Shown here: piece after piece, positions 1-27,371 of the stretch
Numbering within the stretch: position 1 is the stretch's first letter
Layout: the number at the start of each line of letters is the position of its first letter
IMG/VR virus record: IMGVR_UViG_3300025759_000554
Location: 1 to 27,371 of that record
Source: a virus
Strand: one strand, 5' to 3'
Length of the DNA: 27,371 bases
Program-made: the position numbers and the translations under genes
Notes under the pieces: model-generated
Told to the model about the DNA's origin: nothing
The model's input: only the letters and a program-made list of their open reading frames with translations
The model's database searches: none

Positions 1-69
1 CCCAGGCGGGAGTAACCTCCATCCGCACCACTTGCTCTTGAGAGAAGCAAGAAACTCATATAGGGTCAT
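1..69 (-). CDS. Partial small protein, cut by window edge
   Basis: An open frame of 23 codons runs off the left edge. It begins MTLYEFLASLKSKWCGW. A GGTGGAG ribosome-binding site lies about 7 bases before the ATG at 69, which is the main support. It follows the 71-aa gene at 153-368 on the same strand. The function is unknown, and the remainder lies outside the window. Confidence 0.45.
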   Translation of the reverse strand, partial: MTLYEFLASLKSKWCGWRLLPPG

Positions 70-78
70 ATTGACTCC

Positions 79-153
79 ACCAGTTCTTTTAAAGTCTCTC
101 CGTGACTAAAGGGGGGGGTTCCCGACCAGTACTTTTTAAGTCTCTCCGTGACT
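79..153. repeat. 29-bp imperfect direct repeat flanking a G/C run
   Basis: Two copies, at 79-107 and 125-153, match at 27 of 29 positions and share the core AAGTCTCTCCGTGACT. A run of eight G (plus strand) lies between them at 111-118. The second copy reaches the stop codon of the 153-368 gene, and the first lies just upstream of the gene starting at 69. On the minus strand the core can form AGTC/GACT around ACGGAGA. Confidence 0.7.
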
Positions 154-368
154 CAAGCAACCTCAACAGTTTCAAGATCTTGATAGAGATACTCCATCAA
201 CATTTCATAGTCATCCATTGGATCTCCAGAAAAAACAACACCTTCGTTTTCATAGTAACGACGAACTTTTTTGTAAAGTTTCGGATTCTTTACATCAAGA
301 TAAAAGTCTCCGTTTGCTGCTCCACGAAGAGTTTGAATGTCTTTTTTGAACTTTGAAGTAAGTGCCAT
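153..368 (-). CDS. Small conserved-type hypothetical protein (71 aa)
   Basis: The protein begins MALTSKFKKDIQTLRGAANG and has an acidic C-terminus (MDDYEMLMEYLYQDLETVEV). It has no signal peptide or membrane segment. I chose the ATG at 368 instead of an upstream in-frame start at 419, because a strong promoter occupies 391-419, so the earlier codon would not be in that transcript. No strong Shine-Dalgarno is visible. It looks like a small soluble phage protein of the kind common in T4-like cyanophages, but I cannot assign a function. Confidence 0.7.
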   Translation of the reverse strand: MALTSKFKKDIQTLRGAANGDFYLDVKNPKLYKKVRRYYENEGVVFSGDPMDDYEMLMEYLYQDLETVEVA

Positions 369-390
369 TGTTTCGATTGATTGCCTTAGT

Positions 391-419
391 ATTATAAGGG
401 ATTGACAGCGAACTGTCAA
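391..419 (-). promoter_or_regulatory. Sigma70-type promoter, TTGACA-17-TATAAT
   Basis: The -35 TTGACA is at 414-419 and the -10 TATAAT at 391-396, with a 17-base spacer: full consensus. The -35 begins directly after the 3' end of the CAU tRNA. A 20-base perfect inverted repeat (401-420) covers the -35 and part of the spacer. It should transcribe the gene at 153-368. Confidence 0.85.
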
Positions 420-492
420 TGCTGGTTACAGGAGTCGAACCTGTTTATATTCTGTTATGAGCAGAGCGCTATTACCGAATGGCTAAACCAGC
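420..492 (-). tRNA. tRNA-Met or tRNA-Ile2 (anticodon CAU)
   Basis: The cloverleaf has acceptor GCTGGTT/AACCAGC, discriminator A, anticodon loop CTCATAA, and T-arm ACAGG-TTCGACT-CCTGT. The D-stem is short, and the first anticodon-stem pair is a C/A mismatch. CAU is read as elongator Met, or as Ile if the C is modified to lysidine; sequence alone does not decide. CCA is not encoded. Confidence 0.9.
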
Positions 493-498
493 AAAAAA

Positions 499-672
499 TC
501 ACGATGCTTCGTCGTGGTCTGTATAGATTCTCAGCAGTTCATCGTCTGCTGGAATCATAACTGCTGTGTGCCCATTTTCTTCGTTTCTGATCCCTATATG
601 TTCACCATTCTCAACTCGTTCAATCAACGTGTCCCAGTTGTTTTGCCAGTTTTCCACAGAATAAATCTTCAT
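499..672 (-). CDS. Phd/YefM-like antitoxin (57 aa)
   Basis: The 57-aa protein begins MKIYSVENWQNNWDTLIERV. It continues with a GEHIGI segment and an AVMIPADDELLRIY segment. This matches the N-terminal DNA-binding layout of Phd/YefM antitoxins: a start resembling 'T..E.R.NF..L...V..G', then a strand before 'A.M.P..E'. That is family knowledge applied by eye. No toxin gene is adjacent; the neighbours are tRNAs and short hypothetical genes. A perfect late promoter TATAAATA lies at 681-688, which would give a transcript starting only about 3 bases before the ATG. No Shine-Dalgarno is present. It may instead be translated from the tRNA-Pro transcript. Confidence 0.75.
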   Translation of the reverse strand: MKIYSVENWQNNWDTLIERVENGEHIGIRNEENGHTAVMIPADDELLRIYTDHDEAS

Positions 673-680
673 TGTTGTGA

Positions 681-688
681 TATTTATA
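681..688 (-). promoter_or_regulatory. T4 late promoter (TATAAATA)
   Basis: A perfect TATAAATA on the minus strand, two bases past the tRNA-Pro 3' end and 8 bases before the antitoxin ATG. With the usual T4 spacing the transcript would be nearly leaderless. Confidence 0.55.
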
Positions 689-690
689 AG

Positions 691-766
691 TCCGGATATT
701 CAGATTTGAACTGAAATTATTCCTGCTCCCAAAGCAGGTGCCATGACCAAGTTAGGCGATATCCGG
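691..766 (-). tRNA. tRNA-Pro (anticodon UGG)
   Basis: Acceptor CCGGATA/TATCCGG, discriminator A, D-stem GCC/GGC, anticodon arm CCTGC-TTTGGGA-GCAGG with anticodon TGG, and T-arm TTCAG-TTCAAAT-CTGAA. The promoter at 777-805 would start transcription only about four bases upstream of the mature 5' end. Confidence 0.93.
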
Positions 767-776
767 TTACTGAAAT

Positions 777-805
777 ATTATAAGATTACTTTTTCTTTTT
801 GTCAA
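777..805 (-). promoter_or_regulatory. Sigma70-type promoter, TTGACA-17-TATAAT
   Basis: The -35 TTGACA is at 800-805 and the -10 TATAAT at 777-782, with a 17-base spacer. The -35 lies inside the last codons of the gene at 786-1031. It serves tRNA-Pro and what follows. Confidence 0.85.
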
Positions 806-1031
806 CCTTTTTCTTTCTTTTCAGTTCTTGTTTAACTGATTTACCACCACTTCGATCAGTAATCAGTTTCTTAACTTCCTTCTTGGTTGGAGGACCATCT
901 GGACCATCATAAGATTGGAGAGTATATGTCTTTACTCCATCCTTCTCACTATAAGAACCAGGAACTGCGTGTGGAGGTGTTCCTGATTTTTTTCCTTCGC
1001 AAATTTCGTAGAACTCTCTGAATGTAAGCAT
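786..1031 (-). CDS. Lys-rich small hypothetical protein (81 aa)
   Basis: It begins MLTFREFYEICEGKKSGTPP and ends in a strongly basic tail (KRKKKVDKKKK). The 'M.TFREF' opening recurs at the start of many T4-like cyanophage proteins (established pattern, not a function). I use the ATG at 1031. The upstream in-frame ATG at 1055 would overlap the 50-aa membrane gene, whose stop is two bases before 1031. The basic tail suggests nucleic-acid or virion contact, but this is inference. Confidence 0.7.
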   Translation of the reverse strand: MLTFREFYEICEGKKSGTPPHAVPGSYSEKDGVKTYTLQSYDGPDGPPTKKEVKKLITDRSGGKSVKQELKRKKKVDKKKK

Positions 1032-1032
1032 T

Positions 1033-1185
1033 TTACTTGTCGTGTTTTTTGTCAAATGGTGCCCAGTGCTCCCACTTATATTTATGAACTGCCCACATGC
1101 CTGCTATAGGTAATACAATAAGAGAACCACTTAGGACACCAAGAAATACTGGATTGTTGAGTGCTGTTGCTACAAAGTGTGACAT
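1033..1185 (-). CDS. Small single-pass membrane protein (50 aa)
   Basis: The 50-aa protein begins MSHFVATALNNPVFLGVL and has one hydrophobic segment at about residues 10-32. A short basic/aromatic tail (HKYKWEHWAPFDKK) follows. Its ATG overlaps the stop of the upstream gene (TAATG), and its stop lies one base before the ATG at 1031, indicating translational coupling. Function is unknown. Confidence 0.7.
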   Translation of the reverse strand: MSHFVATALNNPVFLGVLSGSLIVLPIAGMWAVHKYKWEHWAPFDKKHDK

Positions 1186-1349
1186 TATGGGTTTGTTGGG
1201 TCAATACCAAGTTCGTTTAAATAATCGATCCACCATTGTGGGTCTTCTTGTGTTTTCCAATCAGGAACCTCAAGGCCCCTCTCAGAATACCATTCCCAGA
1301 GTGCTCTGTCAATGGTCTGTGCTGTTTCAATCACTCTCTTTCTCTTCAT
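1185..1349 (-). CDS. Small hypothetical protein, start uncertain
   Basis: The frame encodes RVIETAQTIDRALWEWYSER followed by a Trp/Asp-rich end. I place the start at the ATG at 1349. Other in-frame starts are ATGs at 1361, 1400 and 1412, and a GTG at 1334 that overlaps the stop of the upstream gene and has purine-rich DNA before it. The stop TAA overlaps the next ATG. It is soluble and of unknown function. The gene is likely real because of the tight spacing on both sides; the start is not certain. Confidence 0.6.
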   Translation of the reverse strand: MKRKRVIETAQTIDRALWEWYSERGLEVPDWKTQEDPQWWIDYLNELGIDPTNP

Positions 1350-1515
1350 CAACGTCTGCATATGCGTCTGCCAAATAGGGTCCGTGTTCTCGTTTGGCAT
1401 CTTCTCTGACATAATCGTTTTCAGAATTTACGGCAGCAATCCACAAAGATAATTTCATTACTATGTAGATAATAACAACAGGTAAAAAGCAAGCAATAAG
1501 AATTAGTGACTTCAT
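1327..1515 (-). CDS. Small N-terminal-anchored membrane protein (62 aa)
   Basis: It begins MKSLILIACFLPVVIIYIVM, a long hydrophobic segment that could be a membrane anchor or an uncleaved signal. An acidic tail (DADVDEEKESD-like) follows. The start at 1515 has an excellent GAGGAGG ribosome-binding site. Its ATG overlaps the stop of the upstream 41-aa gene (ATGA). It sits in a chain of overlapping tiny genes at 1033-2419, several of them membrane proteins. Function unknown. Confidence 0.75.
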   Translation of the reverse strand: MKSLILIACFLPVVIIYIVMKLSLWIAAVNSENDYVREDAKREHGPYLADAYADVDEEKESD

Positions 1516-1637
1516 TCTTCCTCCTCGTCCCAGTATCCGTCAAATGGTTCTTGGCACATTTCTCTGTGCTTTAAAAACTGAATTGCTTGTTGAAGTTTCT
1601 TTTCGTCTTCTTCCGTAAATCTTTCTTCTGCTTCCAT
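1512..1637 (-). CDS. Tiny acidic protein (41 aa)
   Basis: Sequence opens MEAEERFTEEDEKKLQQAIQ and closes with FDGYWDEEEE. It is highly charged and probably helical. Its ATG overlaps the previous stop (TAATG) and its stop overlaps the next ATG (ATGA). These tight junctions are the main evidence that so short a frame is translated. Function is unknown. Confidence 0.65.
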   Translation of the reverse strand: MEAEERFTEEDEKKLQQAIQFLKHREMCQEPFDGYWDEEEE

Positions 1638-1765
1638 TAGTGTGCTGTTCCGTTTCCTTTGTAGTCATCAGAATCGTAGTATCCTCCGCGAGTTCCAAAA
1701 TAAAAAGTAGTAAACACGAAAGGAATTGCTATTACTAATAAAAATATTCCTAGTAAATGTTCCAT
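1637..1765 (-). CDS. Tiny membrane protein (42 aa)
   Basis: Begins MEHLLGIFLLVIAIPFVFTT, a single membrane span. A polar Gly/Tyr/Asp-rich tail (GGYYDSDDYKGNGTAH) follows. The start follows the stop of the upstream gene with no gap, and the stop overlaps the next ATG. Function unknown. Confidence 0.65.
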   Translation of the reverse strand: MEHLLGIFLLVIAIPFVFTTFYFGTRGGYYDSDDYKGNGTAH

Positions 1766-1969
1766 TTATTTAAGTGAAAGGTTTAACCAAGTAAACATTG
1801 GTGGGATTACTCCAATAAGTCGAAGAAGACCTTCAGCAAAAAGAGCAAGAACAACCCAACCAACACACATTGAAATAATCGCAGCATTACGATTATGTGT
1901 TCGTATGGCATCATCAATCATCTCCTGTACTTCACTACGACTTACAAACTCATCATGAGGCTCAATCAT
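1766..1969 (-). CDS. Small membrane protein (67 aa)
   Basis: A soluble N-terminus (MIEPHDEFVSRSEVQEMIDD) is followed by one hydrophobic segment, about residues 30-56, and a short tail. The start codon overlaps the stop of the zinc-ribbon gene (ATGA). The N-terminal stretch resembles a short coiled coil. Function unknown. Confidence 0.7.
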   Translation of the reverse strand: MIEPHDEFVSRSEVQEMIDDAIRTHNRNAAIISMCVGWVVLALFAEGLLRLIGVIPPMFTWLNLSLK

Positions 1970-2211
1970 TCAGGAAAATCCTCTTCCAGTTCCGTTAAAC
2001 GCTTTGCCCATGTTACTCCACCATCTTCCCCTCTGCAAGGGTTTATGCAGGTATCATCACCAAGTTTGTTACATACAAGACCAGCAAGATCTAATTCGTT
2101 TCCTTTCTTGCCAGTTCCTGACCAATAGTGCTCACCATTCAACCAAGTAGCACCACACTTGGGGCATTCCTTCCTATCAAGAGATAGGTCGGATAGCTCT
2201 CTATTCTCCAT
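1966..2211 (-). CDS. Zinc-ribbon-like small protein (81 aa)
   Basis: Starting at the ATG at 2211, it reads MENRELSDLSLDRKECPKCG. CPKC is followed further on by C-N-K and C-I-N-P-C, so five cysteines could bind one zinc. The segment ATWLNGEHYWSGTGK also looks like part of a zinc-ribbon fold. An AAGGAG site lies 7 bases before the ATG, which is why I reject the longer frame beginning at 2238. It overlaps the upstream gene by 11 bases. No enzymatic motif is seen; a protein- or nucleic-acid-binding role is possible. Confidence 0.7.
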   Translation of the reverse strand: MENRELSDLSLDRKECPKCGATWLNGEHYWSGTGKKGNELDLAGLVCNKLGDDTCINPCRGEDGGVTWAKRLTELEEDFPE

Positions 2212-2419
2212 CTTTGTACTCCTTAAGGAACTTTTCAAAGTCGGTCGTATCCTTAATAAGTTGCCTCTTAAGTTTCCAACCCATCCACTTCATTTGCGCC
2301 TTTACAAATGCATATCGGATTTGTAAGTCAAGGTAAACAAAAAGTTTCATAGTCTCATCATAACCCGCAAAAGCAACTAATGCAACAAATGTCAGCATTA
2401 GAAGATAAAACCCTGCCAT
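2201..2419 (-). CDS. Small membrane protein with basic tail (72 aa)
   Basis: Starts MAGFYLLMLTFVALVAFAGY, one hydrophobic segment. An amphipathic basic region with WMGWKLKRQLIKD follows. I prefer the ATG at 2419 to the one at 2440, since the hydrophobic segment then begins directly. A weak GGGATTG lies upstream. Function unknown. It is first in the run of overlapping small genes below tRNA-Ser. Confidence 0.65.
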   Translation of the reverse strand: MAGFYLLMLTFVALVAFAGYDETMKLFVYLDLQIRYAFVKAQMKWMGWKLKRQLIKDTTDFEKFLKEYKDGE

Positions 2420-2492
2420 TTTACAATCCCATATATTCATATGTAGACATTAAAGCATCTCTTAACATTTTAATGTCTTTGTTGTTACTAAA

Positions 2493-2575
2493 CGGAGAGA
2501 ACAGGAATCGAACCTGCGAAGGTGTTACCCCCAGCCGCTTTCAAGGCGGTGTCCTCGACCAACCGGACTCTCTCC
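2493..2575 (-). tRNA. tRNA-Ser (anticodon UGA)
   Basis: Class II tRNA with a long variable arm, acceptor GGAGAGA/TCTCTCC, discriminator G (usual for Ser), anticodon arm CCGC-CTTGAAA-GCGG with TGA, and T-arm CAGG-TTCGATT-CCTG. It starts 5 bases beyond the end of the 85-aa gene. Confidence 0.93.
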
Positions 2576-2580
2576 AAATT

Positions 2581-2838
2581 TTATCGGATTTCGAAGTCCA
2601 ATTTACGAACTTTTCTATCCCTTCTTGCCTGTTGCCAAGCAACATCTTCCTGAGTTAAGAAATTCTTTTTTCTTTCCTCTTTGTATGAGTTTAACATAAC
2701 AACCTTAGATAAGTCAAGCCCTGATATCTTTTCCCCTCTTATTGTTGTCATATTAGGGCAACCACAAGTTACTGTCTTTGTAGCGTGTCCCTCTAATTCT
2801 CTATTACAATTCTTACACCTTACTCTTATCGTATCCAT
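2581..2838 (-). CDS. Zinc-ribbon-like hypothetical protein (85 aa)
   Basis: N-terminal MDTIRVRCKNCNRELEGH is followed by a CGCPN motif, so C8, C11 and a later C.C pair can form a zinc ribbon over roughly the first 30 residues. The rest is basic and helical (QQARRDRKVRKLDFEIR). A perfect late promoter at 2867-2874 lies 28 bases upstream. No clear Shine-Dalgarno. The family function is unknown to me. Confidence 0.75.
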   Translation of the reverse strand: MDTIRVRCKNCNRELEGHATKTVTCGCPNMTTIRGEKISGLDLSKVVMLNSYKEERKKNFLTQEDVAWQQARRDRKVRKLDFEIR

Positions 2839-2866
2839 AATATATTCATTTTGATTTATTCAGTTT

Positions 2867-2874
2867 TATTTATA
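2867..2874 (-). promoter_or_regulatory. T4 late promoter (TATAAATA)
   Basis: Exact TATAAATA on the minus strand, one base past the tRNA-Val 3' end. It should give a late transcript of the gene at 2581-2838. Confidence 0.7.
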
Positions 2875-2875
2875 A

Positions 2876-2948
2876 TGGGAGCAGAGGGATTCGAACCCCC
2901 GACATTCTGCGTGTAAAGCAGACGCTACTACCTCTGAGCTATGCTCCC
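2876..2948 (-). tRNA. tRNA-Val (anticodon UAC)
   Basis: Acceptor GGGAGCA/TGCTCCC, discriminator A, anticodon arm TCTGC-TTTACAC-GCAGA with TAC, T-arm GGGGG-TTCGAAT-CCCTC. Canonical D- and T-loops, in contrast to the two units immediately upstream. Confidence 0.93.
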
Positions 2949-2951
2949 ATA

Positions 2952-3024
2952 CTCCCATCGTAGGTACTGCCCCTACCAATCTCCGATTAACAGTCGGGCC
3001 CGTTCGCTTGCTCGGTCGATGGGA
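2952..3024 (-). tRNA. tRNA-Asn-like (GUU) with non-canonical loops
   Basis: The 73-base unit folds into a full cloverleaf: acceptor TCCCATC/GATGGGA (7 perfect pairs), D-stem CCG/CGG, anticodon stem CCGA/TCGG, anticodon loop CTGTTAA (GTT, U33 present), T-stem GTAGG/CCTAC, discriminator G as in Asn tRNAs. The T-loop is GGCAGTA rather than TTCGANN, and the D-loop AGCAAGCGAA has no GG. The elements that normally join the D- and T-loops are therefore missing. It ends 3 bases before tRNA-Val, as in a processed array. It could be a divergent working tRNA, or a mimic. Confidence 0.65.
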
Positions 3025-3028
3025 ATAA

Positions 3029-3098
3029 AGGAAGTTACTGGACTTACACCAGTTCAAAGGGCATTGTCTGCTTGTCTCGATTCTTTGACTTAACTTCC
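3029..3098 (-). ncRNA. tRNA-like RNA without a recognisable anticodon
   Basis: A 70-base unit with acceptor GGAAGTT/AACTTCC (7 perfect pairs), D-stem GTC/GAC around AAAGAATCGA, and T-stem ACTGG/CCAGT around TGTAAGT. These sit at exactly the spacing of the Asn-like unit. The anticodon region (20 bases including variable bases) pairs poorly: AAG/CTT outside, GCA/TGC inside, no U33. There are no canonical T- or D-loop motifs. It ends four bases before the Asn-like unit. I call it a tRNA-like RNA, not a decoding tRNA. Confidence 0.5.
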
Positions 3099-3099
3099 T

Positions 3100-3135
3100 T
3101 TGGCGTCTACCTAGTTAATCGCTAGGGACTACCAA
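3100..3135 (-). other. Long bulged hairpin between tRNA-Gly and tRNA-like unit
   Basis: On the minus strand TTGG/CCAA, GTC/GAC and CCTAG/CTAGG pair in register around the 7-base loop CGATTAA, with small bulges. It fills the whole gap between tRNA-Gly and the tRNA-like unit and has no U-tract, so it is not an intrinsic terminator. It could be a processing signal or part of the neighbouring RNA. Confidence 0.5.
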
Positions 3136-3136
3136 G

Positions 3137-3208
3137 AGCGGGGTATCGGAATCGAACCGACGACATCTAACTTGGAAGGATAGCGTTCTACCGCTGAACT
3201 AACCCCGC
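3137..3208 (-). tRNA. tRNA-Gly (anticodon UCC)
   Basis: Acceptor GCGGGGT/ACCCCGC, discriminator U (usual for bacterial Gly), anticodon loop CTTCCAA with TCC, T-arm GTCGG-TTCGATT-CCGAT. Transcribed from the promoter at 3219-3247. Confidence 0.93.
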
Positions 3209-3218
3209 ATATAAGACA

Positions 3219-3247
3219 ATCATAACACATAAGTATTAGATTGTCAA
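3219..3247 (-). promoter_or_regulatory. Sigma70-type promoter, TTGACA-17-TATGAT
   Basis: The -35 TTGACA is at 3242-3247, the -10 TATGAT at 3219-3224, spacer 17. The -35 begins one base after the tRNA-Ala 3' end. It reads into tRNA-Gly and the tRNA-like units. Its -35/AAT start and its TATGATTGTCTTAT segment are the same as in the promoter at 3781-3809. Confidence 0.85.
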
Positions 3248-3248
3248 G

Positions 3249-3321
3249 TGGAGAATAGGAGACTCGAACTCCTGACACCCGCCTTGCAAAGGCGATGCTC
3301 TACCAACTGAGCTAATTCCCC
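3249..3321 (-). tRNA. tRNA-Ala (anticodon UGC)
   Basis: Acceptor GGGGAAT/ATTCTCC contains the G3-U70 pair that identifies alanine tRNAs. Discriminator A, D-arm GCTC-AGTTGGTA-GAGC, anticodon arm CGCCT-TTGCAAGGCG with TGC, T-arm CAGGA-GTTCGAGT-TCCT-like. Its first ten bases also encode the last two codons and stop of the HNH gene. Confidence 0.95.
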
Positions 3322-3620
3322 TGGCGAAGTTCTACATGAACTTCTCTGTGACAATTGGCGCAAAGTATACAACACTTGTCCAATTCCATCAATACCTTTT
3401 CCCAATTCCATTTCCGCATATTGTTCCAAGATGCTTCTTTTTTACTTGGGTCAAGATGGTGAAATTCTAAAACATCTGGATACTTATCATACCCACATCT
3501 TTCACATTTTCCACCTTTATATTCTATAGCATCAAGTTTTCTTTGACGCCATCTTTGAATACAATACTGATTAAAAGCAGATTTCTCTTCTTCAGTCATC
3601 AGTTTATAAGGTTTACTCAT
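3312..3620 (-). CDS. HNH homing endonuclease (102 aa)
   Basis: The 102-aa protein has CERCGY (two Cys), FHHLDP and CANCHREVH. This is the Cys-Cys / His-His / Cys-Cys-His layout of small zinc-bound HNH nucleases (established family), which cut double-stranded DNA and often spread themselves. HNH core: about residues 39-97. Its final codons G-N-stop are the first bases of tRNA-Ala, so the gene abuts and overlaps a tRNA. A 9-bp perfect hairpin ends two bases before the ATG, and a late promoter TATAAATA overlaps the hairpin's outer edge. This suggests translation only from late transcripts. It is probably a free-standing mobile gene in the tRNA array. Confidence 0.9.
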   Translation of the reverse strand: MSKPYKLMTEEEKSAFNQYCIQRWRQRKLDAIEYKGGKCERCGYDKYPDVLEFHHLDPSKKEASWNNMRKWNWEKVLMELDKCCILCANCHREVHVELRQGN

Positions 3621-3621
3621 A

Positions 3622-3646
3622 AGGTTAGAATAAGTATTTCTAACCT
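3622..3646 (-). promoter_or_regulatory. Start-occluding hairpin before HNH gene
   Basis: On the minus strand AGGTTAGAA and TTCTAACCT pair perfectly (9 bp) around ATACTTA. The base of the hairpin is one base from the ATG at 3620. A transcript starting upstream would fold it; a late transcript starting near 3640 would lose most of the 5' arm. Confidence 0.65.
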
Positions 3647-3653
3647 ATTTATA
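3646..3653 (-). promoter_or_regulatory. T4 late promoter (TATAAATA) for HNH gene
   Basis: Exact TATAAATA on the minus strand. With the usual T4 distance, transcription starts near 3640, inside the left arm of the hairpin at 3622-3646. Confidence 0.75.
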
Positions 3654-3660
3654 AACCAAG

Positions 3661-3733
3661 CAGGCAAGGTAGGACTCGAACCTACAATCGGCAACTTAGA
3701 AGGTTGATGCATTATCCATTATGCTACTTGCCC
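3661..3733 (-). tRNA. tRNA-Arg (anticodon UCU)
   Basis: Acceptor GGGCAAG/CTTGCCT with a G-U first pair, discriminator G, D-stem GCAT/ATGC, anticodon loop CTTCTAA with TCT, T-arm GTAGG-TTCGAGT-CCTAC. Confidence 0.93.
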
Positions 3734-3780
3734 AGGTGAGAGACTTACACAAGGTTTGGGCCCCTGTTGCTCATAAGACA

Positions 3781-3809
3781 ATCATACCATTTTATGATTT
3801 AATTGTCAA
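3781..3809 (-). promoter_or_regulatory. Sigma70-type promoter, TTGACA-17-TATGAT
   Basis: The -35 TTGACA is at 3804-3809 and the -10 TATGAT at 3781-3786, spacer 17. The -35 begins one base after the tRNA-Tyr 3' end. It transcribes tRNA-Arg and can read into the HNH gene, making an early transcript that would contain the hairpin. Confidence 0.85.
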
Positions 3810-3810
3810 G

Positions 3811-3892
3811 TGGGCAGGGAGGGATTTGAACCCCCGTAGGCAGAGCCAGCGGATTTACAGTCCGCCTCCATTAACCACTCGGACACCTACCC
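3811..3892 (-). tRNA. tRNA-Tyr (anticodon GUA)
   Basis: Class II tRNA with long variable arm, acceptor GGGTAGG/CCTGCCC, discriminator A, anticodon arm GCGGA-CTGTAAA-TCCGC with GTA, T-arm GGGGG-TTCAAAT-CCCTC. Its first G is the last base of the stop codon of the gene at 3892-4107. Confidence 0.93.
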
Positions 3893-4107
3893 TATTTTAC
3901 ATCAACTTCTTGGTCACCAAAATCATTATCTTCAAGACAAAGATATTCTAATTCCGTTTTACCAGTTGGCAAATTAATCCATTCATCAAACTCTTCTGCA
4001 ATGGCAACAGCATCAAATTGAGACTCTACGTTTCCCTCAGAGAGTTTATGAATCCTTTCAATTGACCAATTACGAATTTGGGCGACAGGTTCAATCTTTG
4101 CATTCAT
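3892..4107 (-). CDS. Small acidic hypothetical protein (71 aa)
   Basis: Starting at the ATG at 4107 it reads MNAKIEPVAQIRNWSIERIH. The second half is acidic (EYLCLEDNDFGDQEVDVK). AAAGGATT before the ATG is a good ribosome-binding site, and the consensus promoter at 4145-4173 lies just upstream. I therefore reject the longer frame to 4323. It overlaps the upstream gene by 17 bases, and its stop runs into tRNA-Tyr. Soluble, function unknown. Confidence 0.7.
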   Translation of the reverse strand: MNAKIEPVAQIRNWSIERIHKLSEGNVESQFDAVAIAEEFDEWINLPTGKTELEYLCLEDNDFGDQEVDVK

Positions 4108-4336
4108 AGTAATCCTTTCGGAAGTATCTGTTGAGGATGTTGCTATTATAGAATGCTGGTCCTCCTGTGTCAAGGCTTTCGGTAAGGACTCCGTTGACAA
4201 AGAGTTGTCTGGTTTCTTCGAAATTTGTTTTGCCCTTTGTTTTATGTAATGATAGGATAGTTCGACTAAAATTCTGTCTACCCAATTGTTCAATTTCTTC
4301 TTTAAGTTTCGAAAGAGGCTCATAGTAATTTTTCAA
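4091..4336 (-). CDS. Hypothetical protein with TTG start (81 aa)
   Basis: There is no internal Met, so translation would start at TTG (4336), which overlaps the stop of the preceding gene as TTGA. It reads (M)KNYYEPLSKLKEEIEQLG at the start and SNILNRYFRKDYYECKD at the end. The composition looks natural for a coded protein, but no clear Shine-Dalgarno exists. A perfect promoter is embedded near its 3' end. Coding is probable; function unknown. Confidence 0.5.
   Translation of the reverse strand: MKNYYEPLSKLKEEIEQLGRQNFSRTILSLHKTKGKTNFEETRQLFVNGVLTESLDTGGPAFYNSNILNRYFRKDYYECKD
4145..4173 (-). promoter_or_regulatory. Sigma70-type promoter, TTGACA-17-TATAAT
   Basis: The -35 TTGACA is at 4168-4173 and the -10 TATAAT at 4145-4150, spacer 17. 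It lies inside the end of the gene at 4091-4336 and serves the gene starting at 4107 and tRNA-Tyr. Confidence 0.85.
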
Positions 4337-4512
4337 GGTTTAGATAGTTCTGAGAAATAATCTTTAGAAGCAATGTGAGGAGTGTATCCAGGATAAAACT
4401 TTTTAACGATAGAACTAATTCCCATAGCAGTAATGGCGCTTTCACAAATAACCCAGACTTCTTTTTTATCCTCTAAAACAATATGTTGAAATGGAAACTT
4501 AGTCTTCTTCAT
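4333..4512 (-). CDS. Small hypothetical protein (59 aa)
   Basis: From the ATG at 4512 it reads MKKTKFPFQHIVLEDKKEVW and ends KKFYPGYTPHIASKDYFSEL plus SKP. A GTG at 4551 with AGGA upstream is an alternative start, but it would overlap the 23-codon frame at 4499-4570 more deeply. It looks like a compact soluble domain with alternating strands. Function unknown. Confidence 0.6.
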   Translation of the reverse strand: MKKTKFPFQHIVLEDKKEVWVICESAITAMGISSIVKKFYPGYTPHIASKDYFSELSKP

Positions 4513-4570
4513 AAGTAAACGTTTTGTTTTTAACTTTTGTATCAAATTCACCAGTGCGTCCTGGTTTCAT
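4499..4570 (-). CDS. Possible micro-protein (23 aa)
   Basis: ATG at 4570 is preceded by GTGGGG and encodes MKPGRTGEFDTKVKNKTFTY plus EED. The stop overlaps the ATG at 4512 by 14 bases. A late-promoter-like AATAAATA lies 28 bases upstream. Supported by site and spacing only; function unknown. Confidence 0.4.
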   Translation of the reverse strand: MKPGRTGEFDTKVKNKTFTYEED

Positions 4571-4597
4571 TTTCCCCACTTTAACATTTTTACCTTC

Positions 4598-4605
4598 TAT
4601 TTATT
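4598..4605 (-). promoter_or_regulatory. Late promoter-like AATAAATA
   Basis: Minus-strand AATAAATA, one base off TATAAATA, upstream of the small genes at 4499-4570 and 4333-4512. T4-like cyanophage late promoters tolerate the first position (family knowledge). Confidence 0.45.
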
Positions 4606-4626
4606 ATAAAGTTATTAATATAATCC

Positions 4627-4671
4627 AAAAATACTTTCATTATAAATAGTTTTATGGTAGAAAGTATTTTT
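4627..4671 (+). promoter_or_regulatory. 12-bp perfect hairpin that hides the GIY-YIG gene start
   Basis: AAAAATACTTTC (4627-4638) and GAAAGTATTTTT (4660-4671) are perfect complements, with a 21-base loop. The right arm ends directly at the ATG at 4672 and contains the only candidate ribosome-binding site (GAAAG). A perfect late promoter lies in the loop, so only transcripts starting upstream can form the hairpin. Confidence 0.85.
4641..4648 (+). promoter_or_regulatory. T4 late promoter (TATAAATA) in the hairpin loop
   Basis: Exact TATAAATA on the plus strand. The expected start is near 4654, after the left arm, so late transcripts keep the right arm unpaired. Confidence 0.85.
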
Positions 4672-5376
4672 ATGTCTTGGAGATATAATGAATCGGAATT
4701 TGTAGAAGCTCCTAAGGGTATTGAGGGGTTTGTTTATCTCATAACAAATCTAACAAATGATAGAAAATATGTTGGCAAAAAATCTTTTTGGACAAGAAGA
4801 AAGGATAAGAAGACTGGTAGAAGAAAAACAAAGGAAAGTGATTGGAAAAAATATTTTGGATCTTGTGATGAATTAAATGAAGATGTAAAACTTCTTGGTG
4901 AAGATAAATTTTTGAGAGAAATACTCTACTTATGTCCCCATAAAAAATCAATGTCTTATTATGAAACTATGGAACAATTTAAAAGAGATGTTCTAATGAC
5001 TGATGATTATTATAATACAAATATTGAAGGAAGATTTTTTGTGAGTGAGAGAGCAGGAATTTATGAAGTCGTTATGAGAAACGATAAATTCCGTGATATG
5101 AGAAGTAAAAAGATGAAAGACAAATCATATAATCCAATGTATAAACCAGAAGTTCTTGAGAAGTTTAGTAAAATGTATTCTGGCGAAGGAAATCCTATGT
5201 ATGGAAAAAAACTTACCGAAGAGCATAAAAAAGCACTCACAACATCAAAAAATGTAAGAGTGAGTGATGGGGAAAATACTTGGGAAAGTGTTGTATCTTA
5301 CTTAAAAGAAAAGAAAATAGGACACCAAAAATACAAAAAACAATTAGAAGATGGATTAATCTTTATTGTTAATTGA
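4672..5376 (+). CDS. GIY-YIG homing endonuclease, Seg type (234 aa)
   Basis: The N-terminal GIY-YIG nuclease domain begins at about residue 19. It has GFVYLITN (the GIY part), KYVGKK (the YIG part), and basic residues KSFWTRRK. A Glu is in the MSYYETMEQF helix. A DNA-binding NUMOD3-type repeat, GNPMYGKKLTEEHKKA, is at about residues 184-199. This is the layout of T4 Seg nucleases, which nick or cut DNA and spread their own gene. I start at the second ATG (4672). The late transcript would begin at about 4654, and the hairpin arm ends exactly at 4672; the first ATG at 4654 has no ribosome-binding site. It is the only clear plus-strand gene in the window, and AT-rich. Its 3' end nearly meets a truncated GIY-YIG gene on the other strand. 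Confidence 0.92.
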   Translation: MSWRYNESEFVEAPKGIEGFVYLITNLTNDRKYVGKKSFWTRRKDKKTGRRKTKESDWKKYFGSCDELNEDVKLLGEDKFLREILYLCPHKKSMSYYETMEQFKRDVLMTDDYYNTNIEGRFFVSERAGIYEVVMRNDKFRDMRSKKMKDKSYNPMYKPEVLEKFSKMYSGEGNPMYGKKLTEEHKKALTTSKNVRVSDGENTWESVVSYLKEKKIGHQKYKKQLEDGLIFIVN

Positions 5377-5385
5377 TTCAATTAA
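5369..5385. repeat. 17-bp palindrome at the endonuclease 3' end
   Basis: TTAATTGA T TCAATTAA, perfect 8-base arms covering the stop codon of the GIY-YIG gene. It lies just before the truncated gene on the opposite strand, at the possible insertion junction. Confidence 0.6.
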
Positions 5386-5395
5386 AGTTTTTGGA

Positions 5396-5524
5396 TTATC
5401 GTGACTGATTGGTAATGAGATAAACAAACCCAAAGTAGTCCCCAATATCACTAGAAGTAAAAACCTTGCCATTATAAATCCAGGGATTGTCATAGATTTC
5501 ATCAGTAGTATAACTGCAACTCAT
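5396..5524 (-). pseudogene. 5' remnant of a second GIY-YIG endonuclease gene
   Basis: The 42-codon frame reads MSCSYTTDEIYDNPWIYNGK, then a short stretch, then DYFGFVYLITNQSR and stop. GFVYLITN is the first half of a GIY-YIG domain, the same eight residues as in the intact gene on the other strand. The YIG half and everything after it are missing. The frame stops about 20 bases from the 3' end of the intact plus-strand gene. It overlaps the end of the 52-aa gene by 23 bases, as a real coupled gene would. Most likely the gene was truncated by an insertion or deletion here. A short functional peptide is less likely. Confidence 0.7.
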
Positions 5525-5660
5525 TCACATAGTCAATAGCTTTGCTCAGATATTTATGAGCAAGTTCTTTCTCATGTGGAGTTGCATTTTCTCCATCAAT
5601 ATGATGCTTGAGTTTATCAAGTCTTGATTTGAGTGTGAAAATATCCGTAAGACCAATCAT
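5502..5660 (-). CDS. Small helical protein (52 aa)
   Basis: It reads MIGLTDIFTLKSRLDKLKHH and later ENATPHEKELAHKYLSKAID, predicted mostly helical, with no membrane segment. It is preceded by the terminator at 5664-5691. There is no strong ribosome-binding site between the two, so the expression signal is unclear. Small proteins of this type are common in T4-like cyanophages. Function unknown. Confidence 0.7.
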   Translation of the reverse strand: MIGLTDIFTLKSRLDKLKHHIDGENATPHEKELAHKYLSKAIDYVNELQLYY

Positions 5661-5663
5661 TAG

Positions 5664-5691
5664 AAAAAAGAGGAGTTATAACGCTCCTCTA
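5664..5691 (-). terminator. Intrinsic terminator after nrdA-nrdB operon
   Basis: On the minus strand AGAGGAG / CTCCTCT (7 bp) with an 8-base loop, followed by TTTTTT. It starts two bases past the stop of the gene at 5693-5911. It ends the nrdA-nrdB transcript. Confidence 0.85.
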
Positions 5692-5692
5692 T

Positions 5693-5911
5693 CTATACAT
5701 CCAGAGTAGTTATACCTACCCACTCTTTACAATAGTCATAATCTCCAAACAAATACTCATCATGTTTTGCTGCTTCTTTATATGCATCTATACAACAATC
5801 TATCTCAGAATAATTTGTGATGGGAGTCAATGGTTCTATATTATCCATCTCCTCCCATATAGAATCTAGATCTTCAAAGTTGGAATCCTGAGAATGTGTT
5901 TGCTTTGACAT
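5693..5911 (-). CDS. Acidic hypothetical protein (72 aa)
   Basis: From ATG 5911 it reads MSKQTHSQDSNFEDLDSIWE. The protein is acidic, with a Tyr/Asp-rich end (DEYLFGDYDYCKEW). It overlaps the 3' end of nrdB by 38 bases, so it is the last gene of the reductase operon. An upstream TTG in the same frame (5932) is less likely than the ATG. A role in nucleotide metabolism is only suggested by position; no domain is recognised. Confidence 0.65.
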   Translation of the reverse strand: MSKQTHSQDSNFEDLDSIWEEMDNIEPLTPITNYSEIDCCIDAYKEAAKHDEYLFGDYDYCKEWVGITTLDV

Positions 5912-7052
5912 CTTGCTTAATACCCCCAACAATGTAACTTTCTACTTCTGTTTCTTGTGGTGCTACCTGAAGTCCTTTAGAAGAAATCCAGTTCTGTGTC
6001 CAAGGAAGAGGATTGTTATTTGCAGCAATGTCATATTGAGGTTTCAGACCAATTGCTTTAATACGGCGATTAGCAATCCACTCAACGTACTGTTGGAGAA
6101 GTTTATCATTTAAACCAATCATAGATCCATCTTTAAACAGATAGTCTGCCCACTTCTTCTCTTCATTTACGGCACGGTCAAACATAGCATAGACCCACTC
6201 TTCCTCTTCTTTGGCAATCTGCTTCATCTCAGGATCATCACCATCGCGCCACTTGTTCAGAATGTTTTGAGTAATGGCAAGATGCTGATTCTCATCGCGG
6301 GCAATCAAAGAAATAATCTTAGCAGAACCTTCCATAAGTTTCAGTTCACCAAAAGCAAAACTGCAAGCAAAGGAAACATAGAAGCGAATACCCTCAAGGA
6401 TATTCACATTTGCAACTGCACGATAGAGTTTACGCTTAACCTCTTTTAGGGAATCTTTTGCATAATCAGCACCCTCAAGACGATGTTTCCATTGGTCAGA
6501 AACACCATAAAAATGAGCAGAGTTAATAAAGTCATTATAAGACTCTGTAACGCTCTCAGCACGTTCTAGAATGCGATGATCGCCAATGATAGTATCAAAT
6601 ACCACCGAAGGGTCAGAATAAACGTTTTTGATGATATAGGTGTATGAGCGACTATGAATCATTTCCATAAATCCCCACACTTCCATACATGCTTCCAGTT
6701 CAGGAAGTGAGCAATAAGGAATGAATGCCATACCAGGACCGCGACCCTGAACGGAGTCAAGCATGATCTGATACTTCAGATTAGAAGTATAGATATGCTT
6801 CTGTTCAGGACGCAGCGTATGATAATCGCCACGATCCTTCTGGAGGGAGACCTCCTCAGGTCTCCAGAAGTATCCTAGTTGTTGTGTTGTGAGTTTATCG
6901 AAGACTGGATATTTGTATGAGTCGTATCTTTGAACCCCCAAAGGTTTACCAAAAAACATAGGTTGCTTTTTAGTGTTCACTTGTTCAGTATTAAAAACCG
7001 TAATCCCATTCATTTCATTCTTATCTTTGGATGTTACAAAATCGTACTGCAT
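5874..7052 (-). CDS. nrdB: Ribonucleotide reductase class Ia small subunit
   Basis: The 392-aa beta subunit makes the tyrosyl radical used by NrdA to reduce ribonucleotides to deoxyribonucleotides. Di-iron ligands are seen at D99, E130 and H133 (MEMIHSRSYTYI), E220, and E254/H257 (ARDENQHLA). The radical tyrosine is Y137. The C-terminal SGFQL resembles the NrdA-binding tail. The ATG at 7052 has an excellent CAGGAGA site. It follows nrdA by 11 bases. All key residues are intact and the length is usual for the family. It supplies dNTPs for phage replication together with nrdA. Confidence 0.97.
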   Translation of the reverse strand: MQYDFVTSKDKNEMNGITVFNTEQVNTKKQPMFFGKPLGVQRYDSYKYPVFDKLTTQQLGYFWRPEEVSLQKDRGDYHTLRPEQKHIYTSNLKYQIMLDSVQGRGPGMAFIPYCSLPELEACMEVWGFMEMIHSRSYTYIIKNVYSDPSVVFDTIIGDHRILERAESVTESYNDFINSAHFYGVSDQWKHRLEGADYAKDSLKEVKRKLYRAVANVNILEGIRFYVSFACSFAFGELKLMEGSAKIISLIARDENQHLAITQNILNKWRDGDDPEMKQIAKEEEEWVYAMFDRAVNEEKKWADYLFKDGSMIGLNDKLLQQYVEWIANRRIKAIGLKPQYDIAANNNPLPWTQNWISSKGLQVAPQETEVESYIVGGIKQDVKANTFSGFQL

Positions 7053-7063
7053 ATGTCTCCTGA

Positions 7064-9361
7064 TTAAATTTTACAGCTTTCACAATCGTCCTCTTCGGAC
7101 TCCATAATATCATTTAGTAAACTTTTGAGTTCTACTTTTTCAAAGTCTTCATCATCTTTCTTACCATCATAAGTGTTCTGATAGTAACTTGTCTTCCAAC
7201 CGTACTTGTAAGTTGTAAGAAGGTCTTGTGCCATTACGGATACAGGAACTTCATTGTCTGGATAGTTCTCTGGATTATAACTCCAGTTTCCACTAATTGC
7301 CTGGTCAAAATACTTTTGCATCATAGCAACAATATTAATATAACCACGATTGGACTCCATATCCCACAATAAAGTATAATTGTGTTTAAGAGTTTGATAT
7401 TGTGGAACAATCTGTTTGAGTGTTCCCTTCTTTGATTTCTTAACGGACAAGTAATCTCTTGGTGGTTCGATTCCATTGGTTGCGTTTGACACAACGGAAC
7501 TGCTCTCCGATGGCATCTGTGCGGACAATGTGCTGTGTCGGAGTCCGTGCTCCAAGATAGATGCTCTAAGACCTTCCCAATCATGTTGCAGTTTGATATT
7601 TGAAATTTCGTCTACATCCTTCTTGTATGTATCAATAGGAAGAATGCCATCAGCATACTTGGTACGACCAAAATCAGTACACCAACCCTTCTCCTTAGCA
7701 ATCTCATTTGATGCTTTCAGAAGATAATATTGGAAGGACTCGGAAAGACCATTCACAGCATCCCAGGCTTCTTGAGAATCATAGTTGAATCCAAGTTTTG
7801 CCAAATAGTGTGCCAGACCAATAAAACCTACTCCAAGCGACCTACGTGCCTTTGTAGCGCGTTCTGCTGCCCTTACAGGATACTTCTGATAGTCGATGAG
7901 TTCTTCCAATCCACGAACAGAAAGTTCACAAAGTTCTTCCAGTTCTTCATCAGACTTAACCTTACCAACATTGATAGCAGAAAGAATACAAAGTGCAATC
8001 TCTCCCATATCATCATCAATATGTTGAATAGGATCAGTTGGCAAAGTAATCTCTTGACAGAGGTTACTCATATTGACCTTATCCTTAAAGGAAGAGTGTG
8101 AGTTACAATGGTCAATGTTCATCAGATACAAACGACCAGTTTCTGCACGTTCCTTCAGAATATCCAGAATGAGTTCTTGAGCCCCGATAGTTTTTCTTGG
8201 AATAGATGCATTTCGTTCATAATCATTGTATAGTGCATCAAATCCATCAGTGCCAAAAGCATCATACAAACCAGGAACGTCGTGCGGAGAGAAGAGGGAG
8301 ATCTCTTTATCTTGGATGAAACGTTCATAGAAAAGTTTGCTGATTTGGATTGAGTAGTCTAGTTTACGAACACGATTATCTTCAGTTCCTTTATTGTTTT
8401 TAAGGACAATAATATCTTCTATTTCTTGGTGCCAGATGGGGAAGTGGACTGTCGCGGATCCACCTCGTATGCCATTTTGCGTGCAACATCTGACAGTTGC
8501 TTCAAACTTCTTGAGAAATGGTACAACACCTGTGTGTTGAACTTCTCCCCCTCGGATTTTAGCGTTGATGCCACGGATCCTACCAGCGTTGATGCCGATT
8601 CCCGCCCTCTGTGCAACGTATCTACCAATAGCCATATCAGAGCTAAAGATAGAATCGAGGGAGTCATCAACATCAACAAGAACACAACTAGCAAATTGTC
8701 GCAGTGGCGTTCGTACTCCTGCCATGATGGGAGTGGGGATGTTGATTTTGTGCTTTGAGATTGCGTCATAATACCTCTTGACATATGACATTCTGGTTTC
8801 TTTTGGATACTCTGCAAAGATAGTCAGAGCAATCATAATGTACATGAACTGGGGGGTTTCATATACTTTTCCACTGCTTCGATCTTGCACAAGGTACTTG
8901 TCAACGACCTGACGTAGACCTGCATAAGTGAATAGGTAGTCACGGTGATGATCAATAAAGGAATTAGCTTTATCAATCTCCTCCTTAGAATATTTAAGGA
9001 AAATATCTTTATCATAAACATCATTGTTTGTGCAGTTTATAATGTGCTGCTCAAGATGAGGAAAATCACGAATCATTCCATACAAAGACTTCCTCACGGA
9101 AAAGAGAAGAAGACGTGCAGCAACAAACTGATAGTTTGGATGGTCAAGATCAATCAAATCACTTGCACTACGAATCAGAATCTGCTGAATCTCATTTGTA
9201 GAAATGCCATCATAAAACTGAATACCAGACTTCATTTCTACTTGACTTGCAGACACTCCTGCAAGACCTTTACATGCCTCATCGACCATGATGTGCATCT
9301 TATCTAGGTCAAGAGTTTCAATTCGACCATTTCTCTTGACTACCTTTGTTCCGTTGCTCAT
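7064..9361 (-). CDS. nrdA: Ribonucleotide reductase class Ia large subunit
   Basis: The 765-aa catalytic subunit has an N-terminal ATP-cone (VVKRNGRIETLDLDKMHIMV, about residues 6-95) for allosteric control. Active-site features: C226 in FASCVLVDVDD and C458 in EIALCIL (the redox pair), N433/C435/E437 in MSNLCQE (the radical cysteine), and the KTSYYQNTYD tyrosine pair near the C-terminus for radical transfer. The C-terminal tail ends DDCESCKI, a CxxC for re-reduction by thioredoxin or glutaredoxin, shorter than the CxxxxC of E. coli. The ATG has GGAAAAAAT upstream. It overlaps gp61 by 44 bases, so primase and reductase are cotranscribed. Confidence 0.97.
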   Translation of the reverse strand: MSNGTKVVKRNGRIETLDLDKMHIMVDEACKGLAGVSASQVEMKSGIQFYDGISTNEIQQILIRSASDLIDLDHPNYQFVAARLLLFSVRKSLYGMIRDFPHLEQHIINCTNNDVYDKDIFLKYSKEEIDKANSFIDHHRDYLFTYAGLRQVVDKYLVQDRSSGKVYETPQFMYIMIALTIFAEYPKETRMSYVKRYYDAISKHKINIPTPIMAGVRTPLRQFASCVLVDVDDSLDSIFSSDMAIGRYVAQRAGIGINAGRIRGINAKIRGGEVQHTGVVPFLKKFEATVRCCTQNGIRGGSATVHFPIWHQEIEDIIVLKNNKGTEDNRVRKLDYSIQISKLFYERFIQDKEISLFSPHDVPGLYDAFGTDGFDALYNDYERNASIPRKTIGAQELILDILKERAETGRLYLMNIDHCNSHSSFKDKVNMSNLCQEITLPTDPIQHIDDDMGEIALCILSAINVGKVKSDEELEELCELSVRGLEELIDYQKYPVRAAERATKARRSLGVGFIGLAHYLAKLGFNYDSQEAWDAVNGLSESFQYYLLKASNEIAKEKGWCTDFGRTKYADGILPIDTYKKDVDEISNIKLQHDWEGLRASILEHGLRHSTLSAQMPSESSSVVSNATNGIEPPRDYLSVKKSKKGTLKQIVPQYQTLKHNYTLLWDMESNRGYINIVAMMQKYFDQAISGNWSYNPENYPDNEVPVSVMAQDLLTTYKYGWKTSYYQNTYDGKKDDEDFEKVELKSLLNDIMESEEDDCESCKI

Positions 9362-10325
9362 ATTTTTTCCAAGTAGTAAACTTAAGTTTTGCTTCTAATC
9401 CTGAGTAAGTATTACATTCTATCACACTCTGAACGTCAAGTCCAGAGAGCACCATGTCATTAATATCCTTTTCATTTATTGACGAAGGCCAGATGACAAC
9501 TTTCTGTCCATCTCCGATAACACGGGAAATTCTTGATAGGATTTCTGTATTACGAGGTTCGTTATCGTAAATCCAAACACAATCGTCAATGCCCCACTTA
9601 TCCACATCACCATCTGCACCGCATAAGGCAATCGCGTTGTGAATGAAGGTGCTATCGAATGGTCCTTCTGTAATGTAGACAGTTTCAGTTTTCTTGACCT
9701 TATCGAGACCGTAGATTTTTGGTGCGTCATCATTAAACATCACAGTGATATATTTAACAGATTTGGAATTGAGGGATCTACCCTGAACTCCAATTAAGTC
9801 TTGATTATAAAACAAAGGTATGATAATTCTAGGTTCATCATACCTTACATTCTCAAACTTGGGTGTTATAGTATTGACCCAAGTCATAAACTTTTCCGCA
9901 TAATAAAATCTATCCGGATTTAACCTCCTTTTTTCTAGATACTTTTTTGCGGTTTCATTCTCCGATGCTTTTGGGAGATCTATTTTTTTAGAAAACTTAG
10001 GTGCTTCAAACTTAAACTTAGGTTCTTCTACGGTAAAGTTCTTACCAGTCTTACCTTCTTTAAATTTCTCAAATGTATATTGCTTATGAGTCTCAACATC
10101 AACTTGTTTCAAAAAATTATTGAAAGAGATGTTAAGGCCGCAATTATGGCATTTAAAGTTTGTATTATTTTTTACTTGGTAGAGATATCCTCTTGCCTTA
10201 TTTTTATTCTTTTGAGAGTCTCCGCAAATGGGACAACGAAAGTTGTAGAGATCGTTCTTTACCCTTTTAAATTTTTGAAGTCTTGTAGAAATCAAATTGA
10301 TGTATTTGACATCAACAAAATCCAT
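9318..10325 (-). CDS. 61: T4-like DNA primase gp61
   Basis: The 335-aa primase makes RNA primers on the lagging strand and works with helicase gp41. A zinc ribbon lies at C31-x2-C34 and C59-x2-C62 (CPICG, CHNCG). A TOPRIM catalytic region includes VYITEGPFDST near residue 215 and a later DD/D site (IDDCVWIYDNEP). It starts two bases after the coiled-coil gene ends and is served by the promoter at 10353-10381. It overlaps nrdA at the 3' end. Confidence 0.93.
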   Translation of the reverse strand: MDFVDVKYINLISTRLQKFKRVKNDLYNFRCPICGDSQKNKNKARGYLYQVKNNTNFKCHNCGLNISFNNFLKQVDVETHKQYTFEKFKEGKTGKNFTVEEPKFKFEAPKFSKKIDLPKASENETAKKYLEKRRLNPDRFYYAEKFMTWVNTITPKFENVRYDEPRIIIPLFYNQDLIGVQGRSLNSKSVKYITVMFNDDAPKIYGLDKVKKTETVYITEGPFDSTFIHNAIALCGADGDVDKWGIDDCVWIYDNEPRNTEILSRISRVIGDGQKVVIWPSSINEKDINDMVLSGLDVQSVIECNTYSGLEAKLKFTTWKKYEQRNKGSQEKWSN

Positions 10326-10327
10326 AA

Positions 10328-10714
10328 TCAGGCCTTTGGTTCAAGTCTTTCTATTATAGTGCTTTGGAGTTGTGGTGTCAAGAACTTTTGAAACAGACTT
10401 GGATTATTGGAAAACATACTTAATGCAAATATTGCACCCATCACAATCCAAACACGCTTTTCTATCTGCTGTATTCTTGACAGCATACTGTTATGATCGA
10501 TGTCAATCTTATCACGGAGTTTGTCAATTTTTGCAAAGAGTATATTGTCGGTTTCCTCTTGCTTAGAGATCCTTTGCTCATGGACCGCTAGTATCTTACT
10601 TACATTACTATTTACTTCACTAATCTTTTCAATAGCATCATCAAGTCTAATAAGAACGCCTTTAAGATCGTCAACCTTTTGAGTCAGTACTGCAACCTTA
10701 ACTTCTTCTTCCAT
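10328..10714 (-). CDS. Coiled-coil membrane protein (128 aa)
   Basis: From ATG 10714 it reads MEEEVKVAVLTQKVDDLKGV. A long heptad-rich coiled coil (about residues 1-90) leads to a hydrophobic segment, VWIVMGAIFALSMF (about residues 91-104), and a short tail. The frame could start at a GTG at 10762, but the ATG overlaps the stop of the upstream gene by 17 bases as expected. The layout recalls small phage coiled-coil/membrane proteins (holin-like or DUF7201-like); this is inference. A perfect promoter for gp61 lies in its last codons. Confidence 0.7.
   Translation of the reverse strand: MEEEVKVAVLTQKVDDLKGVLIRLDDAIEKISEVNSNVSKILAVHEQRISKQEETDNILFAKIDKLRDKIDIDHNSMLSRIQQIEKRVWIVMGAIFALSMFSNNPSLFQKFLTPQLQSTIIERLEPKA
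10353..10381 (-). promoter_or_regulatory. Sigma70-type promoter, TTGACA-17-TATAAT
   Basis: The -35 TTGACA is at 10376-10381 and the -10 TATAAT at 10353-10358, spacer 17. Inside the 3' end of the upstream gene, 28 bases before the gp61 ATG. It likely drives the gp61-nrdA-nrdB operon early. Confidence 0.85.
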
Positions 10715-10925
10715 TTCTAGACGTAATATCTTTGACCCACTTTTTATAATCTTTTGGAACACTTCTATAATCTACATCATCATTTCTTCTTTTACGAAAT
10801 CCAAGAACTTTTCCCATACCAGCAACAGGTCCTTTTCGAGCAGATTGATCACTAAATCCCGCAGTTCCAGTAACCATCATTTCTCTAATGATTTGAATAT
10901 ATTTTTCTAGTTTATCCTTTTTCAT
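10698..10925 (-). CDS. Conserved cyanophage-type hypothetical protein (75 aa)
   Basis: It reads MKKDKLEKYIQIIREMMVTG and later ARKGPVAGMGKVLGFRKRRN, with a basic C-terminus. I recognise this REMMVTG / GPVAG / FRKR pattern from T4-like cyanophages (recalled knowledge, no search done). It has no membrane segment. It overlaps the genes on both sides (14 and 17 bases). Function unknown; a structural or assembly role is possible. Confidence 0.8.
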   Translation of the reverse strand: MKKDKLEKYIQIIREMMVTGTAGFSDQSARKGPVAGMGKVLGFRKRRNDDVDYRSVPKDYKKWVKDITSRNGRRS

Positions 10926-11298
10926 CGTAGATACTGTGAAGTTCTCCTAAACAAGATTCATCAATCTCTATATCATGAATATAACATCTTGGATATTCTG
11001 GCAATTTATTAAGGAATATAATGAAAGTTTTTATTAAAGGCCACAATTCCATTTCAATTTTAAAAAACAACATAGGAGTTGCAGCCTCTCCAAATATATT
11101 ATAAAGAATAATGAAGTGATTTAAAAGTAAATGAGTTTTCAATTTCCCATCTCTTTTATATCTCTTAAGTAATCTTTTAATATACCTAAAATGATTTAAG
11201 TCTTTTTCAAAATCATCTTTAGTTACTGCCTGAGGGTTCTCATAATTTTTAATCGCAAATAGGAGAAAATTTTCCTCCGTCAATTCTTTAAAAAACAT
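10912..11298 (-). CDS. Conserved hypothetical protein (128 aa)
   Basis: It reads MFFKELTEENFLLFAIKNYE, then FRYIKRLLKRYKRDGKLKTH and LLLNHFIILYNIFGEAATPM. It is helical, with a hydrophobic centre. This pattern (a '.ENF..YA.KNY' start, an 'LKRY' helix, a 'LNH.I...N.FG' core) occurs in T4-like cyanophages as a DUF7207-like protein, from memory only. It follows the structural gene at 11310 by 11 bases. Function unknown. Confidence 0.8.
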   Translation of the reverse strand: MFFKELTEENFLLFAIKNYENPQAVTKDDFEKDLNHFRYIKRLLKRYKRDGKLKTHLLLNHFIILYNIFGEAATPMLFFKIEMELWPLIKTFIIFLNKLPEYPRCYIHDIEIDESCLGELHSIYDEKG

Positions 11299-11309
11299 TT
11301 ATGTAATTA

Positions 11310-11897
11310 TCAAGTATTAGGGAACAGTGCATTATCAGCAGCATCAGATGTTGTAGAAATTCCTCCTGCAACTAATACTTCGTGCTTGACTCTAAGATTT
11401 CCGTGAGTATCAATATATGTCATGATTCCTACCCATCCAGTATGTGGAGGTGCATACAATCTTGCATCACCTGTTGCAGCATTTGCTATTCCAATCTCAA
11501 TTGAATCAACACCATAAACTGCTGTTGTGATATCAGTCGAATATCCCAATGCTGCTTTTGAACCGCCAGTTGCAGTTTTTACTTCAGGTGCTACATAAAC
11601 ACTGTCACCAATTGCATAGATTGGTTCTTGAGATACTGCATAAGATGCGCCAGCATTAACGGTGGTGATACCAGCAACAAATCCATCAACAGAAGCAAGT
11701 GACAATGTTGTTGATGTCACACCTATAATAGCAGCATAACCAAAAGTAGCACCGGCTCCAACTGTAAGGAAATCACCTTCAGAAACTGCCAAAGTGAAGG
11801 TTACGACACCGACTGCACCTTCTGCTGTTTTGGTATCAAAATTAACTGAAATAGTTCCTTCCGAATATACTAAATCTGTATTTCCCCAGAGTGCCAT
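11310..11897 (-). CDS. Virion structural protein (195 aa)
   Basis: It begins MALWGNTDLVYSEGTISVNF and is rich in Gly, Ala, Thr and Val, with beta-strand repeats. A closing region contains PPHTGWVGIMTYIDTHGNLR. This opening and the 'GWVG..TY.D.HGNLR' end are typical of an abundant cyanophage structural protein (recognised, not searched). AAAGGGTAAAGAG precedes the ATG, and a perfect late promoter at 11933-11940 gives late expression. Confidence 0.85.
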   Translation of the reverse strand: MALWGNTDLVYSEGTISVNFDTKTAEGAVGVVTFTLAVSEGDFLTVGAGATFGYAAIIGVTSTTLSLASVDGFVAGITTVNAGASYAVSQEPIYAIGDSVYVAPEVKTATGGSKAALGYSTDITTAVYGVDSIEIGIANAATGDARLYAPPHTGWVGIMTYIDTHGNLRVKHEVLVAGGISTTSDAADNALFPNT

Positions 11898-11922
11898 TCT
11901 CTTTACCCTTTAATAATTTTCT

Positions 11923-11950
11923 TTGATAATAATATTTATAAAATTATCAA
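11923..11950 (-). promoter_or_regulatory. Late promoter TATAAATA in an inverted repeat
   Basis: TATAAATA on the minus strand occupies 11933-11940, between the arms TTGATAAT and ATTATCAA (8 perfect pairs, loop of 12). The promoter serves the structural gene. The upstream gene's stop lies in the right arm. Confidence 0.7.
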
Positions 11951-12126
11951 TCTTCTTGTGCTTGGAACAACAGTGTTTCAACCACATCTACTGCTTGATC
12001 ATCAAGTTTATTATCAGTCGTAGCAGCAAGACTGCGAAGAATAGAAATCAGATAACGACGTACCTCTTCTTTCTCAAGTAATGAACCAATTGTCTTTTTT
12101 GCAAGTGGAAGTAATAATGCCCACAT
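11947..12126 (-). CDS. Small hypothetical protein (59 aa)
   Basis: It reads MWALLLPLAKKTIGSLLEKE, then RRYLISILRSLAATTDN and LDDQAVDVVETLLF. It is amphipathic and helical, without a clear transmembrane segment. It lies between two virion-type genes and is probably part of the structural region. Weak ribosome-binding site. Function unknown. Confidence 0.7.
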   Translation of the reverse strand: MWALLLPLAKKTIGSLLEKEEVRRYLISILRSLAATTDNKLDDQAVDVVETLLFQAQED

Positions 12127-12163
12127 AATTAGTTACCAAATTATTTACATAATATATATGAAC

Positions 12164-14170
12164 CTAAGGTGCAATAACACCCTTCCTCAATGCAGCAAGT
12201 TTAACCATCAGTTCCTTTCTTTTTGCCATCTTAAGTTTTTCCATCTCAGCTTTTTTTGCCTTTTCCTGATCATCCTTTTGCATTTGAGCATTTAAAGGAT
12301 TCATTGTTGCACTCATATTTTCTTTAACTTCCTTTTTCTCAGGAAGACCTTCATGCTTAGTCTTTGCAAATTTCTTTGCTTCCTTTTCACTCATTCCGGC
12401 AGCTGTATCAGCAACTTCTGGAGATGGATTCTTCATTTCACCTTTCTTTGTGGAATAAACCATTGCCATAAAACGCTGCTGTGCCTTGCTTACAGCCTTC
12501 TCTTCAATGTGCTCAACTTCTTCATTTGCTGCGGTTGTATTAGAAGCACCTACATTAGTGTACTTTTTCTTTTTATTCTTTGCAGCAGTTTTATTAATTT
12601 CTCTATTGAGAAGTGCTTGCTTTAATTTCATCTTTGCACTAAGTGGTGGTGGATTTCCAAGTGCATTTGCCATAGTCATTCCAATACCTTCTTCAATCTC
12701 AACTTCCTCAACATACTGGGAGCGATACTTACCACCAGTTTTCTTATGAGTGTCTTCTAGTTCTGCAGCTCTTGCGTCAGCATACTTTCTACTCTTCACA
12801 GGTTTGCCGATCTTCTTCTCCTTCTTACCATCAGGAGAACCCATTACCTGGAATGGCATTTCATCAAGTTGCTCAACTTCCTCACTCATACGGTCAACAA
12901 CTCGTTGTGCCTGCTTCTTGATGAAAGACTTCACTCCAGACTTTGCCTTTTTAGGAGCATCGGATGCTGCAGTTTTTGCCCTTCTAACTTTATCACCTAC
13001 AGTTTGAGAAACTTCTCTACCCTTATTATAGGCTGCTACTTGTGCCTTTGCTGAAGCATAAGTTGCTGCTTTCTTTGCTGCGCCAATTTTTTCTTTTGCT
13101 GCGGAAACTTTTTCACCAGCCTTTCTACGAATGTACTTGAGTCTACCTTTTGCAACTCTCATCATCTCTTGTCTCTTTGCCTGTCTTGCCTTTTTCTTTC
13201 CAGACTTAACAGCATCATCATAATAAGAATCTGAGACTTCATTTAATGCATATTCAATTGCTTCTTCAATCTCTTCTTCAGAATAACCTTCAAAAAGAAA
13301 CTCTTCATAAGCACCTTCAACAATATATGACATATCATCTTCTACCATCTCAATCAAAGTTCCACCAATCTCTTCGATTGCCTCTCCAAGTTTAAGGCCG
13401 CTTCCCATTGCACTGGTTTTTACTGTATTGTTAACTTTCTTTTCAGTCACTTTATCATTCTTTTCTTTAGTGTCCATAACCTCAATAAGGTCACTTCTCC
13501 AATTAGAAAATCCTTCCTTTCTTACAATTGTCTTTAATTTTCCTTTGCCTGGTGGTGTAGGAACAAATTCTCCCATTTCAGTTTCCTTTGGATCGTTTGT
13601 ATCAACGTCCCCATCTACATCAGCATCAATTCTCTTGACTGCTTTCTTTACAAGTTTTTCAATGTCTTTAGAAGGAACTTCGTGAGGAGTGTGTGCCTGA
13701 GAATGAATTTCAGTAATTTCAGTTTCTTCTTTAGGAACACAATTAGGAACCATCTTACCACCCTTCTTTTTCATTCCAACTTGCTTATGAGTGTCCCAGC
13801 AAGCTTCATTAGCAATTGCATTACCAATTGCTCTACGACGATTCATCAAATACTTATCTTTTTTGGTATTCTTCTTTCTATCATTATCAATATCAGCATC
13901 TTCCTCTCCTACAGGATCAAGTGCTTCAGACATCTTTGCACGCTTCTCTCTTGCCTTTCTGAGAAGTCTTTCTCTTGCAGACTCTTGTTCTCCTTTGGGA
14001 ATGTTAAACATATCCCTATCAGTTTTCAATTTCTCTTTGGGTGGTTCAACTTCTTTAGCAGCCTTTTTCATAGGCTCCTTTTTGTTTCTGTCCTTGTCAA
14101 GATCTAAGAAGTCAGGTTTATCTGCAACCTTCTCCATATAAACCTTGGAGATTTCGTTTAAATGAGTCAT
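12164..14170 (-). CDS. Large Lys/Ala-rich virion-type protein (668 aa)
   Basis: It opens MTHLNEISKVYMEKVADKP and is strongly charged, with many KK/EE stretches and long helical or disordered regions. Recognisable parts, in order: a Cys-containing motif at about residues 125-150 (EACWDTHKQVGMKKKGGKMV); an acidic D.D.DGDVD.ND stretch near 180 that could bind metal; SNWRSDLIEV near 222; acidic and Ala/Lys-rich helices in the middle; and a DUF3008-like module (SKAQQRFMAMVY ... EKEAKKFAKTKHEGLPEK) near 560-615. These modules recur in T4-like cyanophage virion proteins (recalled). The start at 14170 has a poor ribosome-binding site. CATAAATA at 14202-14209 is a possible late promoter. It may act inside the head, but this is inference. 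Confidence 0.85.
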   Translation of the reverse strand: MTHLNEISKVYMEKVADKPDFLDLDKDRNKKEPMKKAAKEVEPPKEKLKTDRDMFNIPKGEQESARERLLRKAREKRAKMSEALDPVGEEDADIDNDRKKNTKKDKYLMNRRRAIGNAIANEACWDTHKQVGMKKKGGKMVPNCVPKEETEITEIHSQAHTPHEVPSKDIEKLVKKAVKRIDADVDGDVDTNDPKETEMGEFVPTPPGKGKLKTIVRKEGFSNWRSDLIEVMDTKEKNDKVTEKKVNNTVKTSAMGSGLKLGEAIEEIGGTLIEMVEDDMSYIVEGAYEEFLFEGYSEEEIEEAIEYALNEVSDSYYDDAVKSGKKKARQAKRQEMMRVAKGRLKYIRRKAGEKVSAAKEKIGAAKKAATYASAKAQVAAYNKGREVSQTVGDKVRRAKTAASDAPKKAKSGVKSFIKKQAQRVVDRMSEEVEQLDEMPFQVMGSPDGKKEKKIGKPVKSRKYADARAAELEDTHKKTGGKYRSQYVEEVEIEEGIGMTMANALGNPPPLSAKMKLKQALLNREINKTAAKNKKKKYTNVGASNTTAANEEVEHIEEKAVSKAQQRFMAMVYSTKKGEMKNPSPEVADTAAGMSEKEAKKFAKTKHEGLPEKKEVKENMSATMNPLNAQMQKDDQEKAKKAEMEKLKMAKRKELMVKLAALRKGVIAP

Positions 14171-14181
14171 TAGTATAGGTA

Positions 14182-15411
14182 TTACTTTTTAGCCTTATAC
14201 TTATTTATGAAATTCCTTATACTTGAGGTGCCAGTCATACTCATATTGTAATCTCTTAATGAATCAGTACCAACTTCTCTTTTATCAGCAGAAACTCCAG
14301 ATGGACCAGGATAATTAACAACTGCTTCCATCACATCACGAATCCAAGATTTGAACATATAGTTCTCTTGTGTAACGCAGATCAAATGATTGGTTCCTCT
14401 ACGAATAATCTTACCAACAAGTCCAGTATTTAAATTCTCTACAACATCACCAAGATTAAAAATCTTTCCAGAAACATAATTTTCACGAAGTCCCTTTCTA
14501 TCACACTTAGGAGCAATCTCCCAAAGTTCAATATCTTCCTTAATCTTCTTCTTTTTCGTATTCATTCCTTGACGAACTGCATCAAATAATGATTGAGCAT
14601 CCCCATCATCAAGAGTCTTTGGAGTTCCCTTACGGAATGTTTCAAAATCATCATCCATTACAGCCTTTCTCATTTTAGATGCAGACATTCCTTCCACACC
14701 TTCAGCATCAGCATCTCTCATTCCAGCAGAGATAACACGAATCAAATCAAAGTTATAAAGTTCTCCATTATATTTTGTTGCAAGATTCTCAAACTCTGCT
14801 TGTCTGTCAGAACCAACAACAATACTTACATTTGAATATCCTTCTTCATTTGCAGCAACCAATACATCAAAAATAGTTTTCATATCTGGGTCATTGATAA
14901 TGTTCTCCTCAAAATCTGGGAACATTTTCTTCATAAATGAAACTTTGATATCGGGGTCTAATGGATTCTTCTTTGGATCTTGAGACCTTGATGGATAAAT
15001 TTTAAGATCTCCACCAGCAGATGCTTTCTTTGCAGCCTTCATCAGTTTCTCATGGCCCACCGTAGGTGGATTAAAACGACCAAATGCAACAGTTAAAGTA
15101 TCAGAATCTACACCTGCACCAGAATCAGTTTCAGATGCCTTTGCTTTCTTTGGTGCTTCTGATTGTGGTGCTGCTTTTGCTTTTGCAGGCTGTGCCTGAG
15201 GTGCTTTTGGTTTAGCATCACCAGGAACATCTTTCTCACCAACTCTCTCACCCTTATTATAAAACTTTAATTTGCCACTTTCAGTTTTCGCAACAAATTC
15301 TCCACGGGAATCGTACCATCCCCCGTGACCATCACTCTTGAGGTTAAGTTTTTTCGCCTGCATACTAGCCTGCGATTGTGCCTCACTCAGAAACTGAAAG
15401 AAACTTTTCAT
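14182..15411 (-). CDS. Nucleotidyltransferase-domain virion-type protein (409 aa)
   Basis: It opens MKSFFQFLSEAQSQASMQAK. An Ala/Lys/Pro-rich linker spans about residues 60-100. A cytidylyltransferase/NMN-adenylyltransferase-type domain follows: TVAFGRFNPPTVGH at 107-120 (the HxGH-like site, with T-V-G-H), VVGSDRQ near 198-204, and SASKMRKA at 243-250 (the ISSTxxR-like site). The C-terminal third has a KOW/SH3-like stretch, FNLGDVVENLNTGLVGKI, then KSWIRDVMEA. In known families the first motif is GxFxPxHxGH, which binds the nucleotide; here the first His is replaced by Thr, so activity is uncertain. An AATAAATA late-type promoter lies at 15435-15442. It sits between other virion-type genes. 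Confidence 0.85.
   Translation of the reverse strand: MKSFFQFLSEAQSQASMQAKKLNLKSDGHGGWYDSRGEFVAKTESGKLKFYNKGERVGEKDVPGDAKPKAPQAQPAKAKAAPQSEAPKKAKASETDSGAGVDSDTLTVAFGRFNPPTVGHEKLMKAAKKASAGGDLKIYPSRSQDPKKNPLDPDIKVSFMKKMFPDFEENIINDPDMKTIFDVLVAANEEGYSNVSIVVGSDRQAEFENLATKYNGELYNFDLIRVISAGMRDADAEGVEGMSASKMRKAVMDDDFETFRKGTPKTLDDGDAQSLFDAVRQGMNTKKKKIKEDIELWEIAPKCDRKGLRENYVSGKIFNLGDVVENLNTGLVGKIIRRGTNHLICVTQENYMFKSWIRDVMEAVVNYPGPSGVSADKREVGTDSLRDYNMSMTGTSSIRNFINKYKAKK
14202..14209 (-). promoter_or_regulatory. Late promoter-like CATAAATA
   Basis: Minus-strand CATAAATA, one base from TATAAATA, in the last codons of the nucleotidyltransferase gene and 31 bases before the 668-aa gene. Confidence 0.45.
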
Positions 15412-15434
15412 CTATATTGCTAATCCTTATACTA

Positions 15435-15442
15435 TATTTATT
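15435..15442 (-). promoter_or_regulatory. Late promoter-like AATAAATA
   Basis: Minus-strand AATAAATA, 23 bases before the nucleotidyltransferase gene start and at the end of the preceding gene. Confidence 0.5.
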
Positions 15443-16598
15443 TCTTTTTATAATCACACATAATATGTGAAGGATAAAGACCAGATTGTTTATTTCTAAG
15501 ATTCCACATAAACTTATACACAGAACTCTCCATATGAATATCAATCCTCTTTCCTTTACCCATAGATCCACCATACATTATTTTAATACTTCCAGTAATA
15601 CTAGATGCTTTTTTCATATAATTTTCATCAATCTTATACATTTTTACACCACCAGAAGTTCCTCCATGAACCATCCAATATCCATAACCAATCGCATACT
15701 GTAGTAAGTCTTTAATGGCATCCTTGTCACAAGTATTTGTCACATCTACAGTCGGCATTTTTGTTTTATGTGGATAATCATTAAAAGTTTTAGCAAATAA
15801 AATAGGATCTATACCAAATATTTCAAATATTGCATTCCCAATTTGATTATTATAATTATTAAAATAACTTTTATAATCATTAGGAGTAAAAATTTTACCA
15901 ACACCAGAATTAATAAAGGTCAATGTATTTCCATATTTTAAGGAAAGATATACAGGATCTTTCCTTGCTCCCCAAAAAGTTGTAATATCTGTAACTGTAC
16001 TGCCAATATCCTTTTTCTTTATTCCTCCAGCAGTAACATATAGTCCACTAGATCCGCCAGACAATGGTCTTGATTGATTCTTTCCACCTTCCGCAGAAAC
16101 ATCAGAAAATCCACATCCTTCATTTTTTCCAATCTCCTCTATTAGATGTTTAGCTTCTTTAGAGTAAATTGTGTTATGTCCACCACATCCAAGTTCACAA
16201 GTCAAACTTTGATAAAAGTCTTTCTCAAATTTGATTCCAAGATTTATTTTCTTTCCACCTACCTGGCCACCAAACTCTTCAGTCTTTACCATCTCAGTTA
16301 ATGGTACAGTTTTAACTTTATTCGTATTTACAAATTTACCAACAAATAGTATTTTGTCCTGAGTTTTTCCTCGTTCAATAACCTGTCTAATTCTTGCAAG
16401 AAGTTCATTTCTAGTATTTTTTTCGTCTGCCTCATATGGATACTCATCACCATCTTGTACAACAACAATTGCATATGGTTTAAATTGCCCATCTTTATGA
16501 AGAAATACATTTGTCAAATTATTAAGACTATAGAATTTATCTACGAGAATTACATCTCTATCATTTTTTGCAATTTGAGTTTTTGACAGTTCTGCCAT
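15438..16598 (-). CDS. Hypothetical protein, possible PD-(D/E)XK fold (386 aa)
   Basis: It reads MAELSKTQIAKNDRDVILVD at the start. Residues 120-240 look like a nuclease core: GIKFEKDF (Glu125 in a helix), then VTDITTFWG (Asp204), then PVYLSLKYGN (Ser219-Leu-Lys221), spaced as in PD-(D/E)XK enzymes but with Ser in place of the usual Glu/Asp. Cys/Gly-rich ELGCGGHN and GCGFSDVS lie in between. Its C-terminal half has aromatic and Gly-rich stretches (GYWMVHGGTSGG). It lies among virion-type genes, next to the nucleotidyltransferase. The nuclease idea is weak inference; otherwise it is unrecognised. Confidence 0.75.
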   Translation of the reverse strand: MAELSKTQIAKNDRDVILVDKFYSLNNLTNVFLHKDGQFKPYAIVVVQDGDEYPYEADEKNTRNELLARIRQVIERGKTQDKILFVGKFVNTNKVKTVPLTEMVKTEEFGGQVGGKKINLGIKFEKDFYQSLTCELGCGGHNTIYSKEAKHLIEEIGKNEGCGFSDVSAEGGKNQSRPLSGGSSGLYVTAGGIKKKDIGSTVTDITTFWGARKDPVYLSLKYGNTLTFINSGVGKIFTPNDYKSYFNNYNNQIGNAIFEIFGIDPILFAKTFNDYPHKTKMPTVDVTNTCDKDAIKDLLQYAIGYGYWMVHGGTSGGVKMYKIDENYMKKASSITGSIKIMYGGSMGKGKRIDIHMESSVYKFMWNLRNKQSGLYPSHIMCDYKKK

Positions 16599-16640
16599 CT
16601 ATCCAATATCTTTCAAGTATTTAGAATCTTTAAAGGCATT

Positions 16641-16673
16641 AAAAAACCCCCAGACTAAAAGTCTGAGGGTTTA
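16641..16673 (-). terminator. Intrinsic terminator
   Basis: On the minus strand AACCCTCAGACT / AGTCTGGGGGTT (12 pairs, one G-U) with loop TTT, followed by TTTTTT. It stands between the genes at 16696-17430 and 15438-16598. Confidence 0.9.
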
Positions 16674-16695
16674 AGCAACCTTCCGGGGTTATTTA

Positions 16696-17430
16696 TCAGT
16701 CTTCGTCACCAGTTAGTGCTTCATCAAGAATAATATCAATCGCTTCCTCATCAATCACATTTGCCATCATCCACTCTGCTTCTTCCAGAGTTTCTGCGTA
16801 TCCTTCTACTTGGAGGAACTCAAGGACTACATCAAAAATATCAAAGGTCTCATCGCCCATATTGAGTTGCTTTCTCTCATTAGGAGTCAGAGCACCTCTT
16901 TGTGCTCCTCTTGCTGCCTGCTTTGCCTTTACCTTGGGATCATCGGACTTATGACCATACCCATGAAGACCAGGAGAAGAAGAAGAGGTCTTACGGAAGT
17001 CACCTCTTTGCTTTCTAGCATATTCAGATCTTTGCTTTGCTTTGCTAGCATCGCCATATGTAGGTTTCTTCTCTAGTGCAGATGCTCTATCTGCTGCTTC
17101 ACCACCGCCTGCACGTTTGCGGAGTTTGGTTTCATCATAACCACGCTTTGCCATTGCAGTGGCTTCATCAACATTCTCAATTTCTTCCTTTGTTACAAGT
17201 CCAACAACATTCTTGTTTTTCTTGGTCAACTTATCCATATAAGAAATACTTTGCTTTTGCTGGTCTGCATATCCCTTTCCTTTTGATGGAGAAAGTTTTT
17301 TATCTCCACCACGTCTTTCAGCAGCTGCTGCCTGTCTCATACCACTGTCTTGGCCTTTGACTGCCTCATCAATAGGTTTGTGAACCTGCTGATATGCCTC
17401 CATCAGCATTCTAATATTTTTAGAATCCAT
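16696..17430 (-). CDS. Conserved cyanophage virion-type protein (244 aa)
   Basis: It reads MDSKNIRMLMEAYQQVHKPI, then a long basic, low-complexity middle (GGGEAADRASALEKK, PTYGDASKAKQRSEYARKQR). The compact C-terminus contains FDIFDVVLEFLQVEGYAETL and EEAEWMMANVIDEEAIDIIL. The C-terminal pattern ('D.FD.VLE.L..EGYA.T...A') is one I recognise from T4-like cyanophage structural-region proteins. A late promoter TATAAATA at 17457-17464 precedes it and the terminator at 16641-16673 follows. Function unknown; probably a virion or head-assembly component. Confidence 0.85.
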   Translation of the reverse strand: MDSKNIRMLMEAYQQVHKPIDEAVKGQDSGMRQAAAAERRGGDKKLSPSKGKGYADQQKQSISYMDKLTKKNKNVVGLVTKEEIENVDEATAMAKRGYDETKLRKRAGGGEAADRASALEKKPTYGDASKAKQRSEYARKQRGDFRKTSSSSPGLHGYGHKSDDPKVKAKQAARGAQRGALTPNERKQLNMGDETFDIFDVVLEFLQVEGYAETLEEAEWMMANVIDEEAIDIILDEALTGDED

Positions 17431-17456
17431 TGTTATTTTTTAAGTATTCTAAAAGA

Positions 17457-17464
17457 TATTTATA
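17457..17464 (-). promoter_or_regulatory. T4 late promoter (TATAAATA)
   Basis: Exact TATAAATA on the minus strand, 26 bases upstream of the 244-aa gene and overlapping the end of the gene at 17460-17705. Confidence 0.8.
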
Positions 17465-17705
17465 TTTCAGCACATTCTCCATCAACCATTACAGTACCAG
17501 GAGGACAACCTCCGTCTACAACATATTGAATCTTTCTATCAAGACTTTCAATCACTTCACGAATTCCAGAAATACGTTCTGGGACGTGTTGCAATCCATA
17601 TCCTTTTTGTGCATCAAAAAGAATTCTACGAATCTCTGCTGCTTGATAAACATTCAAATCCAAATGAATGTTTACAACTTCATAATCAACTTCAGACTGA
17701 CTCAT
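17460..17705 (-). CDS. Small hypothetical protein (81 aa)
   Basis: From ATG 17705 it reads MSQSEVDYEVVNIHLDLNVY. A middle helix (GYGLQHVPERISGIREVIES) follows, then a CPPGTVMVDGEC end with two Cys. GGAGAGTGAAA precedes the ATG; the longer frame to 17735 is rejected. It overlaps the upstream gene by 14 bases and belongs to the mazG operon tail. Function unknown. Confidence 0.7.
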   Translation of the reverse strand: MSQSEVDYEVVNIHLDLNVYQAAEIRRILFDAQKGYGLQHVPERISGIREVIESLDRKIQYVVDGGCPPGTVMVDGECAEI

Positions 17706-17907
17706 TTTCACTCTCCTTCTTTTTATTGAATCCAAATGGAATATTACTTTCGATTTTTAGTTTGAGTGCTACACCACCAATGGTTTCCATCACTTTCAAG
17801 ATGTCTTCTGGTTTAGCACCTTCACCAAGTTCTTTCGCAACATACCAATACTTAGGCCAAAAATGTTCACCTGCTTTTTGATAATCTTCAAGAGTTAATA
17901 GTTTCAC
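17692..17907 (-). CDS. Small hypothetical protein, GTG start (71 aa)
   Basis: A GTG start at 17907 overlaps the mazG stop (GTGA) and has GGAGGGTG upstream, a very good ribosome-binding site. It reads (M)KLLTLEDYQKAGEHFWPKY and then KPEDILKVMETIGGVALKLK, with a charged end. Soluble, unknown function. Translationally coupled to mazG. Confidence 0.75.
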   Translation of the reverse strand: MKLLTLEDYQKAGEHFWPKYWYVAKELGEGAKPEDILKVMETIGGVALKLKIESNIPFGFNKKKESENESV

Positions 17908-18320
17908 AGATCACCCTCCACACGATTTTCAGAACGGTAAACATCAAATGCACCATCAGGATATCGAGCACTCAGTTTCTCATAATTCATTTCCATAATC
18001 TCACGGAAGTTTACCTCAAGTGCCATACAAGCTTGAGCAAGATACCAACAAATGTCGCCCAACTCACGTTTCATATGGAAGACATTTTCCTCAGTATAAG
18101 GTTTACCTTGCAGGAAAATCTTTTTCACAACCTCAGTAAACTCACCTGCCTCAGCAGTAAGTCCAAGAGCAGCAGTCAGCAGTTGAGTTACATTTGCTCC
18201 TTCTGCCTCCAACTCACTCAAACGGACAGAAAGAGTGGGGTAGTCAAGACTAGGAGCACTTGTAGTTGCTTTTACAAACTCAATGTACTTATCGCTGTCA
18301 ATAATTTTTTCAGTAGTCAT
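17904..18320 (-). CDS. mazG: MazG-like nucleotide pyrophosphohydrolase (138 aa)
   Basis: The single-domain MazG-type enzyme hydrolyses nucleoside triphosphates to monophosphates and pyrophosphate in related proteins. The metal-binding ExxE...ExxD motif is seen as E57/E60 (LTAEAGEFTEVVKK) and E86/D89 (KRELGDICWYLA). Its start overlaps the gp41 stop (TGATG). A perfect promoter at 18365-18393 inside gp41 lets it be expressed separately from the replication genes. MazG is a known carry-on gene of marine cyanophages. Confidence 0.9.
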   Translation of the reverse strand: MTTEKIIDSDKYIEFVKATTSAPSLDYPTLSVRLSELEAEGANVTQLLTAALGLTAEAGEFTEVVKKIFLQGKPYTEENVFHMKRELGDICWYLAQACMALEVNFREIMEMNYEKLSARYPDGAFDVYRSENRVEGDL

Positions 18321-19693
18321 CAGAATTTAAATCCGTCGAATGATTTTTTGGGTTTGTCTTCATAATCATACTCTTCTTCCCTTGAATTGTCAAGGATATT
18401 TTCTTGAGCAGATTGTTCACAGTCATAAAGTCGCATCTTGGCACGGTCAATACCAACCACAAACCTCTTATGAATGGTAGGATCATTATACCTGTTCTTC
18501 AATTGTTTTACAAGTATTTGTCCCAACCCCTCAAGCTCTTCAGTAGAAATAAGGGCAAACATAAGATCAGCAGTAGCAGGGAGACCAAAGGACTCACTAG
18601 TATCAGTAAGTTCAACATCACTGCTACCATAACCAGAACGAGTGGTCTGCGTGGCAGAAACGATAGGGACGTTTGCTTCAACAGCCAACCCTCTAAGTTC
18701 TTCAGCAATTGCTTTGATATAAGAATATGAATTGACAGTACTGTTTCCGCGATACCTAGAGGAAGCACATATATTAAGGTAATCAATGAAAATAATATCA
18801 GGTCTAAATGACTTCTTAAGTGCAAGTTCATTAAGAAGTGACTTAAAGTGTCCAGCATGAGCAGAAGCAGTAGGATATTCTTTTACAATCAATGTCCCTT
18901 GCGTTTTCTTAGCAATGTTAGTCACCTTTGTCTCAAACATTGCTTTGGGCAAACTTGCGATGTCCTGAATAGGAACATTCAGGAGGTTTGCGTCAATTCT
19001 TTCAGCAATGCGTTCTTCTGCCATTTCCATTGTAATGTACAGAACGTTCCTCCCTTGGAGCAGGACGGAGCTAGCCACATGGCACATGAATAGAGACTTG
19101 CCGACACCCGTACCAGCAAGAGCGACATTAAGAGTTTTGTTAGGGAGACCGCCTTTGGTAATTTTGTTAAAGTATTCGAGATCGAATTCAATTTTTTCCT
19201 CCTTACGGTGATATGATTCGTATCGTTCTTCATAGTCTTCAAGATAATCGTGACCAATGTGAGTATCAAAACTTACTGCCAATGCATCTTGGAGAATTGA
19301 AGGAATACTATCCCTACTCTTCTTTTCGTCTTTACCATCAGCAATATGAATTGATTCCATAAGTGCTAAGTAAATAGCACGATCACGACACCACTTTTCA
19401 GTTTGGTCAATCAACCATTGAAACTCTGTGGGAGATTCGTCAAGGACATTAATAAGATCAATAATTTCCTTGAAGGAACTTTCATTAATGTCTTGACGAC
19501 TCTCAACCTCAATACACAGAACTTCTTTAGTTACTTGCTTATTATATTGCTGAATAAAATTGAAGATCTCCTCAAATACAATTTTTTGAGAAGAATCCTC
19601 AAAGTATTCTGTTTTGATAAAAGGAATAACTTTTCTAGAATATTCTTCATTGTGAAGAAGATTTTTTAGAATGAGATATTCAACCCTCTCCAT
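18320..19693 (-). CDS. 41: T4-like replicative DNA helicase gp41
   Basis: The 457-aa DnaB-type hexameric helicase unwinds DNA 5' to 3' on the lagging strand and works with gp61. The Walker A site ALAGTGVGKS ends at residue 200, Walker B is in IIFIDYL near 300, and an SATQTTRSGYG-like sensor loop follows. From ATG 19693 it reads MERVEYLILKNLLHNEEYSR. The start overlaps the uvsX stop by 14 bases, so I reject the upstream TTG at 19714. The C-terminus is acidic and then basic (EEEYDYEDKPKKS). The mazG promoter is in its last codons. Confidence 0.95.
   Translation of the reverse strand: MERVEYLILKNLLHNEEYSRKVIPFIKTEYFEDSSQKIVFEEIFNFIQQYNKQVTKEVLCIEVESRQDINESSFKEIIDLINVLDESPTEFQWLIDQTEKWCRDRAIYLALMESIHIADGKDEKKSRDSIPSILQDALAVSFDTHIGHDYLEDYEERYESYHRKEEKIEFDLEYFNKITKGGLPNKTLNVALAGTGVGKSLFMCHVASSVLLQGRNVLYITMEMAEERIAERIDANLLNVPIQDIASLPKAMFETKVTNIAKKTQGTLIVKEYPTASAHAGHFKSLLNELALKKSFRPDIIFIDYLNICASSRYRGNSTVNSYSYIKAIAEELRGLAVEANVPIVSATQTTRSGYGSSDVELTDTSESFGLPATADLMFALISTEELEGLGQILVKQLKNRYNDPTIHKRFVVGIDRAKMRLYDCEQSAQENILDNSREEEYDYEDKPKKSFDGFKF
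18365..18393 (-). promoter_or_regulatory. Sigma70-type promoter, TTGACA-17-TATGAT
   Basis: The -35 TTGACA is at 18388-18393, the -10 TATGAT at 18365-18370, spacer 17. Inside the end of gp41, 45 bases before mazG. Confidence 0.8.
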
Positions 19694-20687
19694 AACTAAA
19701 TTCCTTTCGAGCAATATCGTCCAATTGTAGCATTACTTCCTCAGTAAAGTAAACCTCTGGTTCTTTAAGAATTTGCTTTGCGTAAATTTTCTTACCATTC
19801 ATTTCATAACGACCTGCGACATTCTTCCAAAGTCCACCGATCTCACCGAGTTCAAGAAGACCGTAATATCTATCAAGACCACGCTCATCATAATAAAGAC
19901 GTATTTCCACATCTTTGTTCTCCTTACTCAAACGCGACTTAGCAGTCTTAGCTTTGATAATATTGCCGATAACTTCTGTTCCATCCTTTTCTTTCTTTTT
20001 GCTGAGATAAATGATTGAAGAGGCTGCGTACTTGAGTCCACTGCCTCCACCCATTTCTTTAGTTGGTACATAAGCTCCGATAACATCGTAGGTGTGATTT
20101 GTAACGATCATTGGAATTTTTGCTTGACCAAGTTTAAGAGTAAGCATTCGGAATGCGCCCTTTACAAGTTGAGATTTGGTCATATCCCTAACTTGCTTTT
20201 CATTTAGAGCATCAGTAATCTCCTTCTCAGTTGAAAGCATTCCCAGAGAGTCTAACACAAACATACAAGGTTTGCGTTCTTCTTCTGGTTTCTTGAGGTA
20301 TATATCTACTGCCTTAAGTGCTTTGCTACGAAAGTCTTCAATAGTTACAACATTCACAACTACAAGACGAGAGGTGTCAATACCCCTAGATTCAAGTAGG
20401 GACTTGGTAATAGCTGCCTCAGTATCAAAATAGAGACAATAACCATCGGGATTGGAATTGAGAAAATTCTTAACAACGGCGAGGCTGAAGAAAGTCTTTC
20501 CAGTAGAAGACTCTCCAGCAATAGCAGTAATCTTATTCCCAGATACACCACCAAATACACTACCTGAAACCAGTGCGTTAAAGATGTAAGAACCCGTATC
20601 AACATAAGTTTCAGTCTCATCAATGTCTGCTGCAAGTTTAGTGAAATCATCACCAATCTCTTTTACAATATCCTTTAAAAAATCCAT
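19680..20687 (-). CDS. uvsX: UvsX, RecA-like recombinase
   Basis: The 335-aa T4-type strand-exchange protein drives recombination and recombination-dependent replication. The Walker A site AGESSTGKTFF is at about residues 57-67, with Walker B in CMFVLDSLG. MGGGSGLKYAASSI resembles the DNA-binding loop region. It starts at ATG 20687 with TTGGAGG upstream. It lies 17 bases after gp43 and overlaps gp41, so the three genes form one replication/recombination operon. Confidence 0.96.
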   Translation of the reverse strand: MDFLKDIVKEIGDDFTKLAADIDETETYVDTGSYIFNALVSGSVFGGVSGNKITAIAGESSTGKTFFSLAVVKNFLNSNPDGYCLYFDTEAAITKSLLESRGIDTSRLVVVNVVTIEDFRSKALKAVDIYLKKPEEERKPCMFVLDSLGMLSTEKEITDALNEKQVRDMTKSQLVKGAFRMLTLKLGQAKIPMIVTNHTYDVIGAYVPTKEMGGGSGLKYAASSIIYLSKKKEKDGTEVIGNIIKAKTAKSRLSKENKDVEIRLYYDERGLDRYYGLLELGEIGGLWKNVAGRYEMNGKKIYAKQILKEPEVYFTEEVMLQLDDIARKEFSYGEG

Positions 20688-20704
20688 ACTTTACCTCCAA
20701 TATA

Positions 20705-23200
20705 TTACGAAAAGAATGATTCTAGACTAGATGTTTTTTCTACTTTCCATCCAATAGAATCCAAAATAGTTTTGAGTGGTTCAACAAAACTTTTCTCAAA
20801 CTGTAGATCATAATCAACATATTGTTGAAGATTCAGTTCCTTTGGAAACTCCTGAATAAAAGAAATTACATTTTCATAAATCGAATTTGGTTTTTTGAGA
20901 TAACAAAACTTGATTTTTTCACCATTCTGAATAAGTGAATATTTATTTGCAAGTTTATTCTGTTTAATATAGTGATTAAACAGAAGTGCTCCCCTTACAT
21001 GAATAGGAGTTCCCTTAGAATAAATCGATGAAGAAGACTGATACTTTACAACATCAGATACACTTCTTGGGAATGCAATTTCTTCAGGAGAAAGTTTCTT
21101 GAACTTTGATCTAGAAGACTCTATGAAATTAATGACTTCATCTTCAGTTCCAGTCATCATCAACTTAAGAGCATCCTTAATCATCTTACGACAAGGAGCA
21201 GGTGTCGAAGACTTAACTGCCTCAATACCCATAATCTTAAGTTTAGGTTCAGAATAGCGAACACCTTCACTATCCCATACATTGAGAATGTATCGCTTCT
21301 TCGCAGTCCAAATACCACGATCAGCAATATTCTCACGCTTCATTTGCATTTTTTGTTCGTAGGCATTGACGTACTCTGCCAATTCTTCGTAAGAACTTTG
21401 AATATACTTTTCAAATTCCACCTTACAGACCTTATCAAGGAATGAGACAACTTTCTCATTAGTTTTCTCTCTGCCTTTGAATACACTGTCAACCAGAGGA
21501 CCCATATTGAGGTAGATAGAATCAGTATCAGAAGCAATAACGTAATCAACATCTTTCGTTCTCAGAGCTTTGTTAATGTGTTTGTTTACTTTACTTTCAA
21601 TCCAACGAATAGACACTTGCCCAGAAAGCGTGATTGCTTCCGCATTAGCAAGTTTATAGTATCGGAAATATTGATTTCCAATAGCACCATAAGCGGAGTT
21701 AAGAGAAATCTTCTTTGCCATCTGAATATTATTACAGCGGGCAATCTCTTTCTCCAACTCTTTTGTTGGAGTTATTTGATACTGCTGCTTAGCAGCAAGC
21801 ATCTTCTTTTTAAAGATTACACGGTCACCATACATCTTCTCCATAAGTTCTGGAAGCATACCCTTAACATCCTTGCGGTACATTGCTCCATTAGCACATA
21901 CCGCATTGTCCTTATACATCTCAAAACTGATCTCTTGATCAAGAATTTTATTTACAGTAACTGTGGGATGCTTTTCTTCCAAAAGAGTTTCGGGAGAAAT
22001 ATTATATTGCATGATTAGGTGAGGATATAGAGAGTTCAAGTCAAAACTAACCACCCAATCATACACACCAGGAATAGGTTCTTTTACATAAGCACCAGCA
22101 TACTTTTCACTCTTATTCTCTCTCTTCTTTGGGGGAATTACAATATCACGTTTCTTAAGATAGTTGTAAATGATATTGTCCCACATACGAACTTGATAAA
22201 ACACATCAGCATAATTCACCTTTGCGTCATATGCCATGGTCAAAGCAAGTTCAATAAGTTTCATCTTGTCTTCCAAGCGGTCAACAAGTTCCACGTCAAC
22301 AATGTTGTATTCAATAAACTTCTGCCATCCTTGAGTATAGAAGTCCTTAAAGGTATCAAACTCAGAGTGGTCAAGTTTCTTCTGACCAAGTTCTACTTCT
22401 GCAATGTAGTCTAGGCGATATGATTCTTGTGCCTTATAAGTAAACTTTTTATAAAGATCAAGATAATCAAGTTGAGTCAAACCACCAACATCAAATGTTG
22501 TGTGCTTACGTCCCATCATCTCAACACTACCTTCTGTCACAAGTCCCCAGTTAGAGAACCTTTTCATCAGTTTCTCGCCAAGAACTCTATTAAGACGCTT
22601 ACAAATATAAGGAACGTCATATAGTTGAATGTTCCATCCGGTCACAACATCCGGAACATTATACATCCAATAGTTAATAAATGAACTTAAAAGTTCATAC
22701 TCAGTTGGGCAATGATGATATGTCACATTTGACTGTTTATTGATAAAGGGTTTTGCCCCCCAAGTAATAATTTCCTTTGTAGTGTAATCTTGAATAGTGA
22801 TAGCAAGAATTTCTTCCACACAAGATTCAACATCAGGGAATCCCTGTTCAGAAGCAACCTCAATGTCAATGGTTACAAGTTTGATTTTACTAATGTCAAA
22901 CTTAATTTCATCCTCAGGATACTTTTCAGAAATATATTGGTAGATATATCTATCGTTTCCATAGATCTCAAATCCCTCAACACCTTCATACTTATTATAA
23001 AACTCCCTACAATCTCTGACTGTTCCTGGTTTAATTGGTTCTACGGTTTCTCCTTGAAGAGTTTTATGTTTACTATCCTTCTTAGACTTTACAAATAGAG
23101 TTGGAAAAAATTCTTCTTTGGTTTCAAATCTTTTTCCATTCTTAACTCCACGAACCAAAATATTGTTTCCAATCAACTGAACATTTGTATAAAAATTCAT
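20705..23200 (-). CDS. 43: T4-like DNA polymerase gp43 (family B)
   Basis: The 831-aa replicative polymerase has proofreading. Exonuclease site: IDIEVASEQG (D112, E114). Polymerase motif A: SFDLNSLYPHLI (D387, SLYP 390-393). Motif B: NSAYGAIGNQYF (501 on). Motif C: ASDTDSIYLN (D558, D560). The C-terminal end SLESFFS should contact the sliding clamp. The ATG overlaps the stop of the small gene upstream (TAATG). Length is usual for the phage family, and all core residues are present. Confidence 0.97.
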   Translation of the reverse strand: MNFYTNVQLIGNNILVRGVKNGKRFETKEEFFPTLFVKSKKDSKHKTLQGETVEPIKPGTVRDCREFYNKYEGVEGFEIYGNDRYIYQYISEKYPEDEIKFDISKIKLVTIDIEVASEQGFPDVESCVEEILAITIQDYTTKEIITWGAKPFINKQSNVTYHHCPTEYELLSSFINYWMYNVPDVVTGWNIQLYDVPYICKRLNRVLGEKLMKRFSNWGLVTEGSVEMMGRKHTTFDVGGLTQLDYLDLYKKFTYKAQESYRLDYIAEVELGQKKLDHSEFDTFKDFYTQGWQKFIEYNIVDVELVDRLEDKMKLIELALTMAYDAKVNYADVFYQVRMWDNIIYNYLKKRDIVIPPKKRENKSEKYAGAYVKEPIPGVYDWVVSFDLNSLYPHLIMQYNISPETLLEEKHPTVTVNKILDQEISFEMYKDNAVCANGAMYRKDVKGMLPELMEKMYGDRVIFKKKMLAAKQQYQITPTKELEKEIARCNNIQMAKKISLNSAYGAIGNQYFRYYKLANAEAITLSGQVSIRWIESKVNKHINKALRTKDVDYVIASDTDSIYLNMGPLVDSVFKGREKTNEKVVSFLDKVCKVEFEKYIQSSYEELAEYVNAYEQKMQMKRENIADRGIWTAKKRYILNVWDSEGVRYSEPKLKIMGIEAVKSSTPAPCRKMIKDALKLMMTGTEDEVINFIESSRSKFKKLSPEEIAFPRSVSDVVKYQSSSSIYSKGTPIHVRGALLFNHYIKQNKLANKYSLIQNGEKIKFCYLKKPNSIYENVISFIQEFPKELNLQQYVDYDLQFEKSFVEPLKTILDSIGWKVEKTSSLESFFS

Positions 23201-23451
23201 TACTTAGTAAGATCTTCGTATTTTTTCAAGAGTTTTTCAGAGGGTTCAGCAATAGTGAGGATTTTATCAGAGGATATCATAAAGGTATCCTGACTAGAAA
23301 AATCAATCAACCATGGAGATAAAGTTTCATTTGACTGATTTAACAAAAATGGTTTTGTAAGTTTACAGTCAGGCTCACCAATATCACCACCAACTTCCTC
23401 AATACCAGAAACAAGTACTTGATTATTTGTCAGTAAAAGTAACTTCGTCAT
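23200..23451 (-). CDS. Small replication-region protein C (83 aa)
   Basis: From ATG 23451 it reads MTKLLLLTNNQVLVSGIEEV, then GGDIGEPDCKLTKPFLLN, then SSDKILTIAEPSEKLLKKYE. An AAAGGAA site lies just before the ATG; the start at 23478 has none. It is a beta-rich domain of Sm-like pattern and a distant paralogue of the genes at 23423-23755 and 26743-27030 (shared KL start, P-x-L/W-x core and '..EP...KL...Y' end). It overlaps both gp43 (1 base) and the upstream gene (29 bases). Role unknown; the gp43 context suggests replication. Confidence 0.75.
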   Translation of the reverse strand: MTKLLLLTNNQVLVSGIEEVGGDIGEPDCKLTKPFLLNQSNETLSPWLIDFSSQDTFMISSDKILTIAEPSEKLLKKYEDLTK

Positions 23452-23755
23452 TTTCCTTTTTCCTATTTTCAACTTCACTAGTATACATTTCCATCAATCT
23501 ATCTATCGGTTCTGTGATAGTAATTACCCAATCCATTGGAACTGGTATTTTTTTATCCTTTGTCAAGGGAATCCATGAAGATAGTCCAATTTGATATCCT
23601 TCCTTACCATCTATTTCAGAAGTAAACCTACGCAATTTTACAGAACAAGGATTTGAAAATAAATACCCAATCAAATTATCCTGGCCAGTAAACATTTCAT
23701 TGACATCCGCAATAATGTCTTCACCAGATTTTAAAAGAACAAGTTTTATAGTCAT
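23423..23755 (-). CDS. Small replication-region protein B (110 aa)
   Basis: It reads MTIKLVLLKSGEDIIADVNE, then IGYLFSNPCSVKLRR, then GLSSWIPLTKDKKIPVP and ITEPIDRLMEMY. Shared features with the 95-aa protein at 26743-27030: 'KL...SGED.IAD' at the start, 'NP', 'W.PL', and a Y-containing end. It is probably a beta-barrel domain of the Sm-like kind. The promoter at 23778-23806 precedes it. Function unknown. Confidence 0.8.
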   Translation of the reverse strand: MTIKLVLLKSGEDIIADVNEMFTGQDNLIGYLFSNPCSVKLRRFTSEIDGKEGYQIGLSSWIPLTKDKKIPVPMDWVITITEPIDRLMEMYTSEVENRKKENDEVTFTDK

Positions 23756-23777
23756 TTCTTATTGCATTCTCCACTAC

Positions 23778-23806
23778 ATTCTACCAACAAAAAAGGGAGG
23801 CGTCAA
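23778..23806 (-). promoter_or_regulatory. Sigma70-type promoter, TTGACG-17-TAGAAT
   Basis: The -35 TTGACG is at 23801-23806 and the -10 TAGAAT at 23778-23783, spacer 17. It overlaps the right arm and U-tract of the terminator at 23788-23828. It is the start of the gp43-uvsX-gp41 operon. Confidence 0.75.
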
Positions 23807-23828
23807 CTGGATTGTGCCAGTTACCTCC
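23788..23828 (-). terminator. Intrinsic terminator
   Basis: On the minus strand GGGAGG / CCTCCC with AACTGG / CCAGTT inside, then TTTTTT. It ends the hsp20 and micro-peptide transcript. Confidence 0.85.
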
Positions 23829-23927
23829 CTGTCTGCGCCGACGATACTTACTATGTAGTAAGGTTTTGTATTATCTTTGCTGTCCAACCTTTATGCGATT
23901 TTTTTCCATTCAGGTATTCTTATTTAT

Positions 23928-24002
23928 TTACTTTTTAGGTGTAATTGCGAATGCTCCTCCCATTACAGCAGAAAAGATTGTGAGTGTTGCTAAGATTCCC
24001 AT
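23928..24002 (-). CDS. Possible membrane micro-peptide (24 aa)
   Basis: ATG 24002 encodes MGILATLTIFSAVMGGAFAI plus TPKK, one hydrophobic segment with a basic end. It follows the 27-aa frame by 13 bases, but has no clear ribosome-binding site. AATAAATA at 23921-23928 overlaps its stop. The combination of two adjacent membrane micro-peptides raises its credibility. Function unknown. Confidence 0.4.
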   Translation of the reverse strand: MGILATLTIFSAVMGGAFAITPKK

Positions 24003-24015
24003 GGTTCAACAAGTA

Positions 24016-24099
24016 TTATGGTAGTGCGTTTGCGATAGGGACACCGATAAAAAGAGTCATCAGTGTTCCAAATACTAGGGTAGTGGCGGTGTAGTTCAT
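24016..24099 (-). CDS. Membrane micro-peptide (27 aa)
   Basis: ATG 24099 is preceded by GGAGGACGG, an excellent ribosome-binding site. It encodes MNYTATTLVFGTLMTLFIGV plus PIANALP, a single membrane span. Possible promoter TATAAT at 24131-24136, with palindrome 24139-24153 just upstream. It does not resemble any small photosystem or cytochrome b6f subunit I can recall. Unknown function. Confidence 0.55.
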   Translation of the reverse strand: MNYTATTLVFGTLMTLFIGVPIANALP

Positions 24100-24130
24100 A
24101 GTCCGTCCTCCAAAGTACATAACTATCTAT

Positions 24131-24153
24131 ATTATACTGTATCACTGTGATAC
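24131..24153 (-). promoter_or_regulatory. Possible promoter with palindromic operator
   Basis: TATAAT on the minus strand (24131-24136) lies next to the palindrome GTATCACAGTGATAC (24139-24153, 7-base perfect arms). No -35 consensus is present, so the palindrome may bind a repressor or an activator. It is the only sequence of this type seen in the window. Confidence 0.5.
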
Positions 24154-24198
24154 ACTTCTGTATTCATTGCTACGCATTTATACCTATTGTGTTAGGAT

Positions 24199-24633
24199 TT
24201 ATAGATAATCTTTTCTCTGGTGGTGCTCTGGCACGATCTTTCCCAACACAATTGTTAGAAGCCCATCTTCAAAAGTAACTGATCTAACTTCCGTGTCATC
24301 AGAGAGTGTCCAGGCACGATTAAATGACCGTTGAGCCAAACCTTTGTGCAAATACTTGGTTTCTGTTTCCTTATCCTCTTTCTGGCCCTCAACAAAGAGT
24401 TTACCATCTTGGGTGTAGACATAAACTTCCTCCTTCTTGAATCCTGCTAAAGCAAGTTCAAGTCGAGATTCCACATTGCTGACCTGAACTAGATTGTATG
24501 GTGGATAATTTGACGTGGTTTCGTGAAGTTTAAACACACGTTCAAAGTATTCATCCAAACCAATACTATTTCTATTTATCTTGTCCATGAGAGAAGACAA
24601 GTCAGCACTAGTATACCTTGTAAGGTTAGTCAT
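24199..24633 (-). CDS. hsp20: Hsp20/IbpA-type small heat-shock protein (144 aa)
   Basis: From ATG 24633 it reads MTNLTRYTSADLSSLMDKIN. The alpha-crystallin domain (about residues 44-133) contains YNLVQVSN, LELALAGFKKEEV, KLFVEGQKED, GLAQRSFNRAWTL and FEDGLLTIVL, the ordered strands of this family. Such proteins hold unfolding proteins without ATP. The AAGGAGCTACAATA site before ATG 24633 decides the start; the frame extends upstream to 24690 without one. The terminator at 24711-24744 separates it from regA. Carried by many T4-like cyanophages. Confidence 0.95.
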   Translation of the reverse strand: MTNLTRYTSADLSSLMDKINRNSIGLDEYFERVFKLHETTSNYPPYNLVQVSNVESRLELALAGFKKEEVYVYTQDGKLFVEGQKEDKETETKYLHKGLAQRSFNRAWTLSDDTEVRSVTFEDGLLTIVLGKIVPEHHQRKDYL

Positions 24634-24710
24634 TATTGTAGCTCCTTTTTTAAAGCGAGTTTGTGTTGTGTGAACCCTTTCGGCGTTCATTACTAATTAT
24701 GCGAGATAAC

Positions 24711-24744
24711 AAAAAAAGAGGAACGGCAATAACCGAACCTCTTT
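24711..24744 (-). terminator. Intrinsic terminator after regA
   Basis: On the minus strand AAAGAGG / CCTCTTT and CGG / CCG with a TT/TT internal loop, then a run of T. The arms are also complementary on the plus strand, but only the minus strand has the long T-run. It closes the gp44-gp62-regA transcript. Confidence 0.8.
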
Positions 24745-24794
24745 ATACGGTGTTCCGACTTTTGTAGAGTGCCGCACGAATGGCACAAAAATAT

Positions 24795-25232
24795 TTATGC
24801 CTCAGTAGTCTTTCCTTTCTTACCAATATTATACTTCTGTTCAAGAATCCAATCATTCTTATCCTTATAAGCAAGAACTTTAATTTGATTTAATGGAGCA
24901 ATATCGGTAGCAGAGTCTTCATTAACAAGAGTAATAAGACCCCAATCAACAAGAAGACGAATAATGCGATTACGACGCTGAACATCATTTACGCTAAGGT
25001 TTGCGTGCTTACCATCAAGTGCAAAAAGTTCTTTGAAATGAACAATATAATAACGTCCTTGTTTGTGAAGAATGTGGCAACTTTGATAGAGTTTTTTCTC
25101 CTTTCTAGATGCAACTCCAATACGAGTCAAAGTTTCGCGTACTTTAAGAAAGTCATCAGGTTCATTTAGAACAACTTCCACCATCATGTTTGAAGACCAC
25201 TCTACTTGTGGTTCGATTGTTTGATTAGTCAT
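24795..25232 (-). CDS. regA: RegA translational repressor (145 aa)
   Basis: It follows T4 RegA closely by eye: an N-terminal MMVEVVLNEPDDFLKVRETL, then KLYQSCHILHKQGRYYIVHF, a LFALDGKHANLSV stretch, RLLVDWGLITLV, and a YNIGKK end. RegA binds the ribosome-binding sites of early phage mRNAs and blocks their translation. It has about 12 more N-terminal residues than T4 RegA and a longer basic C-tail. It starts overlapping gp62 (ATGA). In T4 it represses its own operon; no site is certain here. Confidence 0.95.
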   Translation of the reverse strand: MTNQTIEPQVEWSSNMMVEVVLNEPDDFLKVRETLTRIGVASRKEKKLYQSCHILHKQGRYYIVHFKELFALDGKHANLSVNDVQRRNRIIRLLVDWGLITLVNEDSATDIAPLNQIKVLAYKDKNDWILEQKYNIGKKGKTTEA

Positions 25233-25615
25233 TTTTTTCCGCCTGTGTCAAGTCGTTGTTTGATAAAATCAATTTGTTGTTTATTTAGAATTTTCAAGGC
25301 CTGTAATGCTTTATCATTACTATATCCATAGTATTGTTTAATGCACTCTAAATCTTTGACCTTATCCTTTTGGAGCCAGGGAGAAAATCTCTTCCGTTTC
25401 CTCAGACTATTTAGGTAAAATGAATATTGCATATCCTTACTGAGACTATGATTCATATTCATTTCATTTGCATACATTATGCAATCTAGATGACCAGACA
25501 AACATCTGTTCACAATATATGGAGGATACTTACTTATAGAAGATGGATCCTCCTCAAGCAAATTTTGCTTTGTGTGGTTGATTGAGTTCAACCAATCTTT
25601 AAGTTCGTAACTCAT
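25229..25615 (-). CDS. 62: Clamp-loader small subunit gp62 (128 aa)
   Basis: It reads MSYELKDWLNSINHTKQNLL, then SKYPPYIVNRCLSGHLDCIM, then LNSLRKRKRFSPWLQK. This is the phage gp62 pattern ('YPP.IVN' and 'R.RKRFS.W'). It binds gp44 to load the sliding clamp gp45. The start overlaps the stop of the Mom-like gene (ATGA) and the end overlaps regA. It is shorter than T4 gp62 (187 aa), as in cyanophages. Confidence 0.92.
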   Translation of the reverse strand: MSYELKDWLNSINHTKQNLLEEDPSSISKYPPYIVNRCLSGHLDCIMYANEMNMNHSLSKDMQYSFYLNSLRKRKRFSPWLQKDKVKDLECIKQYYGYSNDKALQALKILNKQQIDFIKQRLDTGGKK

Positions 25616-26727
25616 CGAATAATCTGAATATTGTCATCTTCTGTCCAGAGTTCGACCTTTGTTCTGAACCTATCTTCTTGCTTGAGTTTTTCATACCTCT
25701 TTGTTGCTTTCTTTTTCCACCAAGAAGTAATATTTTCTAAGTAGAATTTATCCCAATTAGGGCCTCGAAGAAGTTGATCCTGTTCTCCAAGAATTACTTC
25801 ACGAACATTTGAGTACCCATAATCAGAGATATAGAATCTCTTCTTCTGAGTCAGATTAAATGCTGCACCAATAACAGAATTAAATTCTGCAAGTTTATCC
25901 TTATCTTGAAGAGAGTTTCTGATGATAGAAATCATTTTTGTCTGTCTCTTCATCTTTTTGGATGATGCTTTTTTATCCGTAAGTGGAGTATTGTTGTTCA
26001 ATAGAGTGAACCTATCATGAAGTCTATGAAAAACTTCATCGTGCAAAAGTGGTAGAAACTTACTTTCAGTAAGACCTTTATATCTCATATATGGTTTAAG
26101 ACCATCATATTGAGATGCATCTGTGGTAGATCCATAAAGAGAAGTTGTTTCAAATAAAGCAATATCTTTCTCAAATACTTTATTCAAAGTCTCTCTAGCA
26201 AAATGGGAACAGCAAAGAAGTGCTAAGAACTTACCGCCAAGATAATTATATCCAAAAGGTTGAGATGGAACAATCACAAATCCCATAGCTGCGTGTCTGT
26301 TAAAAATTGAAAGATTAGGTGCCTTTCCCAACCAAACATTTCTTGGTTTTGAGTTGATAGTTGGAGACCCGAAACGGATAAATCCAACAACACCTTTAGT
26401 ATTCTTCTCATAGATAACCCAACGCAATTCTCTACCAGGAATATTTGCTTCATTATTATGTGAAGAAACTGCCTTCAATAGAGTGTTATAGTGCTCCTGC
26501 GGAACAGATTTTTGAAATCTATCACCAACAAACTTAATATCAAACTCCATATCCTGAGGATGGATGTCTTCATTGAAGAATTCATCTTCAAGAGAAAAGA
26601 GCATATTACTTGACTTAATTACCTCCATTTTTACAAATCGAAGATAATCTTCAATATTACCCATTTGGGAAAAGTATTTTATAAATTCATCAGCTGCCCA
26701 AACAGCATCATTCTCACTTACTATCAT
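25612..26727 (-). CDS. DUF4338/Mom-like protein in the clamp-loader operon (371 aa)
   Basis: The core at about residues 100-215 has LRWVIYEKNTKGVVGFIRFG, SPTINSKPRNVWLG, FNRHAAMGFVIVPSQPFGYN, LGGKFLALLCCSHFARE, LFETTSLYGSTTDASQYDGL and YMRYKGLTES. This order ('VG...F.SP', 'WLG', 'R....F.I.P', an 'LFET' strand, a 'Y...G' turn) resembles the GNAT-fold region of DUF4338 (DruA) and Mu Mom proteins. That is a pattern judgement, not a search. If right, it may modify a base or a protein. A basic/aromatic C-terminus (WWKKKATKRYEKLKQEDRFR) follows. It sits between the gp44-adjacent small protein and gp62, where T4 has no gene. Confidence 0.75.
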   Translation of the reverse strand: MIVSENDAVWAADEFIKYFSQMGNIEDYLRFVKMEVIKSSNMLFSLEDEFFNEDIHPQDMEFDIKFVGDRFQKSVPQEHYNTLLKAVSSHNNEANIPGRELRWVIYEKNTKGVVGFIRFGSPTINSKPRNVWLGKAPNLSIFNRHAAMGFVIVPSQPFGYNYLGGKFLALLCCSHFARETLNKVFEKDIALFETTSLYGSTTDASQYDGLKPYMRYKGLTESKFLPLLHDEVFHRLHDRFTLLNNNTPLTDKKASSKKMKRQTKMISIIRNSLQDKDKLAEFNSVIGAAFNLTQKKRFYISDYGYSNVREVILGEQDQLLRGPNWDKFYLENITSWWKKKATKRYEKLKQEDRFRTKVELWTEDDNIQIIR

Positions 26728-26742
26728 AATATTTTTAACTAT

Positions 26743-27030
26743 TCAAAGAATAAGTTTTTTAGATGGGGTAGCAATTGTAGAGAACATTTGAGTATATTGA
26801 TCTACAATATCTTCTTGAGTTTCTGCAACATAAACAACATAAGATTTCTTTACTTTAATTTCTTCTCCCTTACCCTTGAGAAGCGGAGACCACGGTGCAA
26901 ATCCCATCTGACCTTGACCAGCAGGAATAGCAACAATAGGATTAACAACAATAATAGTATCATCATTGTCTCTAATTAAATCAGCGATTACATCTTCGCC
27001 AGACCACATACGAATCAGTTTTACGTTCAT
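26743..27030 (-). CDS. Small replication-region protein A (95 aa)
   Basis: It reads MNVKLIRMWSGEDVIADLIR, then IIVVNPIVAIPAGQGQMGFA, then PWSPLLKGKGEEIKVKKSYV. Shared features with the protein at 23423-23755 mark it as a paralogue ('KL..+.SGED.IAD', 'NP', 'W.PL', a Y-ending helix). Beta-rich, likely Sm-like. It is 6 bases after the gp44 stop. Function unknown. Confidence 0.8.
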   Translation of the reverse strand: MNVKLIRMWSGEDVIADLIRDNDDTIIVVNPIVAIPAGQGQMGFAPWSPLLKGKGEEIKVKKSYVVYVAETQEDIVDQYTQMFSTIATPSKKLIL

Positions 27031-27036
27031 AGTTCT

Positions 27037-27371
27037 TTACTTAAAATTACATTCAACCATAACTTCTGTTAGCGCCGCCAGAAGATTAATTTCTTGATCT
27101 GCGACGAACGCGATCTGATACTGATACTTAGCAATAATAAGCACAGCAGCAGGAACGCTATTGTTTTCAAGGGATGTAACAAGAGCATCGTAAATACGAC
27201 GCAAAAGTACCCCAGAATCATTGTCCAAATTATTAACGACCCACTTTCGAACTTCGGTGAAGTTCTTTTCTTTGAGACTTTTAATGAGATCATTGATGTT
27301 TACGTCAGAGAATGAAGCTAAAATCGCAGAATCAATCTTACCGCCAGTAGAATACCTTTGGCACTCATTTA
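27037..27371 (-). CDS. 44: Clamp-loader large subunit gp44, C-terminal part
   Basis: The frame is open to the window edge and reads NECQRYSTGGKIDSAILAS, then NFTEVRKWVVNNLD, then NSVPAAVLIIAKYQYQIA and EINLLAALTEVMVECNFK. This is the collar/C-terminal domain of the RFC-type clamp loader. The Walker motifs would lie outside the window. It is the ATPase that, with gp62, loads the gp45 clamp. The position next to gp62 and regA agrees. The start and the N-terminal ATPase domain are not seen. Confidence 0.88.
   Translation of the reverse strand, partial: NECQRYSTGGKIDSAILASFSDVNINDLIKSLKEKNFTEVRKWVVNNLDNDSGVLLRRIYDALVTSLENNSVPAAVLIIAKYQYQIAFVADQEINLLAALTEVMVECNFK

Follow-up and report, generated by a model that had tools for sequence, protein, structure and literature searches.

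A conserved tRNA-shaped element with a predicted replacement of the anticodon arm in cyanophage tRNA arrays

Described tRNA-like RNAs and the window locus

The canonical tRNA (RF00005) has its acceptor stem, D-arm, T-arm, D/T elbow and place in tRNA arrays in common with the RNA family described in this work. The family differs from it by the absent anticodon arm and the unconserved discriminator, and the copy in our window is additionally without G18G19 and the UUC T-loop. In the engineered "tRNA scaffold" an aptamer replaces the anticodon arm, and the tRNA body matures and stabilises the foreign hairpin; this is a laboratory device, whereas the cyanophage family would be natural and phage-borne. 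That tRNA-like RNAs exist outside translation is already known from the tRNA-Other of Bacillus cereus (PMC3399842) and from rnaC and rnaD of T4. The former is described as a tRNA-like gene with a function of its own, a bacterial chromosomal gene with a Trp anticodon, while the family RNA is viral and has no anticodon. The latter (species 1 and 2 in the NC_000866 annotation) are likewise small extra RNAs of the tRNA cluster of a T4-like phage, but their size of 119-139 nt is unlike that of the family RNA, and homology was rejected, since among the best 300 of 334 matches the covariance model R2 (see below) matched T4 only at tRNA genes. The abiF, wcaG and manA RNAs of the tRNA region of S-CREM1 are also described as structured non-coding RNAs among cyanophage tRNA genes (PMC9964418), with sequences and folds that differ from those of the family; the S-CREM1 family copy lies, unannotated, between wcaG and manA. 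Among the titles and abstract starts listed by searches of the open-licence literature, which do not prove absence, none describes the family RNA or an A18/G55 elbow. New here is a family with a covarying replacement hairpin, unannotated in six isolates. It has long been asked why phages carry tRNA arrays, and a conserved non-decoding member would mean that the arrays are not only a codon supply.

The window, which is the whole stretch of DNA analysed, is a virus fragment of 27,371 bases from IMG/VR. ARAGORN finds eight tRNAs in it, every one on the minus strand, and for this reason the unit under study was read on that strand. The closest matches for the tRNA region are Synechococcus phages, a similarity from which we infer a T4-like cyanophage as the source. 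The start of a wcaG RNA, cut by the window edge, is recognised at positions 1-59 of the minus strand (Rfam, 43.1 bits with a gathering score of 42); this RNA family is known from cyanophages (PMC2864571). An open reading frame of 102 amino acids between the tRNA genes (3312-3620, minus strand) probably encodes a homing endonuclease residing inside the array, since its DNA matches regions annotated as HNH endonuclease in several phages. The minus strand interval from tRNA-Gly(UCC) (3136-3208), the upstream array neighbour of the unit, to the downstream neighbour tRNA-Val(UAC) (2875-2949), both called by ARAGORN, holds three structured units (3100-3135, 3030-3098 and 2952-3024), which are named by neither ARAGORN nor Rfam.

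The middle one of these (3030-3098, minus strand, 69 nt without base 73) is predicted by its fold, a descriptor, the family alignment A1 and pair counts to be a tRNA-like RNA without an anticodon. Read on the minus strand from 3098 to 3030 it is composed of the acceptor strand, AA, the D-arm, AA, GCA-GACAA-TGC, a 7-nt linker, the T-arm and the 3' strand of the acceptor. The acceptor stem GGAAGTT/AACTTCC (3092-3098 with 3030-3036) forms seven of seven pairs, and the fold of a longer stretch adds two A-U pairs outside it; base 3029 (T) would be the discriminator. According to the pair counts the 5' strand of the D-stem, GTC (3087-3089), pairs with GAC at 3074-3076, and the 10-nt D-loop between them (AAAGAATCGA, 3077-3086) aligns without gaps to TATTGGTAAG of the family, with G18G19 changed to A18A19. 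The replacement middle arm at 3061-3071, GCA-GACAA-TGC, has a 3-bp stem and a GAYAA pentaloop and is identical to the commonest family form. It is followed by the 7-nt linker CCTTTGA (3054-3060) and by the T-arm ACTGG-TGTAAGT-CCAGT (3037-3053), in whose 7-nt loop G55 U56 replaces U55 C56. In the family the linker is A-Y-UUGGAnn or a close variant, mostly of 9 nt, and the window copy is without the bulged A and the fourth pair.

Energy minimisation of 3029-3098 returns precisely this cloverleaf (-16.5 kcal/mol, z -1.95), in agreement with the architecture proposed in a first-pass annotation of the sequence, that is seven acceptor pairs, a 3-bp D-stem with a 10-base loop and a 5-bp T-stem with a 7-base loop; 9 of 200 shuffles were as stable, so that the energy by itself is weak evidence. 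A canonical tRNA body (7-bp acceptor, D-stem of 3-4 bp, 5-bp T-stem, 7-nt loop) is present in the window copy, including the seventh acceptor pair, which is absent in 43 of the 62 family rows. A canonical anticodon arm (5-bp stem, 7-nt loop, U33) is not: the middle arm has 3-4 bp and a 5-nt GAYAA loop, a 5-bp/7-nt arm could not be drawn, and ARAGORN calls no tRNA at 3030-3098, which bears out the earlier statement that the middle arm, here GCA-GACAA-TGC, presents no anticodon. The four-base spacer noted earlier within the tRNA array was also recovered, as the bases 3028-3025 which after base 3029 separate the unit from the Asn-like unit downstream.

The family and its covarying middle hairpin

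Loci were gathered by means of a protein of the window, patterns of the Asn-like unit, two family patterns, a covariance model and BLAST, giving 394 sequences, in which the window DNA is counted twice (as window and as L002). The descriptor matched 62 distinct sequences in 176 copies. An earlier version with a fixed GAYAA loop had found 54 distinct sequences in 113 copies, one of them an off-register reading, in the loci gathered up to then, and no match in these loci shuffled once by mononucleotide. In the loci reached through the window protein and the Asn-unit patterns, the middle arm of the window copy is set in a tRNA body whose D- and T-loops are ordinary. The exact 19-mer GGCAGACAATGCACTTGGA occurs in 89 IMG/VR stretches and the looser family pattern in at least 120. 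The hairpin followed by UUGGA sits in family context in all 163 occurrences in the loci searched. By BLAST the family is present in 10 records from six cyanophage isolates, S-PM2, S-SZBM1, S-RIM8, S-CREM1, DSL-LC03 and S-RIM32; the six cyanophage records which were opened are all Kyanoviridae, and in none of the 10 isolate records is there an annotated feature under the family match. A bacterial origin was rejected, the looser pattern having no match in a genome collection that represents 84,980 species of bacteria and archaea by one genome each. Rfam 15 run on six family copies (the window, L061, L090, L127, L329 and L331) matched no family except tRNA, and among the five common-type copies of this set the RF00005 threshold was reached by L090 (33.4 bits). 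Comparison of these sequences shows a conserved, virus-borne element of predicted tRNA shape, in which the anticodon arm is replaced by the motif X-NNN-GAYAA-NNN-A-Y followed by UUGGA or a close variant.

Pairing was assessed in alignment A1, with one row for each of the 62 distinct sequences. Changes on both sides were seen in 15 of 19 pairs, and the covariation score was 0.533, to be compared with 0.159 +/- 0.010 for shuffled alignments (0 of 500 reached it) and at most 0.130 for the slid alignment. Because GAYAA and three middle pairs are prescribed by the descriptor, motif constancy and percentage paired in A1 are partly built in; likewise the D-stem GTC/GAC, invariant at three of three pairs across the 62 rows, is demanded by the looser fetch pattern. 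The fetch patterns fix GAYAA, the bulged A and UUGGA, and the looser one also GTC...GAC. The X-Y pair lies outside the demands of the descriptor and was GC in 39 rows, CG in 20, AU in one and something else in two, rows fetched by the 19-mer being GC by construction. Bias was therefore checked on 28 copies from loci reached by the covariance model, BLAST, the window protein or the Asn pattern. These copies amount to 20 distinct sequences, six of which fit neither family fetch pattern. Their X-Y pair was GC in 11, CG in eight and AU in one, with none unpaired, and the bulged A and GAYAA were present in all 20. The inner middle pair was mismatched in two (A-C in L085, U-U in the L084 type), and the linker varied, with AUGGA, ACGGA and AUAGA among its forms. 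The pair changes show, as far as aligned sequences can, that a bulged 4-bp hairpin with a GAYAA loop takes the place of the anticodon arm. The first-pass annotation had named missing stems in relatives as one observation that would tell against it; the stems are found in the relatives, and they covary. A GAYAA loop with its third base flipped out would form a GNRA-like loop, and the bulged hairpin resembles in kind the protein-binding hairpins of phages. A pairing of the stretch ACUUGGA with the anticodon loop of tRNA-Gly(UCC) was considered and dropped, as the stretch varies (AGUUGGA, ACAUGGA, ACACGGA, AUUUGGA, CCUUUGA) with no matching tRNA change by inspection.

With respect to decoding, ARAGORN names 141 of 185 family copies and skips 44, and the names are mutually incompatible (His-ATG 81, Leu-CAA 35, "ca" 18, Leu-AAG 4, others 3); standard finders may thus mislabel phage tRNAs. 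Base 73 is T in 73, A in 72, C in 28 and G in three of 176 copies, and T, A and C in seven, seven and six of the 20 check sequences. Real tRNAs of the same loci have G in 59/59 (Asn), A in 49/49 (Ala), 75/75 (Pro) and 54/54 (Leu-TAG), and T in 59/61 (Gly). Most real isotypes in these loci are more than 0.9 constant at this base, which the family is not, and some real isotypes are also variable, such as Gln (17/26, 0.65), Phe (9/16, 0.56) and Glu (17/21, 0.81). The free base 73 together with the missing anticodon suggests that the family RNA is not charged by one synthetase and does not decode.

The RNA might instead be a degenerate tRNA that still works despite its odd anticodon arm, the GAYAA loop being read as Leu-CAA/UAA, for instance; this possibility was weighed against these data. 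YAA of the loop is a Leu anticodon and ARAGORN gives Leu-CAA to 35 of 185 copies, but the loop has five bases and no U33, the long variable arm is absent and base 73 is free, unlike the constant A of the Leu(TAG) tRNAs in these loci, and we hold this to be very improbable. A decaying tRNA pseudogene or a chance fold is scarcely credible, even though the energy signal of the window copy itself is weak (z -1.95). Against it speak the 62 distinct sequences of A1, in which 15 of 19 pairs have changed on both sides, and the 20 check sequences, which use three kinds of X-Y pair and never leave these bases unpaired, as well as the absence of descriptor matches in shuffled DNA and the matched elbow swaps described below.

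Nine of the 185 copies have no other ARAGORN tRNA in their locus, and the remaining 176 are all on the strand of the nearest tRNA. The distance to the nearest tRNA is at most 400 nt in 173 of 185 copies and at most 50 nt in 123. When 20 whole records were searched with model R2 at E <= 1e-14, 17 gave exactly one match; the three records without a match (behind L123, L192 and L193) carry the type of sequence found in the window. The common type occurs in 171 loci and the window type in 11 (window included); no locus has both, and two hold two common-type copies each. Since the loci are fragments this mutual exclusion is weaker evidence than the whole-record result. Exclusion is expected if both types are the same gene, and as far as seen the virus-borne RNA would be present once per phage. 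That 17 of 20 records give a single strong match, together with the covariation and the free discriminator, supports the earlier suggestion of a separate, conserved and non-decoding RNA.

Membership of the window copy and the D-loop/T-loop elbow

The window copy differs from the common type in acceptor stem, T-stem, D-loop and T-loop, and is identical in the D-stem and in GCA-GACAA-TGC. It has the GTC/GAC D-stem, the 10-nt loop, the 3-bp middle stem and the GAYAA loop of the common type. Its X-Y bases are unpaired (A and C), C stands for the bulged A and UUUGA for UUGGA, and the linker is two bases shorter, so that the fourth pair, the bulge and the UUGGA-like linker are absent. Window-type copies are one sequence over 69 nt in 12 copies (two of which are the window itself) and count as one lineage. 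Model R2, built from 49 rows with the window copy excluded, gives this copy 28.8 bits, and two ordinary tRNAs of the window score 33.7 and 31.9; common-type members reach 77-98 bits, some of them being model-building rows, and other matches at most 45. The model search places the common type far above tRNAs, but on model score alone the window copy is inseparable from them. RF00005 did not match the window copy at E up to 10, and Rfam 15 assigned it to no family, the weak rows (Plastid-ycf2, mir-1923, mir-276 and SMAD5-AS1_1) being far below their gathering scores. Its middle arm, its elbow pairs and the mutual exclusion of the two types identify the window copy, at sequence level, as a divergent member of the family; it is the elbow evidence that tips the assignment.

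A review of T-loops describes G18-U55 and G19-C56 as conserved key contacts of the elbow (PMC7912444), and tRNA-Pyl as described in PMC6337575 is a known exception without them. In gap-free loops of the family, D-loop bases 18-19 and T-loop bases 55-56 are GG/UC in 60 of 62 rows, GA/UU in S-SZBM1 and AA/GU in the window copy. The same contact was followed in 703 distinct phage cloverleaves, GG and AG being scored as presence in the loop regardless of aligned position. A T-loop with U55C56 goes with a D-loop GG in 663 of 665, the exceptions being one with AG and one with neither. Of 25 distinct cloverleaves with G55C56, 21 have AG and no GG; the other four hold a GG, three of these being one Arg type (loop CAGGAGACAG) which also holds AG. 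Of the four with U55U56, three lack GG in the D-loop (the CAGTGATAG type, which we read as G18A19) and one has it. The association of G55 with loss of GG has a Fisher p of 2.5e-32, a value that is too small given related sequences. The comparison shows the window elbow to be readable as two matched swaps, A18/G55 and A19/U56, in line with the trend in phage tRNAs. The presence of both single swaps together in the window copy fits a preserved L-shape rather than decay. Taken as such, the changes from G18-U55 to A18-G55 and from G19-C56 to A19-U56 would represent natural covariation of a tertiary contact usually called conserved.

The 25 distinct G55C56 phage tRNAs span 11 anticodons, and the 21 with AG and without GG span nine. 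Examples are found at L134 from 7539 (Cys), L061 from 15869 (Val), L155 from 4511 (Lys), L051 from 8220 (Gly) and L093 from 7111 (His). Their base 73 looks typical of the isotype in Asn, Val, Cys, Gly, Lys and Arg, less so in Met. Phages would have altered this contact in genuine tRNAs with nine or more anticodons, and such tRNAs can escape standard finders.

One such tRNA is the downstream neighbour of the unit in the window. The Asn-like unit (2952-3024, minus strand) has the anticodon GUU, the T-loop GGCAGTA, the D-loop AGCAAGCGAA and the discriminator G at 2952; its D-loop contains AG and its T-loop has G at 55. Elbow-swapped tRNA-Asn was found in 105 loci, with G73 in 23 of 23 distinct sequences and an encoded CCA in five of 22 distinct GUU sequences. 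The anticodon, the discriminator and the CCA encoded in some relatives identify the unit, by sequence features, as a real tRNA-Asn with a predicted rewired elbow. Of the pair that had been described as having the same architecture, the Asn-like unit is a real tRNA and 3030-3098 is not. ARAGORN called none of the 105 copies, and Rfam did not call the one in the window; besides them, an ARAGORN tRNA-Asn(GUU) is present in only two of the 105 loci, all of which are fragments. Phage tRNA counts obtained with standard finders can therefore be too low. The elbow-swapped tRNA-Asn is also present, unannotated, in the Microcystis phage Mwe-JY26, and in Synechococcus phage B23 a near relative with the ordinary GG/UC pair is annotated as pseudo-tRNA.

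Possible functions and neighbouring elements

For the window copy, as a member of a T4-like cyanophage RNA family, we propose that the tRNA body serves as a scaffold which presents the GAYAA hairpin to a partner, and would put the chances of this at about even. The RNA would be transcribed together with the tRNA array, cut out of the transcript by the tRNA-processing enzymes of the host and folded into a stable L shape, which could neither decode nor be selectively charged. The tRNA body would act in maturation and stability, and in infected cells the hairpin, with the adjoining D-stem and linker, would be offered to a partner, either a protein or an RNA. Its likeliest use would be as a decoy or antagonist of a host factor. 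The function is placed in the D-stem and GAYAA hairpin because this part is retained even where the body diverges. The window lineage has an almost entirely altered body, the part that tRNA-processing enzymes would see, and has kept the hairpin; this points to the hairpin rather than the body as the working part.

Alternatively the body itself could be the bait, occupying a host enzyme which reads acceptor, T-arm or elbow, such as a tRNA-directed defence nuclease or a modifying enzyme, with the loss of the anticodon only preventing translation. U55 C56 and G18 G19 are retained in 60 of 62 rows, and tRNA-directed defences and phage tRNA counter-measures are described (PMC10264068, PMC11555353, PMC12409363). 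An RNA acting as decoy or antagonist of a host factor would suit this setting under either reading. A bait would however be expected to keep its body, and the window lineage has changed acceptor, T-stem, T-loop and D-loop and has kept the middle hairpin; we consider this explanation unlikely.

The tRNA shape may also be a mere cleavage signal which punctuates the polycistronic array, the RNA being discarded as a processing spacer. Mitochondrial tRNAs punctuate polycistronic transcripts as cleavage signals, and the spacer would account for the strand shared with the tRNA in all 176 copies whose locus has one, for the position within 50 nt in 123 of 185 and for the maintained pairing of acceptor and T-arm. 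Neighbouring tRNAs already provide such signals, though, and a spacer has no need for the same GAYAA hairpin and bulged A in 20 of 20 distinct sequences or for a single copy in 17 of 20 records, which makes it quite improbable.

The scaffold reading can be extended, as a tentative and rather doubtful proposal, to a natural tRNA-scaffolded RNA effector, i.e. a single-copy anti-host RNA with a swapped-in protein-binding hairpin, of which one lineage has a rewired elbow. If so, it would be a decoy or an RNA-antitoxin mimic of a defence system, and the elbow with A18-G55 and A19-U56 should escape host enzymes that recognise the elbow. S-PM2, which has the common type at 164658-164728, and Synechococcus WH7803 already form a laboratory system in which the role of the family can be tested.

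Other small elements were seen among the tRNA genes of these phages. Directly after tRNA-Gly in the window (3100-3135, minus strand) is a hairpin element of 36-38 nt, TTGGTAGTC-[hairpin]-GACGCCAA, which occurs as nine distinct sequences in 25 copies. Its apical stem changes in a paired way, and in the nine examples shown it lies directly 3' of a tRNA. It shares GG-UA-GUC...GAC with the tRNA-like family. An identity with abiF RNA was rejected for this hairpin, there being no Rfam match. The abiF RNAs belong to an abortive-infection system. One is present within the tRNA array of S-CREM1 (L331, 3066-3102), as previously reported for this tRNA region (PMC9964418), and by analogy a cyanophage abiF copy could be an antitoxin mimic.

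A further small element near tRNA genes has a closing stem, for example GGAGAAG/CTTCTCC, around TGATCCTGCGG...CAAGAGCTCTC; it was found as seven distinct sequences in 11 copies (L127, L108, L334, L009, L121, L220 and L362), and the closing stem varies. In Mwe-JY26 the elbow-swapped tRNA-Asn adjoins a further tRNA-like unit (L001, 2918-2997), likewise unannotated, whose acceptor-like stem GGACGTCTA/TAGACGTCC has 9 bp. Matches to the elbow-swapped tRNA-Val(UAC) are present, unannotated, in the cyanophage isolates Synechococcus phage S-N03 (L330, 2501-2574), MA10, MA01, ME01 and MC09.

Follow-up and report, generated by a model that had tools for sequence, protein, structure and literature searches.

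Many cyanobacterial viruses of the ocean carry, within their DNA-copying gene cluster, either a Dam-type methylase or an unrelated, DruA-like enzyme of acyltransferase type. Analysis of a 27-kb virus record (27,371 nucleotides; hereafter the window) revealed a member of the second type directly before gp62, and comparison with related phages showed that the two genes are cleanly swapped between related backbones, at least five times on supported branches of a phylogenetic tree. The encoded protein is a DruA-lineage GNAT whose likeness to Mom is confined to the fold, a likeness that many other GNATs share. Its regular exchange with dam leads us to propose that the DruA-like protein probably also marks virus DNA.

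The DruA-like gene and its operon

The open reading frame at 25612-26727 (minus strand, ATG start) encodes a DruA/DUF4338-lineage, GNAT-fold protein of 371 amino acids and matches PHROG 19197 over its full length (542 bits); this family, annotated without a function, is named T4-like GC 1216 in cyanophage records. Members from S-SM2, S-SSM7 and HTVC008M belong to the same family over their full length, with no difference from the window gene, and are recorded as 'putative cytoplasmic protein'; database labels for the family are inconsistent, with one entry reading 'methylcarbamoylase mom' and another 'iron-binding protein'. Pairwise comparison with relatives of ~84-88% protein identity yielded a dN of ~0.09-0.11 and a dS of ~1.7 or more, or saturated, indicating strong purifying selection and thus a gene that is functional and constrained.

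The neighbourhood comprises gp44, gp62, regA, hsp20 and gp43. On one side lie a small conserved orphan adjacent to gp44 (26743-27030, minus strand; PHROG 527), which was also found 5' of dam in a second locus, and the C-terminus of the clamp-loader large subunit gp44 (27037-27369, minus strand; PHROG 168), which continues past the window edge. On the other side follow the clamp-loader small subunit gp62 (25229-25615, minus strand; PF16790, PHROG 225) and, overlapping it, the translational repressor RegA (24795-25232, minus strand; PF01818, PHROG 242). The first-pass annotation had placed a 371-residue gene between the gp44-adjacent protein and gp62 and had described an ATGA coupling to gp62; both were confirmed, the latter as a 4-nt stop/start overlap with the gp62 start codon (25612-25615, minus strand) that is also common in relatives. 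Its description of the gene as inserted in the clamp-loader operon applies in comparison with T4, relative to which the gene is extra. In Kyanoviridae, however, a gene is normally present at this position, dam being the commonest, and the window gene is better described as the DruA-like alternative in a slot found across the family. An Rfam search of positions 20000-27371 gave no match. As a separate observation, three small proteins near gp43 and gp62 (23200-23478, 23423-23755 and 26743-27030) belong to related families (DUF6561, PHROG 483, 431 and 527), which suggests that a family of orphans has expanded within the replication cluster.

The arrangement is widely conserved. The DruA-like gene was detected in 31 phage records, nearly all of them Kyanoviridae or relatives and including Pelagibacter phage HTVC008M, and the protein is encoded on at least 599 IMG/VR stretches. 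In 227 of the 246 loci with enough downstream sequence to test for gp62, gp62 is found no more than 1 kb downstream, the commonest overlaps being 4 nt (87 loci) and 1 nt (81 loci). Relocated copies occur in HTVC008M, between gp43 and uvsX, and in S-B68, near gp46/gp47.

Relationship to DruA and Mom

The likeness to DUF4338 (DruA) proposed in the first-pass annotation was borne out by sequence comparison. The Pfam DruA/DUF4338 model (PF14236) matches the protein with 30.3 bits at a cut-off of 27, and hhalign comparison of a 56-relative profile with bona fide DruA, encoded on plasmids in two operons that include a DEAD/DEAH helicase and Druantia-type neighbours, gave a probability of 98.1% (E 6e-14, 127 columns). 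As the PF14236 match covers profile positions 46-181 of 297 only, we use the label 'DruA-lineage' rather than 'a DruA'. In the named phages, 16 of 17 matches (16 phages) exceeded the cut-off, the S-T4 match remaining below it at 21.4 bits. PADLOC returned weak DruA1 matches only, a search of NCBIfam with the protein returned nothing useful, and a solved-structure sequence search with the protein and its profile returned chance matches only. DUF4338 has already been described as a GNAT domain (PMC10853773), and in the literature searched we found no activity assigned to DruA or DUF4338 beyond 'GNAT'.

Phage protein and DruA share a homologous GNAT core with the common motifs G(S/D)P..N...R(N/D), GGK and TTS..G...Y..LK, the respective phage and DruA versions being GSPTIN..PRN and GDPVFN..VRD, YN.LGGK and YNSLLGGK, and TTSLYG...SQYDGLK and TTSSMG...SVYNRLK. 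They differ in that the match is confined to approximately residues 65-223, flanked by phage-specific N- and C-terminal helical parts, and in that the phage gene sits in a replication operon: neither DruB-E nor the large helicase of a Druantia operon was found at the phage locus. A diverged DruA-like paralogue was also observed in marine phages (L084:5608-6906 in Mosig; L108:1159-2373 in HTVC008M, as a second copy) and on at least 478 IMG/VR stretches. It scores 65-80 bits against Pfam DruA, above the window protein, and in Mosig it covers PF14236 positions 60-296 and is surrounded by genes for 2OG-Fe(II) oxygenases, a phytanoyl-CoA dioxygenase, a peptide deformylase and MazG.

The absence of a GNAT/DUF4338 fold had been named beforehand as part of the grounds for giving up the idea; alongside the DUF4338 profile above its cut-off, a confident AlphaFold2 model was obtained (pLDDT 85.8, pTM 0.82). 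With few exceptions, the 50 top-ranking structures matched to it (Z 8.7-9.3) are GNATs, and the matches cover model residues 57-329. Foldseek searches against the PDB gave individually weak matches (best E 0.03), yet again almost all to GNATs, most of the matched GNATs being protein or small-molecule acetyltransferases. From the secondary structure of the model and these matches, the catalytic core is placed at approximately residues 60-220 (26068-26550, minus strand). Invariant residues are located in two elements, the loop after strand 4 and the strand-5/helix-4 motif. The former, QPFGYNYLGGK (residues 156-166 at the start of helix 3; 26230-26262, minus strand), contains Q156, P157, G159, N161, G164, G165 and K166 as invariant columns in 56 relatives, has PYNSLLGGK as its DruA counterpart and may form the pyrophosphate-binding loop for CoA. 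The latter, TTSLYG...SQYDGLK (residues 194-211; 26095-26148, minus strand), is conserved in the relatives and in DruA and is likely part of the active site.

The accompanying claim of Mom likeness stood at the level of the fold only. Mu Mom (crystal structure 8bv8), likewise a GNAT-fold phage protein, aligns structurally with the model over 167 residues (Z 9.0, 13% identity), but dozens of further GNATs score equally well (~50 comparable), and a Mom entry in BFVD (S4TTR0) matches with E 2e-3. Membership in the Mom sequence family was rejected, since PF25680 gave no match at E up to 1 although it scores Mu Mom with 253 bits, and hhalign returned a probability of 0.2% against a shallow Mom alignment of six close sequences. 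A true Mom-family gene does exist in S-SSM7 (GU071098.1:216832-217392; PF25680, 112.6 bits), as a gene separate from the DruA-like gene of the same phage. The best predicted-structure matches to the model in BFVD come from giant viruses (Faunusvirus, Yasminevirus and Dasosvirus; A0A3G4ZXG3 and others; TMq 0.46-0.64, E 1e-13 to 2e-8) and are better than any phage Mom.

Exchange of dam and the DruA-like gene

Examination of ten Kyanoviridae records without the DruA-like gene revealed a Dam methylase in the gp44-gp62 slot of nine (P-SSM2, P-SSM4, S-RIM2, S-RIM44, S-WAM1, P-TIM68, ACG-2014a, ACG-2014d and S-CAM1), while the tenth, ACG-2014f, has a slot without dam and encodes dam elsewhere in its genome. 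This Dam (MethyltransfD12, PF02086) occupies the same position directly before gp62, which it usually overlaps. Dam is a SAM-dependent methyltransferase, of a different family and fold class from the DruA-like GNAT. Further cargo of the slot includes glutaredoxin, a 2OG-Fe(II) oxygenase, endonuclease V, ferrochelatase and orphans; dam is often accompanied by such genes, so more than one gene can occupy the slot.

A gp62-anchored survey of an IMG/VR sample, ranked by similarity to P-TIM68 gp62, found dam in 40 slots, the DruA-like gene in 20, neither in 10 and both in none, with 5 uninformative. The exclusion extends to whole records: HMM searches with PF02086 detected a methylase in 1 of 16 DruA-like phages compared with 10 of 10 dam phages, and PF14236 was matched in all 16 DruA-like phages (15 above cut-off) and in 0 of 10 dam phages. 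Among 25 long IMG/VR contigs, none of the 19 that carry the DruA-like gene had a PF02086 match above cut-off, compared with 5 of the 6 that lack it; this sample includes fragments, so that a missing gene there is no proof of absence. Pooling these 51 phages and long contigs, a Dam-type methylase was present in 1 of the 35 that carry the DruA-like gene compared with 15 of the 16 that lack it (Fisher p 8e-11, uncorrected for descent). The absence of dam persists where the DruA-like gene has moved, as HTVC008M and S-B68 lack a D12 methylase, and the single exception is S-SCSM2R, which combines the DruA-like gene with a distant D12 methylase elsewhere. Methylases of PF01555 and PF00145 were absent from the 16 DruA-like phages; four dam phages carry an extra PF01555 methylase. 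Record counts are in keeping with the exchange: across cyanophage-named records, 461 match gp62, 414 Dam and 26 the DruA-like protein, counted from lists that were not cross-checked one by one. One contig with the DruA-like gene (L416) contains a sub-threshold D12 methylase fragment with an in-frame TGA (G018:77494-77679), possibly a decayed methylase.

In a tree of gp62 and RegA from 66 loci, the state of the slot requires ~20 changes, of which well-supported branches force 5 for the DruA-like gene and 6 for dam. The best tree contains 15 independent pairs and its supported branches 5, with dam as the opposite state in nearly every pairing; support for the tree is modest, a sign test on only five supported pairs could not become significant, and recombination within gp62-regA could inflate the numbers. 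The swap can be followed directly in two colinear loci (L019 with the DruA-like gene, L399 with dam), which share 77-89% DNA identity across both flanks, gp45-gp44 and gp62-regA, while the intervening druA-like and dam genes cannot be aligned with each other. We found no literature on such an exchange in cyanophages.

Proposed function and alternative explanations

Taken together, we consider it fairly probable that this DruA/DUF4338-lineage protein acts as a CoA-dependent DNA-base acyltransferase and replaces Dam on newly replicated phage DNA. DNA is inferred as the substrate because the DruA-like protein and a DNA methylase replace one another. The loop that follows strand 4 (N161..GGK166) would admit acyl-CoA, the TTSLYG/SQYD motif would complete the active site, and the target would perhaps be the N6 position of adenine, like that of Dam and Mom. 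Co-translation with gp62 would produce the enzyme beside the clamp loader, allowing progeny DNA to be marked during its synthesis, the benefit presumably being mainly the escape of progeny DNA from host restriction. The match of the predicted model to Mu Mom, a DNA-modifying GNAT, may be counted in support of DNA-base acylation; the weak single Foldseek matches and the tie of Mom with protein and small-molecule acetyltransferases appear to count against it, as do the presence of both genes in S-SCSM2R and of a true Mom in S-SSM7, the modest tree support and the equal GATC frequencies. As these two phages illustrate, the roles of the DruA-like protein and of Dam or Mom need not be fully redundant. 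The suggestion in the first-pass annotation of a link between replication and DNA modification finds further, independent backing in the mutually exclusive Dam in the same slot of sister phages; the modification itself remains a prediction.

The same GNAT fold could alternatively serve to acylate a protein, such as a component of host restriction or defence, RNA polymerase or the adjacent clamp loader, thereby aiding infection with the DNA left untouched. Most structurally matched GNATs are indeed protein or small-molecule acetyltransferases, and protein targets have been considered for DUF4338 fused to DndF (PMC10853773), but repeated, genome-wide, one-for-one exclusion with a DNA methylase is hard to explain without a common job, and we regard protein acylation as unlikely. 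Less likely still is that the position before gp62 is a mere recombination hot spot for any cargo, with the exclusion reflecting one cargo per slot. The unrelated occupants, such as glutaredoxin, the oxygenase, endonuclease V, ferrochelatase and orphans, speak for a hot spot and make position alone a weak argument for a shared function; however, the exclusion is genome-wide and survives relocation of dam in ACG-2014f and of the DruA-like gene in HTVC008M and S-B68, and additional cargo is often present in the slot alongside dam. Homology to DruA, and the occurrence of plasmid DruA genes in Druantia-type operons with a helicase, would also fit a decoy that joins and poisons a host Druantia complex. 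We judge such an inhibitor very improbable, as the relation to DruA is restricted to the GNAT core, the active-site-like residues are invariant where a decoy need not keep them, and the exchange with dam would be left unexplained.

Returning to DNA-base acylation, the repeated genome-wide exchange with a DNA adenine methylase yields a concrete prediction, namely that the substrate is DNA and probably adenine, through which the activity of DruA becomes testable in the cultured phages S-SM2, S-SSM7 and HTVC008M. If this holds, abundant ocean phages bear a DNA modification, for which we found no earlier search in the literature. More tentatively, and at somewhat less than even chances in our estimation, DUF4338/DruA might constitute an unrecognised class of DNA base acyltransferases, which marine T4-like phages would carry in the clamp-loader operon and use interchangeably with Dam for the marking of nascent DNA, and the DruA of Druantia might perform the same chemistry on DNA.

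Analysis of restriction-site words revealed no difference in GATC frequency between DruA-like and dam cyanophages in either set (named phages and IMG/VR contigs). GGCC was more mildly avoided in DruA-like phages (medians 0.72 vs 0.16 for dam; p 0.002, with 69 words tested), also in the second set (0.75 vs 0.46; p 0.04), a difference that is a hint only because hosts and descent are confounded, and CCGG differed between DruA-like and dam phages in the first set only. Nine of ten named dam cyanophages sampled have 0 CCGG sites in 60 kb, a pattern of strong avoidance that was not repeated in the IMG/VR dam contigs. Strong avoidance of GATC was observed in two pelagiphages, with observed/expected ratios of 0.22 in HTVC008M (L465, L491, L517) and 0.06 in Mosig (L468, L494, L520), and not in cyanophages.
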